A DNA stretch of 64,000 nt from positions 1 to 64,000 of the forward strand of contig PLXE01000104.1 in the NCBI GenBank assembly GCA_003151335.1, written 5' to 3'. Origin of the DNA: Acidobacteriaceae bacterium (GTDB taxonomy: Bacteria > Acidobacteriota > Terriglobia > Terriglobales > Acidobacteriaceae). Made by a program: the position numbers and the translations under genes. Under the pieces are notes generated by a model. That model saw only the letters and a program-made list of their open reading frames with translations. It was not told the DNA's origin and ran no database searches. This document shows positions 1 through 64,000 of the stretch, in pieces; positions within the stretch are counted from its first letter, which is position 1; every line of letters starts with the position of its first letter.

Positions 1-45
1 CTTGACACACCACAGCTAAAGCCCGGCCTTTTCTGTGCTAAGTTC

Positions 46-66
46 GGCACGACTGAAAGTCGTGCC
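46..66. repeat. REP-like hairpin
   Basis: A perfect 9-bp stem (GGCACGACT / AGTCGTGCC) closes a 3-nt loop in the spacer downstream of the ThiF-like gene. There is no T-tract, so it looks more like a dispersed palindromic element than a terminator. Confidence 0.5.
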
Positions 67-90
67 CTGATACGACCCGGCTGAAACCCA

Positions 91-172
91 ATGTTGAATG
101 CTGAATGCTGGATTTTGAATCCTGACCGCTAGCCCCTGACCGCTAGCCCCTGGCCCCTGACCCCTGGTTTCC
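91..172. repeat. Low-complexity degenerate tandem repeat
   Basis: Short repeats of the type TGAATGC and GACCGCTAGCCCCT run in tandem through the spacer. Similar 7-9-bp repeat tracts recur in many spacers of this window. No coding potential was seen. Confidence 0.6.
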
Positions 173-182
173 AGCCGCTGCC

Positions 183-1208
183 TCACGACCCGATATAACG
201 CGCGTACAAACTGCGGGCGATGGCCGTGTCGGTGGTGCCCTTGATGATGGCCCGGCCGTCGGGGAAGAGCGTCAGCTCGTAGGGATCGCGCCAGAATTTG
301 AGAATGAACTCGCTGTGCCGCACCGTGCCGTGAGGGGTGAGACGGCGGGTGAGTTCGTCGAAATCAACCGGCCGCTGCCGCTCATGGATCTGGACGGAAT
401 TGCGCCCGCAGAGCGTGATGTGCGGGCGTCCCTCGCCGGCGAGGTGGACAAAGTCGTGCCGGTCGCACGCCCGGCAACCCTGCCGAGGTTTGGCCGTCTT
501 GATCTCCGCGAAGTCGTTGCTCCACACGTCGTAAGACAGAAGTGTGCGCCGGACCTTGTCGCGGGCGCCGACCAGCAGCTTGATGGCTTCGGTGGAGGCA
601 ATCGAGGCGACAAAGTTCACCGCCGAATTCAGAATGCCGGCAGTGTCGCAAGTCTCGACCATGCCACGGGGGGAATCAGGAAAGACACAGGCCAGGCACG
701 CCGTCTCAGCGGGAAGGATGGTCATGGTGACCGCGTAGCTGGCCACAGCGGCGGCGTAGATCCACGGCAATTTTTTCCAGATGGCAAAATCGTTGATCAG
801 GTAGCGGGTTTCGAAATTGTCGGTGCCGTCGAGGATGAGATCAACATCGCCGAGCAAGGCTTCCACATTGGCGGGTGTGAGGTCGGCGGCGTGCGGCTCG
901 ACTGCAATCTCCGAGTTGAAACCTTTGATTTTGCGGGCCGCAGCGATGGCCTTGGGCAGGGACTCGGCGGCGTCGGCCTCGTCGAACAGCAACTGCCGTT
1001 GCAGATTGCTGGGCTCGACGTAGTCGCGATCGATGATGCGCAGGCTGCCCACTCCGGCGCGGCAGAGCAGAGAAGCCATGGCAGAACCGGTAGCCCCACA
1101 TCCCACAATGGCGATCCGCACCGCCGCAAGCTTCTTCTGTCCTTGGGGCCCAATGGGTGGAAAGAGGACCTGGCGGGAATAGCGTTCAGCGAATTCCAAC
1201 GACGGCAC
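183..1208 (-). CDS. ThiF/MoeB/HesA-family E1-like adenylyltransferase
   Basis: The protein has 341 residues and a GTG start with a GGAG sequence just upstream. The Rossmann nucleotide-binding loop GCGATGS lies at about residues 36-42. It is followed by NLQRQLLF, DGTDNFETRY and ETCDTAG, the classic E1-like adenylylation motifs. Two CxxC pairs (CLAC near 170, CRAC near 250) should bind structural zinc. The family adenylates the C-terminus of a ubiquitin-like sulfur carrier (ThiS, MoaD) for thiamin, molybdopterin or related sulfur transfer. The C-terminal 80 residues form an extra domain seen in some ThiF proteins. No ThiS, MoaD or rhodanese gene lies next to it, so the exact pathway (ThiF or MoeB) cannot be chosen. 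Confidence 0.85.
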   Translation of the reverse strand: MPSLEFAERYSRQVLFPPIGPQGQKKLAAVRIAIVGCGATGSAMASLLCRAGVGSLRIIDRDYVEPSNLQRQLLFDEADAAESLPKAIAAARKIKGFNSEIAVEPHAADLTPANVEALLGDVDLILDGTDNFETRYLINDFAIWKKLPWIYAAAVASYAVTMTILPAETACLACVFPDSPRGMVETCDTAGILNSAVNFVASIASTEAIKLLVGARDKVRRTLLSYDVWSNDFAEIKTAKPRQGCRACDRHDFVHLAGEGRPHITLCGRNSVQIHERQRPVDFDELTRRLTPHGTVRHSEFILKFWRDPYELTLFPDGRAIIKGTTDTAIARSLYARYIGS

Positions 1209-1357
1209 CTGCTCCGGGGAAGGCTTCCTTGTTTATTATAGGGATTCGACATTAACTTCGCCGTGAGGACCGGATCCATCTTCGCCGGCATGGCACACCG
1301 GACTGGTCCCTGTGGGACGAGGCCCTCCGGGCAGGCGGAAGTGCTGAAGGTCAGAGT

Positions 1358-4300
1358 TTGACGGAGCCGATCACGCCATCATTCCATAAAATTGCGTTGT
1401 TCTGCGCCTGGCTGGTGCTGAGCGTGCCCTTGGCGTGGCCGCAAACCGCGCCCTTGACCACGGGCCAGAATCCTGACTCGGCGGGTTCCCAGGCGCGGCC
1501 GCAAACCGGGCCCTTGACCAGCGGTCAAAATCTCGGGCCGACGGCTTCCCAGGCCGATCTTCCCACGGCGCTTGGCGAACTGAGTAAGTACCAGGGCGTC
1601 ACCGTTCAGGCCATCGAGTTCCGCGGTATCAAGGGCACCAACCCGGAAATGCTTCGGCAATTGCTGGCGCAGAAAACCGGGGAGCCGCTGGATCGCGACA
1701 AAATCCGCGCCAGTCTGCGGGTCCTCTACGCCACCGGACGCTTCGCCACGCTGCAGGTTGAGGCCGAGTCCCGCCAACAGAACGGGCTGTCCCTGGTCTT
1801 CGTGGCCACGGAGAACTACTTCAATGGCGACGTCAACGTGGACGGAACGCCGCCCAAGACGAATCCCAAGCCGCATCAGTTGGTGGAATCCAGCAAGCTC
1901 GATCTGGGAGATACGTTCTCGCAGCAGAATGTGGATCGCTCCGTCGAACGCATGTTGAAGGTGATGGCCGACAACGGCTACTACAAGGCCACCATTACCT
2001 ATAACTTCATTCCCCACGACGACACCCGGCAAATGGACATTGATTTTCATGTGGTTCCGGGAGAGCTGGCGCGCGTGGGAGAGGTCACGATCGAAGGTGA
2101 CACCGGCATTCCACCCGACAAGGTCCGCAGCCTTACCAAGCTGAAGCCGGGCGACAAAGTGAAGCAGGAGCACGTCACCCGCGCCCTGGAGCGGCTGCGC
2201 GAGAAGTATCAGAAGAACGATCATCTGGAGGCCCAGGTCTCGCTCATCGACCATCGCTACCATCCCGATAGCAACCGTCTCGACTATGTCTTCAAAGCCG
2301 AAGAAGGACCGACGGTGGCGATTACGGCCGAGGGCGCGAAGATCAGCAAACGGCAATTAAGGAAACTGGTTCCGGTTTACCAGGAGAACGCGGTTGATGA
2401 CGATTTGCTGAACGAAGGACGCCGCAACGTGCGCGACTACCTGCAGACGCAAGGTTATTTCGATGCCACGGTGGACGTGCGACGGCAGTCGTCGCCGGAG
2501 AAAGACCACCTCAACATCACTTACAAGATCGATGCCGGCGTGCGCCACAAGCTGGCCGCGGTGCGGGTGGAAGGCAACAAATATTTTGATGGCGACACCA
2601 TCCGCGAGCGCATGGGGTTACAGCCGTCAAGCGTGCTTCTGCCCAATGGCCGTTTCAGCCAGAGACTCCTGGCCGACGACCTGACCGTCATCAAGAACCT
2701 CTACCTGGCAAATGGGTTTCTCGATGTCAAAGTTACTGCCGACCTGCAGGACGACTACCAGGGCCGGGAGGGCCAGATGGGGGTAATGATCAAGATTGAG
2801 GAAGGCCGGCAGACCCTGGTGAATTCGTTGCAGGTGGCGGGCAATCACAGCTTCCCGCAGGAGCGCTTGGCCCCGTTAATGAGCGAAGTAGAGGGCCAGC
2901 CCTATAGTGAAGTCAACGTCGCCAGCGATCGCGACGCTGTGACCTACTTTTATTTCAACCACGGGTTTCCCAATGTGCAGTTTGAAGCGACCGCGTCGCC
3001 GGCGCCGGGCGAGCCACAGCGCATGCAGGTGACCTACACGATCACCGAGGGGGAACAGGTCTTCGTCGATCGCGTGTTGGTAAGCGGGCGAGAGTACACC
3101 CGGCCTTACATCGTGGACCGCCGGATGCGCATTGGCGCCGGCGATCCGTTGAGCCAGGCGCGAATGGTGGATTCGCAACGGCGGCTCTACGACCTGGGCC
3201 TGTTCAACCAGGTGGACATGGCGGTGCAAAATCCGGATGGCCAGGTACCTTCCAAGGCTGTGCTTTTCAACCTGCAGGAGGCCAAGCGTTGGACCTTCCG
3301 CTACGGCGGCGGCATCGAGTTTGCCACCGGCAATATTCCTACCACCAACAACCCACAAGGCAAGACCGGCGTCAGTCCCAACGGAGTACTGGAAGTCACT
3401 CGCCTCAACATGTTCGGACGGGACCAGACGCTCACCATGCGGGTGCGGGCCGGTTTGCTGACCCGCCGTGCCTTGATTGGCTATGACGCGCCCCGCCTGT
3501 TTCACCGCGAGAAGTGGCGCCTCAACGCCACCGTCTTCTACGACAATACGGCCGATGTGAATACCTTCACCTCGCAGCGGCTCGATGGGACCGTCCAGGC
3601 CGAAGAGAAATATAGCCGGGCGACGACCCTGCTTTACCGGTTAAGTTATCAGCGCGTGTCGATCGATCCCAATAGCCTGGTCATCGATCCCACTCTGATC
3701 CCGTTGTATTCGAAGCCGGTGCGACTGGCCATTCCGAGTTTCACCTATGTGCGGGACACGCGCGACAATCCCATCGATTCGCACAAGGGAAGCTATAACA
3801 TTGCGGATTTAAGTTTGGCGACCAGCGCGCTGGGGTCACAGGCGAACTTCGGCAAGGTGCTGGTGCAGAATTCCACCTACTACAGGATTAAGAAGCGCTG
3901 GGTGTTCGCGCGGAACACGCAAATTGGGATCTTGCATGCCTATGGCGTCAACCACTTCCTCAGTTTGCCACCCTCGGGGAAGCTGCCGACGGAGGCCACT
4001 TCCGTCCCCTTGCCCGAGTTGTTCTTCGCGGGCGGCAGCAATTCGCTGCGCGGCTTCTCCATCAACCAGGCTGGACCTCGCGACTTGGTGACCGGATTTC
4101 CCATTGGCGGTCAGGGGCTGTTCGTCAACAACCTGGAGATTCGCACTCCTCCAGTGGCCTTGCCCTACGTAGGCGATAACCTTGGATTTGTTTTCTTCCA
4201 CGATATGGGTAACGTGTTCGACACCGCAAACCATATCATCAGTGGGATGCTGCAAATCCGTCAGCCCTCGATCGCCAATTGCTCGGCGCCGACCAGCAAG

Positions 4301-4489
4301 GCAACCTGCAATTTCAACTACAACCCCCAGGCTGTCGGCATGGGTTTACGCTATAAGACACCGGTCGGGCCGGTGCGCTTCGACATTGGCTATAACCTTA
4401 ATCCGACGCGGTACCCAGTCCAGAAAAAGGATACGGTGGAAACGCTGCGTCATATCAATTTCTATTTCAGTATTGGACAGACATTTTGA
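1358..4489 (+). CDS. BamA/TamA-family Omp85 outer-membrane assembly protein
   Basis: The protein has 1043 residues with a TTG start. An N-terminal hydrophobic stretch is consistent with a signal peptide. Several POTRA-like repeats follow (about residues 75-640, each with a pattern like VxxVxVEGN and GYFDATV), then an Omp85 beta-barrel (about 650-1043) ending in phenylalanine as outer-membrane proteins do. The family inserts beta-barrel proteins into the outer membrane. The gene heads a tight operon with a SurA-like chaperone and TamB; its partner TamB suggests a TamA-like role, but the long POTRA array is closer to BamA. Residues 28-67 are an imperfect 20-residue tandem duplication just after the signal region. 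Confidence 0.9.
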   Translation: MTEPITPSFHKIALFCAWLVLSVPLAWPQTAPLTTGQNPDSAGSQARPQTGPLTSGQNLGPTASQADLPTALGELSKYQGVTVQAIEFRGIKGTNPEMLRQLLAQKTGEPLDRDKIRASLRVLYATGRFATLQVEAESRQQNGLSLVFVATENYFNGDVNVDGTPPKTNPKPHQLVESSKLDLGDTFSQQNVDRSVERMLKVMADNGYYKATITYNFIPHDDTRQMDIDFHVVPGELARVGEVTIEGDTGIPPDKVRSLTKLKPGDKVKQEHVTRALERLREKYQKNDHLEAQVSLIDHRYHPDSNRLDYVFKAEEGPTVAITAEGAKISKRQLRKLVPVYQENAVDDDLLNEGRRNVRDYLQTQGYFDATVDVRRQSSPEKDHLNITYKIDAGVRHKLAAVRVEGNKYFDGDTIRERMGLQPSSVLLPNGRFSQRLLADDLTVIKNLYLANGFLDVKVTADLQDDYQGREGQMGVMIKIEEGRQTLVNSLQVAGNHSFPQERLAPLMSEVEGQPYSEVNVASDRDAVTYFYFNHGFPNVQFEATASPAPGEPQRMQVTYTITEGEQVFVDRVLVSGREYTRPYIVDRRMRIGAGDPLSQARMVDSQRRLYDLGLFNQVDMAVQNPDGQVPSKAVLFNLQEAKRWTFRYGGGIEFATGNIPTTNNPQGKTGVSPNGVLEVTRLNMFGRDQTLTMRVRAGLLTRRALIGYDAPRLFHREKWRLNATVFYDNTADVNTFTSQRLDGTVQAEEKYSRATTLLYRLSYQRVSIDPNSLVIDPTLIPLYSKPVRLAIPSFTYVRDTRDNPIDSHKGSYNIADLSLATSALGSQANFGKVLVQNSTYYRIKKRWVFARNTQIGILHAYGVNHFLSLPPSGKLPTEATSVPLPELFFAGGSNSLRGFSINQAGPRDLVTGFPIGGQGLFVNNLEIRTPPVALPYVGDNLGFVFFHDMGNVFDTANHIISGMLQIRQPSIANCSAPTSKATCNFNYNPQAVGMGLRYKTPVGPVRFDIGYNLNPTRYPVQKKDTVETLRHINFYFSIGQTF
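1439..1558 (+). repeat. 60-bp imperfect tandem duplication inside the Omp85 gene
   Basis: Two 60-bp units (1439-1498 and 1499-1558) share the pattern PQTxPLTxGQN...SQA in frame. They lie between the signal peptide and the first POTRA domain and encode a Gln/Thr/Ser-rich linker. Confidence 0.8.
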
Positions 4490-5205
4490 TGAAACGAATT
4501 TTCCATTTAACGATTGGCTTATTGTTCTTGCTGCCCGGGGTTGCGCCCTTCGCCCTGGCGGGCGAAGTCATCGATGGAATCGTTGCCACGGTGAACCGCC
4601 AGCCTTTGTTCCAGAGCGACTGGGAGGAGGCGATCTGTTTCGAGGCGTTTATGCAGCAGAAGCCCATTGCCCAGGTGACCCAGGCAGATAGGGTGAAAGC
4701 CTTGCAGCGCCTCATTGACCGCCAGTTGTTGCAGGCGCAGATGGGCAACAAAACTTTCCTGCAGCCGTCGCCAGACGACATAGAAAAGGATGTCGCCAAA
4801 CTCCGCGTGCAGGTACCGAACGGCGACGACGACGGCAGTTGGCAGAAGTTGCTCGCCAGCTACGGACTCACTCCGGACATATTAAAGGCACACCTGTTGA
4901 CCGAAGTGCGAGTGATGAACTTCGTGGAGGTCCGTCTGCGCCCCAACGTGCACGTTCAGCCCGAGGAAATTGAGGCGTACTACAAGAGTCAGTTGCTGCC
5001 CGATTTGAAAAAAGATGGCGGCAAGGTAATTGCTCTGGACGAAGTGGCACCCCGGATTCGCGAGCTGCTTGTCCAGCAGCGCATGGATGAGATGCTGGAC
5101 GCGTGGTTGCATAACTTGCGTCAGCAGGCGGAGATACACAGCACCGTACCGATTCCCGCCGAAGCTGCCGTGGCCGAGCAGAACCGGGCCTCCGGCACTA
5201 ACTGA
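4489..5205 (+). CDS. SurA-like periplasmic chaperone lacking a PPIase domain
   Basis: The ATG at 4489 shares a base with the upstream TGA, so translation is probably coupled; a TTG three bases earlier is also possible. The 238-residue product begins with a signal peptide ending near ALAG, followed by a SurA N-terminal chaperone segment (DGIVATVNRQPLFQSDWEEA, ... LIDRQLLQAQ ...). A short C-terminal helix region that normally follows the parvulin domain (RELLVQQRMDEMLDAWL) is present, but no parvulin PPIase core is seen. It is therefore a chaperone-only SurA/PpiD-type protein, expected to escort outer-membrane proteins to the Omp85 protein encoded just upstream. Placement in the operon supports that. 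Confidence 0.8.
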   Translation: MKRIFHLTIGLLFLLPGVAPFALAGEVIDGIVATVNRQPLFQSDWEEAICFEAFMQQKPIAQVTQADRVKALQRLIDRQLLQAQMGNKTFLQPSPDDIEKDVAKLRVQVPNGDDDGSWQKLLASYGLTPDILKAHLLTEVRVMNFVEVRLRPNVHVQPEEIEAYYKSQLLPDLKKDGGKVIALDEVAPRIRELLVQQRMDEMLDAWLHNLRQQAEIHSTVPIPAEAAVAEQNRASGTN

Positions 5206-5207
5206 GA

Positions 5208-8200
5208 ATGACCGCAGAAACCCAGCTTCGCCGTTCGCACACGCGCTTGTGGATTGAGGCCGCACTCGGCGTGGTGGTGTTGGCGGCCGCTATTGTCCTG
5301 CTGTGGTATGTGCGAAGCCCGCGGTTCGCGGATTTGGTTCGGCGCAAAACGATTGCCACCTTGGAGGAGGCCACCGGCGGCCGCGTCGAGTTGCATGCTT
5401 TTCGCTGGAACCTCTCCAAGCTTGAGTTCGACGCCGACGATCTGACCATCCACGGACTGGAAGCTCCTGATCAGCAGCCGTACGCACACGCTGACCGCAT
5501 CCACGTTCGGCTGCACATCATCTCCTTCGCGGAGAAGCGGATCAGCCTCAAGGAATTGACCCTGCACCGTCCTGTCGTGCACCTCATTGTGAATCCCAAC
5601 GGGACGACCAACGCTCCGGAACCGAAGCTGCGCAGCCGTGCGGCGCCGGTGCAGCAATTGTTCGATCTGGCGATCGCCCGCCTCGATCTGCACAACGGCT
5701 TGTTGCTGGTGAATGACCGGGCGTTGCCGCTTGATTTCGCCGCCGATGATGTCACCGCCGCCATGACTTACGATCACGGCGAACACCGCTACGACGCTGC
5801 CGTGCAAGCAGGCAAGATGGACGTAAAGTACCAGGACTTCCGCGATGTTGCGGCGCGGGGCGAGGTGGCATTCAGCCTGTGGTCCAACCGGCTGCAAATC
5901 AAGTCGCTGAATTTGATATCGGAGAATTCTTCCTTGCAGGCGACTGGAGAGCTCACCAACTTCGACCACCCCAAACTAGATTTCAAGTACAGCAGTGCTT
6001 TGAACGTTGCACAGTTGGGATCGGTCGTCCGCTTGTATGAGCTTCGCGGTGGCAGGGCAACGCTCGACGGGTCGGGCACCTATTCGTCCACCACGGGCGT
6101 CGCCACGCGAGGATATGCTGCGGCGCGCGGCGTCACCTATCTGGACAACGGAGTCGAGGTGCGCGACGCGGGTGTAAGCGCCGATTTTTCGCTCGCGCAG
6201 GATAATCTGGCGCTCACTCGAATAGCCGGACGTTTGTTGGGTGGGGGAGTGACCGGCGACGCCGAAGTCAGAAACCTTTTGTCAGGCTCGACCCGTGGCA
6301 TGAAACCGAGCGTGGAACAGACCACTGGACGCGCGAAGCCCGGCGCGAAGAAACGTCCCAACGGGCGTAAGTCCATTTTTCCGCCAATCTCGGGCCCTGA
6401 TGTGCAGCAGGGGACGGCCCACTTACGGGTGACCGGCCTATCTCTGACGGAGCTGGCGCGCATGTTCTCCACCATGGAGGTGCCGTACGAGAAGCTGAAC
6501 ACAGTGGGCAGCGTGGGCGGGACGGTGAATCTGGCGTGGACGTTCTCCGTGGCCGATGCCAGCGCCGACCTGGCGCTCGACGTTACTCCTCCGGCGCAGC
6601 CGTCCGCCAACCAGTTGCCTGTGACCGCAACAGTGCGGGCCCGCTACAACCCCGGAGCGCAAGTGATGGATTTTTCGGTCCTGACCATGACGACCCCTCA
6701 CTCCCATGTGAATGCGACGGGCACATTGGGCTCGACCTCGGCGGCTCTGCACGTAGTGATGAACACCACCAGCCTGACCGAGTTCCAGCCGCTGCTCACG
6801 GCCAAGGGCAGCCCGCCACCGCCGATAGAACTCGCAGGCGGGGCAAGCTTCGACGGCACACTCAGCGGCCGGCTGAATGATCCGCAGATTGCCGGCCACG
6901 TACAAGCCTCTGACTTCACTTACATCTATGTGCCTACAGTGCATGGTTCGGCGCCACCAACTCAGGCGCCTGCGAAAAAGAAATCGTTCTTCCATTTCGC
7001 TTCAACGCCGCCTCCGCCTCCGCCACAACCAATAGCACAACCCAGGCGCATTCACATTGATCAGTTTTCTGGTGACGTGCAGTACTCGTCCACGGGCGTT
7101 TCCGTGCATCACGGCGTCGTTCAAGAAGGCAGCGCGCACTTGAATGTGGATGGTTCGGCAACGCTGCAGAAAGGGAGTTTCACCGGAAACCTGCCGTTCC
7201 AGGTGCAGGCTGCCATCCGCGATGCGGACGTCGCGGACCTGCAGCGCGCCGCCGGTCTGAATTATCCCGTGACGGGCACTCTGAATTTCACCGTGCAGGC
7301 CGCCGGAACGGAAGCCAATCCTCACGGCGCGGGACATTTCTCATTGACGGCAGGGCAAGCCTACGGCCGTCCGGTGAAGTCGCTCACGGCGAACCTCGCG
7401 TTTGCAAATCACGAGGCGCAACTCGATGACATCCAGATGCAGGCCATGCGCGGCGAACTTACGGGTTCGGCTGCCTACAACTTCGGCAACAAGGAGGTAC
7501 GCTTCGACCTGGCCGGCGAGAACATCGATCTGGCGAATGTCCCCGAACTGCAAATGCCGCGCGTGCAAGTAGGAGGCGTCGGCAAGTTCACGGCAAAAGG
7601 GTCGGGCACCATTGAACAACCGCTCATCAATGCCCATGTGCAAATAAGTGGCCTGGTGCTCAACGGGGACCGTCTCGGCGGCGTTACGGCCGACGCGGTG
7701 ACCCATGGCTATCATCTGCAACTCACGGCGCGATCGAATTTTTCCGCGGCCAGCTTGGCGGTGGATGGAGGGATTGAACTGCGCGGCGACCTGCCATCGG
7801 ATCTGAAGCTGGAGTTTTCCGGCCTGGACATCAATCCTTTCCTGCCGGCGGAGGTCCGCCAAAGGGTCACCCACCACGCGTCGCTGGCTGGACATGCGGA
7901 ACTGTCCGGACCCTTGAAGCAGCCCAGGCTACTGAACGGCAAGTTCTACCTTGACCAGTTCGCCGTGGAAGTGGAAAAGGTTGCGATTACCAGCGACGGG
8001 CCTGTGGAATTCGCGATGGCGAACCAAGTGATCACGGTGCAACGCTGCACCCTGGCCAGCGGTGATTCGCGCTTCACCTTGACCGGCAGCGCCAGCCTGA
8101 AAGACGATCGCCGGCTGGCCCTGCGCGCCAATGGCCATGTCGACCTGAATCTGGTGCACACGCTTGATCCCGAGGTGAGTTCGTACGGCATTTCGAATCT

Positions 8201-9380
8201 GGACCTCACCGTGAATGGTCCGATGGCGCAGCCCGCGATCACGGGGCGCATCGATATCCAGCACGGCGGTCTCTCGATGATTGATCTGCCCGCCGGACTT
8301 GGCGATATCAACGGAAGCCTCGTCTTCAACCAGGACCGGCTGGAAGTGGAGCGCCTGACGGCCCGCACCGGCGGCGGGCTGGTGACCTTTGGCGGCTTCA
8401 TCACCTTCGGCCGGACCGGCGGTGTCAACCTGACCGCCAGTGGTGCTGAAATTCGTTTTCGCTATGCCGGAATCAGCGTTACGGCGGATGAATCGCTTCG
8501 CCTGGTGGGCACGCTGCAAAGTTCAATTCTGAGCGGAGACGTAACGGTTACCCGGTTCGCGCAGATTCCGTCCAGCGACCTGACCTTCGCCCTGGCACAG
8601 GTAGGTCCGGCGCCCATAGCCGTGGCAAATTCACCGCTGAATAATCTGCGTCTGGATGTGCGCATCCTCTCCACGCCGGAGTTGACGGTACAGACGGCGC
8701 TGGCGAAACTGGCGGGCGACGTGGACCTGCGGCTGCGGGGCACGGCCGCTCGGCCGGTCTTGCTGGGACGCATCAACATTGCCGAAGGCGACATCAAGCT
8801 GGCGGGGGCCAAGTATCACCTGGAGCGCGGCGATATTACCTTCACCGACCCGGTGCGCATTGACCCCGTGTTAGATATAGAGGCCTCCACCCGGGTCCGC
8901 GATTACGACATCACCATTGGCTTGCACGGCACCTTCGAGCGGCTGAACACCACCTATCGCTCGGACCCGCCGCTCTCCAGCGAGGACATCGTAGCCCTGC
9001 TGGCCTTCGGGCGGACACAACAGGAAAGCGCGATGAACGCTGCGCCGCAGTCAGGGTTTGCCGAGAGCGCCTCGGGCGCCATACTCGGACAGGCGATCAA
9101 TCAGGCGGTCTCCAACCGCGTGTCGAGGATATTCGGCGTGAGTTCCATCCGGATCAATCCTTCCCTGGGCGGTCCCGACAACAATCCCAATGCCCGCGTC
9201 ACCTTCGAGCAGCAGGTCTCCAACAATGTGACCCTCACCTATATCACCAACCTGACCAGGTCGGCGCAGCAGGTGATTCAGTTCGAATACAACATCAACA
9301 GCGAATATACCGTGGAAGCGATACGCGACGAGAACGGGGTGGTCAGCTTCGACGTTCTTATTCGTAAACGGAAACGATGA
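5208..9380 (+). CDS. tamB: TamB-type translocation/assembly protein (DUF490, AsmA-like)
   Basis: The protein has 1390 residues and starts two bases after the SurA-like gene. An N-terminal signal anchor (about residues 13-30) is followed by an AsmA-like N-terminal part, a very long repetitive beta-rich middle and a C-terminal DUF490/TamB domain (features such as YRSDPPLSSEDIVALLAFGR near 1255). TamB proteins span the periplasm, forming a hydrophobic groove linked to outer-membrane lipid transport and to the Omp85 partner TamA. A proline-rich insert (six consecutive prolines near residue 600) is unusual. The operon with the Omp85 and SurA-like genes fits an envelope biogenesis role. Confidence 0.9.
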   Translation: MTAETQLRRSHTRLWIEAALGVVVLAAAIVLLWYVRSPRFADLVRRKTIATLEEATGGRVELHAFRWNLSKLEFDADDLTIHGLEAPDQQPYAHADRIHVRLHIISFAEKRISLKELTLHRPVVHLIVNPNGTTNAPEPKLRSRAAPVQQLFDLAIARLDLHNGLLLVNDRALPLDFAADDVTAAMTYDHGEHRYDAAVQAGKMDVKYQDFRDVAARGEVAFSLWSNRLQIKSLNLISENSSLQATGELTNFDHPKLDFKYSSALNVAQLGSVVRLYELRGGRATLDGSGTYSSTTGVATRGYAAARGVTYLDNGVEVRDAGVSADFSLAQDNLALTRIAGRLLGGGVTGDAEVRNLLSGSTRGMKPSVEQTTGRAKPGAKKRPNGRKSIFPPISGPDVQQGTAHLRVTGLSLTELARMFSTMEVPYEKLNTVGSVGGTVNLAWTFSVADASADLALDVTPPAQPSANQLPVTATVRARYNPGAQVMDFSVLTMTTPHSHVNATGTLGSTSAALHVVMNTTSLTEFQPLLTAKGSPPPPIELAGGASFDGTLSGRLNDPQIAGHVQASDFTYIYVPTVHGSAPPTQAPAKKKSFFHFASTPPPPPPQPIAQPRRIHIDQFSGDVQYSSTGVSVHHGVVQEGSAHLNVDGSATLQKGSFTGNLPFQVQAAIRDADVADLQRAAGLNYPVTGTLNFTVQAAGTEANPHGAGHFSLTAGQAYGRPVKSLTANLAFANHEAQLDDIQMQAMRGELTGSAAYNFGNKEVRFDLAGENIDLANVPELQMPRVQVGGVGKFTAKGSGTIEQPLINAHVQISGLVLNGDRLGGVTADAVTHGYHLQLTARSNFSAASLAVDGGIELRGDLPSDLKLEFSGLDINPFLPAEVRQRVTHHASLAGHAELSGPLKQPRLLNGKFYLDQFAVEVEKVAITSDGPVEFAMANQVITVQRCTLASGDSRFTLTGSASLKDDRRLALRANGHVDLNLVHTLDPEVSSYGISNLDLTVNGPMAQPAITGRIDIQHGGLSMIDLPAGLGDINGSLVFNQDRLEVERLTARTGGGLVTFGGFITFGRTGGVNLTASGAEIRFRYAGISVTADESLRLVGTLQSSILSGDVTVTRFAQIPSSDLTFALAQVGPAPIAVANSPLNNLRLDVRILSTPELTVQTALAKLAGDVDLRLRGTAARPVLLGRINIAEGDIKLAGAKYHLERGDITFTDPVRIDPVLDIEASTRVRDYDITIGLHGTFERLNTTYRSDPPLSSEDIVALLAFGRTQQESAMNAAPQSGFAESASGAILGQAINQAVSNRVSRIFGVSSIRINPSLGGPDNNPNARVTFEQQVSNNVTLTYITNLTRSAQQVIQFEYNINSEYTVEAIRDENGVVSFDVLIRKRKR

Positions 9381-10030
9381 ACGGCCACCAGACCCCGCCG
9401 CAGCAGCGCGCCCGCATGGTGGAGGAGCAACTCCACGCGCGTGGTATTCGCGATCCCCGCCTGCTGGCTGCGATGGGAAAAGTCCCGCGTGAGGAGTTCG
9501 TCGCCCACGAAGACCTGGGCAACGCTTATGGCGATTACCCGCTCCCCATCGGTGCCGGCCAAACCGTTTCCCAGCCCTACATCGTGGCCGCCATGATCGT
9601 GGCGCTGGAGTTGCGTCCAACGGACCGCGTGCTGGAAGTGGGCACGGGCACGGGATACGAAGCCGCCATCCTGGGCGAGCTGGCGGCTGAGGTATGGACG
9701 ATCGAACGGCACGCCGAGCTGGCGATGAAGGCGCGCGCGATCCTGGCGCGGCTTGGCCACGTCAACGTTCACGTTGTGGTGGGTGATGGAAGCGTTGGTC
9801 TGCCACAGCATGCTCCGTTCGACAAGATATTGGTTGCGGCCGCGGCGCCGAAAATTCCCGAGAGCCTGGTCGCGCAGCTTGCCGATGGCGGCAGGCTGGT
9901 GGTGCCGGTGGGAGGCCGCTTTGAGCAGCAGGTGCAGGTTGTGCGCAAAGTGGGAGCGAAGACGATCGTGAGTTTGCACGATCTCTGCCGTTTCGTTCCG
10001 CTGGTTGGGGAAGAAGGATGGGAGCCGTGA
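9377..10030 (+). CDS. pcm: Protein-L-isoaspartate O-methyltransferase
   Basis: The start ATG overlaps the tamB stop (ATGA), so it is co-translated with tamB. The 217-residue protein carries the PCMT signature: the N-terminal MVEEQLHARGIRDPRLL, the SQPYIVAAM segment, the SAM-binding loop VLEVGTGTGYEAAIL (about residues 85-99) and VAAAAPKIPESLVAQL. The enzyme methylates isoaspartyl residues in damaged proteins to start their repair. Length is normal for the family. It is probably an unrelated passenger at the 3' end of the envelope operon. Confidence 0.95.
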   Translation: MNGHQTPPQQRARMVEEQLHARGIRDPRLLAAMGKVPREEFVAHEDLGNAYGDYPLPIGAGQTVSQPYIVAAMIVALELRPTDRVLEVGTGTGYEAAILGELAAEVWTIERHAELAMKARAILARLGHVNVHVVVGDGSVGLPQHAPFDKILVAAAAPKIPESLVAQLADGGRLVVPVGGRFEQQVQVVRKVGAKTIVSLHDLCRFVPLVGEEGWEP

Positions 10031-10066
10031 GCAGCAACTAACAACTAGCAATTAGCGATTAGCCCT
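10031..10066. repeat. Degenerate AGCAATTAGC-type repeat tract
   Basis: Repeated units such as AACTAGCAATTAGCGATTAGC directly follow the pcm stop. The same motif family recurs at about 10823, 19168, 25640 and 39900. Confidence 0.6.
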
Positions 10067-10104
10067 CACCAGATTCTCTTGATGCTGTAGCCTATTTGCA
10101 AATT

Positions 10105-10240
10105 GTTATCACGAGCGCAGCGAGGGATCCGCTTTTGTCCAATTGCGGAAAAAGCAGATTCCTCGCGCCCAATCACCCCAACGAGCACAAAACCGGTGCT
10201 CGTTGGGGACCCCGAAAAACCGGGCGCTCGTAATGACAAC
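10105..10240. repeat. Nested palindromic intergenic element
   Basis: Outer arms (GTTATCACGAGCGC at 10105-10118 and GCGCTCGTAATGACAAC at 10224-10240) are imperfect inverted repeats. They enclose a perfect 13-bp stem (CCCCAACGAGCAC at 10176-10188 with its complement at 10196-10208). It sits between the convergent genes pcm and the DUF4337 gene and may also help end transcription. Confidence 0.6.
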
Positions 10241-10261
10241 TCATAAAATCAGCCTCCCGCC

Positions 10262-10813
10262 TCAGTGCACCATATGTCCGCTGGCGGCGGCGACAATGCC
10301 TACCGTCGCCAGCACACATCCGAAGTACCAGTAGGCGCGCTTGTCCGTGAGCAACGTAATGGAAGTGACGACCAGCGCGATCTCCAGAAATACCTCGCCC
10401 AGGTCGAAGCGATCGGCGCGGCGGCTGGCCAGTCCGACTTCCGCCTCCAGGCTGCGCGCCTCGTTCTGGATGTCTTTCTGCTGGTCGCGATATTTGTCAA
10501 TCTCATCGTGGAAGCGTTTCTGCACTTGCTCGGCGCGTTCGGCCTTGGTGTTCTCCAGCGCGGTGAGCACGTCGTCGAGGGCCTCCAGATTGTTGCGGCG
10601 TATGTTCTTTGCCTGGTAATAGGCCCACTGGTCGGTGGCCCGGGTCTGCAGCAGAATTTCTTCCGTATGCGCCCGATGGCCGAGCAGCGAAACCGTGGCC
10701 ACCATCACGGCCAGGATCGCCATAGTGAGGCTGACCGGAGCCAGGTGCTTCCTTTCTCTGCCTTCTTCGGCTGCTTCCTTCGCCTTGTCGATCGCTTCCA
10801 TTTCCGAGCTCAT
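10262..10813 (-). CDS. DUF4337-like membrane protein
   Basis: The ATG at 10813 is preferred over an upstream start because GGAGG lies about 6 bases upstream of it. The protein is 183 residues. An N-terminal charged segment is followed by a membrane segment (about 25-45), a long charged helical region (coiled-coil-like, about 60-130) and two more membrane segments near the C-terminus (about 135-180). This matches the DUF4337 family, whose function is unknown. It is a stand-alone gene between repeat tracts. Confidence 0.75.
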   Translation of the reverse strand: MSSEMEAIDKAKEAAEEGRERKHLAPVSLTMAILAVMVATVSLLGHRAHTEEILLQTRATDQWAYYQAKNIRRNNLEALDDVLTALENTKAERAEQVQKRFHDEIDKYRDQQKDIQNEARSLEAEVGLASRRADRFDLGEVFLEIALVVTSITLLTDKRAYWYFGCVLATVGIVAAASGHMVH

Positions 10814-10822
10814 GTGGCCTCC

Positions 10823-10866
10823 AGTCAGCAATTAGCATTTAGCACTTAGCAATTAGCAATTAGCCA
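10823..10866. repeat. Degenerate AGCAATTAGC-type repeat tract
   Basis: Five to six copies of an AGCAATT/AGCATTT/AGCACTT unit lie upstream of the DUF4337 gene. A complementary tract at 10908-10932 overlaps the uvrC stop, so the pair could fold as a long imperfect hairpin. Confidence 0.65.
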
Positions 10867-10907
10867 AAGCTACAGCGTCCCTGCCGGCCCAAGGGTAACT
10901 GCGAACT

Positions 10908-10932
10908 GCCAATTGCTAAGTGCTAAATGCTA
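10908..10932. repeat. Inverse partner of the 10823 repeat tract
   Basis: The sequence GCCAATTGCTAAGTGCTAAA is the reverse-complement type of the 10823-10866 tract. It runs into the last codons of uvrC and supplies its stop codon. Confidence 0.6.
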
Positions 10933-12749
10933 TCTGACTTTCCAAAATACCGCAGAATCGCGTCGGCTTGGGGATGGCTCACCACCGAGGCCAGCGCCGC
11001 GGCATCGGCTTCCTTCACCGCCTGCAAGCTGCCGAAGTGCTGCAACAGGCGGTTGGTGGTCCGTTCACCCACGCCGGGAATGTCCAGCAGTTCGGTCTTG
11101 CGGTCGCGCATCTGCCGCCGTTTGCGATGGAAGGTCACGGCAAAGCGGTGGGCCTCATCGCGTACCAGTTGCACCAGGTGCAGCACCGGCGAATGGCGGT
11201 CGAGCACCACCGGCTCGTCTTCCTGACCCAGGACGTAGATGATCTCCTCGCGCTTGGCGATGGAGGCCAGCGGCTGGTTGATGATGCCAAGTGCCTCCAG
11301 CGCCTGCGCGGCGGCGTGCAATTGTCCGATGCCGCCGTCAATCAGCACCAGGCTCGGCATCGTCTGCTTTTCTTCCTGGACGCGCTTGTAGCGGCGGGTG
11401 ACCACCTCGCGCATCGAGGCAAAGTCGTCCACGCCCTCGACACCCTTGATGATGAACTTGCGATAGTCCGACTTCTTCATCTTGCCGTCTTCCCACACCA
11501 CCATCGACGCGACGGTTTCGGCGCCCTGGATATGCGAGATGTCGAAGCACTCAATGCGCTTGGGCAGCTCCGGCAGCATGAGCGCGTCCTGCAAGGCTTC
11601 CTGAATGGCCTTGGCCGCCGGCTTCATCACCCGGAAGCGCTGATCGTACGCCTGCTTGGCATTCTGTCCCACCAGATCGATCAGCGAGCGCTTGTCGCCG
11701 CGCTGCGGCACGTGAATCTGCACTCTCCGCTTCTGCCCTTCCGAGAGCACTTCCTCCAGCGGGACGCGATCTTCGAAGTCCACCGCAACGTAGATGCTGT
11801 GCGGCACATACTGCTGGTCCAGGTAAACCTGCTTCAGCAGCGCCGAAAAGAATTCGCCCGGCTGGAAGCCCGCAGTGCCGACCATACTGCTGAGGTCCTC
11901 CCAGAAGAACTCGCGTTTGTCCACGATCTTGCCGCCACGCATGTGGAACAGGTTCACCGCCAGCATCTCGTTTTCGTAGTGATAGCCGAAGACATCGGCA
12001 TCGTCGCCCTCAACCGAGGCGATGCGCTGCTTCTTGTCCAGCAACTCGACGGTGGAGATGAGGTCGCGATACTTGGCCGCCAGCTCATACTGCTGGCGCT
12101 CGGCGGCGGCGGCCATGCGCTGCTGCAACGAGCGCGACAGGTCGGCGCCCCGGCCTTCGAGGAACATCCTCACGTCATGGACGGCTTCAGCGTAACGCCC
12201 GGGCGTGGTCAGCCCTTCCACGCATGGCCCCAGGCAGCGCCCGATGTAGTACTGCAAGCACGGCCGCGGATAGTAGCGATTCAGATCGAGCTTGCACGAA
12301 GGAATCAGAAAGTGCCGGTGGATGAGGTCCACGATGCGATAGGCCAGGCTGGTGGGAAAATACGGCCCGAAGTAGAGCGATCCGTCGCGGCGCAAGCGGC
12401 GCGTCGGATACACGCGCGGATGGCGTTCGCCGATGGTCAGTTTAATGTAAGGATAGGTCTTGTCGTCACGCAGAAGGATGTTGTAGCGCGGCTTCTTCTG
12501 CTTGATGAGGTTGTTCTCAAGCGCTAGCGCTTCCTTCTCGTTGTCCACGACGATGTAGTCAAGATCGACGGCTTCGCGCAGCAGCGATCCGGTCTTGGCG
12601 TTGTCCGCCGCCCCCTCCAAAAAATAGGAACGCACCCGCGCGCGCAGGCTGTTGGCCTTGCCCACGTAGATAATCTCGCCGGCGGCGTTCTTGTAGAGAT
12701 ACACGCCGGGCGAGGTGGGAAGCGTCCGAATTTTCTGGTGCAGGTCCAT
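10923..12749 (-). CDS. uvrC: Excinuclease ABC subunit C
   Basis: The protein has 608 residues, normal for UvrC. It begins with a GIY-YIG nuclease domain (SPGVYLYKN ... IIYVGKANSLRARV, about residues 13-90), followed by a UVR motif region near 200-235, the RNase H-like C-terminal endonuclease domain (IECFDISHIQG, DGGIGQLHAA) and a helix-hairpin-helix pair (LLDIPGVGERTTNRLLQHFG). UvrC makes both incisions in nucleotide excision repair together with UvrAB. No clear Shine-Dalgarno site precedes the ATG. The last codons and the stop lie within an intergenic repeat tract, which may have altered the original C-terminus. Confidence 0.97.
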   Translation of the reverse strand: MDLHQKIRTLPTSPGVYLYKNAAGEIIYVGKANSLRARVRSYFLEGAADNAKTGSLLREAVDLDYIVVDNEKEALALENNLIKQKKPRYNILLRDDKTYPYIKLTIGERHPRVYPTRRLRRDGSLYFGPYFPTSLAYRIVDLIHRHFLIPSCKLDLNRYYPRPCLQYYIGRCLGPCVEGLTTPGRYAEAVHDVRMFLEGRGADLSRSLQQRMAAAAERQQYELAAKYRDLISTVELLDKKQRIASVEGDDADVFGYHYENEMLAVNLFHMRGGKIVDKREFFWEDLSSMVGTAGFQPGEFFSALLKQVYLDQQYVPHSIYVAVDFEDRVPLEEVLSEGQKRRVQIHVPQRGDKRSLIDLVGQNAKQAYDQRFRVMKPAAKAIQEALQDALMLPELPKRIECFDISHIQGAETVASMVVWEDGKMKKSDYRKFIIKGVEGVDDFASMREVVTRRYKRVQEEKQTMPSLVLIDGGIGQLHAAAQALEALGIINQPLASIAKREEIIYVLGQEDEPVVLDRHSPVLHLVQLVRDEAHRFAVTFHRKRRQMRDRKTELLDIPGVGERTTNRLLQHFGSLQAVKEADAAALASVVSHPQADAILRYFGKSDSI

Positions 12750-13142
12750 TCAGCAAAGATCAGTGGCGCAAGCGAGACGGTTCGCCTGGAAGCTTCGATT
12801 TCAGTCCCTCGGGATTGGTTCGCGACTTCGGCTGCGGGCCCTGGTCTTCGCCCCGGCTCTCGACAAGGTCCCTCGCTACGCTCGGGATCTCGCCTGCAAG
12901 CTCCGCTCGCAAAGACCGCTCGCTCACGCCTGCGAAGCGGCTCAACCCGGTAAAAATTCTACTCCTCGCGTCAGGATTATCCGGTTCGTTAGGCCGAGCC
13001 CAAAGGAACGCCTCCCGCCCGTTCCTAAACCATTGAAACGAATACGCATTTCTCCCAGCCGCCGCGATCCCCCAATGGCAGCACGGTTGCTCATTTGTTC
13101 CTCAGAGGGCGGAGACTCGAAATGCCGCCGCCGCAGGTTTGC
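12750..13142. other. Non-coding spacer between uvrC and the OmpA-type lipoprotein gene
   Basis: About 390 bases separate two divergent genes. The stretch holds several CTCGCTACGCTCGGGA-like degenerate palindromic motifs common in this genome's spacers. No convincing gene was seen; promoters for both flanking genes should be here but I could not place them. Confidence 0.5.
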
Positions 13143-13156
13143 AAGGAGCTTATCCT

Positions 13157-13888
13157 ATGAATCGATTTACCTTCATCGCAGCGCTGGTGGCCGGCAGCCT
13201 GCCGTTCACCGTCGGCTGCGCCACCAAGAACTACGTACGCAACGAAGTGACCCCGACGATCAACAAGGTCAATGAATTAGATGATCTGACCGCGAAAAAT
13301 ACTCACGACATCCGGGACACCGACGCGCGCGCCCAACAGGGCATTCAGCAGGCGAAGTCGCAGGCTGACGCTGCCGATCAGAAAGCCTTGGCGTCGGGTC
13401 AGGCAGCCGACCAAGCCAATCAGAACGCGACCCAGGCCTCGCATCGCGTGACCAGCCTGGCGGGCACAGTTGAGAATCTGGACAACTACAAGCCGGTCAA
13501 CGACACGACGGTCTTGTTCGGCTTCAACAAGGCAGATCTTACGCGCAAGGACAAGCAGGCGCTTGATGAGTTCGCGGAGCAGTTTGGCAATCAGAGGCAC
13601 TACATCGTTCAGGTCGAAGGCTACACCGATTCGACCGGGCCGGCCGACTATAACTACCAGCTCAGCCAGCGCCGCGCCGACGCCGTCATCCAGTACCTGG
13701 CGCAGAAACATAATGTCCCGGCGCACAAGATTTACCTGATTGGTCTGGGCAAGGACAATCCCGTAGCCACGAACGCCAGCTCCGGCGGCCGGGCCAAGAA
13801 CCGTCGCGTGGATCTAACACTCATGACGAATAACGTGACGGAGTCGGCTTCATCCGCGCAGCCGAGTTCCTCTGGTCAGACGCAGTAA
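13157..13888 (+). CDS. OmpA-family peptidoglycan-associated lipoprotein
   Basis: The ATG at 13157 has AAGGAG 8 bases upstream; a TTG at 13139 is less likely. The 243-residue protein begins with a lipoprotein signal peptide with lipobox TVGC (Cys about residue 21). A heptad-like Ala/Gln-rich helical segment (about 30-100) resembles Lpp/coiled-coil linkers. An OmpA C-terminal domain follows (about 110-225) with the peptidoglycan-binding signature VEGYTDSTG ... NYQLSQRRADAVIQYL ... NRRVDL. It should tether the outer membrane to the cell wall. It is a single-gene unit ending in a strong terminator. Confidence 0.9.
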   Translation: MNRFTFIAALVAGSLPFTVGCATKNYVRNEVTPTINKVNELDDLTAKNTHDIRDTDARAQQGIQQAKSQADAADQKALASGQAADQANQNATQASHRVTSLAGTVENLDNYKPVNDTTVLFGFNKADLTRKDKQALDEFAEQFGNQRHYIVQVEGYTDSTGPADYNYQLSQRRADAVIQYLAQKHNVPAHKIYLIGLGKDNPVATNASSGGRAKNRRVDLTLMTNNVTESASSAQPSSSGQTQ

Positions 13889-13993
13889 ACGCAACAGCAG
13901 TAATGACCCGGGGGAGAGGCGCGGTCGAGGGGGATCGACCGCGCTGAAAGTTCTTCTCTTGAGGAGTCGGTGGACAAAGGCGCCCATCCGAGG

Positions 13994-14022
13994 AAGGCCG
14001 TCCGTGGTGGACGGCCTTTTAT
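13994..14022 (+). terminator. Intrinsic terminator after the OmpA-type gene
   Basis: A 10-bp GC-rich stem (AAGGCCGTCC / GGACGGCCTT) with a 5-nt loop is followed by TTATTTTT. It lies about 105 bases after the stop codon. Confidence 0.85.
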
Positions 14023-14091
14023 TTTTCTCCGGTACTGCCTAATCTCACCACGACGTACTCGATCCTTGACGGTCTATCATCGTTCTAATCC

Positions 14092-14535
14092 ATGGCTACG
14101 AAACTGCAACGATTCATGCTGCGCGCCATCAACATCTGGCCGCCGTTCTGCGGCGCCGGAATTCGCGTGCGCTGGCGCTCCGACCGGGCCGTCGATGTCG
14201 AAATGAAGTTGCGCTTCTGGAACCGCAACTACGTCGGCACTCACTATGGGGGATCGCTCTACTCCATGGCCGATCCCTTTTACATGCTGATGCTGATGGA
14301 AAACCTGGGCCGCGATTACATTGTCTGGGACAAAGCCGCCAGCATCCGCTTTCGCAAGCCCGGGAAGGGAAGAGTGAAGGCCGAATTTCGCTTGAGCGAC
14401 GCGCAACTCGACGAGATTCGCGAACAGCTCAAGCTCCAGGAGAAGTACGAGCCGACATTCACCGTGGAGGTGAAAGATGAGGCCGGCGATGTGGTCGCCG
14501 AAATACAGAAGGTGCTGCACATCCGGCGAAAATGA
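14092..14535 (+). CDS. DUF4442/PaaI-like hot-dog fold protein (putative thioesterase)
   Basis: The protein has 147 residues. The central GTHYGGSLYSMADPFYMLMLM segment matches the DUF4442 hot-dog proteins, in which HxGG and the following Asp region correspond to the active-site helix of thioesterases. The C-terminal strands (KYEPTFTVEVKDEAGDVVAEI) complete the fold. The substrate is unknown; acyl-CoA thioesterase activity is inferred from the fold. No partner gene is evident. Confidence 0.75.
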   Translation: MATKLQRFMLRAINIWPPFCGAGIRVRWRSDRAVDVEMKLRFWNRNYVGTHYGGSLYSMADPFYMLMLMENLGRDYIVWDKAASIRFRKPGKGRVKAEFRLSDAQLDEIREQLKLQEKYEPTFTVEVKDEAGDVVAEIQKVLHIRRK

Positions 14536-14587
14536 GTGGCCATCCGATCCGCGAGTCCTCAACAGAAATGCCGGGTTGAAATAGAAT

Positions 14588-15145
14588 ATGGGAGTGCGTT
14601 TTCGTTATCTGATTCTCGCCCTACTTTGTCTCTGGTTTACCGGAGTTGCCAGCGCGCAAGATCAGCAGCCGGTCGAACAGGTCCCCACCGATAAGTCAGC
14701 GCCGCCACCCAAAGACAACCGCAAATCTCCGCCGCGCTCGGACAACGTCCCTGCCGGAGAAAGCTCCAGCAAGCAGACGCGAATCGACATCTCGCCTCCC
14801 GCCGACGATGCCAAAAAGCATCCCGAAGCGGAGCTGGGAAACAACGGCAGCGATGTCGATGAATTCACGCCCTACAGTCCCATGCGGGCCATGAAAGACG
14901 TGGAGATCGGTGACTTCTACTTCAAGGTCAAGCAAAATTATCCTGCCGCCATCAGCCGCTATCGCGAGGCGCTGGAGTTCAAGCCCCACGATGCCGAGGC
15001 CACGTTCAAACTGGCAGAGGTGTTGAATAAAACCGGCGACAAGGCCGGCGCCGCGGAAAATTACCAGGCCTACTTGAAGATCCTGCCCGATGGGCCCTAC
15101 GCCAAGCGGGCCAGGGAAGAAGTGGACAAGCTGAAAAAGCAGTAG
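14588..15145 (+). CDS. Secreted TPR protein
   Basis: The protein has 185 residues. A signal peptide (about residues 1-23, cleavage after ASA) is followed by a disordered, Lys/Pro/Ser-rich linker (about 25-95). Two tetratricopeptide-like helical repeats then follow (GDFYFKVKQNYPAAISRYREALEFKPHD and ATFKLAEVLNKTGDKAGAAENYQAYLKI, about 110-175). TPR repeats mediate protein contacts; the partner is unknown. It may be co-transcribed with the DUF4442 gene 52 bases upstream. Confidence 0.75.
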   Translation: MGVRFRYLILALLCLWFTGVASAQDQQPVEQVPTDKSAPPPKDNRKSPPRSDNVPAGESSSKQTRIDISPPADDAKKHPEAELGNNGSDVDEFTPYSPMRAMKDVEIGDFYFKVKQNYPAAISRYREALEFKPHDAEATFKLAEVLNKTGDKAGAAENYQAYLKILPDGPYAKRAREEVDKLKKQ

Positions 15146-15185
15146 CCAGTAGCCAGTTGCCAGTAGCCAGTTGCCAGTTGCCAGG
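15141..15185. repeat. CAGTTGC/CAGTAGC tandem repeat
   Basis: Seven near-identical units of the form CAGTAGC or CAGTTGC with a 7-bp period lie at and after the stop of the TPR gene. A complementary tract (CAACTGGCAACTGGC) lies at 17017-17034. Confidence 0.7.
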
Positions 15186-15369
15186 TGGCGACAGGTGATC
15201 CTGCGGTAACCGGGGTCCCCTCGGCTGCGCTCGGGGCAGGCTCCTCGAGTCCGCAGCCGTCTGACCCAGTTCCACCGATTCCACAGAAATCCGTTGTGCC
15301 CACTCGCTTTGTAGGATAATATCGCCTCTCTTCCGTCAGACTACTTTCGCACAGGAGACCTCGGTTGCT

Positions 15370-16974
15370 ATGAAGAAGATGTGTGCCGGTGTGTTACGTT
15401 GGGTCGGCTTCGCCGCGTGGTTGTCCTTAAGTTCTACCGTCGCCTTGGCGCAGGTTGCTGTCACCACGTATCACAACGACAGTTACCGCTCGGGTGCTAA
15501 CCCGCAGGAAACGGTCCTCACCCTGTCGAATGTAAGGACGCAATCGTTCGGTAAGCGGGCTACGTTTGCCGTGCAAGGCTACGTTTATGCTCAACCGCTC
15601 TACGTGCCGGGTCTCACGATTGGGGGGACATCGCACAACGTGTTGTTCATCGCCACCGAGCACGATCAGGTTTATGCCTTCGACGTGAACAGTGGACAGC
15701 AGCTTTGGCACACCAATTTTCTTGCCGCCACGGGATTTCGCTACGTGATCAGCCCTGTCTCCAGCGGCGACGTGAGCTGTGGCGACCTGGTCCCCGAGAT
15801 TGGTATCACCGGGACCCCGGTGATCGATGCCACCACCGGTACCATGTACCTGGTTGCCAAGACGAAACAGCTTGACACCGTAACTCACACCACCTCGTTC
15901 TATCAGACCTTGCATGCACTCGATATCAAGACGGGCCGGGACAAAGTGGCGCCTCTTCCCATTACCGCCACGTCACCGGGCAACGGTACCGGCTCGGTCG
16001 GGGGTATTCTCACCTTTGACCCGCTGGTGGAAGGGCAGCGTTCGGCGTTGCTGCTGCTGAAGGGACAGGTATTCATTGCCTGGGCTTCGCACTGCGACCT
16101 TGGCACTTATCATGGCTATATCATGTCGTTCAGCGAGTTGAGTCTGGCTCGCAGCGGCCTTTATGTGGACACCCCGAATGGTTACGAAGGCGGTTTCTGG
16201 GGCGGCGGCGCCGGTCCGGCGGCTGATTCCGGCGGATCGATCTATGCTGCGACTGGGAACGGCCACTACGACGGAGGCACAGATTTCGGGGACAGCGTTC
16301 TCCGCCTGGCCTGGCCGAGCACCTTCGGATCAATCTCTTTGCGCGACTATTTCACTCCCTGGAACCAGCAGACCTTGGACCAGAACGACGCCGACTTTGG
16401 CTCCGGCGGCGCCATGCTGCTTCCCGATCAGCCGGGTACGCCCTATCCCCACCTGCTGATACAGGTCGGCAAAGAAGGCACCATCGATCTGGTGAATCGA
16501 GACAACATGGGACACTTCCATTCGGGGAGCGACAGCCAGATCGTGCAAACCCTGCGTTACGCGATTGGCGGCATTTTTGGCGCTCCCGCCTTCTGGAACA
16601 ACACGGCTTACTTTGGCGGCGCCTACGATCACCTGAAAGGTTTCGCATTCGATCCTCATGCGCAGCAGCTTTCCACCGGTTCCACCTCCGCCTCTCCGGA
16701 GTTCTTCAACTTTCCTGGACCCACGCCGTCGGTCTCGTCCAATGGCACAAACAATGGGATCGTCTGGATCATTCAAAACGATACGTACGGAGGAGGCAAC
16801 GCGGTATTGCGTGCCTACGACGCAACCAACCTGGGGACCGAGCTGTACAACTCCGAGCAGAATGCAAGCCGCGATCGGGTGGGGCTGGCGGTGAAGTTCA
16901 CGGTCCCAACTGTCGCGGACGGAAGGGTTTTCGTCGGGGCCGAGAACCAGGTTGTCATGTATGGGCTGTTGTGA
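15370..16974 (+). CDS. Secreted PQQ-like beta-propeller protein
   Basis: The protein has 534 residues with a signal peptide ending at VALAQ (about residue 28). AGGAGA precedes the ATG by about 12 bases. Blade-like repeats such as VLFIATEHDQVYAFDVNSGQ and the GxxxAxxxxGxIYAATGNG pattern place it in the PQQ/quinoprotein-like beta-propeller superfamily. Such secreted proteins are abundant in soil acidobacteria. Cofactor-binding residues of true quinoprotein dehydrogenases were not recognised, so a structural or carbohydrate-linked role is as likely as an enzyme. It stands alone, convergent with hspR. Confidence 0.75.
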   Translation: MKKMCAGVLRWVGFAAWLSLSSTVALAQVAVTTYHNDSYRSGANPQETVLTLSNVRTQSFGKRATFAVQGYVYAQPLYVPGLTIGGTSHNVLFIATEHDQVYAFDVNSGQQLWHTNFLAATGFRYVISPVSSGDVSCGDLVPEIGITGTPVIDATTGTMYLVAKTKQLDTVTHTTSFYQTLHALDIKTGRDKVAPLPITATSPGNGTGSVGGILTFDPLVEGQRSALLLLKGQVFIAWASHCDLGTYHGYIMSFSELSLARSGLYVDTPNGYEGGFWGGGAGPAADSGGSIYAATGNGHYDGGTDFGDSVLRLAWPSTFGSISLRDYFTPWNQQTLDQNDADFGSGGAMLLPDQPGTPYPHLLIQVGKEGTIDLVNRDNMGHFHSGSDSQIVQTLRYAIGGIFGAPAFWNNTAYFGGAYDHLKGFAFDPHAQQLSTGSTSASPEFFNFPGPTPSVSSNGTNNGIVWIIQNDTYGGGNAVLRAYDATNLGTELYNSEQNASRDRVGLAVKFTVPTVADGRVFVGAENQVVMYGLL

Positions 16975-17016
16975 CCGTGAAGTGGGCCGCCTGCAATTCG
17001 GTCGAGCAGGGGTTTG

Positions 17017-17040
17017 ACAACTGGCAACTGGCTACTGTTT
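17017..17040. repeat. AACTGGC-type repeat at the hspR 3' end
   Basis: AACTGGCAACTGGCTACTG is complementary to the repeat at 15141-15185. It runs into the hspR stop codon. Confidence 0.5.
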
Positions 17041-17424
17041 CTTCTTCTCCGGCTTGATCACGATGCCGCGCCGCAGCGGCACCAGCGCCCCGCGGCTGGG
17101 ATCGGCGTTTTGCGCGCGCGCCATCACCTCGTTGCGCACGTAGCTGACGAAGCCCGCCATCTGGCGCTGCATTTCGTCCATGCGCTCGCGCATTTGCAGA
17201 ATGATGGCGATGCCCGAGATGTTCACTCCCAGGTCGCGCGCCAGCGACAGGATCAGTTCCAGGCGCTCGATATCCTCGTCGGTGTAGAGGCGGGTGTTGC
17301 CTTCGGTGCGCGACGGCTTCAGCAGGCCTTCGCGTTCATACAGGCGCAACGTCTGCGGATGGATGTCGTACATCTCCGCCACCGCGCTGATCATGTACGC
17401 GCCTTGTTTCTTACGCTTGGCCAT
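17032..17424 (-). CDS. hspR: MerR-family heat-shock repressor HspR
   Basis: The protein has 130 residues. A MerR-type winged helix (YMISAVAEMYDIHPQTLRLYEREGLLKPSRT, about 10-40) is followed by the wing TEGNTRLYTDEDIERL and a short dimerisation helix with a Gln/Met/Arg-rich end. This is the HspR pattern. HspR binds HAIR operators and uses DnaK as co-repressor, so chaperone titration by unfolded protein relieves repression. The gene is the last of a dnaK-orf61-dnaJ-hspR transcription unit, 26 bases after dnaJ, and a HAIR-like site lies at the dnaK promoter (21208-21228). Confidence 0.9.
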   Translation of the reverse strand: MAKRKKQGAYMISAVAEMYDIHPQTLRLYEREGLLKPSRTEGNTRLYTDEDIERLELILSLARDLGVNISGIAIILQMRERMDEMQRQMAGFVSYVRNEVMARAQNADPSRGALVPLRRGIVIKPEKKKQ

Positions 17425-17436
17425 AGTCCTCTCGAT

Positions 17437-17453
17437 AGCTGTCAGCTATCTCA
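17437..17453. repeat. Short palindrome between dnaJ and hspR
   Basis: GATAGCTGTCAGCTATC is a near-perfect 17-nt inverted repeat overlapping the dnaJ stop. A related tract (CTATCAGCCGTCAGCTATCA) lies just upstream of dnaJ at 18687-18710. It could form a small hairpin that tunes hspR translation. Confidence 0.5.
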
Positions 17454-18677
17454 CACCTTCTTCCACAACTCTTCCCGCGGATCTTCCGGATTCAGCTTCG
17501 CCAGCTCGCGCAGGATTTCCTTCGAACGCTCGTCGCTGACCTTCGGAGGCACCAGCTTGATCTCGACAATCTCGTCGCCCCGCGCGCCTTCCTTGACCGC
17601 CGAAGGAACACCCTTTTCCCGCAGACGCAACTTCTGTCCGGATTGCGTGCCCGGCGGAATCTTGAGCAGCGCCCGGCCATCGATGGTCGGCACCTCGATC
17701 TTGGCGCCCAGCGCCGCTTCGCTGACGGTCGCTGGCACGGTGAGATAAATATCGTCGCCCTCGCGCTTGAACACCGGATGCTCACCCACGCGCACAATGA
17801 TGTAGAGATCGCCCGCGGGTGCGCCCATGGTCCCGGCATTGCCGCGGCCCGGCAGGCGAATGCGCTGGCCGTCCCGCGTTCCCGCTTTGATGCGGACCTT
17901 GAGCACGTCACTGTGCTCGATGCGGCCGTCACCGTGGCAAACCGGGCACACGGTGCGGTCTTTGCCGCTGCCGCCGCAGCGCGGGCACGCCACGTTGAAT
18001 TTCATGCTGCCGCTCTTCTGCGTGATGTGTCCCTTACCGTGGCACTCGGGACACGGGCCGGGGCGCTCAAGGAAGCGCTGGCCGTGGCAGTTGGTGCAGA
18101 GTTCGCGGCGGGGAATGGTGAGCTGCATCTCGGTGCCCTTGATCGCGTGCCAGAAGCCGACGTTCACCTGGTATTCCAGATCTTCGCCCGCTTCGGGCCG
18201 CGTCATTGGCGCCTCGCGCCCGCCACCGAACATGCCAGAGAAGATGTCGCGGAATCCGCCACCGCCGCCTTTGCGGCCGGCCGCGCCCGCGCCCTCGGCG
18301 TAGTCATTGAAGTCGAAGCCGCTGAAGTCGAAGGGAACTTCCTGAGTGTAGGTGCGCGGCCCGCCACCGCCCGCGCCGCCACCAAAGCCGCCTGCGCCAC
18401 CGCCGCGCGCGTAGGCGTCCGCCGTGGCCGCGTCGATGTTGTCGGAGTAGAAACCGACCTGGTCGTAGATCTTGCGTTTCTTGGGATCGCTGAGGACGTC
18501 GTTGGCCTCGGAGAGGGTCTTGAACTTTTCCTCGGCAGACTTGTCGCCCGGATTCACGTCGGGGTGATACTTGCGCGCCAACTTGCGAAACGCCTTGCGG
18601 ATGTCGTCCGCCGAGGCAGTCTTCTTGACCCCGAGGATGCCGTAGTAGTCTTTGTCTTTGGTGGCGGTGGTTGGCAT
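17451..18677 (-). CDS. dnaJ: Chaperone DnaJ
   Basis: The protein has 408 residues. The J-domain (about 9-75) carries the HPD motif in [11 protein letters not shown] Gly-rich linker (about 92-115) follows. Four zinc-binding repeats ([32 protein letters not shown], about 195-265) define a class I DnaJ; the first repeat ends in Arg rather than Gly. The C-terminal substrate-binding domains are complete. DnaJ delivers clients to DnaK and stimulates its ATPase. No Shine-Dalgarno sequence is visible before the ATG; translation may depend on the upstream small gene. Confidence 0.96.
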
Positions 18678-18759
18678 GGTTGGGCTATCAGCCGTCAGCT
18701 ATCAGCCTTCAATTGGAACTCTCCGAACTTCGCGGTTCACTACATCCTACTTTCGCATT

Positions 18760-18811
18760 GTCATCCTTCGACTCCGGCGGCCAACTTCAGGCCGCCTCCG
18801 CTCAGGATGAC
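18760..18811. repeat. Nested palindromic element with GTCATCC/GGATGAC arms
   Basis: Outer arms GTCATCC (18760-18766) and GGATGAC (18805-18811) enclose an inner stem GGCGGCC / GGCCGCC (18776-18782, 18790-18796). Relatives with CGCTCAGGATGAC arms occur at 31088, 39857 and 58340. Confidence 0.65.
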
Positions 18812-18840
18812 AACTCATGGGGGGCTCCGCTCCTCGCGTG

Positions 18841-19026
18841 TTAGTTAATGCTGGCCTGGCCGCCGTCGCCCATGGGAATGACGTCGTGTGCGACGAAACC
18901 GAATTCGTCGCTGATCACCGGAATGGCTTTCATGCGGCCATCGGCGCCGGCGGTGATCAGATACCACCGTCCGTCGCCGTTGTTAAAACTTAACATGTAG
19001 GACTGACCGTTTACTTCAAATCGCAC
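18841..19026 (-). CDS. Small hypothetical protein between dnaK and dnaJ
   Basis: A GTG start at 19026 with AAAGG upstream gives a 61-residue protein; longer versions upstream read through repeat sequence and are unlikely. The sequence (FEVNGQSYMLSFNNGDGRWY ... DEFGFVAHDVIPMGDG) looks like a compact beta-rich domain with no membrane segment. I do not recognise a family. Its position inside the heat-shock transcription unit, where grpE would normally be found, suggests a link to the DnaK machinery, but that is inference. Confidence 0.55.
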   Translation of the reverse strand: MRFEVNGQSYMLSFNNGDGRWYLITAGADGRMKAIPVISDEFGFVAHDVIPMGDGGQASIN

Positions 19027-19027
19027 G

Positions 19028-19075
19028 TTTAATACACGCCTTTCGCTCTTCGCGGTTCGCTTTTCGCAAAACCAA
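19028..19075. repeat. TTCGCGGTTCGC-type repeat tract
   Basis: Short repeats (TTTCGCTCTTCGCGGTTCGC, then TTTTCGC) lie upstream of the small gene. A similar string occurs at 18727-18738. Confidence 0.5.
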
Positions 19076-19167
19076 AACCGAGTCGGACACCCGCCGCGGC
19101 GGGCCGCGTCCTCGCTCAGCATCACAACTCATGTGAGCAGGGGCGCTTGCGCGCCCCGAACTCGAAA

Positions 19168-19194
19168 AACTAGCTGCTAATTGCTGGCTGCTAG

Positions 19195-19200
<6 letters not shown>
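19168..19200. repeat. CTAGCTGCTAATTGCTGGC-type repeat at the dnaK 3' end
   Basis: Units of TAGCTGC/TAATTGC/TGGCTGC in a 7-8-bp period run up to the dnaK stop. It belongs to the same family as the tracts at 10823 and 39900. Confidence 0.6.
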
Positions 19201-21123
<1,923 letters not shown>

Positions 21124-21198
21124 TGCAGCCACCCTCCTAGCTTGTAAGTTACTGATAATAAGTGCAATTTACTGCATCTCAAGTCTTACAACAAACCG

Positions 21199-21227
21199 AC
21201 TATAGAACTTGAGTGAATCATTGTCAA
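21199..21227 (-). promoter_or_regulatory. Sigma70-type promoter of the dnaK unit
   Basis: Read on the minus strand, a perfect -35 hexamer TTGACA (21222-21227) is separated by exactly 17 bases from a -10 hexamer TATAGT (21199-21204). The transcript would start near 21192, leaving a leader of about 70 bases before the dnaK ATG. Confidence 0.85.
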
Positions 21228-21228
21228 G
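21208..21228. promoter_or_regulatory. HAIR-like operator for HspR
   Basis: The 21-bp inverted repeat CTTGACA-N7-ACTCAAG (minus strand) fits the HAIR consensus CTTGAGT-N7-ACTCAAG, with one arm perfect and the other matching 5 of 7. It covers the -35 hexamer and spacer of the dnaK promoter, where a bound repressor would block RNA polymerase. The HspR gene ends the same transcription unit. Confidence 0.85.
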
Positions 21229-21294
21229 GTTTAGATGTGCTGGGAGAGGCGGACGTTGCACGAAATTGGGAAGGACGAAATTGGGAAAACAGAC

Positions 21295-22590
21295 CTACAC
21301 CTTTACCTGCACCAGCTCGGTAGTGTGCTTGAGTTGGCCGCAGGCGGCGTAGATGTCGCGGCCACGCGGACGGCGGACGAACGCCGGAATCCCCGCTCGC
21401 GTGAGCACATTCTGAAATGCCAGCACGCGCTCGTCCGAAGGCGTGGCAAACGGAATCTCCGGGCCGGAATTCAGCGCGATCAGGTTTACCTTGGCGCGCA
21501 GTCCGCGAATCAGGTCAACCATCTCGCGGGCGTGCTGAACGCCATCGTTGACGCCGCCGAGCAGGACGTACTCGAAGGTCAGCCGCTCGCGATTGCGCAG
21601 AGGGAACTGGCGCAGCGCCGCCATCAGCTTCTCAATCGTCCACTTCTTCGTGATCGGCATGACCTCGGTGCGCAGCGCTTCATTGGGAGCATTGAGCGAA
21701 ACCGCCAGCTTCGGCCGGACAGGCTCGGCCCCGAAGTCGGCGATGCGCGGCACGATGCCCGAAGTCGAAACTGTCATGCGCGACTCGGGAATGCCAACCG
21801 CTTCCACCAGCAGGCGCACCGCTTGCATGAAGTTGTCGTAGTTCAGGAAAGGCTCACCCTGTCCCATGAAGACCAGGTTGACGCGGTCGCGCTGCAGCTC
21901 AGCTTGCTGGTCGTTGAGCACGGCGAGAATCTGGCCCACGATTTCGCCCGCGCTCAGATTGCGCTTCAGTCCCAGCAGCGCGGTCATGCAGAAGGCGCAC
22001 TCGACGGCGCAGCCTACCTGGCTGGAAACGCAGATGGTGGCGCGCTGCGGACGAAAGGATGGGGCACCCGCATTCTGCGGCAAAGTTTCGAGTTTCAAGT
22101 TTCGAGTTTCGAGTTCGCGAAACCGAGTTTGCACAGATGCGATGCGTGAAACCGAAGGACCCTTGCCTATGCTGCCTGGTACCGGCTTGCCTTTGCTGAG
22201 TGCTGAATGCTGATGGCTGAATGCTTGTTCGCGCAGTTCGTCATCGCCATCCTCGGAGCCATCGCCGGCTTCCCCACCATCGCCGTCGGGCATCCAAACT
22301 GTCTCGACACTCTGCCCGTCGGCGAACCCCAGCAGGTAACGAATCGTGCCGTCGGCGGAAACAAACTTCTTCTCGATTGTGGGTAAACCAATCGCGTAGC
22401 CCGACTCACCCAGACGCTGCCGAAAGGCAAGTGGCAGCATGGTGAATTGCTCCAGTGCCGACCACCTTTGCCGGTACAAACCGTCTAAAAGCTGGCGGGC
22501 GCGGTAGCCGGGTTGCCCGAAACCTTCAGCAATTTCCGTAAGTTGCTGAATCGTAAGGCCTAATAGTTCGGTATGTTGCGGGTTGCTCAT
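21295..22590 (-). CDS. rlmN: Dual-specificity RNA methyltransferase RlmN with an insertion
   Basis: The protein has 431 residues, clearly longer than usual for RlmN (about 350-380). The N-terminal accessory domain (about 8-100) is followed by the radical SAM core with the CX3CX2C cluster motif in CAVECAFC (about 194-201). GEPFLNYDN and a C-terminal catalytic Cys in YAACGQLK are present. It methylates C2 of A2503 in 23S rRNA and of A37 in some tRNAs. Residues about 102-180, between VETVWMP and RATICVSSQ, are extra; in DNA this stretch (22051-22287) carries the same short tandem repeats found in the spacers of this window. The frame is kept, so the gene is probably still functional with a disordered loop. 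Confidence 0.92.
   Translation of the reverse strand: MSNPQHTELLGLTIQQLTEIAEGFGQPGYRARQLLDGLYRQRWSALEQFTMLPLAFRQRLGESGYAIGLPTIEKKFVSADGTIRYLLGFADGQSVETVWMPDGDGGEAGDGSEDGDDELREQAFSHQHSALSKGKPVPGSIGKGPSVSRIASVQTRFRELETRNLKLETLPQNAGAPSFRPQRATICVSSQVGCAVECAFCMTALLGLKRNLSAGEIVGQILAVLNDQQAELQRDRVNLVFMGQGEPFLNYDNFMQAVRLLVEAVGIPESRMTVSTSGIVPRIADFGAEPVRPKLAVSLNAPNEALRTEVMPITKKWTIEKLMAALRQFPLRNRERLTFEYVLLGGVNDGVQHAREMVDLIRGLRAKVNLIALNSGPEIPFATPSDERVLAFQNVLTRAGIPAFVRRPRGRDIYAACGQLKHTTELVQVKV
22085..22120. repeat. GTTTCGAGTTTC tandem repeat inside rlmN
   Basis: Units GTTTCGA/GTTTCAA recur about five times and encode a stretch rich in Leu-Glu-Thr. It lies in the part of RlmN with no counterpart in normal family members. 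Confidence 0.75.
22195..22225. repeat. GCTGAATGCTGA repeat inside rlmN
   Basis: Units GCTGAGT/GCTGAAT/GCTGATG/GCTGAAT are tandem here and closely match the non-coding tract at 91-110. Confidence 0.75.
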
Positions 22591-22803
22591 GCATCCAATA
22601 TGCTGACTAGGTTAGATTCCTGTGGGCCCGACGACGCTGCGGGCATTTTCGTCATTGCCGATTCATTGTAGAGAAAGATCATTTTATCCCGAGGGCCCCG
22701 GCGTCAGGCGTAAAAGCACAGAATTTGACCCAAGGCGCTGAATGCGAGACAGTTGCCGAGTTGGTGAGTCGGCTTGGACGTGGTACGGAGCAGCAAGTAA
22801 CAA

Positions 22804-24081
22804 ATGGTGGAAGAAATCCGCAACATACAACGCGAGGTGTTACCCAACGGGCTGACCATCCTGACCGAACACATGAACCACATCCGTTCGGTGTCGATGG
22901 GGATCTGGGTGAAGACCGGCTCGCGCCACGAAGATCCCACCGTGAACGGCATTTCGCATTTTGTCGAACACATGGTGTTCAAGGGCACCACCAACCGCTC
23001 CGCCGAGGACATCGCGCGCCAGGTGGATTCCATCGGCGGCAACATGGACGCCTTCACCGGCAAAGAGACCATCTGCTTCAACATCAAAGTTCTGGACGAA
23101 CATCTGCCTATTGCGGTGGATGTGTTAAGCGACATGGTCCTGCATCCGGTCTTCGACGCCAACGAGATCACGCGCGAGCGCGGCGTCATCCTGGAAGAGA
23201 TCAAGATGGATGAGGACAATCCCGACTACCTGGTGCATGAGATCTTCACCCAAAATTTCTTCAAGGACCACCCACTAGGTAAGCCGATCCTGGGAACCAA
23301 GGAGACGGTGCGGCGTTTCGATCAGGATGCCATCCACGGTTTTTATCCCACCAAGTTCGCTCCCGGAAACCTGATCATCTCGGCGGCGGGAAACGTCAAC
23401 CACGAGGAGTTTGTCGAGCTGCTGCGCCACGGCTTCGGGCAGTTGCCGGCGGGCTCCAACGGCTGGCATGACAGCCCGCCCAAGGTGCATTCCCGCATCA
23501 TCCTGCGCAACAAGAAATCTCTGGAGCAGGTGCAGATTTGTGTGGGCGTTCCTTCCTACCGCATCAGTGACGAGCGGCGCTATGTGTCGTACATCCTGAA
23601 TACGCTGCTGGGCGGAGGCATGAGTTCGCGGCTGTTCCAGAATGTTCGCGAAAAGCAGGGGCTGGTGTATTCCATTTTCTCCGAGCTGAATCCCTTCCGC
23701 GATACCGGGCTGCTGTCGGTGTACGCCGGCACCTCGCGCGAGTCGGCCCCCAAGGTCGTGCAATCCATCGTGAACGAGTTTCGCCAGCTGAAACTGAATC
23801 CCATCTCCGACGAAGAACTGAAGCGCGCCAAGGACCAGTTGAAGGGAAGCCTGATGCTGAGCCTGGAATCGAGCACGGCGCGCATGTCGAACCTGGCGCG
23901 GCAGGAAATGTATTACGACCGCTTTTTCGGCATGGACGAAATCATTGAGCGCATCCAGGCGGTGACCGTGGAAAGCATATTGGAATCGGCGAACGAACTG
24001 TTCCAGCCGGAGCGGATCGCGGTGACTGTGTTGGGCAATCTCAACGGATTGAAGATCAGCCGCGACTCCCTGGCCTGCTGA
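22804..24081 (+). CDS. M16-family zinc protease
   Basis: The protein has 425 residues, the size of single-unit M16B peptidases (bacterial homologues of mitochondrial processing peptidase). The inverted zinc motif HxxEH is HFVEH (about residues 49-53), with the downstream Glu in a GGNMDAFTGKETICF-type segment. The second half carries the typical YRIS...GGGMSSRLFQNVREKQGLVYS region. Such peptidases form a clamshell that degrades peptides or processes precursors. It stands alone on the plus strand between rlmN and a pilin-like gene. Confidence 0.92.
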   Translation: MVEEIRNIQREVLPNGLTILTEHMNHIRSVSMGIWVKTGSRHEDPTVNGISHFVEHMVFKGTTNRSAEDIARQVDSIGGNMDAFTGKETICFNIKVLDEHLPIAVDVLSDMVLHPVFDANEITRERGVILEEIKMDEDNPDYLVHEIFTQNFFKDHPLGKPILGTKETVRRFDQDAIHGFYPTKFAPGNLIISAAGNVNHEEFVELLRHGFGQLPAGSNGWHDSPPKVHSRIILRNKKSLEQVQICVGVPSYRISDERRYVSYILNTLLGGGMSSRLFQNVREKQGLVYSIFSELNPFRDTGLLSVYAGTSRESAPKVVQSIVNEFRQLKLNPISDEELKRAKDQLKGSLMLSLESSTARMSNLARQEMYYDRFFGMDEIIERIQAVTVESILESANELFQPERIAVTVLGNLNGLKISRDSLAC

Positions 24082-24227
24082 GATCTCGGACATCCGCGAA
24101 ACACAACCTTTCCCGGCGGCGAGCGTCCAAATTGACAGATTCTGGATTTGGGAAAAAACGGGGGTCGAGGTGCCGTTTGCGTTGCTGACCCCTCGCATCA
24201 TCTTCAAATCTGTGCGATGCTGTGGGC

Positions 24228-24299
24228 ATGGGAAATAAGAACGCACCAAAGCGCGAAGCCAAAAAGCCGCCGAAGAAGAAATCCAAAGCGACCCTCTAA
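24228..24299 (+). CDS. Very small lysine-rich ORF
   Basis: A 23-residue ORF (MGNKNAPKREAKKPPKKKSK followed by ATL) begins with ATG at 24228. Small, strongly basic proteins with this type of start are sometimes found in bacterial genomes, from memory. There is no clear Shine-Dalgarno site, so coding status is uncertain. Confidence 0.35.
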   Translation: MGNKNAPKREAKKPPKKKSKATL

Positions 24300-24438
24300 G
24301 CTCCACGTAAGCCGCTGTGTTGGTGAAGCGCTGCATGCCGAGGTCCGAGCGCCGGTCGTGTTCCTCCCGGTAGAAGGCTGGAATTCGGGCGGCAGAGCGC
24401 GGCTGCACCGGCCAGGGCGGCTGAGAAAGGTTGCCAGT

Positions 24439-24912
24439 ATGCGTAAACGGAACCGCGACCGGGGATTTACCCTGATCGAACTGCTGATCGTCGTAACCAT
24501 TATTCTGATCATCGCGGCATTCACCATACCGAAACTTACGAAGTCCACCATCCCGGCGCACGAGACTTCTGCTATCGCCAGCATTCGAGCCATCAATGAA
24601 GCGGAAATGATCTATGCCAGCAGCCATCCGGACGTGGGCTTCACACCGGACTTGGCTATGCTGGGAGGTACGACGCAGACCGGCGGCGAGGGAACCATCG
24701 ACAACAACTTGTCCAGCGGCCGCAAAAGTGGCTACACCTTCACCTATACGCCGGGCGAGAAGGTGAACGGCGCGATCCGCGCATATACCATCACGGGCGT
24801 ACCCGATCAGGTGGGCACGACCGGGCAGCGCAGGTTCTACTCCGACGAGGCGGGCGAGATCCATTACAACTCCTCCGGCCCGGCGGATGCGACCAGCCAG
24901 GTGATTCAGTAA
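24439..24912 (+). CDS. Type IV pilin-like (pseudopilin) protein
   Basis: The ATG at 24439 has GAAAGG upstream. The 157-residue product starts with a short basic leader and the prepilin cleavage motif GFTLIELLIVV (cleavage after the Gly, about residue 9), followed by a hydrophobic helix. The globular part (about 40-157) is beta-rich. It should be processed by a PilD-type peptidase and assembled into a pilus or type II secretion pseudopilus. No other pilus genes are adjacent, as is common for orphan pilins in acidobacteria. Confidence 0.85.
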   Translation: MRKRNRDRGFTLIELLIVVTIILIIAAFTIPKLTKSTIPAHETSAIASIRAINEAEMIYASSHPDVGFTPDLAMLGGTTQTGGEGTIDNNLSSGRKSGYTFTYTPGEKVNGAIRAYTITGVPDQVGTTGQRRFYSDEAGEIHYNSSGPADATSQVIQ

Positions 24913-24948
24913 GGTGGGCGATTGGGATCCCGGCGTCGAACGCTCAGG

Positions 24949-25635
24949 ATGACACCTCGCGTCCCATCCCGCTGGAATCTTGCTGCGGTTGTCTTACTCA
25001 TGCTCGTCCTGCTCGGTCCAGCTCCCCTCGTCGCGCAGACCGACGTGCATGCCCTCGCCGCCAAGGTGGACCAGCGCTACGACCACATGCGCACCCTCGA
25101 AGCCAGGTTCACCGAAACCTATAGCGGCGCCGGCATCAACCGCACCGAGAGTGGCACTCTGCTGATGAAGAAGCCGGGCCGTATGAGGTGGGACTACGAT
25201 CAGCCGCGTCCCAAGCTGTTCCTCACCGACGGCCACACCGCATGGTTTTATGTTCCGGGAGAGAAGCAGGTCCGCCGCACGCCGGTCAAGCAGCTCGACG
25301 ATCTGCGGTCGCCCCTGCGTTACCTATTAGGCAAGACCAAGCTGGAGAAAGAGTTGGATGGCCTATCGCTGGCGCCCGATCAAAAACCGCTCAACCCGGG
25401 CGATGTAGTGCTGCGTGGGATTCCGAAGGGAATGGGCGATCGCATTGAGCAGACTTTGCTGGAAGTCACGCCGGATGGACTGATCGCGCGCATCGTCGTC
25501 GAAGAACGCGGTGGCTCGGTCACCGAATTTCGCTTTCTTCAGCAGAAGGAAAATGTAGAAATACCAGACGGACAATTTCGCTTTACTCCGCCGCCGGGAA
25601 CGGAGGTCGTGGCCGGGACGGAGTTGGTGCAGTAG
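24949..25635 (+). CDS. LolA-family outer-membrane lipoprotein carrier
   Basis: The ATG at 24949 gives 228 residues; a TTG at 24922 with AAGGTGGG upstream is a real alternative. A signal peptide (to about residue 28, ending LVAQ) is followed by the LolA fold: DVHALAAKVDQRYDHMRTLE, GTLLMKKPGRMRWDYDQP and a hydrophobic half-barrel. LolA carries lipoproteins through the periplasm. The region around the start contains a CGCTCAGGATGAC string resembling the dispersed repeats of this genome, so a repeat may have provided the present start codon. Confidence 0.85.
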   Translation: MTPRVPSRWNLAAVVLLMLVLLGPAPLVAQTDVHALAAKVDQRYDHMRTLEARFTETYSGAGINRTESGTLLMKKPGRMRWDYDQPRPKLFLTDGHTAWFYVPGEKQVRRTPVKQLDDLRSPLRYLLGKTKLEKELDGLSLAPDQKPLNPGDVVLRGIPKGMGDRIEQTLLEVTPDGLIARIVVEERGGSVTEFRFLQQKENVEIPDGQFRFTPPPGTEVVAGTELVQ

Positions 25636-25685
25636 GGATCAGGGGCTCGGGATTAGGGGCTAGCAATTAGCAACCAACAACAACG
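25636..25685. repeat. GGGCTAGCAATTAGCAA-type repeat tract
   Basis: Degenerate units (GGGATCA, GGGGCTC, GGGATTA, GGGGCTA, then GCAATTA, GCAACCA) follow the lolA stop with a 7-8-bp period. Confidence 0.6.
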
Positions 25686-25863
25686 GGCGGATGAATTGCG
25701 CTGTCGTTTGTAAAGAAATTGTAAAAACCGGCCTGATTTTCGCGGGTGGGATGAACTTTTTCCGCCCAGCAACGTCTATACCAGTAACCCAAATCCAAGG
25801 CGGGCGCCGCAACCCAATCGAAAGACAAGCCGGCGCCCACCGTTTTTTGGGGATTGATTCTTT

Positions 25864-27291
25864 CTACTGCGCCGCGTACATCCCAATAATCCTCTCGATG
25901 GCGTGCCGGCAGACCGCGCAGAACTTATCGTAGCGGGTGAACATGATGCAATTTTCCTGCGGACGATAGTAGCCGCGAGATTCGTAGTTAGCTCCCTCAA
26001 AAGCGCCTACGCGGTCCGAGTACTGGTCAGTCGCCAATAGCTCATCCTCGTGCTTCTTCTGTTTTTCAAACAGCGCGTCCATCCCTGATTCCGGCCGGTT
26101 CTCGGCGCGAATATGGCGGCGCTCGGCTTGAATCTCATGCTCGTAGGCCTCGAATTGCGCTTTGTGCCAAGGCGTCGGCAACGGCACGCCGGGGGCGACC
26201 AAGTTTTTCCACTTCAGGATCGCCGGATCCAACAGCGCGGTTACATTCGGCTCCCAAGGCTCGATGCGCTGGGTTGCGGGAAGATAGGACACATCGGAGG
26301 TGTAGTACTCATCGGCCAGTCCAGCGAAGTGGTGTCCAAACTCGTGCACAAAAACATAGGGCGCCCATTCGCTATCGATTGCAACGGTAGCGTACAGGTT
26401 GAAAATTCCTCCCCCGCCATAGGTCTTTGCGTTGGCCAGGATCTCGATGAACTCATACGGAGCGTACGAGGCAATATCGCGTAACGCGCGATTATCGTTG
26501 GTCATGAGGTAACGCTCGCTGTCGAACGTGTCGTACGACGTGCCCAGGGGCGAATGGCGATACACACCTGTCGAAGGCCGCGAGACGCCCGATTGCTCGG
26601 CTGGCGGACATAGCGCCCAAACGTTGAAGTCCTGCCGATGTTCGCGGAATGGGGGACGTGAGAACAGGATCTCGGTGGCCCGCTTGGCATCCTGTTCGAA
26701 CTTGCTCCGCTCGGCTGCGGTATATCCATCGCCGAGGACCAGCAAATCGACTTTGGTGGCCGGCTCGCCCATCTTTTGAATTGCTATGAGCGGACCCGGA
26801 GAGGGTGGATTCACCCGGTCGATGAACTTGTCCTTGGGATCGATGGTCGTGCTCCACACTTCGTGGAAGCTGAGCTCTTTGCCCTCCTTGCGTTCCTTGA
26901 GGATGATCTTCACCGGAGCTGTGGGAGCAGGAAAGCGTAGTGACTCGGAGAACGTGCGATTGAGTTTCTTCGCTTCCTCGGTTTGCGACCACTCACTGAA
27001 CAACGAGCCGAAGCCGCGCGAGTACAACAGGCGGCCACTAGTTTGATCGCGCACTTCGAAGAAGTAATTCCCCAGATTGCTGTCGTCGATGGTTTTAAAG
27101 AGGTCGCCCGGCCAAGGTAGAGGTTCGATGACAACGCGATCAAGGCCAAACATCTCCGCCGTGGCATTGCCGGTGTGATAGTAATCCAGACGCATGGTGG
27201 CCGGAGCAGCCGAATACGCCACCGCGCTGAGCAACAACAGCGAGACAACAAGGAAGACGTACAGTCGCATATTCCGTGGTCGGAAGAACAT
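25864..27291 (-). CDS. Secreted M64-family metallopeptidase
   Basis: The protein has 475 residues; the ATG at 27291 has GAGGG 9 bases upstream. A signal peptide (to about residue 30) precedes an N-terminal beta domain typical of M64 peptidases (about 35-140) and the metallopeptidase domain. The zinc motif HEFGHHFAGLADEYY fits HExxHxxGxxDE of the M64 (IgA peptidase-like) family. LLVLGDGYTAAE upstream of it is also diagnostic. The C-terminus holds a Cys-containing segment (CIMF ... FCAVC). It is expected to be periplasmic or secreted; the natural substrate is unknown. Confidence 0.88.
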   Translation of the reverse strand: MFFRPRNMRLYVFLVVSLLLLSAVAYSAAPATMRLDYYHTGNATAEMFGLDRVVIEPLPWPGDLFKTIDDSNLGNYFFEVRDQTSGRLLYSRGFGSLFSEWSQTEEAKKLNRTFSESLRFPAPTAPVKIILKERKEGKELSFHEVWSTTIDPKDKFIDRVNPPSPGPLIAIQKMGEPATKVDLLVLGDGYTAAERSKFEQDAKRATEILFSRPPFREHRQDFNVWALCPPAEQSGVSRPSTGVYRHSPLGTSYDTFDSERYLMTNDNRALRDIASYAPYEFIEILANAKTYGGGGIFNLYATVAIDSEWAPYVFVHEFGHHFAGLADEYYTSDVSYLPATQRIEPWEPNVTALLDPAILKWKNLVAPGVPLPTPWHKAQFEAYEHEIQAERRHIRAENRPESGMDALFEKQKKHEDELLATDQYSDRVGAFEGANYESRGYYRPQENCIMFTRYDKFCAVCRHAIERIIGMYAAQ

Positions 27292-27397
27292 TTTGATTTT
27301 CCCTCGTTCTTAGTACAGCTATCGGCGTAGCCTTGCCGGCGACGCGCATTCGCGACGAAGCCTCAATCCGCGGCGTATTGTGCAAGCAAGCGCTGGC

Positions 27398-28963
27398 TCA
27401 GTTCAGCTTTCCGGCAACCCCTTCCGCCGCCTGTAGTATGGTCCCTTCCTTGGCAACGCGCGTCAGAGTGTTGATGTCCTCATACAGCGGCCGGTCTTCA
27501 TCCAGCCTGCTGACATATTGGCGAACCACGTCGTAGGCCGCCTGCGATGCCGGTGACGGCCTGACCGGAGCGCGCAGGTCGAAGGCCTGTGCCGCCGCCA
27601 TCAACTCGATTGCCACTACCGTCCACGCGTTCTCGATAATCTGCCGCGTTTTGATGGCTGTGGTCATGCCCATGGAGACGAAATCCTCCTGGTCGGCGGC
27701 GGCCGGTATAGAGCCGGTGGCGGCAGGATGGCTAAGCACGCGGTTCTCGCAAATCAAGGCCCCGGCAGTGTACTGCGAGAGCATCAACCCCGAGAACATT
27801 CCGGCGCCCCTGGTTAGAAATGCCGGCAGGCCCATGGACAGGTGCGGGTTCATCAAGCGGTTGAGCCTGCGCTCGGAAAGTGCCGCCACCGTGGTGACCG
27901 ACATGCCGACCAGCTCCAGGGCGAACGCCATCGGCGTGCCTTGGAAATTGGCGCCGGTTAGCACCAACTCCTCATCCGGGAAAAAAGTGGGATTATCGGC
28001 GGCGTGGTTGAGTTCGATCTCCAGCATGTAGCGCGCCCACTTGAAGGCGTCTTTGGCGGCGCCGACGACTTGCGGACTGGAGCGCAGGGAATAGGCATCC
28101 TGCACTTTCTTGCCGGGCAAGTTCAACAACTCAGAGCCTTCCGTCAGCCGGCGAATGTTCTCGGCGCACTCCTGCGCTCCGGGGTAACCGCGGGTCGCAT
28201 GAATGCGCGGATGGTAGGCCATCAGGTTGGCGTTCAGCGATTCCAACGTCATCGCCAGCGCGACCTCCTGGGTCTTAAGCCAGCGCATCGCGTCGAACAG
28301 CTCCAGGCATCCGATGCCGGTCATCAGATCAGAGCCATTGATGGTGGCAAGGCCATCTCGCTCGCGAAAGACGACGGTGGGAATTCCTGCTTCCTGCATG
28401 CCTTGCTTTGCCGGCAGCCGCTTGCCCCGGTAAAATACTTCGCCTTCGCCCATCAGGGTGAGCGCCATCTGCGCCATCGGCGAAAGATCGCCGCAGGCGC
28501 CCACCGAACCTTTCTGGCAGACGACCGGCGTGACGCCTTGGTTCAACATCGCAACCTGGGTTTGCACGATCTCGCTCCGGATGCCCGAATGCCCCCAGCA
28601 ATGCGTGTTGAGACGGGAAATCATTCCCGCGCGGACGTCCTCTTCCGCGCACGGCTCTCCGCAGCCCGCGGCGTGAGAGTAGAGCAGATACTTCTGGAAT
28701 TTCTCCGCCTGTTCGGGCGTGAGAATTACTTCAGACAGCTCGCCGATGCCGGTGTTCACGCCGTACATGATTTCGCGCGCGCGTATCTTGCGCTCCAGAA
28801 GATCGCGGCACTTGTCGATTCGAGCGACGGCGTCCGGATGCACCCCGATAGCATGACGGTCGCGGGCAATAGCCACCAGGTCCTCGATCTTCAGTGAGTG
28901 TCCATCCAAGACAACGGTGTTGGCTGTCCGAGTCCGCGGTAGTTCCTCTACTGCAGTGGTCAT
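27398..28963 (-). CDS. hutH: Histidine/aromatic amino acid ammonia-lyase with an Ala-Cys-Gly triad
   Basis: The ATG at 28963 has AGGGGAG just upstream; the product is 521 residues, normal for the family. The N-terminal YGVNTGIGELS segment and the GSVGACGDLSPMAQMAL segment are family signatures. The triad that cyclises to the MIO cofactor is normally Ala-Ser-Gly; here the Ser codon is TGC (Cys, 28493-28495). Other catalytic motifs (QEDFVSMGM, NPTFF) are kept. The enzyme should remove ammonia from histidine to give urocanate, or act on another aromatic amino acid. No other hut genes are nearby, so the substrate is open. Confidence 0.85.
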   Translation of the reverse strand: MTTAVEELPRTRTANTVVLDGHSLKIEDLVAIARDRHAIGVHPDAVARIDKCRDLLERKIRAREIMYGVNTGIGELSEVILTPEQAEKFQKYLLYSHAAGCGEPCAEEDVRAGMISRLNTHCWGHSGIRSEIVQTQVAMLNQGVTPVVCQKGSVGACGDLSPMAQMALTLMGEGEVFYRGKRLPAKQGMQEAGIPTVVFRERDGLATINGSDLMTGIGCLELFDAMRWLKTQEVALAMTLESLNANLMAYHPRIHATRGYPGAQECAENIRRLTEGSELLNLPGKKVQDAYSLRSSPQVVGAAKDAFKWARYMLEIELNHAADNPTFFPDEELVLTGANFQGTPMAFALELVGMSVTTVAALSERRLNRLMNPHLSMGLPAFLTRGAGMFSGLMLSQYTAGALICENRVLSHPAATGSIPAAADQEDFVSMGMTTAIKTRQIIENAWTVVAIELMAAAQAFDLRAPVRPSPASQAAYDVVRQYVSRLDEDRPLYEDINTLTRVAKEGTILQAAEGVAGKLN

Positions 28964-28985
28964 AGTCTCCCCTCGTGTTGCGGGT

Positions 28986-29036
28986 GCGAAGATCTCCGTA
29001 AGACGAATGCGCGCGAAGATCTCCACAAGACGAATG
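28986..29036. repeat. Two-copy 27-bp direct repeat
   Basis: GCGAAGATCTCC followed by GTAAGACGAATG occurs at 28986-29009, and again with two changes at 29013-29036, in the leader region of hutH. No operator of a known family was recognised. Confidence 0.6.
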
Positions 29037-29153
29037 TAGTCCGCCGTCGCGTGTCGCGGGTATGACCCGTATCACCCGGTGGCGTGACTGTCGCGGAGAG
29101 TGGATAGTGTGCTGTGTGTTTAGAGCGGTTCCGTATTGGCATATCTCCGGCAC

Positions 29154-29289
29154 GGGTAGTGCGGACCTTCAGGTCCGCGTCCAGGGGCATGAAGAAATAT
29201 CGCTTCAGCCCCTGAGGCCGACGACCTCAGGGGCTGAAGCTAGGAATTGGGCGGACGGCTTAACGCGGGCCTGAAGGCCCGCACTACCC
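29154..29289. repeat. 136-bp nested palindromic element
   Basis: Outer 25-nt arms (29154-29178 and 29265-29289) match at 23 of 25 positions when inverted. Each arm is itself an 18-nt palindrome (GCGGACCTTCAGGTCCGC and GCGGGCCTGAAGGCCCGC); the two differences are compensatory. Between them is a perfect 16-bp stem (29202-29217 with 29225-29240) and a 7-nt loop. This is a composite REP/BIME-like element between two divergent genes. Confidence 0.85.
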
Positions 29290-29355
29290 AAGAAGGTACA
29301 TCCACTTTTGGAATTGCCCCGGGTACGGCGGTACAATGAGGAGGAAGTAGTTACC

Positions 29356-30441
29356 ATGCAGTTAACAGTCGTGCAGCCCCAAGTTCACCAGGCGTGCTGG
29401 TGGGAGACAATGGCCGACGGCCGTCTCCACTGTTACCTTTGTCCGCGGCATTGCCACATCGGAGAAGGCCAAAGCGGCTTCTGCTTCATCCGCAAGAATG
29501 AAGGCGGACGCCTGCTGCAACTCGGCTACGGGCGGCCAGCCGCCGTGGCGATGGATCCGGTCGAGAAGAAGCCGCTCAACCATTTTTTCCCCGGCACCAA
29601 GATCCTTTCCATGGGCACCGCCGGCTGCAACATGGGCTGTTCCTTCTGCCAGAACTGGGACATCTCCAAGGCCAAGTCCGACCAGGTCAACGCGCTGACG
29701 CTCAGTGCGGAAAACGTGGTCGAAGTGGCGCTGGAGCACCGCGCGCCCCACATCGCGTTCACCTACAACGAGCCGACCATCTGGGGCGAGTACGTTATCG
29801 ACATCGCGCGCGAAGCCCACGGCGCCGGCCTGAACACGGTGATGGTCTCGAATGGTTACATCACGCGCGAGGCGTTCTTCGATATTTATCGCTACATTGA
29901 CGCCGCCAACATCGACCTCAAAGCGTTCACCGAGGAGTTTTACGGCAAGATCACGCTGACCCACTTGCAGCCGGTGCTGGACACATTGAAGTGGCTGCGG
30001 CATGAAACCGGCGTGTGGTTTGAGATCACCAATCTCATCATTCCAACGCTGAACGACGGCGACGCCGAATTTCAGGAGCTGTGCGATTGGGTGCTGGAGA
30101 ACCTGGGCGATGATGTGCCGCTGCACTTCACCGCGTTCCACCCGGATTTCAAATTGCAGGATAAAACGGCGACGCCCCCCGAGACGCTGCACCGAGCGCG
30201 TACGCTGGCTATGCGGATGGGGCTGAAGTACGTTTACGAAGGCAATATCTTCTCCGATGGGGCAAATACGATCTGTCCGGGATGCAAGCAGATCGTGATC
30301 ACGCGTTCGTGGCATTCGGTGATGTCGAACCGGCTGAAGAACGGCTGCTGCGAAAACTGCGGCACGCGGATTCCAGGCGTGTTTACCAGAGCCGAAGGCG
30401 AGAAGCGGCGGGAGTGGGCGGACGTGGTGCAGAAATCCTAA
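29356..30441 (+). CDS. amrS: AmmeMemoRadiSam-type radical SAM enzyme
   Basis: The ATG at 29356 has GAGGAGGAAG 9 bases upstream. The 361-residue protein begins with a cysteine-rich segment (CYLCPRHC ... GFCFIRKN), followed by the radical SAM motif CX3CX2C in CNMGCSFCQNW (about 80-90), and ends with a zinc-like CPGCK ... CCENCG pair. This is the layout of the AmmeMemoRadiSam radical SAM protein. The family usually works with MEMO and AMMECR1 proteins; neither is present here as a separate gene. The reaction is not established. Confidence 0.88.
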   Translation: MQLTVVQPQVHQACWWETMADGRLHCYLCPRHCHIGEGQSGFCFIRKNEGGRLLQLGYGRPAAVAMDPVEKKPLNHFFPGTKILSMGTAGCNMGCSFCQNWDISKAKSDQVNALTLSAENVVEVALEHRAPHIAFTYNEPTIWGEYVIDIAREAHGAGLNTVMVSNGYITREAFFDIYRYIDAANIDLKAFTEEFYGKITLTHLQPVLDTLKWLRHETGVWFEITNLIIPTLNDGDAEFQELCDWVLENLGDDVPLHFTAFHPDFKLQDKTATPPETLHRARTLAMRMGLKYVYEGNIFSDGANTICPGCKQIVITRSWHSVMSNRLKNGCCENCGTRIPGVFTRAEGEKRREWADVVQKS

Positions 30442-30464
30442 CCACTTGAACGGAACGCTAGATG

Positions 30465-31052
30465 CTACCGCTCTTCCCGCTCAATCCACTTCGCAGTAGG
30501 CTCGGAGCGAAATACCGCCAGCTTTTCCAGGAGGCTGGCGGGATCATCGTCATCCAGCACCAGCCTGCGATTCTCCTCGCGCAAGAAGCCTTCGCGCACA
30601 GCGTGGTCAAACAACTCCAGCAGAGGAGCGTAATAGTTCTCGACATTAAGCAGGCCGCAAGGCTTGGACTGAAGGCCGAGCTGCGACCAAGTCACGACCT
30701 CGCAAAACTCCTCGACCGTGCCGAAGCCGCCGGGCAGCGCGATGAAGCCGTCGGAAAGATCGGACATCACCGCCTTGCGCTCGTGCATGGAGTTCACAAT
30801 ACGCAACTCGGTCAGGCCGGTATGGCCAACCTCCTTCGCCATCAACGACTCGGGAATCACGCCGATGGCGCGGCCACCTCGCGCCAGTATGGTGTCGGCG
30901 AGAACGCCCATCAGTCCGATGTTGCCGCCGCCGTACACCAGTTCGATTCCGCGCTCGACCAGTAATACTCCAAGCCGTTCGGCGGCCGCGCGATAAGCCG
31001 GACGCCGGCCCGTATAGGAACCGCAGAAAACGCAGAGGCGACGAAAGAGCAT
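30465..31052 (-). CDS. LOG-family (TIGR00730) Rossmann-fold protein
   Basis: The protein has 195 residues. LCVFCGS at the N-terminus, YGGGNIGLMG, and PGGFGTVEEFCEVVTW (PGGxGTxxE) are the diagnostic motifs. LOG proteins cleave the ribose phosphate from nucleoside monophosphates (cytokinin riboside 5'-monophosphate phosphoribohydrolase). In bacteria the activity is probably general purine nucleotide salvage or housekeeping. It is convergent with amrS with 23 bases between stops. Confidence 0.9.
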   Translation of the reverse strand: MLFRRLCVFCGSYTGRRPAYRAAAERLGVLLVERGIELVYGGGNIGLMGVLADTILARGGRAIGVIPESLMAKEVGHTGLTELRIVNSMHERKAVMSDLSDGFIALPGGFGTVEEFCEVVTWSQLGLQSKPCGLLNVENYYAPLLELFDHAVREGFLREENRRLVLDDDDPASLLEKLAVFRSEPTAKWIEREER

Positions 31053-31087
31053 GAAGGGATGATTGTATAGTTCGCCCGCCTAGAGGG

Positions 31088-31144
31088 TTCCTTCGACTTC
31101 GTCGGCGTCCGCTGTCGCGGACTCCCCTGCGCTCAGGATGACAA
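31088..31144. repeat. Dispersed palindromic element (CTCAGGATGAC family)
   Basis: TTCCTTCGACTTCG and GCGCTCAGGATGAC flank an inner stem GTCCGC / GCGGAC at 31107-31122. It is related to the elements at 18760, 39857 and 58340. Confidence 0.6.
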
Positions 31145-31190
31145 TGTCAATATCTTTCCTGTGTCCTCCGTGTGGCCGTGGTTAAGATTG

Positions 31191-31218
31191 TTGACACAGA
31201 CATTCTGAATCCTTTAAT
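31191..31218 (+). promoter_or_regulatory. Promoter of the PerR-like gene
   Basis: A perfect -35 TTGACA (31191-31196) is followed after 16 bases by TTTAAT (31213-31218). The start site would be near 31225, giving a very short leader before the ATG at 31240. Confidence 0.6.
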
Positions 31219-31229
31219 AACTATTATCA
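31215..31229. promoter_or_regulatory. Per/Fur-box-like operator
   Basis: TAATAACTATTATCA matches the 7-1-7 Per box TTATAATnATTATAA at 11 of 14 informative positions. It overlaps the predicted -10 region of the PerR-like gene, consistent with autoregulation. Confidence 0.5.
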
Positions 31230-31239
31230 TCTGATAAGT

Positions 31240-31683
31240 ATGCGCCGGGAGACTTACAACGAGTTTCGCCGGTTGTGCCAAGAGCACAATTTGGCGGCGA
31301 CACACCAGAGGGAAAAAATCTACGAGGCGCTGGTGTCACGACCCGGGCATTATTCGCCGGAGGAGATCTACGAGCAGGTAAAACAAGACTTGCCGTCGAT
31401 CTCACTCGCGACGGTTTACAAGAACCTCAAGACCTTCCTGCACGCCGGCATGCTGCGCGAGGTCAGTCCTCATCACGGCTCGTGGCGCATCGACGCCAAT
31501 CGCCATCCCCATCATCATCTGGTTTGTACGCATTGCCGGTCCATTACCGATTTGGACTTCGATTCGCTGGGCCCGGTGAAACTGCACGGCAAACTTCCTT
31601 CAGGTTTCAGGCTGGAAAAGTTTACTATTGAGGCGCAGGGCATCTGTAAGGCTTGCACCGCAGCGGAAACAAAGCAGCATTAA
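31240..31683 (+). CDS. Fur-family regulator, PerR-like
   Basis: The protein has 147 residues. An N-terminal winged helix (LAATHQREKIYEALVSRPGH ... SLATVYKNLKTFLHAGML, about 20-75) is followed by the metal-binding dimerisation domain: HPHHHLVCTHC and a second pair CKAC form the structural Zn(Cys)4 site, and the H-rich loop with TDLDFD supplies the regulatory site. This is the PerR/Fur fold; the Asp-rich regulatory site leans towards peroxide-sensing PerR. A Per-box-like site overlaps its own promoter. A redox regulation block (Crp/Fnr proteins and cytochromes) follows downstream. Confidence 0.85.
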   Translation: MRRETYNEFRRLCQEHNLAATHQREKIYEALVSRPGHYSPEEIYEQVKQDLPSISLATVYKNLKTFLHAGMLREVSPHHGSWRIDANRHPHHHLVCTHCRSITDLDFDSLGPVKLHGKLPSGFRLEKFTIEAQGICKACTAAETKQH

Positions 31684-32078
31684 TTGCTATTTTCAAACCC
31701 CACCGTGTAGCGCAATTTCTTCAACCGACCGGCCAATCTGTGACGATCATGCGGGAAACGGCTGCTGCCCCGTTGCCCTGACAGTCACATGTCACAAGCG
31801 ATTGTGATCTGTGTACTTGTTGGATGTGCGGTGGGAGTGTTCCGCTGGAGTGTATCTGGAGTAAAACCTTGACTGCCGCGACCATCCCAGAACGTCCCGG
31901 AGCGCTAAACATGAGGGTTCCCCGCAATTTAGCTGATCACCTGGTTAGGTGACGGAGGACACTCACGCAAGTGCGGGCAAGGGATAAGGGGCAGGGCAGG
32001 GTTTCCACCCGGAAGCGCGTTGCACGCGCAATCCGGCCGTATGACACGGGGATATGATTTGAAGTACAGGGGGTCGTC
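31684..32078 (+). other. Long leader or spacer before the Crp/Fnr gene
   Basis: About 395 non-coding bases. A symmetrical TCACA-AGCGAT-TGTGA (31794-31809 region) and several isolated TGTGA half-sites occur, but no correctly oriented GTGA-N6-TCAC palindrome was found here. No ORF of interest was seen. Confidence 0.4.
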
Positions 32079-32801
32079 GTGCTTACACCATATGGCTTGG
32101 ACATCATAGAAAGCTGCCTGGCCTGCAAGATGCGGGCCGAACACATATTTTGCGATCTTCCACCGGCGGCATTGCAGACCTTTGAATCCGTCAAATACGC
32201 TACTGCCTACCCGAAGGGCGCGGTGTTGTTCGTCGAGGGCCAGACGCCGCGCGGCATTTTTGTGTTGTGCAAAGGCCGCGTCAAACTCTCCATCTGCTCC
32301 ACCGACGGCAAGACGCTGATCTTGAAGATCGCCGAACCGGGAGAGGTGCTGGGCCTCAGCGCCACGGTGAGCGGCAAGCCCTACGAGCTGACCGCCGAGA
32401 CCGTCGATCCTTGCCAGGTGAACTTCGTCAAGCGCGAAGACTTCCTGCGTTTTCTCAAGGAACACGCCGATGCCTGCCTGCGGGTAGCCGAGCAATTGAG
32501 CGAAAAGTACAACACCGCGTGCCGCGAAATTCGCTCGCTCGGTCTTTCGCACTCCGCAGCCGAGAAATTGGCGAAGCTGCTGTTGGAGTGGAGTGCCAAG
32601 AACGGCGAAGCCGCGAAAGCGGAGCCGCGGGTGAAGCTGGCCCTGACGCATGAGGAGATCGCGCAGATGATTGGCACCTCCCGTGAGACCGTAACGCGTT
32701 TGTTTGCCGATTTGAAACGGCGCCAGATTGTACAGGCAAAAGGCTCAACTCTCCTGATCCGCAACAAGGCAGCGCTGAAGGCACTGGCCATTACGCAGTG
32801 A
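32079..32801 (+). CDS. Crp/Fnr-family regulator with CRP-like recognition helix
   Basis: The GTG-started protein has 240 residues. A cysteine motif CX2CX8C (CLACKMRAEHIFC, about 13-25) precedes the cyclic-nucleotide-binding-type beta-roll (about 30-140), the long dimer helix, and an intact winged helix (about 185-235). The recognition helix reads TSRETVTRLFADLK; RETVxR is the same as in E. coli CRP, which reads GTGA half-sites, whereas FNR uses a different helix and TTGAT. Four GTGA-N6-TCAC palindromes lie 140-900 bases downstream. The three clustered N-terminal cysteines hint at an Fe-S cluster or thiol switch. It is followed by an HTH-less paralogue. Confidence 0.88.
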   Translation: MLTPYGLDIIESCLACKMRAEHIFCDLPPAALQTFESVKYATAYPKGAVLFVEGQTPRGIFVLCKGRVKLSICSTDGKTLILKIAEPGEVLGLSATVSGKPYELTAETVDPCQVNFVKREDFLRFLKEHADACLRVAEQLSEKYNTACREIRSLGLSHSAAEKLAKLLLEWSAKNGEAAKAEPRVKLALTHEEIAQMIGTSRETVTRLFADLKRRQIVQAKGSTLLIRNKAALKALAITQ

Positions 32802-32941
32802 GCTAAAGGGTTGTGATTACTGCCGATTGCGGCCTCCGCACTGGCACGTCCGGACGTGGATTGAGTGCTTCGGCTGCCATTCCAAATCCAATCTGCGAAG
32901 AGCAATCGACCCGCCTGGTGTGAACAAGGTCACGGAAATCA

Positions 32942-32955
32942 GTGACTGCAATCAC
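32942..32955. promoter_or_regulatory. CRP-type site upstream of the HTH-less paralogue
   Basis: GTGA-CTGCAA-TCAC is a perfect core palindrome. Its centre lies about 42 bases upstream of the start site predicted from a TATTAA -10 box (32979-32984), the spacing of a class II activator. Confidence 0.75.
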
Positions 32956-32991
32956 TGCATTCGAAGGGGGCGGAGACGTATTAACTCAATC

Positions 32992-33501
32992 ATGGAGAGC
33001 ATGATTCAGTCGAGTTGCTTGACCTGCGATTTCCGTCCCGACCGGCTCTTTTGCGACATGCCCGCGGAGTCGTTGAGAACTTTCGACGAGATCAAATCGC
33101 TCACCGCTTACCCCAGGAGCACGGTCCTGTTCGCCGAGGGGCGGCCGGTCCGCGGCATTTATATTTTGTGCGATGGCCGGGCCAAGCTGTCCATTTGCTC
33201 CGATACCGGAAAACGGCTGACCTTGCGCATCGCCGGCCCTGGAGAAGTGCTGGGACTGGGGGCTGCCCTGTCCAATACCCCTTACGAGGTCACGGCAGAA
33301 TTGCTGGACCACTCGCAAGTCGTTTTCGTGCGCAGAAAAGATCTGCTGAAGTTCTTGCGGGAACATCGCGAGGCTTGCCTGCAAATCGTGCGTATGTTGA
33401 GTCAGGACCTGCATGGGGCCTACGAGCGCGTCCGTACCATTGGCATGATACGCACCCGCCGGCCGCGCATCATGTTCCGGCCCCGTGCCTTGCTGGTCTA
33501 A
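32992..33501 (+). CDS. HTH-less Crp/Fnr paralogue
   Basis: The start is at 32992 or at the ATG 9 bases later, which has GGAG in front. About 169 residues contain the same CX2CX8C motif (CLTCDFRPDRLFC), a complete beta-roll (about 25-125) and the start of the dimer helix. After VRTIGM the protein ends in a short basic tail (RTRRPRIMFRPRALLV), so the winged helix is missing. No HTH is found in other frames before a strong terminator 19 bases downstream, so it is a clean truncated paralogue rather than a simple frameshift. It may act by dimerising with the full-length regulator, or bind ligand only. Confidence 0.8.
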   Translation: MESMIQSSCLTCDFRPDRLFCDMPAESLRTFDEIKSLTAYPRSTVLFAEGRPVRGIYILCDGRAKLSICSDTGKRLTLRIAGPGEVLGLGAALSNTPYEVTAELLDHSQVVFVRRKDLLKFLREHREACLQIVRMLSQDLHGAYERVRTIGMIRTRRPRIMFRPRALLV

Positions 33502-33519
33502 GCCAGGAGTTACCCCTTG

Positions 33520-33548
33520 GCCCGCGATATTCTCGCGGGCTTTTTGTT
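33520..33548 (+). terminator. Intrinsic terminator after the HTH-less paralogue
   Basis: An 8-bp GC-rich stem (GCCCGCGA / TCGCGGGC) with a 5-nt loop is followed by TTTTTGTTT. Confidence 0.85.
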
Positions 33549-33606
33549 TGGAGCGCGCACGCTAACCGGCACTCCCATGCTTCATTCCTCAATGGGCCTC
33601 CGGTTG

Positions 33607-33620
33607 GTGATACCGCTCAC
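33607..33620. promoter_or_regulatory. CRP-type site 1 of the cytochrome promoter
   Basis: GTGA-TACCGC-TCAC. Its centre is 41 bp upstream of the next site, close to four helical turns. Confidence 0.65.
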
Positions 33621-33646
33621 CTCTTGCGGTGAGGAGCGCCCCGGGG

Positions 33647-33662
33647 TGTGACCGCAATCACA
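33647..33662. promoter_or_regulatory. CRP-type site 2 of the cytochrome promoter
   Basis: TGTGA-CCGCAA-TCACA is a perfect match to the full E. coli CRP consensus TGTGA-N6-TCACA. Confidence 0.8.
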
Positions 33663-33669
33663 CCCGCCC

Positions 33670-33683
33670 GTGAGTGCACTCAC
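33670..33683. promoter_or_regulatory. CRP-type site 3 of the cytochrome promoter
   Basis: GTGA-GTGCAC-TCAC, a fully symmetrical palindrome centred 22 bp (about two turns) downstream of site 2. Confidence 0.75.
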
Positions 33684-33711
33684 TGCCCCTCCGCGCCCTC
33701 ATCGGCGATGG

Positions 33712-33717
33712 TTATAA
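33712..33717 (+). promoter_or_regulatory. -10 element of the cytochrome promoter
   Basis: TATAAG follows the three CRP-type sites, with no recognisable -35 hexamer at the proper distance, as expected for an activator-dependent promoter. The start site would be near 33724, giving a leader of about 36 bases. Confidence 0.5.
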
Positions 33718-33759
33718 GTGACGCGACAGCTGACGCGTCCGGCGAAAGCGAGGGTTGCG

Positions 33760-35733
33760 GTGAAGCGTTGCGGTATGGTTCTGTTTGTTGCCTTGCTGCT
33801 CGGCACGGGGGCGATGGCCAAGTCCGCTCCCAAGATGAGCAACGAGGACTGCCTGGCTTGCCATAACGACTCCACTCTCAGCAAAGAGGAGAACGGCAAA
33901 CCAGTCAGCTTGCACGTCGATGACGCGAAGTTCAAGGCCTCAATTCACAGCGTCTTCGGTTGCACCGATTGCCACAAAGACATCCAGGCATTCCCCCACG
34001 ATCCCACGCCCGCGAAGCCGGTATGCGTTACCTGCCATGCCGACCAGCAAACGGCCTACGAGCATGGTGTTCATGCCAAGGCGGCTGCGGCAGGTAACGC
34101 CAATGTCGCGAAATGCCAGGACTGCCATGGCAGCGTGCATGAAATTCTGCCGGCCAGCGATCCCAAGTCAAAAGTAGCGCGGGGCAACATTCCGCAAACC
34201 TGCGGCGCCTGCCACGGACAAAAATTCGTCATGGCATCGAGCGGCATCAGCTCCGCTCCCTTCAACTCGTACCAGCAAAGTGTTCACGGTAAGGCCGTGG
34301 CTGCCGGTTCCGGCAAGGCTGCGGTGTGCACGGATTGTCACGGTGAGCACGATATTCTGGCCGCCACCAATCCCAAGTCGCCGATCAGCAAATTCAACGT
34401 TCCCGTAACCTGCGCCAAGTGTCACGACAATGTCCGGCAGGAGTACGTGCAAAGCATCCACGGCCAGGCGATCGCGCGCGGCAACTGGCAGGCGCCCGTG
34501 TGCACCGACTGCCACGGCATTCACACCATCAAGGCCCCCACGGACCCCAGTTCCTCGGTGGCGTCGGCGAATGTCGGCAGCGATTGTGCGCAGTGCCATG
34601 GCAGCGTGCGGCTTTCCAACGAGTTTGGCATGCCTTCGGGCCAGGTCAACACCTACCTGTCCAGCTATCACGGCATGGCATCGAAGATGGGTTCAACGAC
34701 GGTGGCCAATTGCGCCAGTTGCCACGGGGTGCATAACATTCTGCCTTCCCGCGATCCGCGCTCCACCATCAATCATGCCAACCTGGCCAAGACCTGCGGG
34801 CAATGTCATCCTGGGGCCAACGAGAAATTCATCAGCTTCAAGGTGCATTCTGACGGCGTAGCGAAAGCCGACTTCAGCAGCAAGGTGATTGGCTATATCA
34901 GCAAGTTCTATATCTGGATGATCATCGGCGTCATCGGTGGCATGGTGCTGCATAATCTGATCGTCTTCCGCAAGAAGCTCATCTTGCACCGCATCGGACA
35001 GCCCCGCATTTTGTTCCGCATGACGCGGGGACAGCGGGTGCAGCATATTATCCTGCTCGGCAGCTTCTTCACGCTGGTGCTGACCGGCTTTGCCTTGCGC
35101 TATCCGTCATCGTGGCTGGGTACGTTGTTCGTCAACGAAGCAGTGCGCAGCATTGTCCATCGAGTGGCCGGAGTGGTGCTGATCGCGGTCAGCTTGTTCC
35201 ATCTGTGGTATGTAGTCAGGACCCCGGATGGCCGCCGCCTGATCAAGGACATGCTGCCCGACTGGAAGGACGTCACCGACGTACGTGACGCATTCCGCTA
35301 CTACCTGGGTTATAGCGACCAGCGTCCGTTGTTCCGCCGCTTCACCTATGCCGAGAAGGCCGAGTACTGGGCGTTAGTGTGGGGCATGTTCGTGATGGCC
35401 AACACCGGATTGATGGTGTGGTTTAAAGTGGGGGTGGGCGAAAGAGTGCCGGGGTGGTGGATCGATGTCGCGCTCGCCATCCACTGGTATGAAGCCATAC
35501 TCGCCACCTTGGCCATTATCGTATGGCATTTCTATGGAGTGATATTCGACCCCGATGCCTATCCCATGAATTGGGCTTGGTATGATGGCAAGATGTCGGT
35601 TGAGGCCTACGAGCATGAGCACGCTCTCGATCTGCTTGCGATTGAGCGGGCCACGGGCTCGGAGGAAGAAGAAACCGAGCCGGTCGAGGCGGCCGTGAAG
35701 GAGCAAGAGGAGACGGTCGCCAGCAAGAAGTAG
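33760..35733 (+). CDS. 11-haem cytochrome c fused to a cytochrome b-type membrane domain
   Basis: The GTG at 33760 is preferred: GAGGG lies 5 bases upstream and it yields a signal peptide starting with Lys-Arg; a GTG at 33718 would overlap the -10 box. The 657-residue product has eleven CxxCH motifs (CLACH, CTDCH, CVTCH, CQDCH, CGACH, CTDCH, CAKCH, CTDCH, CAQCH, CASCH, CGQCH) in the first 350 residues, many with a conserved distal histidine such as SVHG or SIHG. The C-terminal part has about five membrane helices with histidines (b561/formate dehydrogenase gamma type), followed by a Glu-rich tail. It should carry electrons between the quinone pool and periplasmic haems. CRP-type sites in the promoter point to control by the upstream regulator. 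Confidence 0.88.
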   Translation: MKRCGMVLFVALLLGTGAMAKSAPKMSNEDCLACHNDSTLSKEENGKPVSLHVDDAKFKASIHSVFGCTDCHKDIQAFPHDPTPAKPVCVTCHADQQTAYEHGVHAKAAAAGNANVAKCQDCHGSVHEILPASDPKSKVARGNIPQTCGACHGQKFVMASSGISSAPFNSYQQSVHGKAVAAGSGKAAVCTDCHGEHDILAATNPKSPISKFNVPVTCAKCHDNVRQEYVQSIHGQAIARGNWQAPVCTDCHGIHTIKAPTDPSSSVASANVGSDCAQCHGSVRLSNEFGMPSGQVNTYLSSYHGMASKMGSTTVANCASCHGVHNILPSRDPRSTINHANLAKTCGQCHPGANEKFISFKVHSDGVAKADFSSKVIGYISKFYIWMIIGVIGGMVLHNLIVFRKKLILHRIGQPRILFRMTRGQRVQHIILLGSFFTLVLTGFALRYPSSWLGTLFVNEAVRSIVHRVAGVVLIAVSLFHLWYVVRTPDGRRLIKDMLPDWKDVTDVRDAFRYYLGYSDQRPLFRRFTYAEKAEYWALVWGMFVMANTGLMVWFKVGVGERVPGWWIDVALAIHWYEAILATLAIIVWHFYGVIFDPDAYPMNWAWYDGKMSVEAYEHEHALDLLAIERATGSEEEETEPVEAAVKEQEETVASKK

Positions 35734-35883
35734 GGAGCAGGCCGGAAGAAGCCTTGCAACTTTGGGTGAGGTAAGCGGCAGGTTCGGGTTTCTTGTTTGC
35801 ATACGCTTTTTTGGGGTAAGTTCTGCAACACTGAAGGTGCGTGATTTGCACTGGGGTGGGGCGAAGAAGGGACAATTAAATAA

Positions 35884-37422
35884 ATGACTGAGGACACGCA
35901 GAGGGTGGATCCTCTACGCGATCATCCGCCAGTTTCGCAAAATCTCATTCGCAATCCCCTCAGCCTGATCGGCCTGGCGCTGGCCGGCGTCGCGGTCGCC
36001 AACATCGTTCTGCTTGTTCTCATTGACGTCCTTGCCAGCCGCTCATCTCCCTACATAGGCGTTCTCGCTTACATGGTGGCGCCGGCATTCCTGGTTCTGG
36101 GACTCATTCTGGTCCCCATCGGAATGGTGATCGAGCGTCGTCGTCGGCTTCACGCCGTAGGTGCGCCACCCCATTTTCCGAGTCTCGATCTCAACAATCC
36201 CGCGCAACGCAGCACGTTTGCCTTCCTGCTCAGCTTTGTGGTGATCTTCGCGCTGGTCAGTTCCGTCGGCAGCTACAAGGCCTACGAGTTCACCGATTCA
36301 GTGGATTTCTGCGGCCAGTTGTGCCATACCGTTATGCATCCCGAATTCACCGCGTATGAGGCCTCGCCGCACGCGCGCGTGGCTTGTGTCGAATGTCACG
36401 TCGGGTCGGGTGCGAGTTGGTACGTGAAGTCCAAGCTGTCGGGCATGCGGCAGGTTTACTACACCGCTTTGGGCACCTATCCCCGTCCCATCCCCACCCC
36501 AGTGCATAATCTTCGCCCCGCGCAGCAAACCTGCGAGCAGTGCCACTGGCCGAGGAAATTCTGGGGGGCGCAGCTCAAGACCTTCACCCATTATGGCGAC
36601 GATGAGCAGAATACGCCGCGCGTCGTCCGCATGCTGATGAAGGTCGGTGGCGGCGATCCCCGACTCGGACAGGCCGGGGAAGGCATCCACTGGCACATGA
36701 ACATCGCCAACAAGGTCACTTACATTGCCAGCGACGAACAGCGGCAGGTGATTCCCTGGGTGCGCATAGAAGACAAGAATGGCCGGGTGGCCGAGTACCT
36801 GGCGAAAGACGCCTCCCTCACTCAGGCGCAGATTGACAAAGCCGATAAGCGCCGCATGGACTGCATCGACTGCCACAACCGCCCGTCGCATATCTACGTG
36901 CCACCCGATGCCTCCGTGGATCAGGCGATTACCGGGCGCGCCATCGATGCCACGCTGCCATTCATCAAGCAGCAGGGTGTCGCGGTGCTGACCGCCGACT
37001 ACAAAACCTCTGACGAGGCGCGAAACGCGATTGCCACCAACATTACAAAGTTCTACCAGGACAAGTATCCGCAAATCGTGTCGGCCAAGCCGGACAGCGT
37101 CAAGGGTGCGGTGGTCGAACTGCAGCGCATCTACAGCACCACCTTCTTTCCCTACATGAAGGTGAACTGGAAGACGCATCCCAATAACATCGGGCACATG
37201 TACTATCAGGGCTGTTTCCGCTGCCACGATGGCAACCACGTAAGCAAGGACGGCAAGGTCATCAGCAAAGACTGCAACTCCTGCCATACGGTGATGGATC
37301 AGCAGGAAAGTGGCACGCAGATCGCGGCGGTGCCAGCTCAAACCTTCAAGCACCCGGTTGACATCGGAGACCTGACCGGAGTGAACTGCTCCGATTGCCA
37401 CAGCGGAGGCGTCGGGCCGTAG
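35884..37422 (+). CDS. NapC/NirT-like multihaem cytochrome c
   Basis: The protein has 512 residues. Three hydrophobic helices in the first 140 residues anchor it in the membrane. The first haem site is CGQLCH (CX3CH spacing) followed by CVECH, CEQCH, CIDCH, CFRCH, CNSCH and CSDCH, giving seven potential haems. The VDFCGQLCHTVMHPEF ... HARVACVECHVG region is the NapC/NrfH-type signature. Such proteins oxidise menaquinol and pass electrons to periplasmic reductases. It lies 150 bases after the 11-haem cytochrome and is probably in the same respiratory unit. No terminal reductase gene is adjacent, so the acceptor is unknown. Confidence 0.88.
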   Translation: MTEDTQRVDPLRDHPPVSQNLIRNPLSLIGLALAGVAVANIVLLVLIDVLASRSSPYIGVLAYMVAPAFLVLGLILVPIGMVIERRRRLHAVGAPPHFPSLDLNNPAQRSTFAFLLSFVVIFALVSSVGSYKAYEFTDSVDFCGQLCHTVMHPEFTAYEASPHARVACVECHVGSGASWYVKSKLSGMRQVYYTALGTYPRPIPTPVHNLRPAQQTCEQCHWPRKFWGAQLKTFTHYGDDEQNTPRVVRMLMKVGGGDPRLGQAGEGIHWHMNIANKVTYIASDEQRQVIPWVRIEDKNGRVAEYLAKDASLTQAQIDKADKRRMDCIDCHNRPSHIYVPPDASVDQAITGRAIDATLPFIKQQGVAVLTADYKTSDEARNAIATNITKFYQDKYPQIVSAKPDSVKGAVVELQRIYSTTFFPYMKVNWKTHPNNIGHMYYQGCFRCHDGNHVSKDGKVISKDCNSCHTVMDQQESGTQIAAVPAQTFKHPVDIGDLTGVNCSDCHSGGVGP

Positions 37423-37773
37423 CAAAACTCATGGCTCGCGCTTGCCAAAGAGCGTAACGATCAGTAATAATAGGTCTTTGCCTCCAGTAGCGGGGCCCTG
37501 GCAAGCAGCGCAGTTGTGCTTGGTGGGGTGTAAGTAGCGGGGGTCCAAGGAACGCCTGGCTGCGTTCGTTGGGGTGTGGAGCGAAGTTTTGGTTCGCTGG
37601 AGCACCCGCCCGAGAAGCGCCACGGCGTGCTTATCGGGGACTTCGATCATCTCGCCTGAGGGAATTTGTGCCACCGGCGCTTCCCAGCGCTCCCAACTAA
37701 ATCTGTGGTTCTAGCTTGGGGAGGGAATGCGCACACGTGTGGACATTGCCGAGCAGGAAAGGGAGCAGCTTCT
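37423..37773 (+). other. Spacer upstream of the rpsP operon
   Basis: About 350 bases with no convincing gene. An 81-codon minus-strand frame (37429-37674) has no recognisable domain. The promoter of the ribosomal operon should lie here. Confidence 0.4.
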
Positions 37774-38034
37774 GTGTTGATGATTCGCCTGTCGCGCCGC
37801 GGTGCGCGCAAACAGCCTTACTACCGCATTGTGGTAATCGAGAAGGACCGCGCGCGCGATGGCCGCTCGGTGGAAGTGGTTGGCACCTATAACCCGCGCA
37901 CCGATCCCGCCAGCGTGGAATTGAAGCGCGAACGCATTGCGTACTGGACCAGCAAGGGCGCGCAGTTGTCTGACCGCGTAAAGAAGCTGGTGGACAAGGC
38001 CGCCGCCAGCGCACCGGCTCCGACTGCTGCCTAA
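37774..38034 (+). CDS. rpsP: 30S ribosomal protein S16
   Basis: The GTG at 37774 is used because AGGAAAGGGAG lies about 9 bases upstream; an ATG two codons later is possible. The 86-residue protein begins LMIRLSRRGARKQPYYRIVV, the conserved S16 N-terminus, and contains VVGTYNPRTDP. The C-terminal tail is Ala/Pro-rich. S16 is needed for 30S assembly. It opens the common rpsP-khpA-rimM-trmD-rplS order. Confidence 0.96.
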   Translation: MLMIRLSRRGARKQPYYRIVVIEKDRARDGRSVEVVGTYNPRTDPASVELKRERIAYWTSKGAQLSDRVKKLVDKAAASAPAPTAA

Positions 38035-38079
38035 CGTGCAGTTCGAAGCTAACCTCAAACACCGGGAGCCGCCTGAGCT

Positions 38080-38331
38080 ATGACAAGCAGCGCCGTGAAC
38101 ATGGTTGCATTGGTGGAACATCTTGCCAAGGCCGTGGTGGAAGCGCCTGACGAGGTGACCGTGGAAGCCTTTGAAGAAGGCGGCCAGACGGTGTTGGAAC
38201 TGATTGTGGCCGAGACTGACTTGGGGCGGGTGATTGGCCGCCAGGGACGCATGGCCCGCAGCCTGCGCACCATTGTGAATGCGGCCAGCTTGCGCACGCG
38301 CAAGCGGTATCAGTTGGAGATCGTGGAATAA
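38080..38331 (+). CDS. khpA: KH-domain RNA-binding protein KhpA
   Basis: The protein has 83 residues. A single KH domain contains the GxxG-type loop in GRVIGRQGRMARSLRTIV (about 48-65). KhpA binds RNA, often with KhpB, and affects cell division and envelope genes in other bacteria. Its place between rpsP and rimM is the standard arrangement. Its TAA stop overlaps the likely start region of rimM. Confidence 0.93.
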   Translation: MTSSAVNMVALVEHLAKAVVEAPDEVTVEAFEEGGQTVLELIVAETDLGRVIGRQGRMARSLRTIVNAASLRTRKRYQLEIVE

Positions 38332-38954
38332 CTGGCGACTTCATTACGATCGCTCGCGTGCTGGGTCCGCAGGGGCGGCGCGGCGAAGTTCTGGCGAAGT
38401 TGCACACGGACTTTCCGGAGCGCTTTGAAGAACGACGGCAGTTGTCAGGCTTGGCAGCCAACGGTAGCCGCCGGGAACTGCAACTTGAAGAGCACTGGTT
38501 TCACAAGGGTGGCGTGGTGCTGAAGTTCGCCGGCGTGGAGAGTATCAGCGATGCCGAGCAGCTTGCTGGTCTGGAATTGCAGGTTCCGTTTGAGCAACGC
38601 GCCGAGTTGGAAACGGGCGCTGCGTATGTGAGCGATGTCGTCGGCTGCGAGGTGTGGATAAGGGATGCCGACGGCCAGCAACTGCTTGGGACTGTCAGCG
38701 AAGTGCAGTTCGGGGCGGGAGAAGCTCCGCTGCTGGTTGTGCGAGCGAAGATTGGCGCTGAGCCAGAGATTCTGCTTCCCTACGCTGAGGAGTTTCTGAA
38801 GTCTGTGGACTTCGAGCAGCGGCGGATCGAGATGGAGTTGCCCGAAGGGCTGCTGGCGTTGGACTCGCCCCTGAGTGGGGAAGAGAAGCAGCGGCAAAAG
38901 AGCGAAGCCGACGAAGCGCGGTCGGCGGGCGTTCGCCGCAAACGAAGGAAATGA
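38328..38954 (+). CDS. rimM: Ribosome maturation factor RimM
   Basis: The conserved N-terminal strand FITIARVLGPQGRRGEV is in frame, but no ATG, GTG or TTG precedes it in that frame; the first standard start (GTG 38358) would delete FITIAR. An ATA codon at 38328, overlapping the khpA stop as ATAA, has GGAG 8 bases upstream and gives a normal N-terminus, so I place the start there; ATT at 38343 is another option. The protein has an N-terminal barrel domain, linker and the C-terminal PRC-barrel domain (DVVGCEVWIRDADGQ). RimM acts in 30S maturation with S19. Confidence 0.88.
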   Translation: MTGDFITIARVLGPQGRRGEVLAKLHTDFPERFEERRQLSGLAANGSRRELQLEEHWFHKGGVVLKFAGVESISDAEQLAGLELQVPFEQRAELETGAAYVSDVVGCEVWIRDADGQQLLGTVSEVQFGAGEAPLLVVRAKIGAEPEILLPYAEEFLKSVDFEQRRIEMELPEGLLALDSPLSGEEKQRQKSEADEARSAGVRRKRRK

Positions 38955-38998
38955 GATCAAATCCCCAAGCGCCCAGGGCGCGAATTGGGGAGGCCCGA

Positions 38999-39826
38999 AT
39001 GAAGTTCGAGATTCTGACGATTTTTCCGGACTTTTTTCGTGGGCCGCTGGATTACGGCATTGTGCGCAAGGCGCGCGAAGCCGGGCTCATTGAAATTGGC
39101 ATCCACGATCTGCGGGCGTTTACGCACGACCGGCACCGCACGGTGGACGACCGGCCATTCGGCGGCGGCGAGGGCATGGTGCTCAAGCCCGAGCCCATCT
39201 TCGAATGTCTGGAATCGCTGCGGGTCTCGCCGCGTGAAGAGCGGATGGGCGACGATTCGCGCGAGACCGTGGTGCTGCTTTCGCCCCAGGGCGAGTTGTT
39301 CACCCAGGCGGTGGCGCAGCACTTGACGACGCGCGAACGCGTGGTGCTTATCTGCGGGCGTTACGAAGGTGTGGATGAGCGGGTGAGCCGGCACCTCGCC
39401 GATCGGGAGATTTCCGTCGGCGATTTCGTGCTCAGCGGCGGGGAGTTGGGGGCGGCCATTATCGTCGATACGACGACGCGGTTGCTTCCCGGCGCGCTCG
39501 GCAACGCGGCCTCGACGCAGCAGGAGTCATTTACCGCGTCGGTTGCGGCTGAACAGAAACAGGTTTCGGGCGCGCCGCCGAGTTCGACGTGTGGGTCGGG
39601 TGGACTGCTGGATTACCCGCACTACACGCGTCCAGCAGAGTTTCGCGGGATGCAGGTTCCCGAGGTGCTGGTGAACGGGGACCACGACGAGATTCGCAAG
39701 TGGCGGCGCCGTAGCGCGCTGCAAAAGACATTGCGCAATCGTCCCGATTTGTTGCGCGATGCCGAGCTGAACAAAGAGGATCGCAAGCTGCTGGCCGAGA
39801 TTGAGGCGGAGCAGGGAAGAGCGTGA
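38999..39826 (+). CDS. trmD: tRNA (guanine-N1-)-methyltransferase
   Basis: The ATG at 38999 has GGGGAGG 5 bases upstream. The 275-residue protein starts FEILTIFPDFF and contains the trefoil-knot SAM-binding motifs DDRPFGGGEGMV, ICGRYEGVDERV and EISVGDFVLSGGE, all typical of TrmD. It makes m1G37 in tRNAs, preventing frameshifting. A loop of about 25 residues (after STQQESF, with AEQKQVSGAPPSS) is longer than in E. coli. It is the fourth gene of the rpsP operon. Confidence 0.97.
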   Translation: MKFEILTIFPDFFRGPLDYGIVRKAREAGLIEIGIHDLRAFTHDRHRTVDDRPFGGGEGMVLKPEPIFECLESLRVSPREERMGDDSRETVVLLSPQGELFTQAVAQHLTTRERVVLICGRYEGVDERVSRHLADREISVGDFVLSGGELGAAIIVDTTTRLLPGALGNAASTQQESFTASVAAEQKQVSGAPPSSTCGSGGLLDYPHYTRPAEFRGMQVPEVLVNGDHDEIRKWRRRSALQKTLRNRPDLLRDAELNKEDRKLLAEIEAEQGRA

Positions 39827-39856
39827 AGTCCGAACGGAAGGAATCTCGGCAACAGG

Positions 39857-39883
39857 GGTCCTTCGACTCGCTCAGAATGACAG
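39857..39883. repeat. Dispersed CTTCGACTCGCTCAGAATGAC element
   Basis: GGTCCTTCGACTCGCTCAGA then ATGACAG matches the arm sequence of the palindromic elements at 18760, 31088 and 58340, here without an inner hairpin. Confidence 0.6.
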
Positions 39884-39894
39884 AAGTTGAGGAA

Positions 39895-39942
39895 TGAGAG
39901 CTAAGAGCTAAAGGCTAGTTGCTAATTGCTAGTTGCTATTTT
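39895..39942. repeat. GCTAGTTGCTAATTGCTAG-type repeat tract
   Basis: Units of GAGCTAA, AGGCTAG, TTGCTAA, TTGCTAG and TTGCTAT repeat with a 7-8-bp period between trmD and rplS. Confidence 0.65.
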
Positions 39943-39980
39943 GGCCGCCGCGAGGCGTGCGACACGGAAGGAAAAGAACA

Positions 39981-40343
39981 ATGTCGAACAACTCACCTAT
40001 CATTGACCGGCTACTCGCCAAGACGCGGCGCACCGATCTACCCGACTTTAAGCCCGGCGACACCGTCCGGGTACACGTGAAGATCAAGGAAGGCGACAAA
40101 GAGCGCTTGCAGGCGTTCGAAGGGGTCGTCATTTCCAAAAGCCACGGAGACCAGCCCAGCTTCACGGTGCGCAAGATGAGCTTTGGGCAGGGCGTGGAGC
40201 GCATCTTCCCCACCCATTCGAAGGTCATCGACAAGATCGAAGTGCTGCGTTCGGCGCACGTGCGTCGCGCGAAGTTGTATTATCTGCGCGCGCTGCGTGG
40301 CAAGGCTGCCCGCCTGCGCGAAGTCGATACCAAGCGCGCGTAG
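39981..40343 (+). CDS. rplS: 50S ribosomal protein L19
   Basis: The ATG at 39981 has GGAAGGAAAA upstream. The 120-residue protein matches L19: [30 protein letters not shown] and the closing [21 protein letters not shown]19 sits at the 30S-50S interface. It ends the ribosomal operon; two hairpins follow. Confidence 0.97.
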
Positions 40344-40372
40344 TTGCCACGAAAATCTCGCTGGAAACAGCG

Positions 40373-40406
40373 ACGCCCACCGTTTTTCACTTGATGCGGT
40401 GGGCGT
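40373..40406 (+). terminator. Hairpin after rplS
   Basis: A 10-bp stem (ACGCCCACCG / CGGTGGGCGT) with a 14-nt loop, followed by only a weak T-rich stretch (TAGTTTCT). It may act as a terminator or mRNA-end stabiliser. Confidence 0.5.
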
Positions 40407-40474
40407 TAGTTTCTCGGGAGCGTGGTTCAGCCCGCCCGCCCTGTCAACTTGCCGCAGCACCCATTCAGAACGCC

Positions 40475-40499
40475 AAACCCCGCCTCATTGGCGGGGTTT
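40475..40499. terminator. Bidirectional terminator-like hairpin
   Basis: AAACCCCGCC / GGCGGGGTTT is a perfect 10-bp stem with a 5-nt loop. A-tract and T-tract arms are inside the stem, as in bidirectional terminators, placed between rplS and the convergent small gene. Confidence 0.6.
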
Positions 40500-40556
40500 C
40501 GGGTCGCGACTGCTGTCGCAGTTTGTGGCGGGTAGTCAGGTAGAGAGTTGCTGCAG

Positions 40557-40679
40557 CTAGATCTTTACCGCTAGTTCCATCAAACCCACGGCTATGGCAA
40601 TCCAGAGCGCAAACGCTACCGCAGTGAGAGTGAAGCGAACCGCGCCGTTGTCGATCAGCCAGTTGTATTTCGCGTCCAT
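40557..40679 (-). CDS. 40-residue small membrane protein
   Basis: An ATG at 40679 with AGGAG 6-7 bases upstream opens a 40-codon ORF: MDAKYNWLIDNGAVRFTLTA then VAFALWIAIAVGLMELAVKI. A soluble N-terminus of about 15 residues precedes one transmembrane helix (about 17-36). The good ribosome-binding site, clean membrane profile and terminator-like hairpin on the 3' side support a real gene. I do not recognise the family. Confidence 0.65.
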   Translation of the reverse strand: MDAKYNWLIDNGAVRFTLTAVAFALWIAIAVGLMELAVKI

Positions 40680-40907
40680 AGTGTCTCCTTGAAAAACGGG
40701 TTCCACTTCGACAATCGCATTGCGCTATCGGGGGACCCCGGAGGTTGCGCCCGGCGTGCCCTGCGGCGTCACCGGATCATGTTCTGCTGCTATATACGGG
40801 CGAAGTCCCGAAAGGTTCCGTTAGGATTTGATGAATACTGGCCAGTTGCAGGAATGCAGTGGCAAGCGCAGGTTTTGGTGGGGCAAAAGTCGCATACCTG
40901 CGGACTG

Positions 40908-41822
40908 CTAGTTTCGCTTCTCGCCCGGCGCCGCAATCTCTCCCAGCTCCCAATATTTCTTCAGTAGGGTGTCGGGGACGTTGACTGCTCGCCCCGTCAG
41001 CATGTGTTTCAACTGCAGCGCATTGACTGCGGCTTTGCCTTCAAAGTGATTGTTGGCGATGACAAACGTCTTCTGCGCTTTGGCGGCGATGGTGTCAATG
41101 CGCGTCTTCCATCCCTGCAGTTCGGGATCGGTATAGAGATAGTTGTAGCGGTCGTTGCGCGAATCGCTGTCGAACCATTGATCGTAATTGCGTCCGTGCA
41201 GGCGCACGTAGGCAAACGCCGCGGTCACGTGTTCGCTGGGAGCAATCGCTTTTCCCAAGCGCGGCTGGTCGATATTGCAGAAGGCCACTCCTTTTTCGGC
41301 GAAGTAGCGCAGGGTCCCCTCGTTGGTCCAACTGTTGTGCCGCACCTCCACCACCAGGGGATATTGTTTGAACTTCTCGACCACACTCTCCAGATAGTCG
41401 CGGTTCGGATTGGTATTCTTAAACGAAATGGGAAACTGCGCGAGGACTGCGCCGAGCATATCTTCAGCGGCGATGGAGTCAAGACCGTCCTTGGCGAGCC
41501 GTTCGTCTTCGGGGCCGACGACAATGGTTTCCGAGGATGTGCTCTCCACGACGGCGATCGGCGAGTGGGTGAAGGCCTTGTTCAGCTTGGCCGTGAACAT
41601 GAATTCGGAATTCACCGCGTGCGATTTGCGGCACCACAGTTTGCCCCACTCCGGCTTGATGTGGCCATAGAACGAGGTGTTGATCTCGATCACGTCAAGG
41701 TAGCGCGCCAGGTATTCCACCGGATGCAGCGATTTCTTGATCTGCGCCGGATAAACAATGCCTTCCCAGTCTTTATACGACCAGCCCGCGGTGCCGACAT
41801 AAATGTTTGCCTGCTTGTCCAT
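40908..41822 (-). CDS. DUF72 domain protein
   Basis: The ATG at 41822 gives 304 residues; longer versions upstream look non-coding. The N-terminus IYVGTAGWSYKDWEGIVYP, LARYLDVIEINTSFYG and VEVRHNSWTNEG are the hallmarks of DUF72, a TIM-barrel-like family (YecE). NNHFEGKAAVNALQLKHML near the C-terminus is also typical. The biochemical function of the family is not known to me. It is monocistronic. Confidence 0.88.
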   Translation of the reverse strand: MDKQANIYVGTAGWSYKDWEGIVYPAQIKKSLHPVEYLARYLDVIEINTSFYGHIKPEWGKLWCRKSHAVNSEFMFTAKLNKAFTHSPIAVVESTSSETIVVGPEDERLAKDGLDSIAAEDMLGAVLAQFPISFKNTNPNRDYLESVVEKFKQYPLVVEVRHNSWTNEGTLRYFAEKGVAFCNIDQPRLGKAIAPSEHVTAAFAYVRLHGRNYDQWFDSDSRNDRYNYLYTDPELQGWKTRIDTIAAKAQKTFVIANNHFEGKAAVNALQLKHMLTGRAVNVPDTLLKKYWELGEIAAPGEKRN

Positions 41823-42017
41823 CCTTGAAGGCGAGATTAGCACAGACCCTGCGGGGCCATGACAGCGGCTGCAGGCCGGCGAGGAGTACATCAAGGCGAG
41901 CCTGGAAGCGAACCCGGTTGCTATTCATAGCGTAAAGCAGACCGCATCGCACCCGGGTCGGGTGCAGTAGCGGCATCAAAGCGGGCCCAGGGACGTTAGA
42001 GGCGTCGTCCTTTCCTA

Positions 42018-42842
42018 TCAGTACACCACCATTACTACCCAATAGACTCCTCCAGGTTGGCTCACGCTGGGAGCGAAACAAGCTCCCAGCGAATACCCCG
42101 AGGACATGGGACGCGACAACAACTCTTTGGCGCTGCTGGGAAGTTCCCCTGGGACAGCCGTCGTCCAAGCCGCCACCTCCCGAACTCCAAGCAAGTCGGC
42201 CACCTTGCGGCCCTGTAAGGAGTCGTTGAGCGCCATGTCGCAGGCCATGTGCCGCAGTTGCGATTGCGGCTTGCGCTTGGGCGCCGGCATTCCATGGCTG
42301 GTGGCGTAGTTCTCGACGGCCCGTTGCAGGACGGCTTCCGCCTCAGGCTCGGAATAGGCCGTCAACCGGTGAGCGAAATCCTCAGTCACATACACATGGC
42401 GGCCACTTCGTAGGACCGCGACTCCCACCACGTTGTAGCCGGAATGCAGGATGCTGGCACGATGCGCGGGCGAACCCATGAGCGCTTCGTGAGCGGAGGG
42501 CACATCCTGATTGAGGGCAATGTTCTCCGCTTGCTGGTCGGAGCGCAGGTGCTCATCAGCGAAGCGAAGGTCCATCGTGGGCTCTCCATCGAATTGGTGG
42601 GAGAGGGCCTTATGTTCGGCCATCAACTCAGCGTGCTTGCGAGCGGCCTGGGTGAGACGCTGATCCACGGCCAGCGGCGGAAGGCCCCGGCTGGCGCGCT
42701 CCTGGTTAATCAACTGGACCAGTTGCCGCTCGCCTGCTTCCTCGAATTGAGCGTGGGCCAGACCGCGACACAGCAACAACAACGTGACCAATAGCGCGAC
42801 GGTAAAGACCCGCGGCAAAGAGAGATCCTGGTAGAGTCGCAC
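42018..42842 (-). CDS. Secreted CAP-domain protein
   Basis: A GTG start gives 274 residues (a TTG eight codons later with AGGA upstream is possible). A signal peptide (to about residue 31, ending AHAQ) precedes a CAP/SCP domain (about 38-165): LVQLINQERASRGLPPLAVD, the HAELMAEH helix, ENIA, and HRASILHSGYNVVGVAV. The C-terminal about 100 residues are a separate region containing two Cys. Bacterial CAP proteins are secreted or envelope-linked with unclear activity. Confidence 0.85.
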   Translation of the reverse strand: MRLYQDLSLPRVFTVALLVTLLLLCRGLAHAQFEEAGERQLVQLINQERASRGLPPLAVDQRLTQAARKHAELMAEHKALSHQFDGEPTMDLRFADEHLRSDQQAENIALNQDVPSAHEALMGSPAHRASILHSGYNVVGVAVLRSGRHVYVTEDFAHRLTAYSEPEAEAVLQRAVENYATSHGMPAPKRKPQSQLRHMACDMALNDSLQGRKVADLLGVREVAAWTTAVPGELPSSAKELLSRPMSSGYSLGACFAPSVSQPGGVYWVVMVVY

Positions 42843-42995
42843 CTTACTATTAGACGGAAAATTCCGGAGTTTGGTTCAGCGTTTCGTCAACCTACAATAC
42901 AGCATCCGGAGGCCGGGACTGAAGCCCGCTCGTCCCATGCAAGCCAGCTACACCAATCCTAGATCGCTCTAGAATCAAGCAGATATCGGGAAGGA

Positions 42996-43021
42996 AAGGC
43001 GCGGCGGAAGGGCCGCGCCTT
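42996..43021 (-). terminator. Hairpin downstream of the 57-residue ORF
   Basis: A 10-bp stem (AAGGCGCGGC / GCCGCGCCTT) with a 6-nt loop lies 4 bases beyond the stop of the minus-strand ORF at 43025 and is followed on that strand by TTTCCTT. Confidence 0.6.
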
Positions 43022-43024
43022 CGG

Positions 43025-43198
43025 TTATTCGCTGTCGAGCGTCAAGCTGTTTTCCAACCAGGAACGTCCAATCAATTCACATTTCCTGGAGCAAAACGTC
43101 TGCCCGTCACGAGCCCGGCTTGTGCTCTTGAGATATTGGGAATAGCACCAGAGGCACACCGCAGTGGAAGTGGCGTCGTCGTACTTATTGGGTTGCAT
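43025..43198 (-). CDS. 57-residue four-cysteine protein
   Basis: An ATG at 43198 with GGGAG about 6 bases upstream opens a 57-codon ORF: MQPNKYDDATSTAVCLWCYS, then QYLKSTSRARDGQTFCSRKC, then ELIGRSWLENSLTLDSE. Cysteines at 15, 18, 36 and 40 form CX2C and CX3C pairs, suggesting one zinc ion, similar in style to FYVE/MYND or FLZ-like small zinc folds. A terminator-like hairpin follows at once. I do not recognise the family. Confidence 0.6.
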   Translation of the reverse strand: MQPNKYDDATSTAVCLWCYSQYLKSTSRARDGQTFCSRKCELIGRSWLENSLTLDSE

Positions 43199-43303
43199 GT
43201 ACACTCCCGTGGCAAGGGAGCATAGGACAACCCGCCGCCAAACGCAACCAGCAAAATCGTGGAATCAAGAGAGTTAAATCGGCCCACACTCTGGTGGGGG
43301 TGG

Positions 43304-44617
43304 TCAGATGCGCTCAGGTGCCAATAGCTCGCGGATGGACTCCCGCTGGCGCACCAGCCGGACGCGTTTGCCGTCCACCAACACCTCCGCCGGCCGGAGA
43401 CGGCTGTTGTAATTCGAAGCCAGCGACATACCATAGGCGCCAGCGTCGAGAATAGCCAGCAGCTCGCCCTCCTGCACGGTGAGTAGCTCACGGTCGCGCG
43501 CCAGAAAGTCTCCCGATTCGCACACCGGCCCGACCACGTCAACGGTTTCTGTGGCTCGGTCTTTTTGCAGAACAACGGGAACGATTTCGTGATACGCACC
43601 GTAGAGGGAAGGGCGGAGCAGGTCGTTCATGGCTGCATCGACAACGACAAACTGCTTGCCGTCGTTGCGTTTGCGGTAGATGACGCGCGTCAGCAGGGCC
43701 CCGGCTGGGCCGGCAATGGCGCGGCCAGGCTCCAGCAAGAGATGCATGCCGAGACCCTTCAGCGGCCCCAGCAGCGCCTTGGCATATTGGTCGGCTTGCG
43801 CCGCAAAGTTTGTTTCGGGATTCTGTTCGTACTGGATACCCAGCCCTCCGCCGGCATCGACGAAGCGAATATCGTACCCTTCAGCCCGCAACGAACTCGC
43901 CAGCGAAGCCACACGCTCCATGGCTTCGCCAAAGGGAGCCACATCCGTGATCTGCGAACCGATATGAACGCTGACCCCGGCCGGCTTCAGGTATCGATTT
44001 TCGGCGCCGCGACGGTAAAGCGCTGCTGCGTCGCGCCAAGGCACCCCAAATTTGTGCTGGTGCAGTCCCGTGGAGATATAAGGGTGGGTTTCGGTTGCGA
44101 CATCAGGGTTCACCCGCACCGCAAAACTAGCTGCTCTGCGAAGATGCGTCGCCCGCGCCGCCAGCAATTCCATCTCGCTGGCGCTCTCCACATTGAAGAG
44201 CAAGATGCCGGAGCGAAGCGCGAGATCGATCTCCGGGGACAGCTTTCCGACGCCAGAAAAAACGACTTTCGATTTGATTTTGCGGCTGGCTTCGGTGACC
44301 CGCTGCAGCTCTCCCCCGGAAACGATGTCGAATCCCGCGCCCAGGCGGGCAAGCAGGCGCAAGACTGAAAGATTCGAATTCGCCTTCACCGAGTAACAAA
44401 TGGTGTGCTCGCAGCCGTCAAACGCCTGGTCGAACTGCTGGAAGCGCTGGCGGATCGTCGAACCCGAATAGACGTAGAGCGGCGTGTCGTAGAGTCGCGC
44501 CAGCCGGGAGAAGGGAACGTCGTCTGCGTGCAGCTCAACGTTGGGCTTGCGCAGGAGCCGCTTGTCGCGTCTGTAGGTGAACCCAGGCGGGCGTTCCGGT
44601 GGTCGGTCAGCTTTCAC
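43304..44617 (-). CDS. lysA: Diaminopimelate decarboxylase
   Basis: The GTG start overlaps the stop of the upstream phosphatase gene (GTGA). The 437-residue protein is a fold-type III PLP enzyme: YSVKANSNLSVLRLLARLG holds the PLP lysine, GGLGIQYE binds the phosphate, EPGRAI and CESGDFLARDREL contain conserved active-site residues, and DAGAYGMSLASNYNSRLRP closes the site. It converts meso-diaminopimelate to lysine in the last biosynthetic step. Coupling to a signalling phosphatase is unusual. Confidence 0.95.
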   Translation of the reverse strand: MKADRPPERPPGFTYRRDKRLLRKPNVELHADDVPFSRLARLYDTPLYVYSGSTIRQRFQQFDQAFDGCEHTICYSVKANSNLSVLRLLARLGAGFDIVSGGELQRVTEASRKIKSKVVFSGVGKLSPEIDLALRSGILLFNVESASEMELLAARATHLRRAASFAVRVNPDVATETHPYISTGLHQHKFGVPWRDAAALYRRGAENRYLKPAGVSVHIGSQITDVAPFGEAMERVASLASSLRAEGYDIRFVDAGGGLGIQYEQNPETNFAAQADQYAKALLGPLKGLGMHLLLEPGRAIAGPAGALLTRVIYRKRNDGKQFVVVDAAMNDLLRPSLYGAYHEIVPVVLQKDRATETVDVVGPVCESGDFLARDRELLTVQEGELLAILDAGAYGMSLASNYNSRLRPAEVLVDGKRVRLVRQRESIRELLAPERI

Positions 44618-46407
44618 TTTTTGGCGGATGGTCCTTTCACCTTGATGGCAACAATGGTCTGGTCATCGAACGTTTCCACGCCCTCAGCATGGCTGGAGAC
44701 GGCCCTGAAAATGGCATCCACGATTTCTTCCGCGCTGCGGTGCGCATTGGCTCGCGCGATTTTCTCCAGCCTATGGCGCCCGAACATCTCTCCCTCCGAA
44801 CTGGTGGCGTCGAGAATGCCATCGCTGAAGAAGAGGAACACATCGCCGGCCCGCCCGCGCAGACTCAGTTCGTCGTAGGTGGCATTGGGGAACAGGCCGA
44901 TCGGCAAACCGGTGGCTTGAATCTCTTCCAGCTTGCCATCATGGCAGTGCAGCGGACGCGGCAAGCCGGAGTTGGCAATCTGGAGCAGTTGCTGGGCGTC
45001 GTCCCAGATGGCATAGATCATCGAGACGTACTGCCCCTCGATCGGGCGCTCCGCGAGCGACAGGTTGATCGCTTCCAGCATGCCCGCGGCGCTGGGTTCT
45101 TCGTTGGCCAGCGACCGTGCAATGCCGCTGACCAGCGCCGCATAGATGGCGGCAGGCGCACCTTTGCCGCTTACATCGCCGACGGCGATGCCAGTCACGC
45201 CCTCTCCGCTGTACTTCTGGAAGTCGTAAAGGTCGCCGCCGATCTGGCGCGCCGGGGCAAAGCGGGAAGCGACTTCAGCATGACGGAAGACCGGCATTTT
45301 CTGCGGCAGCAGCCGGAACTGCAGCTCCCGCGCCAGCGCCAGGTCCTGCTCCAGCCGTTTCTCCTGGCGCGCGATGCGCTCATACAGGGTTGCATTCTCG
45401 ATCGCGATTGCCACTTGCGCCGCCAGGGTGGTCATGGTGCGCACATGGTCGCCGGTGAAATACCCGCGGCGCGTGTGTTCGATATCCAGTACGCCGATCA
45501 CCTTGTCTTTGTAGATCAGCGGAATGCAAAGCTCCGAGCGCGTTTCCGCGTTGGCTTTGATGTAGCGCGGGTCTTTGCTGACGTCCGGCGCCAGGACCGC
45601 CTGCTTGTGCTGGGCGGCGTATCCCACCAGGCCGACGCCCAGGGGGATCTCGTTCTTGAGTTTCACGCTCTCGTTGAAGCGTAAGGAAAAGCGATGCTGT
45701 AACAGAGTGCCGCTGGGATCGAGCAGCAGAATGGAAAACATCTGGAAGTCGATGATGCGGGTCACCAGTTCGGCAATCCGCTTCAGCAGTTGGTCAACGT
45801 TGAGAATGGAGGTCAGTTCGCGGCTGATCTCGGTCAGCAAGGTCAGTTGCCGCGCCTGTCGCGAGACGCGGGTGTACAAGCGCGCGTTCTCGATGCCAGA
45901 GGCGATACGCGAAGCGAACAAGGTCAGCAGGCGCTTGTGTTCCTCGGTGAACGCGCCCGGCTGTGCGGCTTCCACGTCAATGACGCCGATCACCTTGTTC
46001 TTGGCGATCAGGGGAGCGGCCAACTCGGACCTCACCCCCGGTGCGGAGTTGATGAAGTTCTGCTCGGCGGCCACATCGTTGACCAGCACCGTCTCGCGGC
46101 GCTGCACGGCTTGTCCGGTAACGCCCTGCCCAACCTTAATGCGGATGCGTTCCGCCACCTCGGGAGGATGGCCGACCTGGAAACGGACGCGCAGCTCTTG
46201 CGTCTTCTCGTTCAGCAGCAGGATGGCAAAAATTTCGTAATCGATGACCCGCTTCAGCATCTCTGCCACGCGTTGCAGCAAAGTGTTCAAATCCAGCGTC
46301 CGGTTTACCGCGTCCGCCACCTCCAGCAAGTAACTATCGACGGAGGCGGGCGCTGAAGGCGGTTGGATTTGGAATGGCATCGGGCTGGGACTCTTGTCCT
46401 TCATCAT
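44614..46407 (-). CDS. GAF-GAF-SpoIIE-type PP2C phosphatase
   Basis: The protein has 597 residues. Two GAF domains (about 20-175 and 190-340, each ending in a PLI..KVIGVIDVE-like strand) are joined by a helical linker (QEKRLEQDLALARELQFRLLP) to a SpoIIE/RsbU-type PP2C domain (about 365-590) with IGGDLYDF, GDVSGKGAPAAIY and SDGILDATSSEGEMFG carrying metal-binding aspartates. Such proteins dephosphorylate anti-sigma antagonists in partner-switching pathways after sensing a small ligand. No anti-sigma factor gene is adjacent. lysA overlaps its stop codon. Confidence 0.92.
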   Translation of the reverse strand: MMKDKSPSPMPFQIQPPSAPASVDSYLLEVADAVNRTLDLNTLLQRVAEMLKRVIDYEIFAILLLNEKTQELRVRFQVGHPPEVAERIRIKVGQGVTGQAVQRRETVLVNDVAAEQNFINSAPGVRSELAAPLIAKNKVIGVIDVEAAQPGAFTEEHKRLLTLFASRIASGIENARLYTRVSRQARQLTLLTEISRELTSILNVDQLLKRIAELVTRIIDFQMFSILLLDPSGTLLQHRFSLRFNESVKLKNEIPLGVGLVGYAAQHKQAVLAPDVSKDPRYIKANAETRSELCIPLIYKDKVIGVLDIEHTRRGYFTGDHVRTMTTLAAQVAIAIENATLYERIARQEKRLEQDLALARELQFRLLPQKMPVFRHAEVASRFAPARQIGGDLYDFQKYSGEGVTGIAVGDVSGKGAPAAIYAALVSGIARSLANEEPSAAGMLEAINLSLAERPIEGQYVSMIYAIWDDAQQLLQIANSGLPRPLHCHDGKLEEIQATGLPIGLFPNATYDELSLRGRAGDVFLFFSDGILDATSSEGEMFGRHRLEKIARANAHRSAEEIVDAIFRAVSSHAEGVETFDDQTIVAIKVKGPSAKK

Positions 46408-46606
46408 AACAGTCGAATCGACCGTAGAATGGGCTTGAGAAGCGCATTCTGGGCCTCTACAGCAAGATCATCGTCAGGCTCGGCGCCAACGCAGCATGGT
46501 AACACTGCGACTCGGCTGCTGATGTATCCTCTCGGATGGGCATGGGAAACTGCGGTACCGTGTCGCAGTCCCTGGACTTCTCCCAGTCAAAGACGCGTGA
46601 GATCGT

Positions 46607-47236
46607 GTGAACTTCCTCCTCAACCATAAACGAGAAGTGGCAACTCTGACCGCCGAACACCTGTGGCTGGTGGGAATCTCGATGCTACTGGCCATCCTTA
46701 TCGGAGTGCCGCTGGGCATACTGCTGACGCGCCGTCCGAAATGGAAAGCGTTCGTGCTCGGCAGCACCAATGTCGTCCAGACGATTCCCAGTCTCGCGCT
46801 CTTCGGATTGCTGCTGCCGCTGCCGTGGCTGGGGACCCGCGCCGACCGTTTGGCGATCCTGGCGCTCGCGCTCTACGCACTGTTACCGGTGGTTCGCAAT
46901 ACCTACGTGGGGATAGCCGGCATTAGCGCGCCCGTGCGCGAAGCCGCGATTGCCATGGGCCTCACTTCGGGCCAACTACTCTGGCATGTGGAACTGCCGT
47001 TGGCGCTGCCGGTGATGCTGGCGGGCATTCGCGTGGCTGCCGTGATTACCATCGGCGTTGCCACCATCGCGGCGGCCATCGGCGCCGGCGGGCTGGGCGA
47101 GTTCATCTTCCGCGGCATCGCCATGGTGGACAACGGAGTGATTCTGGCTGGCGCCATCCCCGCGGCCCTGATGGCATTGGCGGCGGACCTGCTCCTGAGC
47201 GGCTTCGAGAAGCTGATGGTCCGCAGGATCCACTGA
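46607..47236 (+). CDS. Osmoprotectant ABC transporter permease
   Basis: A GTG start gives 209 residues with about five membrane helices. The EAA-type loop appears in PVREAAIAMGLTSGQLLWHVELPLALPVMLAG, and the N-terminal LLAILIGVPLGILLTRRP is typical of OpuCB/YehW permeases for glycine betaine, choline or carnitine. The binding-protein gene starts 1 base after its stop. No ATPase gene is nearby, so the transporter must use one encoded elsewhere. Confidence 0.88.
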   Translation: MNFLLNHKREVATLTAEHLWLVGISMLLAILIGVPLGILLTRRPKWKAFVLGSTNVVQTIPSLALFGLLLPLPWLGTRADRLAILALALYALLPVVRNTYVGIAGISAPVREAAIAMGLTSGQLLWHVELPLALPVMLAGIRVAAVITIGVATIAAAIGAGGLGEFIFRGIAMVDNGVILAGAIPAALMALAADLLLSGFEKLMVRRIH

Positions 47237-47237
47237 C

Positions 47238-48110
47238 ATGGACCGCCGCCGCTTCCTGGCTGGACTTGCGCTACTTTCTGCGGCTGGCTGCATGCCGCGT
47301 AAGAGCGAGATCACCGTCGGCTCGAAAAACTTTACCGAACAACTGGTGCTGGGCGAACTTCTGGCGCAAGTCCTGGAGAGCGCTTGTCGCCAGCCGGTCG
47401 AGCGGCGCTTCTATCTGGCCGGCACCTACATCTGTCACCAGGCCTTGCTCGCCGGACGCATTGACCTGTACGTCGAGTACACCGGGACCGCGCTGGCCGC
47501 CATCCTGAAAGAACATCCGTCGGGTGATTCCGCGAGCGTGTATCAACAAGTGAAGGACGCGTACAGGCGCCAGTTCAATCTCGATGTCATGTCGCCGCTG
47601 GGTTTCAACAACAGCTTCGCCATGGTCATGCGAGGGGATGACGCGCGCCGCTTGAAAGTAACCACACTTTCGCAGCTTGCCAGTGTCGCCCCGAATCTAC
47701 GCTTGGGAGTGGGATACGAATTTATCGAGCGTCAAGACGGATATAAGGGCTTGGTCAGCACCTACGGACTGAAGTTTGCGGAAGCTCCACGGGTGATGGA
47801 TTTAGGACTGCTGTACCGTGCGCTGCAAAACAAATCCGTCGATGTGGTTGCAGGCAACAATACCGACGGCTTGATCGCGGCGCTTGGATTTGTCGTGCTC
47901 GATGATGACCGACATTACTTTCCTCCCTACGATGCGGTGCCGATTGTGCGTCCGCAGCTCTTTCAGGAATGTCCCCAGGCGAGAGCAGCCTTCGCCCGGC
48001 TGGGTGGCCGCATCAGCGCCGAGGACATGCGCAAGATGAATTACGCCCTGGACGGCGAAAAGAGGGACGCCGCAGCGGTAGTGAGGGATTTCCTCCGTGT
48101 TCAAGGCTAA
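47238..48110 (+). CDS. Osmoprotectant ABC transporter substrate-binding lipoprotein
   Basis: The protein has 290 residues. A lipoprotein signal with lipobox SAAGC (Cys about residue 18) precedes the OpuAC-type binding domain: ITVGSKNFTEQLVLGELLAQ and DLYVEYTGTAL are the family signatures. It captures quaternary ammonium compounds for the permease encoded just upstream. The pair forms a two-gene unit downstream of, and divergent from, the GAF-SpoIIE gene. Confidence 0.9.
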   Translation: MDRRRFLAGLALLSAAGCMPRKSEITVGSKNFTEQLVLGELLAQVLESACRQPVERRFYLAGTYICHQALLAGRIDLYVEYTGTALAAILKEHPSGDSASVYQQVKDAYRRQFNLDVMSPLGFNNSFAMVMRGDDARRLKVTTLSQLASVAPNLRLGVGYEFIERQDGYKGLVSTYGLKFAEAPRVMDLGLLYRALQNKSVDVVAGNNTDGLIAALGFVVLDDDRHYFPPYDAVPIVRPQLFQECPQARAAFARLGGRISAEDMRKMNYALDGEKRDAAAVVRDFLRVQG

Positions 48111-48305
48111 CAAGCTTGATTAAGGTTTTGGAGTGCACTTGGCTGCGCCCAACTTTCGCCCGGCAAGAGAAACTGCGATACTTGAATCAGAATCGCGAGT
48201 CTTTCCTATTTCCCGCTGCACGCGAGTTTGCGCCAGTTGCCCTGATCACGTTCGGCGATTAGCATCCCGCAGCGATAACTTCCGGAAGACCGCACCACAG
48301 GACCA

Positions 48306-51300
48306 ATGAGCGACTATCTACAAGCCGTGCAGGAACGCGTCGTCATCTTCGACGGCGCCATGGGCACCAGCATCCAGGCCCGCAACCCCTCGGTGGACGA
48401 CTACTGGGACAAGGAAGGCTGCAACGAGCTGCTGGTGCTGAGCCGGCCTGACATCATTAAGGACATTCACGCTGCCTTCTACAACGTGGGCTGCGATGTG
48501 GTGGAGACCGACACGTTCGGTGCGACGCGCGTGGTGTTGGCCGAGTACGACCTGCAAGACAAAGTACACGAGATCAACTTCGCCGCCGCCAAGCTGGCGC
48601 GCGAAGTGGCTGCCAGTTTCTCATCCAACGGCCGCAAACGCTTTGTGGCGGGATCCATCGGTCCAACCACAAAGCTACCGTCGCTGGGACACATCACCTT
48701 CGACAACATGGCCGCCTCCTACACGGAGCAGGCTGTCGCGCTTATCGAGGGCGGAGTTGATGTTCTCCTGCTGGAGACCTGCCAGGACATCCTTCAGGCG
48801 AAAGCCGGACTGGTCGGGCTTTTCGACGCGTTGAAGCAAACCGGAAAGAACGTGCCCATCCAGGTGCAAGTCACGCTGGAAGCTACCGGCACCATGTTGC
48901 TTGGCACCGAGATTGGCGCGGCGCTCACCACGCTGGAGATGTTCGATGTTGCCGCGATCGGCTTGAACTGCGCTACCGGCCCGAAAGAGATGAACGACGC
49001 AGTCCGCTACCTGGGCGCGAACTCGCCGAAGCATGTTTCCGTTCTGCCCAATGCTGGGTTGCCGCAGAACGTAGGAGGCCATGCAGTTTACAAGCTGCAG
49101 CCGCAGGAACTCGCGGATTACCACAAGCAGTTCATCACCGAATACGGCGTGCGCATTGTTGGCGGCTGCTGTGGCACTACGCCGGAGCACCTGAAGGCCG
49201 TCGTCGAAACCTGCGCCAACCTTGAGCCCGCAAAGCGTGACGTCAAGATCACCGCAGCGGCAGCCAGCGCCTATTCGATGGTGCCCCTCGACCTCGATCC
49301 CAAGCCGCTGATCGTGGCCGAGGAGATGAACACCACGACTCGCGTCGAGCATTTCAAGAACATGGTTCGCACCCAGAACTATGACGCGATCCTCACGCTG
49401 GCGAAAAAGTTGGTGAATGAAGGCTCGCACATGCTCGACCTGTGCTGCGCCATCGTTGGCGAGGACGAGAAGGGCTACATCAGCAACATTTTGGAAAAGA
49501 TCGCCACGCGTGTGCCCGCGCCGATCACCATCGATTCCACCGAGGCCGATGTCGTGGAAGAGGCCTTGAAGCGCATTCCGGGCAAGGCGATCATCAACTC
49601 CATCAATTTGGAAGATGGCGAAAAGCGCACCGCCAAAGTTCTGCCGATGGCCAAGCGTTACGGCGCGGCCGTCATCGCCTTGACCATCGATGAAGATGGG
49701 ATGGCGCTCACGGCGGAGAAGAAGCTGGCGATCGCCAAGCGCATCTTCGATTTAGCGGTGAACAAATACGGCATTCGTCCGGTCGATCTCATCTTTGACG
49801 CGCTGACACTGCCGATCTCGACCGGTCAGGAAGACTATCGCACTGCCGGTATCGAAACCTTGAAAGCGGTGAAGGCGATCAAGGCCGAGCTGCCCGACGT
49901 AAAGACGATCCTCGGTGTCAGCAATATTTCGTTCGGATTGAATGCCTATTCGCGTCGAATTCTGAACAGCGTCTTCATGCACGAAGCCGTGGACCACGGT
50001 CTCGACATGGCCATCGTGAACTACAGCAAGATTTATCCGCTGTACAAAATTCCCGAGGCGGAAGTTGATCTGGCGCGCAAACTGATTTACTACGATCAGT
50101 CAAACGGCGACCCGCTGCAGGTTTACATGGCACATTTTGCGGGCACCAAGGGCAAGGAAGAGACCAGCACCGCGCACGTGGATACGCTCTCGGTCGAAGA
50201 CAAGCTGAAGTGGTCGATCATTAACGGCGAAAAGACAATTGGCGATGGCGCGAACAAGAAGTCGTTGGCCGAACTGCTGGAAGAGGCGCTCGTCACCTAC
50301 ACGCCGCTGGAGCTCATCAACAACGTGCTGCTGGATGGCATGCGCACCGTGGGTGACCTGTTCGGCGCGCGCAAGATGCAGTTGCCGTCCGTGCTGGACT
50401 CGGCGGGCGTGATGAAGGCGGCGGTCGCCTATCTCGAACCCAAGATGGAGAAGAAGGAAGGCAGCCAGAAGGGAACCATCGTGCTGGCGACGGTGAAGGG
50501 CGACGTCCACGACATTGGCAAGAACCTGGTGGACATCATCCTCACCAACAACGGCTACCGGGTGGTGAACCTGGGCATCAAGCAGCCTTCAGACGCGATT
50601 ATCAAGTCCGCGCTGGCGGAGAAAGCCGACGCCATCGGGCTCAGCGGCTTGCTGGTCAAGTCCACGCTGGAGATGAAGTATGTGGTGCAGGACCTGCATC
50701 ACCAGAAGCTGGAGTTTCCGGTGATCTGCGGCGGCGCCGCGCTGACCCGCAAGTACGTGGAAGACGATCTGCGCCGCGAATACAACGGCGGCATTTTCTA
50801 CGCCGATGACGCCTTCGCCGGACTGCACATCATGGAGGACCTTGCCTCGCCCAACGGAGCGCGCGAGAAGCGCATCGCCGAAGGCAAGGTAGTGAAGGAG
50901 TTTGCCAGGGCAGCGGTCGCCGGGGGCGATGGCGATGCGCCCACCGTGCCCAGCATCGAGATTGCGCCTGCGCCGAACATTCCGCAGCCGCCGTTCTGGG
51001 GCATTCGCGTACGGAAGCCGCAAGACTTCGATCTGCGCGAAATCTTCCGCTACATCAACGAGACCGCTCTCTTCAAGAATCAGTGGCAGTTGAAAACGGC
51101 CTCGCAGGAAGACTACCCCCGGTTGGTCGAGACAAAGTACCGGCCCGTTCTGCAAGACCTCGAAGGCGAGGTGATCGCGGCCGGCTGGTTCGAGCCAAAA
51201 GTCGTGTACGGATACTTCGGCGCGCAGGGCGAAGGCAATGACGTCATCGTGTACAACCTGCCCGAGGGCTGGAAGCAGGGCGGTGCAATCCCACCGGAGA

Positions 51301-51797
51301 CGCTGCGCTTCACCTTCCCGCGCCAACGCGAAGGCCGGCAGTTATCCATCTCCGACTTCCTGCTGCCCAAGAGCAGCGGACGCATGGATGTTCTTGCCAT
51401 GTCGTGCGTGACCATCGGCGCCATCGCTTCGCGCGAGACCCAGAAGCTGTTCGAGGGCGGAGAGTACACCAAGTATCTCTACCTGCACGGACTCAGCGTG
51501 GAGTCGGCGGAAGCGCTGGCCGAGTTGTCGCACAAGCAGATTCGCGAGGAGCTGGGAATCGCGGGCGACGACTCGCCGCATATTCGCGATCTGTTTCATC
51601 AAAAGTATCGCGGATCGCGCTACTCGTTTGGGTATCCCGCGTGCCCCAATCTGGAAGATCAAACCAAGCTCTTCGCGCTGCTGCATCCCGACGAAAACAT
51701 CGGTGTGCATTTGACCACTGGATTCCTGCTCGATCCGGAGCAGAGCACCTCGGCCATCGTGGTGCATCATCCCGCGGCGAAGTACTTCGTGGTTTAG
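48306..51797 (+). CDS. metH: Cobalamin-dependent methionine synthase
   Basis: The protein has 1163 residues and all four modules: homocysteine-binding ([12 protein letters not shown]; zinc ligands in GLNCATGP and GGCCGTTP, about 1-300), pterin-binding (about 325-600), cobalamin-binding with its helical cap (GDVHDIGKN holds the cobalt-binding His, about 640-880) and the SAM-dependent activation domain (about 910-1163). It methylates homocysteine from methyl-tetrahydrofolate. It is somewhat shorter than E. coli MetH. No cobalamin or SAM riboswitch was recognised in the 195-base leader. Confidence 0.97.
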
Positions 51798-51800
51798 GAA

Positions 51801-52721
51801 CTACTGAATTGCCACGTGCTCCAAAATCGCGTTCTCGGCGCGCCTGATCCTATTCTGCGAATGTGGCGATGGACCTTTTTGCCGGTCCTTATGCGCGACG
51901 TAGGTTCCCACGCCATATCCGATTACTGACCCCGAAAAGACATCGGCAGGGAAGTGCACTCCACCGGTCACACGGGTTGTGCTGACCGCGGTCGCCGCGC
52001 CGTACATCAGCAGACGCATGGGCCAGTTCGGGTATTCGTGGGCCATGACCGAGGCGAGCGTCCAGGCGAAGGTTGCGTGTCCCGAAGGGAAGGAACCGCT
52101 CGTCCAATTGCCGGAGAAGAATTTTCCTTCGCCCGCGCCGGTGTAGGGCCGTTGCCGCGCCAGGACCGCCTTCAGCGCGGCATACAGGATGACGCTGTCG
52201 ACGCTGGCCTCCGCGCTGCGTATCCCCGTGGAAGTAGCGTGCTCGTTGTGAGTGACCAATCCCGTGATGAAAATGCCTCCGGCTGCCGCGCCCAGACCAT
52301 ATACGCCGGCATTGGAGATGTTGATGCTGGTGTTGTGCCAGCTCGCGGGAACTTGGTGCAGCACGCTTTCGTCATTCGCGATCAGGACCCCTGTGGCGCC
52401 GATGGCGAGCGCATCCCACTTGAGGGCGCTTACCGAAAACGGGGACTTGACGATATGGAGTTCGTCCTCGCCAATCGTCTTGATCGCGGTCCCCAACGAT
52501 TTCCCGAAAGAGCTTGACTGGGACTCTTTTGCGGCGGACGGGGCATCGGGTAGGACCGCCTGGTGCGCCGGAGTCAGCTCTGTTGCAGTCGAGTCGGATG
52601 GGTTTACCTCTGACTGCGCCATTGACCACGTCGGCGTCAACCAAGCGATAGCAATCATCGCTACCAGAACTGATTTCCGCCACTGCGTCGAACAAGATCG
52701 GAACTTTGTAGATACGCTCAT
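51801..52721 (-). CDS. PAP2-family phosphatase
   Basis: The ATG at 52721 gives 306 residues; an ATG four codons earlier is possible but its GGGAG spacing is short. A signal peptide (to about 32) and a Ser/Thr-rich linker precede the PAP2 domain with the three motifs KAVLARQRPYTG, SFPSGHATFAW and TRVTGGVHFPADV; the usual Ser of motif 3 is Thr. PAP2 enzymes remove phosphate from lipid substrates such as phosphatidic acid or undecaprenyl pyrophosphate. The gene is convergent with metH, with 3 bases between stops. Confidence 0.88.
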   Translation of the reverse strand: MSVSTKFRSCSTQWRKSVLVAMIAIAWLTPTWSMAQSEVNPSDSTATELTPAHQAVLPDAPSAAKESQSSSFGKSLGTAIKTIGEDELHIVKSPFSVSALKWDALAIGATGVLIANDESVLHQVPASWHNTSINISNAGVYGLGAAAGGIFITGLVTHNEHATSTGIRSAEASVDSVILYAALKAVLARQRPYTGAGEGKFFSGNWTSGSFPSGHATFAWTLASVMAHEYPNWPMRLLMYGAATAVSTTRVTGGVHFPADVFSGSVIGYGVGTYVAHKDRQKGPSPHSQNRIRRAENAILEHVAIQ

Positions 52722-53098
52722 CGGATCATGCACTCCCGTTCCCTGATTGCGTGGTTCCTATGGACAAACCTGGCTCATGTTTGGATTCACATCCGCGGCG
52801 AAAGTATGCCAATCTTGACAGATTTGTAATCACCAGGCTTGCACTTTGCAAGCCGGCTGGCATGGCTTCCTGATCGACAACCCTGCCTAAGATGCAGGAC
52901 CCCTCGCCAAAGTTCGTCTGCCAGCTGCGTCCAAGACCGGGGAAGGCCCGCCAAGGCGGACGACAAAACTGCTTACATTATGGCCGAAACGCCTGCCGGA
53001 CAGGCCTTTTCCGCCGTGTGCGCTATGTCCGCCGGGTGTGTGACGTATGCCACAGACTGAGTGTACATACCCCCGCAGAATCAAGAGTGGAGGGTACT
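52722..53098. other. Divergent spacer between the PAP2 and nfnA genes
   Basis: About 375 bases. A small hairpin (GGCTTGCA / TGCAAGCC at 52836-52854) and a CRP-like sequence at 53039-53054 are present. No convincing gene. Confidence 0.4.
53039..53054. promoter_or_regulatory. CRP-like site upstream of nfnA
   Basis: TGTGA-CGTATG-CCACA matches the CRP consensus at 9 of 10 core positions. It lies 45 bases upstream of the nfnA start. Confidence 0.35.
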
Positions 53099-54001
53099 GT
53101 GTTTGAGATCGTGGAAGCGCGCCCGCTGGCGCGAGGTATCAAGCTATTTGTGATCAAGGCGCCCCGTATCGCGCGCAAGCAGCGGCCCGGGCAGTTTGTC
53201 ATTGTGCGGCTGGATGAGTGTGGGGAACGCATTCCGCTGACCATCGCCGACGCCAACCCCAAGGCCGGAACGGTCACCATCGTGGTGCAAGCCATCGGCA
53301 AGACCACCATGCTGCTCAGTATGCTGGAGGCCGGCGACTCCATCCTCGATGTGGTTGGTCCGCTGGGCAAGCCCTCTGAAATCGAGAAGTTTGGGACCAC
53401 CGTCGTGGTGAGCGGCAGCGTGGGAACGGCCATGGCCTACCCCACCGCTCGGGAGCTGAAGCGGGCAGGAAACAAGGTGATCTCCATCGTTGGAGCGCGC
53501 AGCAAAGACTTGTTGGTGCTGGAAGACGAGGTCCGCGCCGTCAGCGACGAAACCTACGTCGTCACCGACGACGGCAGTTATGGCCAGAAGGGTCTGGTCA
53601 CCGACAAGCTGAAGGAGTTGGTGGACGCCGGAGGCGTGAATTACGTGCTGGCCATCGGTCCGGTGCCGATGATGCGTGCGGTGGCGAACCTCACCGGCCC
53701 CAAGCAGATCAAGACCATTGTCAGTTTGAATTCGATCATGGTGGACGGAACCGGAATGTGCGGAGGCTGCCGCGTGCTGGTAAACAACAGCAGCCAATTC
53801 GCCTGCGTGGATGGCCCCGACTTCGATGCTACCCAGGTCAACTTTGAGGTCCTGACGCAGCGCAACAACATGTATCGCGAGCAGGAGCGTGCCAGCATCG
53901 AGCGCTTGCAGGCCGATCCGGAAGCGGAGTTGAAGAAACTTCGCGAGAGCAATCGAGCGCACGCCTGCGCACTAGAAACGGCAGAGGTGAGCCATGACTG
54001 A
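53099..54001 (+). CDS. nfnA: NfnA/SudB-like FAD and NAD-binding ferredoxin reductase subunit
   Basis: The GTG at 53099 is chosen because GGAGGG lies 5 bases upstream. The 300-residue protein has an FAD-binding barrel (GQFVIVRLDECGERIPLTIAD), an NAD-binding domain, and a C-terminal [2Fe-2S] site in DGTGMCGGCR ... FACVDGPDFD. This is the small subunit of NADH-dependent ferredoxin:NADP oxidoreductase or sulfide dehydrogenase. It overlaps the large-subunit gene by 8 bases. The complex would link NADH, NADPH and ferredoxin pools. Confidence 0.88.
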   Translation: MFEIVEARPLARGIKLFVIKAPRIARKQRPGQFVIVRLDECGERIPLTIADANPKAGTVTIVVQAIGKTTMLLSMLEAGDSILDVVGPLGKPSEIEKFGTTVVVSGSVGTAMAYPTARELKRAGNKVISIVGARSKDLLVLEDEVRAVSDETYVVTDDGSYGQKGLVTDKLKELVDAGGVNYVLAIGPVPMMRAVANLTGPKQIKTIVSLNSIMVDGTGMCGGCRVLVNNSSQFACVDGPDFDATQVNFEVLTQRNNMYREQERASIERLQADPEAELKKLRESNRAHACALETAEVSHD

Positions 54002-55484
54002 CAAGATCCCCAGCAATAATCCACTGCCCAACAAGGAACGCGCCAAGCTGCCGCGGCAGCGCGTGCCCGAGCAAGACGCCCAGGTGCGCGCCCACAATTT
54101 CTGCGAAGTGAACCTCGGCTTTCCCGCCGAGCAGGCGCGGCAGGAATCGCTGCGCTGCATTGAGTGTCCCAAACCCGGTTGCGTCACGAAGTGCCCGGTG
54201 TCGGTGAACGTGCGGGCGGTGATCGATCTCATACTCGCCGGCGATTACCTGGGCGCGGCATCGAAGGTTCGCGAAGATAACGCGCTGCCCGCCATCACCG
54301 GACGCGTGTGTCCGGTCGAGGACCAGTGCGAATCAGGCTGTGTATTGGGCAAGAAGGGCGAACCGGTCGGAATTGCCTACCTGGAACGCTTCGTAGCCGA
54401 TTGGGAGCGCGAGACCGGACAGTTCGGATCTCCCGTGTCCGCGCCAGCCACAGGCAAGAAGGTGGGCCTCATCGGCAGCGGCCCGGCGAGCCTGGCGTGC
54501 GCTGGCGACCTCATCCAGATGGGACACCAGGTGCACGTGTTTGAAGCTCTGCACGAACTCGGCGGCGTGCTGGTGTATGGCATTCCAGAGTTTCGGCTGC
54601 CGAAAGATATCGTCCGCCACGAGATTGAAGTGCTGCGCCGCCGCGGCGTTGTCTTCGAAACCAACGTCGTGGTGGGCAAGACGGTCACGATTGACGAACT
54701 GATGCAGGAAGAGGGCTTCAACGCCATCTTTGTCGCGACCGGTGCTGGCCTGCCGAAGTTCTTGAAGGTTCCCGGTGAGCACTTCAACGGTGTTTACTCG
54801 GCGAACGAATTTCTTACTCGCGTAAACCTGATGCGGGCTTATCTTTTTCCCCAGTACGACGAGCCGCTCTATCCCTGCAAAGACCGCGACGTGATCGTGG
54901 TTGGTGGCGGCAACACCGCCATGGACGCGGTGCGCAGCGCGCTGCGTTTGGGCGCGAAAAGCGCCAGCATCTACTATCGCCGCACCGAAAAGGAGATGCC
55001 CGCTCGCGTGGAAGAAGTGCATCACGCCAAGGACGAGGGCGTTCACTTCGAGATGCTGGTGAATCCGGTGGAGTTCTTCGGCGACGAGAAGGGCAATCTC
55101 ACCTCCGTCAAGTGCATCCGCCAGGAACTGGGCGAGCCGGATGATTCGGGACGCCGCAGCCCTGTACCGATTAAGGGCTCGGAGTTCGTTGTGCCGTGTT
55201 CAGTCGCGATCATCGCGGCTGGTACATCGGCGAACCCGCTGATCCAGTCAACCACTCCAGGACTGGCGGTGACCAAGCGCGGATACATCTCGGCGAGCGA
55301 CGACACCCTAGCGACCTCGAAACCGGGCGTGTTCGCGGGCGGCGACATTGTGACCGGCGGCGCAACCGTGATCCTTGCCATGGGCGCGGGACGCAAGGCC
55401 GCGAAGTCAATCAACGCATACCTGATGGGCGCGCCGAAGGAGAGTGTGCAGGAGCAGACTGGCACGGCTGTTTCTGCCGACTAG
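53994..55484 (+). CDS. nfnB: NfnB/GltD-like NADPH-dependent flavoprotein subunit
   Basis: The protein has 496 residues. The N-terminal [4Fe-4S] part has CIECPKPGCVTKCPV and CPVEDQCESGCV. A first dinucleotide fold starts at VGLIGSGPASLACAGDLIQM, and a second at VIVVGGGNTAMDAVRSALRLG; FAGGDIVTGGATVILAMG is the closing FAD motif. It matches the gltA/NfnB large subunit. With NfnA it should form an electron-bifurcating NAD(P)H:ferredoxin complex; glutamate synthase small-subunit activity is the alternative, but no GltB is present. Confidence 0.9.
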   Translation: MTDKIPSNNPLPNKERAKLPRQRVPEQDAQVRAHNFCEVNLGFPAEQARQESLRCIECPKPGCVTKCPVSVNVRAVIDLILAGDYLGAASKVREDNALPAITGRVCPVEDQCESGCVLGKKGEPVGIAYLERFVADWERETGQFGSPVSAPATGKKVGLIGSGPASLACAGDLIQMGHQVHVFEALHELGGVLVYGIPEFRLPKDIVRHEIEVLRRRGVVFETNVVVGKTVTIDELMQEEGFNAIFVATGAGLPKFLKVPGEHFNGVYSANEFLTRVNLMRAYLFPQYDEPLYPCKDRDVIVVGGGNTAMDAVRSALRLGAKSASIYYRRTEKEMPARVEEVHHAKDEGVHFEMLVNPVEFFGDEKGNLTSVKCIRQELGEPDDSGRRSPVPIKGSEFVVPCSVAIIAAGTSANPLIQSTTPGLAVTKRGYISASDDTLATSKPGVFAGGDIVTGGATVILAMGAGRKAAKSINAYLMGAPKESVQEQTGTAVSAD

Positions 55485-56041
55485 AACAGCATTGCATGTG
55501 TAACAACCTGAACTCGGCCTTACCGGCAGTGCCGAAGAGTCGCCAGTTGTCCGACACTGAGCAGCATCCCGGAACGGAGTTCCCCAACTTCCTGTTTGCC
55601 GACTACTCACCAAGTGACCGGCGGGATACGTAAACAGTAGATCGAGAGATAGAAGATCTACTCGCCCGGAGCCCAGCGTGTGCCCACACTAAACAAACAC
55701 ACTCGTCCTGGTGAAAGCTCAATGCATCCGTCCGCACTCCAAGCGGCATCACTGCCCAAAAGTGTCCACTACCGGGACCGCTTTCGCCAGTCTCGGAATC
55801 GAACAGCGGCGTAGCCAGGAAGAGCCTGATCGATGTGTGGTTCGCCTCTCTCTAAATGTGAGCGGTTTGGGACAGACAGTCAGATTCTTATCGAATAAGG
55901 TTGACTTGTTCTACTTGAATGCTCCAAGTTCTCTGGCCGGGGGCCCGGAACGCGCACGCGTTCGACATGAGAATCGGAAGCACGATCAAATCCCAAGCTG
56001 AATTTCAGATCGCCGCAAGGTGAGACTTCTCGGAGGATTCC
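55485..56041. other. Non-coding spacer of about 550 bases
   Basis: No convincing gene. A 45-codon ORF (55496-55633) has no good ribosome-binding site or recognisable motif. The region is less GC-rich around 55880-55920 and may contain the promoter for the downstream gene. Confidence 0.4.
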
Positions 56042-56677
56042 ATGAAACGAGTATTCCTGCTAATCGTTGTACCGGTCCTGCTGGTCGCACTGGGGTTTGC
56101 ACAGACTCCCGCGGCGAGCACCAATACAGACCAGACTAACATTCCCGCTGCGGCCACCGCTGCACCTGCCGCGACTGCTACCACGCCTGCGCAGACTGCC
56201 GTCCCACCGGCTATACCCACCGCGACTGTGAGCACGCCTGCGGAGCCTGTCGTCACACCTGCTGCACCCGCCGCTCACCCGACGCGACCGGCAGCAAGTC
56301 CCAGAAAGCTGTCAGCAACACATACTGCAGCCAAGACCACACCCCCTGTGACTGCCAACTCGTCCTGGGAGCCTGTCAGCGCACCTGCTGCAGCCGCCAC
56401 TGCACCCGCTGCGACTGCCAACTCGTCCTCGGAGACCCCCAGCACACCTGCTGCAGTCGCCCCTACACCCGCTGCGACTGCCACGGGCTGGTCGTCATGG
56501 CTCTTCATTCCGTTTGCCATGGCGGTAATCGTCATTGGCGTACTGGCAACTTTCCTCGGCAGGTGGAGAAAACGAAGACTTGTGGAGCAGACGAGCAAGC
56601 AAAATCTCTCGTTTTCGAATGAAGTGAGTTCCGACCAGGGCGAGAGAGACAAGCCAGCAGCGCCCAAAGCTGCCTAG
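56042..56677 (+). CDS. Secreted Ala/Pro/Thr-rich membrane-anchored protein
   Basis: The ATG has GGAGG 5 bases upstream. The 211-residue protein has a signal peptide (about 1-20), a long low-complexity region dominated by Ala, Pro and Thr (about 22-148) containing degenerate repeats (for example TAPAATANSS ... PTPAATATG), and one membrane helix (about 152-172) followed by a basic stop-transfer and a polar cytoplasmic tail. It looks like a periplasm-spanning or surface stalk. I do not recognise a family. Confidence 0.7.
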   Translation: MKRVFLLIVVPVLLVALGFAQTPAASTNTDQTNIPAAATAAPAATATTPAQTAVPPAIPTATVSTPAEPVVTPAAPAAHPTRPAASPRKLSATHTAAKTTPPVTANSSWEPVSAPAAAATAPAATANSSSETPSTPAAVAPTPAATATGWSSWLFIPFAMAVIVIGVLATFLGRWRKRRLVEQTSKQNLSFSNEVSSDQGERDKPAAPKAA

Positions 56678-56900
56678 GATGAGCATGGAGTAACGATTCT
56701 CGAACTTTGGTCGCCATGCGGCGCGTGACATGCGCGGAGATTAAAAAGAATACTGGAGGGTATATTTTCAGCGCGTGATGCAGCAAAGGTCCGGTTGAGA
56801 AACGATGATCTCCTGCAGGAATGAATGTGCTGCTGTTATGCTGCGCTGGCTCTGTGGTTGCTCTATTCCACCCACAGAGCCGCCGAGCTGCCCGGCTCCC

Positions 56901-57030
56901 TCATCGCCCCGCCCGAACGGCCGTCGCAAGCCCGGCCAGCCATAGACCAACGGTTTCCCTGGGACCAGCTTCTGCGCTCCCGCGACCAGGTTGCTTTCCA
57001 TCATGACGCCGATGATGTTCCGGTTCCCCT
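56901..57030 (-). pseudogene. Fragment of a DAHP synthase gene
   Basis: The segment reproduces the 3' end of the DAHP synthase gene at 58388-59440. A 38-nt block (56903-56940) is identical to 58390-58427, and the rest matches 58467-58562 with scattered changes. About 40 bases in between, coding for SITDACMGWDET, are deleted. Only MMESNLVAGAQKLVPGKPLV and the C-terminal residues remain in frame. Confidence 0.85.
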
Positions 57031-57033
57031 CCC

Positions 57034-57311
57034 CTACACCAGCTCGATCGTTACACGCAGCCCGACCATCGCAGCCGCCCGTTGCAGGCTGCCGAGCGTA
57101 ATGTCGTTTTTCGGATCCAGGATACGGTCAACCTGGGTGCGGCTCGTCTTGAGCAGCGCCGCCATCTTGTTCTTGGAGATTTTCTTTTTCTTCATGGCCT
57201 CGGCGAGCTGCCACGCGACAACCTCTTTGACCGCCTGCGCTTGCGCCTCTTCGAAGATGCCCTCTGCTTGAGGAAGTCATCAAGGCTGGAACCCATATGT
57301 TTCTTGCTCAT
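57034..57311 (-). pseudogene. Frameshifted XRE/Fis-type antitoxin gene
   Basis: An ATG at 57311 with GGAG upstream opens MSKKHMGSSLDDFLKQ, then one base (a G near 57263) is missing. In the next frame the protein continues as EGIFEEAQAQAVKEVVAWQL, then a helix-turn-helix (SKNKMAALLKTSRTQVDRIL) and ends GLRVTIELV. This is the pattern of RelE/HigB-associated antitoxins. Upstream, 57312-57360 on the same strand encodes a short IARKRQKELER tail that may be the last part of the lost toxin. An internal ATG could still give a 53-residue HTH protein. Confidence 0.7.
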
Positions 57312-57406
57312 CGCTCCAACTCCTTCTGGCGCTTTCGCGCGATTGGCGGGTGGCCTAGCCACGCAACTTATAACCGAGATTCTTACAATAGGGTGCCCCG
57401 TTCTAG

Positions 57407-58283
57407 AAGTGGTTGCATAAATAGGTTCTGACTCAGAGTTGGTACTTCAAGAGATGCTGCTGATTGAGATTAGCTGTTGTCATGATGCTAACCGACCAGC
57501 AGTGGAAGCAGATTGAGGATTTGTTTCCGGCACCGCAGCGCCGGAAAGATGGACGGGGCCGACCTTGGGCACCGAATCGCAGCTGTTTCGAAGGCATTCT
57601 CTGGGTTCTCCGGGTGGGCGCACGGTGGCGCGACCTGCCAAGCGAATATCCCCATGGCTCCACCTGCTGGCGTCGTCTGCGGCGGTGGGAAGAGCAAGGG
57701 GTGTGGCTGCGGGCATGGCAAGCGTTACTGGCCCGGTTGGATGAACGAAAGTTGCTCGACTGGGAAGAGGCCTTTCTGGACGCGACCTTTGTGCTGGCGA
57801 AAAAGGGGGCTGCGCAGTCGGAAAAACCCGTCGCGGGAAAGGTACGAAGTGCATGGTGGTGGTCGACGGCCAGGGTATACCTATCGGAGCGCAACTTGCG
57901 TCCGCGCAGATCTCCGAGTTCCGGCTCGCGGAAAGCACGCTGGCGCGGGTAAGAGTACCGCGCGGTGGACGCGGCCGCCCGCGCAAGCGGTTGCGCCGTG
58001 TGATTGCGGATCGCGGTTACGATTCGGATGGGCTGCGCCAGCGGTTGTGGGATCGAGGCACGGAGTTGATCGCTCCCTACTTGCGCACCAGAAAACAGCG
58101 CTGCTTTGAAGACAAACGCAAGCTACGCCGCTATCGGCGGCGCTGGAAAATCGAGCGCACCAATGCTTGGCTGCAGAACTTTCGCCGTGTCCAAGTACGC
58201 TATGACCGCATCCTGAGCGTGTATCAAGGCTTCTTTCACTGTGCTTGCCTCATCATCACCTTGAGGCATTTATGCAACTAGCT
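57407..58283 (+). mobile_element. IS5-family (IS427-like) insertion sequence
   Basis: An 877-bp element with terminal inverted repeats containing GTTGCATAAAT (57412-57422; complement at 58268-58278). It is bounded by CTAG on both sides (57403-57406 and 58284-58287), the target duplication typical of this group. It encodes one DDE transposase split into two frames. It lies between the decayed antitoxin and the DAHP synthase gene. Confidence 0.85.
57482..58281 (+). CDS. IS5-family transposase, two-frame with probable -1 frameshift
   Basis: Frame 1 (57482-57952) encodes the N-terminal part (LTDQQWKQIEDLFPAP ... DATFVLAKKG, with the first catalytic Asp). Frame 2 continues with TKCMVVVDGQGIPIG ... 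VIADRGYDSDGLR (second Asp) ... RRWKIERTNAWLQNFRRV (Glu). The frames join at AAAAAGGGGG (57800-57809), a slippery run where a -1 shift gives the full product of about 266 residues. The stop lies inside the right terminal repeat. All DDE residues are present, so the element may be active. Confidence 0.85.
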
Positions 58284-58339
58284 CTAGCCTTCTTTTGGCT
58301 AGGGCGGGGCAGTTCTGCACCTATCTCTGCACTGAATAG

Positions 58340-58375
58340 GGGTCCTTCGACTCGCTGCGCTCGCTCAGGATGACA
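58340..58375. repeat. Dispersed CTCAGGATGAC palindromic element
   Basis: GGTCCTTCGACTCGCTGCGC followed by TCGCTCAGGATGAC contains an imperfect palindrome around GCTGCGCTCGC. It lies just beyond the DAHP synthase stop codon. Confidence 0.6.
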
Positions 58376-58387
58376 GACGCTTTCATT

Positions 58388-59440
58388 TTATCGCCCCGCC
58401 CGAACGGCCGTCGCAAGCCCGGCCAGCAACTCCAATGTTTCGTCCCATCCCATGCACGCATCGGTGATGCTCTGCCCGTACACCAACGGCTCTCCCGGCA
58501 CCAACTTCTGTGCTCCCGCGACCAGATTGCTTTCCAACATGATGCCAATGATGTTCCGGTTTCCTGCGGCAATCTGCCCGGCGACATCGCGGCAGACCGC
58601 AGGCTGACGCGTGTGGTCTTTATTGCTATTGGCGTGGCTGCAATCAATCATGACGCGCGGCGCCAGTCCGGCCTTCTGTAACTGTTCGCACACATGGGCG
58701 ACCGCATCGGCGTTGTAGTTCACCATCTTCCTTCCGCCACGCAGGATCACGTGGCAGTCCTGATTGCCGGTGGTCACGAAGATGGCCGATTGCCCATGCT
58801 TGGTGTGTCCCAGAAACGTATGCGGGTGCGCTGCCGACAAAACCGCCTCGATAGCAATCTGCACGTCTCCTGATGTAGCGTTCTTGAAGCCCACCGGGCA
58901 GGAAAGGCCCGAAACCAGTTGCCGATGGATCTGGCTCTCGGTGGTACGCGCGCCAATGGCTCCCCAACTGACCAAGGCCGCCAAATACTGGGGAGTGATC
59001 ATGTCGAGGAACTCAGTTCCGGCAGGCACTCCCATCTCCGCCAAATCGAGCAGCAGGCGCCTTGCCAGCCGCAGGCCGTCATTGATCTGGTAAGACTGGT
59101 CGAGGTGGGGATCGTTGATCAATCCCTTCCATCCGACCGTGGTGCGCGGCTTCTCGAAGTAAACGCGCATCACGATGCGCAGTTCGGTGGAGAACTCTGC
59201 GATGGCGCTCCTAAGCAGGCCCGCGTACTCTCGCGCCGCCTGCGGGTCGTGAATCGAACACGGCCCGCACACCACCAGCAGACGACGGTCTCTGCCGCCG
59301 AGGATCTCGCAAATCTCATGGCGAGCCCCGTGGACGGTCGCCGAGGCAGTCTCGGTGGTGGGCATCTCCTCCTCCAGAAAGACCGGAGGAAGGACGACCT
59401 TCGTCCACTCTATGCGCAGGTCATCGATGGGATGGAACAT
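58388..59440 (-). CDS. aroG: Class I 3-deoxy-7-phosphoheptulonate (DAHP) synthase
   Basis: The protein has 350 residues. VVCGPCSIHDPQAAREYA, MRVYFEKPRTTVGWKG, GARTTESQIHRQLVSGLSCP, GHTKHGQSAIFVTTGN and MIDCSHANSNKDH are diagnostic for the AroF/AroG/AroH class. It condenses PEP and erythrose 4-phosphate, the first step of aromatic amino acid biosynthesis. It follows a four-gene ligase cluster after 48 bases and might be co-transcribed with it. A degraded copy of its 3' end lies 1.5 kb away beyond the insertion sequence. Confidence 0.95.
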   Translation of the reverse strand: MFHPIDDLRIEWTKVVLPPVFLEEEMPTTETASATVHGARHEICEILGGRDRRLLVVCGPCSIHDPQAAREYAGLLRSAIAEFSTELRIVMRVYFEKPRTTVGWKGLINDPHLDQSYQINDGLRLARRLLLDLAEMGVPAGTEFLDMITPQYLAALVSWGAIGARTTESQIHRQLVSGLSCPVGFKNATSGDVQIAIEAVLSAAHPHTFLGHTKHGQSAIFVTTGNQDCHVILRGGRKMVNYNADAVAHVCEQLQKAGLAPRVMIDCSHANSNKDHTRQPAVCRDVAGQIAAGNRNIIGIMLESNLVAGAQKLVPGEPLVYGQSITDACMGWDETLELLAGLATAVRAGR

Positions 59441-59488
59441 GATGGTCTATGTTGGCAGTGTATCGCGGATGCGAACTGAAACTGAAGA

Positions 59489-60679
59489 TCAGACCCACAG
59501 GGCGGCCGAGCCGCCCACCCATTGCAGGTTGCGATTGTGATCGACGCCCATCATCATGCCACGTCCCATGCGTACCAGCGGCAGCACCGGCGTAAGCTCG
59601 CCGCCCTCGGGCCACACAAACATCATGCGGATTTCCATTTGCGTCGGACCGTGAGGCGTTTGAATCACCGGCTCGAACTGCACCCGCTCCTGGAGAATAT
59701 AGTTGTGGCGCTGGTCTTTGGGGATGGCGTCGATGTCTGCCTGCGTTGGCGAAAACTTGATGCCGACTCCGGCAAAAGAATATAGCGGCTTGAGCAGGCA
59801 ATTCTCGTTGTCCTTCGGCAGCTCACCGAGATGGTCGAGGAACCACGTCTTCGGTACGCACTTATGCTTCAAGTGCGGGATAGAAAACTTGCTGATCCGA
59901 AAGTACCAGTTCGGATGGCCGGCCCACTCGACGTCAAGTTCCTCCCGCAGATCGAAAGGCAGGGTCACCCCTTTGCGTTCGAGCTCGTCCACAATGCAGC
60001 GGTTGTAGATGCGTCGGACCTCAACCTCGCGCCCGTCCTTCGCATAGAAGAGCTTTTTGCCGCGCTTCTTCAGCGACAGAATGTCAACGATTGCGATGCC
60101 AAGTTCGCGCTGCGTCACCAGGAAGTCCGGCAGCGTCTTCTGGTGCTCCGGATCGATTTCCATCAGGATGACATTCTCAGGATCGTGGCCGGCCACGATG
60201 AGCTGGCGCATCAGCTTCCAGTACGGCCCAGGCTGATAGCCGCTGAGGTAAATGCCCAGATCCGCCGGCAAATTGTAAGTCTCAATGTACTGATGGGCCG
60301 ATACTGCCTGGTATCCGTAGAGGGAAGGGAAGGCCTGCAGCTCAACTAATTTCGGCTCCAATTCTCCCCCCGTGTTGCGCACCACGCCGAAATCCACCTG
60401 CACGAACATTGGCCGCGGCGATTCATTGGGCACGTTGTATTGCGGCGGAACCGAGGCGTCAGACGCACGGCGATACTCTGGATTGTCCACCAGTTGCAGG
60501 ACCAGTTCACGGCCATACTGCGCCATCTGGTCGAGCAAAGCCTTGGGCACAAAGCACGGCGTCTCCGAGACGCGGAAGCCAATGTGCATACCGCAGGCCT
60601 GCCCCAAATGCTGAAGGAGTTGGCGGTACTTCTCGGGAGCGAAGTTGCGGTTGAACTCCTCGCGCAGCGCTGGGACCAT
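59489..60679 (-). CDS. Putative ATP-grasp-fold ligase
   Basis: The ATG at 60679 starts one base after the previous stop and has GAGG 6 bases upstream; 396 residues. The C-terminal half shows ATP-grasp-like features: CLLKPLYSFAGVGIKF (Lys plus Gly-rich loop), YILQERVQFEPV, and EIRMMFVW ... RMGRGMMMGVDHN (metal-binding acidic and Asn residues). The N-terminal half (VDFGVVRNTGGELEPKLVEL) resembles the substrate domain of glutathionylspermidine-synthase-like ligases. No exact family is recognised. It is the last gene of an ATP-grasp/GCS2/M29 unit and may join an amine to a carboxylate. Confidence 0.65.
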   Translation of the reverse strand: MVPALREEFNRNFAPEKYRQLLQHLGQACGMHIGFRVSETPCFVPKALLDQMAQYGRELVLQLVDNPEYRRASDASVPPQYNVPNESPRPMFVQVDFGVVRNTGGELEPKLVELQAFPSLYGYQAVSAHQYIETYNLPADLGIYLSGYQPGPYWKLMRQLIVAGHDPENVILMEIDPEHQKTLPDFLVTQRELGIAIVDILSLKKRGKKLFYAKDGREVEVRRIYNRCIVDELERKGVTLPFDLREELDVEWAGHPNWYFRISKFSIPHLKHKCVPKTWFLDHLGELPKDNENCLLKPLYSFAGVGIKFSPTQADIDAIPKDQRHNYILQERVQFEPVIQTPHGPTQMEIRMMFVWPEGGELTPVLPLVRMGRGMMMGVDHNRNLQWVGGSAALWV

Positions 60680-60680
60680 C

Positions 60681-61718
60681 TCAGGCCTCGATAAGGAAGC
60701 GGCCCTTGTCCATGATCTGCTGGCCGTCAACCCAGATATCGAAGCGCGTCCCCACCACGTCAATGTGAGTGCTGGAATACCACTCCGCGCCGGTATGCGC
60801 GCCATAGGGGTTGCCGAAGGCGATGTGCAAGCCGGGAAATTTCTCGTCTTGCAGGATCTGCCCGATAACGTGCTTGAGTTCGAGGTTCGTTCCGATGGCG
60901 AACTCGCCGACTAGGTGACTGTTTTCGTCGGTATGCGTGTACGACCAGAACTCCTCTTCCAGAACTCTGTTATCGCTGAAGACCTCGGTAATGCGATTGT
61001 TGCGCATGTGGATTGTCAATGCCTGGCGCGCCAGGTCGGGATATTTCTCGCACAGGTAGTCGCCAACCACGCCATCAACGACGTACGTACCATTCACTTC
61101 GCCGGGAGTGGTGAACACCTCGCCGCCGGGCAGGTTCCCCCACTTATCAGGACTGATGATGCCGCTGGTTTTTACCCATCGGTAGTTGGGATTCAGCGTG
61201 GCCGACAGATCGCTGCCGGCTGGGTTCTTGGCTTTGATTTCCTTCGCTTTGCTAACGATCTCAATGACTTTCTTGCTGAGCGCATCCACGCGGTTGAAGT
61301 CGGCGCGCATGCCTTCCAGCATGATCTGGCGGTTGATGTTGACCATGTGCGCGTGCCGCATCTTCCTCCGGTTCACGATGTCGGTCATCTGCATGCGCGA
61401 CCTTAGTTCGTTCTGCTGCACCCGAACGGCGAAGATGCTGACCTGGCTGGTCTCCATGTCGGCTGCGATTTCCGGCGGCAGTTCGACGAGCGGACGCGGC
61501 GCCAGGTCTTCCAGCACGAACGCCTTGAAGGGCGAGCCGACCCGCAGCAGTTCGTGGGCGATGCTGGCCGCAATGTCGCGGCAGGCGTTGTCGGTGATGA
61601 GCGTGACCTTTTCCCAGGGCTGAATGCGCAGGCAGGTGTGCACCGCGTTGTGCGCGCCGGGAGAGAGTTCAGCATCGAATGTAGTTTTGGTGAGATCCGT
61701 CAGAACAGGTTGAATCAA
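60681..61718 (-). CDS. M29-family aminopeptidase
   Basis: A TTG start with AAGGA upstream gives 345 residues. GEVFTTPGEVNGTYVVDGVV, HMRNNRITEV, VGEFAIGTNLELKHVIGQIL and HIAFGNPYGAHTGAEWYSSTHIDVV are the metal-binding and active-site segments of M29 (AmpS/PepS/aminopeptidase T) metallo-aminopeptidases. The enzyme removes N-terminal residues from short peptides. It sits between a GCS2-type ligase and an ATP-grasp-like protein, hinting that it processes or recycles the peptide they make. Confidence 0.9.
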   Translation of the reverse strand: MIQPVLTDLTKTTFDAELSPGAHNAVHTCLRIQPWEKVTLITDNACRDIAASIAHELLRVGSPFKAFVLEDLAPRPLVELPPEIAADMETSQVSIFAVRVQQNELRSRMQMTDIVNRRKMRHAHMVNINRQIMLEGMRADFNRVDALSKKVIEIVSKAKEIKAKNPAGSDLSATLNPNYRWVKTSGIISPDKWGNLPGGEVFTTPGEVNGTYVVDGVVGDYLCEKYPDLARQALTIHMRNNRITEVFSDNRVLEEEFWSYTHTDENSHLVGEFAIGTNLELKHVIGQILQDEKFPGLHIAFGNPYGAHTGAEWYSSTHIDVVGTRFDIWVDGQQIMDKGRFLIEA

Positions 61719-61758
61719 GACGATCCTTTCGAAAAGATTTGTTCTTAGCCGAGCCCCG

Positions 61759-62889
61759 CTACCGCCGCGCGGCGGTCTGATCGAAGACCCCGACTTGCGT
61801 CTCGGCCACGATGTAGTCCACCACCTTCTTCAAATCGCCGGTCTGTTCGAACACTTTCAACTGGCGGTCGGCGCCAGTGCCCATCTCGAGCATCTGGTGA
61901 ATGTAATTGATCTCTTCTCGGGATCCCAGCTCATCCACCACCGGGTCAATCAGCTCAAGGTATTCCAGCATCAGGTCGCGGACGGGCACCTCTTCCTCTT
62001 TGCCGAAATCAATCAGTTTGCCCTGGATTCCATACCGCGATGCGCGGAACTTGTTTTCCATGATGAGCGCACGGCCGTAGATGCGATAGCTTTTGTTCGA
62101 TGCATGCAACTTGTAGAGCATGGCTATGGTCGCCTGAATCAGCGCCGCGATGGCGAGCGTTTCGTCAAGCCGCATGGGGATATCGCACACCCGCACCTCG
62201 AGGGTGTCGAAGAACGGATGCGGGCGGATGTCCCACCAGATTTTCTTGCCGTTATCGATGCAATTGGTCTTGACCAGCAGATCGACGAAGGTCTCGTATT
62301 CCGCCCAGTTGGCGAAAACATCGGGAATGTTGGTCCGCGGGAAGCGCTCAAACACTTTGCAGCGGTACGATTTAAACCCGGTATTCATGCCCATCCAGAA
62401 GGGCGAATTCGACGACAGCGCCAGAATGTGCGGCAGGAAATAGCGCATGGAATTCATGATGTGGATGGCGGTGTTGCGGTCTTCAATGCCGATGTGGACG
62501 TGCAATCCGAAAACCAGATTGGCGCGCGCGATGAGCTGCATGTCCTCGACCACCTGCGCATAGCGCTCGTCAGGATAGATCTCCTGCATCTTCCAGTCGG
62601 AAAAGGGATGAGTGCCGGCCGCCGCCAGCAACATGCCCTGCTCACTGGCGAGGGTGATCATTTCGCGGCGGAGCGACTGGATGTTCTCGCGCGCTTCCTT
62701 GATGTCCCTGCAAACGCGGGTGCCAACCTCGATCACCGACTGGTGCATCTCGGGCTTGACCGCCTCGTGCAGCGCCAGCTTGGCTTTGGGGAGAATCTCA
62801 GAGGCGATGTGCGAGCGCAGATCGCGCGTCTCCGGATCGATCGTCTGATATTCCTCTTCAATGCCGATGCTGAGGCTTGGCCGCTCCAT
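61759..62889 (-). CDS. GCS2-family carboxylate-amine ligase (YbdK-like)
   Basis: The ATG at 62889 follows the upstream stop by 4 bases; 376 residues. SIGIEEEYQTIDPETRDL is the typical N-terminus with metal-binding glutamates; ANLVFGLHVHIGIEDRN and FDTLEVRVCDIPMRLDETLAI are further signatures. GCS2 enzymes join glutamate or a related acid to an amine in an ATP-dependent reaction (glutamate-cysteine ligase activity of YbdK itself is weak). The real substrates are unknown here. Neighbours are an ATP-grasp ligase and a peptidase. Confidence 0.92.
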   Translation of the reverse strand: MERPSLSIGIEEEYQTIDPETRDLRSHIASEILPKAKLALHEAVKPEMHQSVIEVGTRVCRDIKEARENIQSLRREMITLASEQGMLLAAAGTHPFSDWKMQEIYPDERYAQVVEDMQLIARANLVFGLHVHIGIEDRNTAIHIMNSMRYFLPHILALSSNSPFWMGMNTGFKSYRCKVFERFPRTNIPDVFANWAEYETFVDLLVKTNCIDNGKKIWWDIRPHPFFDTLEVRVCDIPMRLDETLAIAALIQATIAMLYKLHASNKSYRIYGRALIMENKFRASRYGIQGKLIDFGKEEEVPVRDLMLEYLELIDPVVDELGSREEINYIHQMLEMGTGADRQLKVFEQTGDLKKVVDYIVAETQVGVFDQTAARR

Positions 62890-62893
62890 TGGG

Positions 62894-63916
62894 TTATTCC
62901 TTGCCCGCTCGCTTCGCCGCCTGTTTGGACGCAGGCGACGGTTTCGCAGCCTTCTGCTTGGTTTCGGAACCCACTTGCGCCGCGTGGCCGCTAAGAAACG
63001 CGCTCCAGCGATATTCCGGAGCCAGGCCCGTGTGCTCCCTGGCTTTACGAACCGCCAGTTCTGCCACAGCGTCCACAATCCAGTCGAAGTTTTTCTGGCC
63101 CACCGAGTTTACATCAGCATCGGGGGCGGGGTTCATGAAGTCGATGGCGTAAGGTATGCCGTCCTCGCAGGCGAATTCAACTGTGTTGAGGTCGTAGCCC
63201 AGAGCGCGGCAAAGGATGAGGCAGTCGCGCTCCACCCGCTCCAGCAGCTCCGGATCGGTGGCTGGCGGATTCTTCACATAGCGCTCGTGAAAGGGCGCCG
63301 ATGGATCGTAGTGCATGATGTGCACCTTCTCCTGACCGACCACGTAGCAGCGGAAATACTCCTTGAAGTTCACTCCGCGCTGCAAGGTCATGCACAGGTC
63401 GCGGCTCTGGTCATACGCGTTGAAGAACTCCTCCGGCGAGTTCACCTTGTATACGTCCTTCCAGCCGCCGCCGTCGAAGGGCTTTAGGAACGCGGGAAAT
63501 CCAACGTAGCTGAAGATGCTGTCCCACGGCATGGGATATTGCAGGTTGCGCATGGAGCGCTCGGTGGTACCCGGGGGATGCTGCTTGTGCGGCAGCAGGA
63601 CAGTCTGCGGGATCGCAACGCCCAGCTTGGTTCCCAGCGCGAAGTTGAAGAACTTGTCGTCGGCGCTCCACCAGAATGGGTTGTTGATAACGATGGCGCC
63701 GGAGAGGGCCGCATTCTTGAGGTAGCCGCGATAGAAGGGAATGTCGTGCGAAATGCGGTCCACGATGACGTGGTAGGGAGATGGCTCCGCCATGCGAACT
63801 TCGCCGACGGTGGCGAGTTCAGCCTGGATGTCAGGCTCGTTCATGGAGTTGATCTTGTCCACCAACGCAGGCGGAAAGGTGGTCTCCATGCCAAAAATGA
63901 CTCCGACTTTCTTCAC
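62894..63916 (-). CDS. ATP-grasp ligase (RimK/glutathione synthetase-like)
   Basis: The GTG at 63916 is preferred because AAGGAG lies 5 bases upstream; an ATG 15 codons earlier has no such site. The 340-residue product begins KKVGVIFGMETTFPPALVDK. FPAFLKPFDGGGWKDVYKV supplies the nucleotide-binding Lys and Gly-rich loop, and NTVEFACEDGIPYAIDFMNP supplies the magnesium-binding acidic residues and Asn. The C-terminal tail is Lys/Ala-rich and probably disordered. It is the first gene of the ligase unit, directly upstream of the GCS2-type gene. Confidence 0.85.
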   Translation of the reverse strand: MKKVGVIFGMETTFPPALVDKINSMNEPDIQAELATVGEVRMAEPSPYHVIVDRISHDIPFYRGYLKNAALSGAIVINNPFWWSADDKFFNFALGTKLGVAIPQTVLLPHKQHPPGTTERSMRNLQYPMPWDSIFSYVGFPAFLKPFDGGGWKDVYKVNSPEEFFNAYDQSRDLCMTLQRGVNFKEYFRCYVVGQEKVHIMHYDPSAPFHERYVKNPPATDPELLERVERDCLILCRALGYDLNTVEFACEDGIPYAIDFMNPAPDADVNSVGQKNFDWIVDAVAELAVRKAREHTGLAPEYRWSAFLSGHAAQVGSETKQKAAKPSPASKQAAKRAGKE

Positions 63917-64000
63917 GGCTGCTCCTTCGAGAGCGATACCAATCGCTTTGGCTTGGCTCACAATTGTACGTGGGAAATCCCAGGAAAACAGCGCCGGGGG

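Follow-up and report, generated by a model that had tools for sequence, protein, structure and literature searches.

At class II promoters of Escherichia coli CRP, the palindrome is centred near -41.5. FNR, a [4Fe-4S] oxygen sensor, carries its N-terminal cysteines with the spacing C-x2-C-x5-C. Eukaryotic Id-type HLH partners have no DNA-binding region; they dimerise and exert feedback. Within the Crp/Fnr proteins, CRP residues R180/E181 correlate with motif positions G3/A6 (accessible part of PMC1274295). HcpR of Desulfovibrio is described in the accessible parts of PMC545781 and PMC1274295 as an FNR-like protein with Arg180, the box TTGTGA-N6-TCACAA and an energy-metabolism regulon. Herbaspirillum Fnr1 and Fnr3 form heterodimers through the dimerisation helix and use hybrid half-sites, according to the part of PMC5934665 that is accessible. 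The locus analysed here resembles E. coli CRP in GTGA-N6-TCAC recognition, in its RE..R helix and in a palindrome centre near -41.5, and it resembles FNR in having three N-terminal cysteines and respiratory targets. The combination of an FNR-like protein with a CRP-like box and an energy-metabolism regulon is shared with HcpR, as far as the accessible descriptions of that protein go.

The full-length Crp/Fnr-type regulator P0001 (32079-32801, + strand, 240 aa) was characterised by translation, Pfam search, alignment, dN/dS and AF2 modelling (pLDDT 81). It has the domain order of the Crp/Fnr superfamily, a cNMP-binding-like domain (PF00027, 2.5e-18) followed by HTH_Crp (HTH_Crp_2, PF13545, 2.5e-18, also Crp), and its dN/dS, obtainable in 9 of 11 comparisons, lies between 0.01 and 0.07. 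The cysteines are the N-terminal C13-x2-C16-x8-C25 plus Cys64 and Cys112. C13, C16, C25 and C64 are invariant in 24/24 full-length homologues (alignment A2). The fourth FNR-like cysteine, C112, is found in 19 of the 24 (absent in L022, L023, L024, L025 and L030); it sits at ET-xxx-C in most members, which our own alignment places at the FNR Cys122 position. The predicted CRP-like recognition helix is borne out by the translation SRETVTR, the RETVTR helix having R202/E203; the RE..R helix thus occurs with GTGA-N6-TCAC sites as in CRP, and TTGAT-type recognition as in FNR is absent (RETVTR helix, GTGA motif). In MtbCRP, an Arg binds the cAMP phosphate. The MtbCRP Arg-Thr pair aligns with Tyr102-Glu103 of P0001, so the phosphate-binding Arg is replaced by Tyr102; Glu103 is invariant and Tyr102 nearly invariant across the 24 homologues. 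Signal sensing would probably depend on the N-terminal cysteines, which may hold an iron-sulphur cluster, rather than on cAMP.

There are 15 HTH_Crp_2 matches in the genome. RETVTR occurs in five full-length CxxC-type proteins (C103:32079, C20:2492, C14:9988, C103:64678 and C34:46522) and in one HTH fragment; the helix of C1:133258 reads RELVSR. Because the RETVTR helix is common to five paralogues, the 32079 regulator is not to be taken as the only candidate binder.

The original prediction placed four GTGA-N6-TCAC palindromes at 32942, 33607, 33648 and 33670. Each of these is present, but the count was too low, the true number being five at 32920-33683. The claim that the cluster is non-random holds: the region 32000-33800 contains 5 palindromes compared with a mean of 0.04 and a maximum of 1 in 300 dinucleotide-keeping shuffles of that region (own script). 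The window, by which we mean the whole stretch of 64,000 nt that was analysed, has 7 matches compared with a shuffle mean of 0.98, and 0/100 shuffles reached 7. The distal site of the paralogue promoter (GTGAACAAGGTCAC, 32920-32933) begins 22 bp before the palindrome at 32942-32955, which occupies a class II-like position that is kept in relatives. Its centre is 43.5 bp 5' of the paralogue ATG at 32992, close to the predicted '-42', a figure that counts from the start codon rather than from a transcription start. The composite TCAC-N8-GTGA-N6-TCAC on the + strand (32930-32955) and its reverse copy (32920-32945) make up these two full palindromes. Further downstream, the palindrome at 33607-33620 is part of a reverse composite (33607-33632), and the one at 33648-33661 lies inside the full TGTGA-N6-TCACA that had been reported (33647-33662). 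The third is a perfect 14-bp palindrome, GTGAGTGCACTCAC (33670-33683). The reported spacings of 41 bp (33607/33648) and 22 bp (33648/33670) are correct start-to-start, and a + strand composite before the cytochrome (33658-33683) has a reverse partner at 33648-33673.

A fifth palindrome, the N8 half-site composites and two everted TCAC-N8-GTGA elements 5' of the regulator had been overlooked earlier. One of the two (31937-31952) lies in a + strand composite with a degenerate third half, TCAC-N8-GTGA-N6-nCAC (31937-31962), ~136 bp before the regulator start. TCAC, GTGA and CAC are kept there in 7/7 aligned same-genus loci (window included) and the N8 spacer diverges; L005, outside the alignment, retains TCAC-N8-GTGA. 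The other everted element, TCACAAGCGATTGTGA (31792-31807, ~280 bp before the regulator start), is kept as TCAC-N8-GTGA in 7/7 aligned same-genus loci and was not seen at the corresponding place in L005 or L008. L008, also outside the alignment, shows just one element. TCAC-N8-GTGA without a palindrome was counted 16 times compared with 0-7 at other spacings, but 12 at N1, in stretches chosen around sites rather than sampled at random. We propose TCAC-N8-GTGA alone as a separate putative operator only where conservation shows it.

TGTGA-N6-TCACA occurs at 25 places in this genome compared with 1 for the reversed control, and the composite TCAC-N8-GTGA-N6-TCAC gives 53 matches (51 distinct palindromes) compared with 1. 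When the spacer was freed to N0-N30, 53 of the 88 matches had N8. All 53 composites lie outside called genes, a term used in place of 'intergenic' because our own gene caller overlooks genes that are short or have a weak coding signal, P0002 and the C73 sensor gene among them. Hexamers resembling a -10 element (at least four of the six TATAAT bases) are most frequent at offset 49, a class II distance, where 17/53 composites have one (mean 1.3 per offset); no other offset among the 94 reached 7, and the upstream control maximum was 4. A stricter TAxxxT test over the 53 composites gave no offset with at least 7. Among the 36 nearest downstream genes scanned, 11 encode cytochromes, ResB, POR, Sdh cytochrome subunit, hemerythrin, Oxidored_q6, lactate permease or radical SAM, 7 have no Pfam family and several are not obviously respiratory; no hcp-type family was found among these 36 composite targets. 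For 11 of the 48 composites outside the window, the next 700 bp downstream contain no called gene. This site behaviour supports the earlier assignment of the sites as Crp/Fnr regulatory elements for an RE..R-helix protein. The local circuit first proposed is too narrow, since dozens of promoters genome-wide form the regulon, and the plain CRP box gives way to an operator made of a palindrome plus a half-site. The 8-base GTGA-N6-TCAC (190 in this genome versus 39 in the reversed control) was set aside as genome-wide proof, and is weak at that scale, because genomes without a regulator match show an excess too (G060 74 versus 6, G057 74 versus 15, G054 102 versus 44); the longer patterns in G060 gave 0 versus 0.

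The adjoining paralogue P0002 (32992-33501, + strand, 169 aa) was analysed by translation, Pfam, alignment A1, AF2 and dN/dS. It has the sensor domain and the dimerisation helix and lacks the DNA-binding domain. Only cNMP_binding (PF00027) matched in Pfam, which makes P0002 a truncated member of the Crp/Fnr superfamily, and the AF2 model (pLDDT 79) includes the dimerisation C-helix at 126-155. The prediction that it is a target fared best: a composite stands ~42 bp before the start in 23/23 HTH-less genes compared with 0/10 full-length matches in public Acidobacteriota loci, all found by protein similarity, blind to DNA sites and with one peptide pattern only. The genome encodes three more HTH-less sensor proteins, and a composite lies 42.5-43.5 bp before the ATG of each of their genes. 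A candidate -10, TATTAA (32979-32984, + strand), lies 7 bases before the ATG, which points to an mRNA with little or no leader, and an A+T-rich stretch, often TAT, occupies the -10 place in other HTH-less promoters. Between paralogue and cytochrome there is a likely terminator, in which a T-rich run comes after the inverted repeat GCCCGCGA...TCGCGGGC (33520-33549, + strand). The HTH-less paralogue, and not the cytochrome, is the firmest predicted target.

The cytochrome c gene (33760-35733, + strand) encodes 11 CXXCH motifs, as had been counted before, and a C-terminal cytochrome b561 domain found by Pfam. It is likely the target of the three sites at 33607, 33648 and 33670. This part of the original prediction stands within the genus, where sites are present in 8/8 loci (the window being one; L040 is omitted, as its contig has just 382 bp ahead of the match), and is patchy outside it: 5/13 loci have sites (composite 3, palindrome only 2) and 8/13 have neither within 450 bp, a count that leaves out 8 weaker or partial matches (L057-L064). 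Regulator control of the cytochrome is therefore only partly supported. A candidate -10, TATAAG (33713-33718, + strand), falls in a partly conserved block six bases beyond the usual composite-to--10 distance, which makes class II geometry uncertain at this promoter.

We favour, with a probability of about 0.7, a model in which an FNR-like activator works from composite class II operators and an HTH-less subunit serves as its feedback damper. The 32079 regulator would belong to a family of FNR-like activators in Acidobacteriota whose members read GTGA half-sites and, probably together with close paralogues having the same helix, would control a regulon in which respiratory genes are prominent. 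The operator would consist of a GTGA-N6-TCAC palindrome centred ~42 bp before the transcription start (class II position), from which the regulator would activate rather than repress, and an upstream TCAC half-site at N8. The half-site would put a second dimer two helical turns (22 bp) upstream, held mainly via its inner half. The adjoining HTH-less paralogue would be one conserved target, and its product most likely dimerises with the full-length regulator to damp its action, closing a negative feedback loop.

The identity of the reader is the point on which this proposal has its strongest competitor. There is a nearly even chance that the composites are read by one or more other CxxC-type RETVTR members, perhaps interchangeably, with the neighbouring regulator just one reader. 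Besides the five full-length proteins with the same helix, of which C103:64678 is 66% identical and also kept across the genus, relatives with 65-68% identity occur in 8/9 same-genus genomes, own included, and G033 has 21 composites though its best P0001 matches are just 61-62% identical. A P0001-type full-length HTH ORF upstream in 20/23 HTH-less loci argues for the neighbour, as does composite density, which tracks the E-value of the best P0001 match with a Spearman coefficient of 0.89 in 61 related genomes and again 0.89 when each genus of the family is represented by a single genome (29 in all), both without phylogenetic correction. It is extremely improbable that Rex, an NADH-sensing repressor unrelated to the adjoining gene, reads the sites as its operators (TTGTGAA-N4-TTCACAA). 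Rex was rejected on motif: the S. aureus consensus is compatible with GTGA-N6-TCAC (accessible part of PMC2883068), but the base after GTGA in the 53 composites is C in 24, T in 20, G in 8 and the required A in just 1, and T precedes TCAC in 4/53. A Crp/Fnr activator is the better fit to a half-site at N8 and to the class II distance.

The HTH-less protein could bear on the operator in another way. If a full-length/HTH-less heterodimer read the half-site, its empty subunit would leave the outer half unread and the operator would sense the ratio of the two proteins. Among the 45 non-double composites, the outer GTGA stays close to background (12, 11, 16 and 12 matches of 45), in line with such an arrangement, and 13 genera with an HTH-less gene have a higher composite-to-palindrome ratio than 12 genera that lack one (Mann-Whitney p 0.00017, or 0.006 when three weak cases are counted as positive), in a comparison that omits G026 (0 of 0), assigns HTH-less classes by open-frame length and is confounded with regulator similarity and phylogeny. 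We nevertheless consider this reading unlikely. G014 has 22 composites and no HTH-less match, its three best A1 matches being full length and its two weak ones falling within open frames 284 and 228 aa long, and the outer half seems to be partly read, because it is GTG + not-A in 12/17 HTH-less promoters outside the genus. Both points weaken the heterodimer as the necessary cause of the half-site. That P0002 is a decaying, functionless duplicate is very unlikely, even with the HTH absent, the fourth cysteine absent in 16/16 aligned HTH-less proteins (A1) and the N-terminal cysteines lost in 4/16. Its dN/dS of 0.08-0.19 in 10/11 comparisons (one without a value) indicates that purifying selection acts on it, many loci have kept the paralogue together with an operator at a precise position, and the additional HTH-less sensor genes share the promoter design. 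The pseudogene reading was rejected on dN/dS and on conservation, which refutes it unless overlapping features are under selection.

Acidobacteriota are abundant in soils and peat, and no description of FNR-type regulation in them was found in the open-access literature searched. In the uncultured lineage studied here, a Crp/Fnr-type regulator of respiration appears to work through an unusual one-and-a-half-site element in ~50 control regions; one of these belongs to a conserved, shortened copy without the DNA-binding part, which probably damps the response. With a defined operator of 12 bases in a set arrangement, sequence alone would suffice to read out the respiratory regulon of this group, most of which is uncultured. 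It is also unusual for a regulatory system to include a conserved Crp/Fnr subunit that lacks the HTH and has an operator of its own. A wider and more doubtful extension is a bacterial Id-like circuit, in which a conserved family of HTH-less subunits made from activated class II composites would heterodimerise with the regulator, damp it and shift operator occupancy; if true, regulator occupancy of one-and-a-half-site operators would be shifted across the genome, and the lineage would have a respiratory switch that can be tuned.

The titles and abstract openings of the literature searched describe no HTH-less Crp/Fnr partner and no N8 composite. The present system differs from E. coli CRP in its N-terminal cysteines, N8 half-site operator, HTH-less partner and Tyr102 at the MtbCRP Arg position. 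Compared with FNR, the cysteine spacing is C-x2-C-x8-C, GTGA replaces TTGAT and the fourth Cys is absent in 5/24. The HTH-less partner and the N8 composite set it apart from HcpR, neither being part of the accessible HcpR descriptions (PMC545781, PMC1274295). In Herbaspirillum, both Fnr1 and Fnr3 bind DNA, according to the accessible part of that report, whereas the pairing here is putative and has an HTH-less partner. With Id-type HLH proteins, a family unrelated to Crp/Fnr, the analogy is one of working only.

Three open frames are supported by Pfam: the regulator at 32079-32801, its HTH-less paralogue at 32992-33501, and the 11-haem cytochrome at 33760-35733. Five GTGA-N6-TCAC palindromes were located from the regulator to the cytochrome (starts 32920, 32942, 33607, 33648, and 33670) compared to 0.04 in shuffles of this local region, and 7 were observed in the whole window against a shuffle mean of 0.98. 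The original prediction of a non-random cluster near the regulator is thus borne out, with one site more than the four claimed. In the paralogue promoter and in the cytochrome promoter, two of the palindromes are spaced exactly 22 bp. Immediately after the cytochrome, a protein with 6 CXXCH motifs has a NapC/NirT-like region (35884-37422).

The genome containing the window (4.65 Mb) was searched for the extended site TGTGA-N6-TCACA, which occurs at 25 places, all outside called genes, versus 1 for the reversed control. The composite TCAC-N8-GTGA-N6-TCAC, a palindrome with an upstream half-site, gave 53 matches on both strands (51 distinct palindromes) versus 1 for the control, and all 53 lie outside called genes. 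When half-site spacings of 0-30 were allowed, N8 accounted for 53 of the 88 matches and the remaining 30 spacings together for 35. The cluster first noticed is a true piece of a regulon. Hexamers resembling a -10 (4 of 6 to TATAAT) peak at a single offset, 49 from the composite start (17/53; mean 1.3 per offset), and the stricter TAxxxT test found no offset with at least 7 of the 53 composites. This peak predicts a transcription start ~42 bp after the palindrome centre, the class II position, with the half-site upstream. Beyond the half-sites themselves, composites show a preference, in the stretch leading to the -10, for GC directly following the palindrome (offsets 27-28) and for G at offsets 34-36 (33/53 at 35).

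A second palindrome was sought as a GTGA 10 bases further upstream of the half-site. This outer GTGA is near background in the 45 non-double composites of the genome (12, 11, 16, and 12 matches of 45). True double palindromes comprise 8 composite entries at 4 places, 2 of them in the window. All six same-genus HTH-less promoters have the full outer GTGA. The outer half reads GTG followed by a base other than A in 12 of the 17 HTH-less promoters unmatched to the window's genus, and GTGA in none, which indicates that it is partly kept there. We read the composite as a putative site for a pair of adjacent dimers whose outer contact is weak.

Composite density tracked the E-value of the best regulator match across 61 genomes, namely the window's own and 60 relatives (Spearman 0.89), and also when each genus in the family was represented by a single genome (0.89, n = 29), both uncorrected for phylogeny. 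After exclusion of the eight further genomes from the window's genus, the rest had 7-54 composites at E < 1e-110 (10 genomes), 0-21 at 1e-110 to 1e-50 (19 genomes), and 0-2 above 1e-50 (24 genomes).

The regulator's own upstream region has no full palindrome within 400 bp in this genome. Two everted TCAC-N8-GTGA elements are present (31792 and 31937). Alignment of seven same-genus loci, window included, shows TCAC and GTGA kept in both while the eight bases between them vary; nCAC is also kept as a third half at 31937. Two same-genus loci outside the alignment (L005 and L008) have one everted element each. Ordinary palindromes precede the regulator in 12 of 20 other loci with a start found (L015-L019, L021, L022, L024-L026, L028, and L030). 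Two close regulator paralogues have an identical TCACAACCGGTTGTGA ~205-210 bp upstream (C20:2275-2290 in L091 and C14:9777-9792 in L092), which TCACAA-N4-TTGTGA before the window regulator resembles.

Named genome contigs were searched by protein profile using a single peptide pattern, which gave 35 loci, 7 from the window's genus. An HTH-less gene is on an open frame in 23 (6 from the window's genus; L157 with an internal gap) and a full-length regulator is found in 10; L156 is truncated where its contig stops, and L184 (Jeotgalibacillus) encodes a long, unrelated protein. All except L184 are Acidobacteriota MAGs. The composite lies upstream of 23/23 HTH-less genes and 0/10 full-length regulators, and a full-length HTH ORF of the regulator family is upstream in 20/23 HTH-less loci. 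In 20/23, the match start lies 41.5-46.5 bp downstream of the palindrome centre; in L163, L170, and L176, an ATG 9-18 bases ahead of the match start gives a distance of 40.5-41.5 bp. Three further sensor-only genes in the window's genome, at C69:19231, C32:1458, and C73:36774 (handles L099:2232-2669, L096:1021-1458, and L234, the last at C73:36774-37199), have the composite 42.5-43.5 bp before the ATG, and none is among the genome's HTH_Crp_2 matches. Purifying selection acts on the window paralogue (dN/dS 0.08-0.19), which has neither the HTH nor the fourth cysteine; its model shows a Crp/Fnr sensor domain whose C-helix is intact. Damping through heterodimers is the likeliest guess for its action. 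A 99-aa open frame with only the HTH part of the family (L094:3765-4064, contig C34) mirrors the HTH-less genes and may be a remnant.

Outside the window, 37 of 48 composite matches are followed within 700 bp by a called gene, and 36 of these genes were scanned against Pfam (one 60-aa frame was omitted). Eleven encode cytochromes (4), ResB, a POR subunit, an Sdh cytochrome subunit, hemerythrin, Oxidored_q6, lactate permease, or a radical SAM protein; two are HTH-less sensors and seven matched no Pfam family. Others include CstA, a universal stress protein, glutamate dehydrogenase, transketolase, alcohol dehydrogenase, an ECF sigma factor, and proteins with Ig-like or InlB-type repeats. TGTGA-N6-TCACA sites also precede an Oxidored_q6 (nuoB-like) gene and, ~910 bp downstream, a hemA gene. 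Three near-identical composite promoters (C75:91471, C91:161953, and C106:38168; L138, L139, and L146), two followed by genes with Ig-like or InlB-type repeats, look like a duplicated gene family carrying its operator along.

The 11-haem cytochrome, also a proposed target, is a likely one within the genus but not a general one. Sites are kept in 8/8 same-genus loci examined, window included (three palindromes in seven, one in L042; L040 was omitted because its contig starts 382 bp before the match). Among 13 loci outside the genus (L057-L064 omitted), 3 have a composite, 2 a palindrome only, and 8 neither within 450 bp. Control of this cytochrome by the sites is therefore likely at the genus level. 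A related second multihaem cytochrome locus (L090) has an upstream palindrome (C1:37717-37730) and composite (C1:37828-37853).

The genome has 15 HTH_Crp_2 matches. The RETVTR helix is common to five full-length CxxC-type family proteins and one fragment; C1:133258 has RELVSR and the remaining proteins differ. Cysteines 13, 16, 25, and 64 are invariant in 24/24 full-length homologues and C112 is present in 19/24. The regulator lacks the cAMP-binding Arg, which argues against cAMP, and it is likely an FNR-like redox or gas sensor, with an inferred signal. R180/E181 are matched with the G and A of the motif in PMC1274295. The new part comprises the composite operator together with a conserved HTH-less partner.
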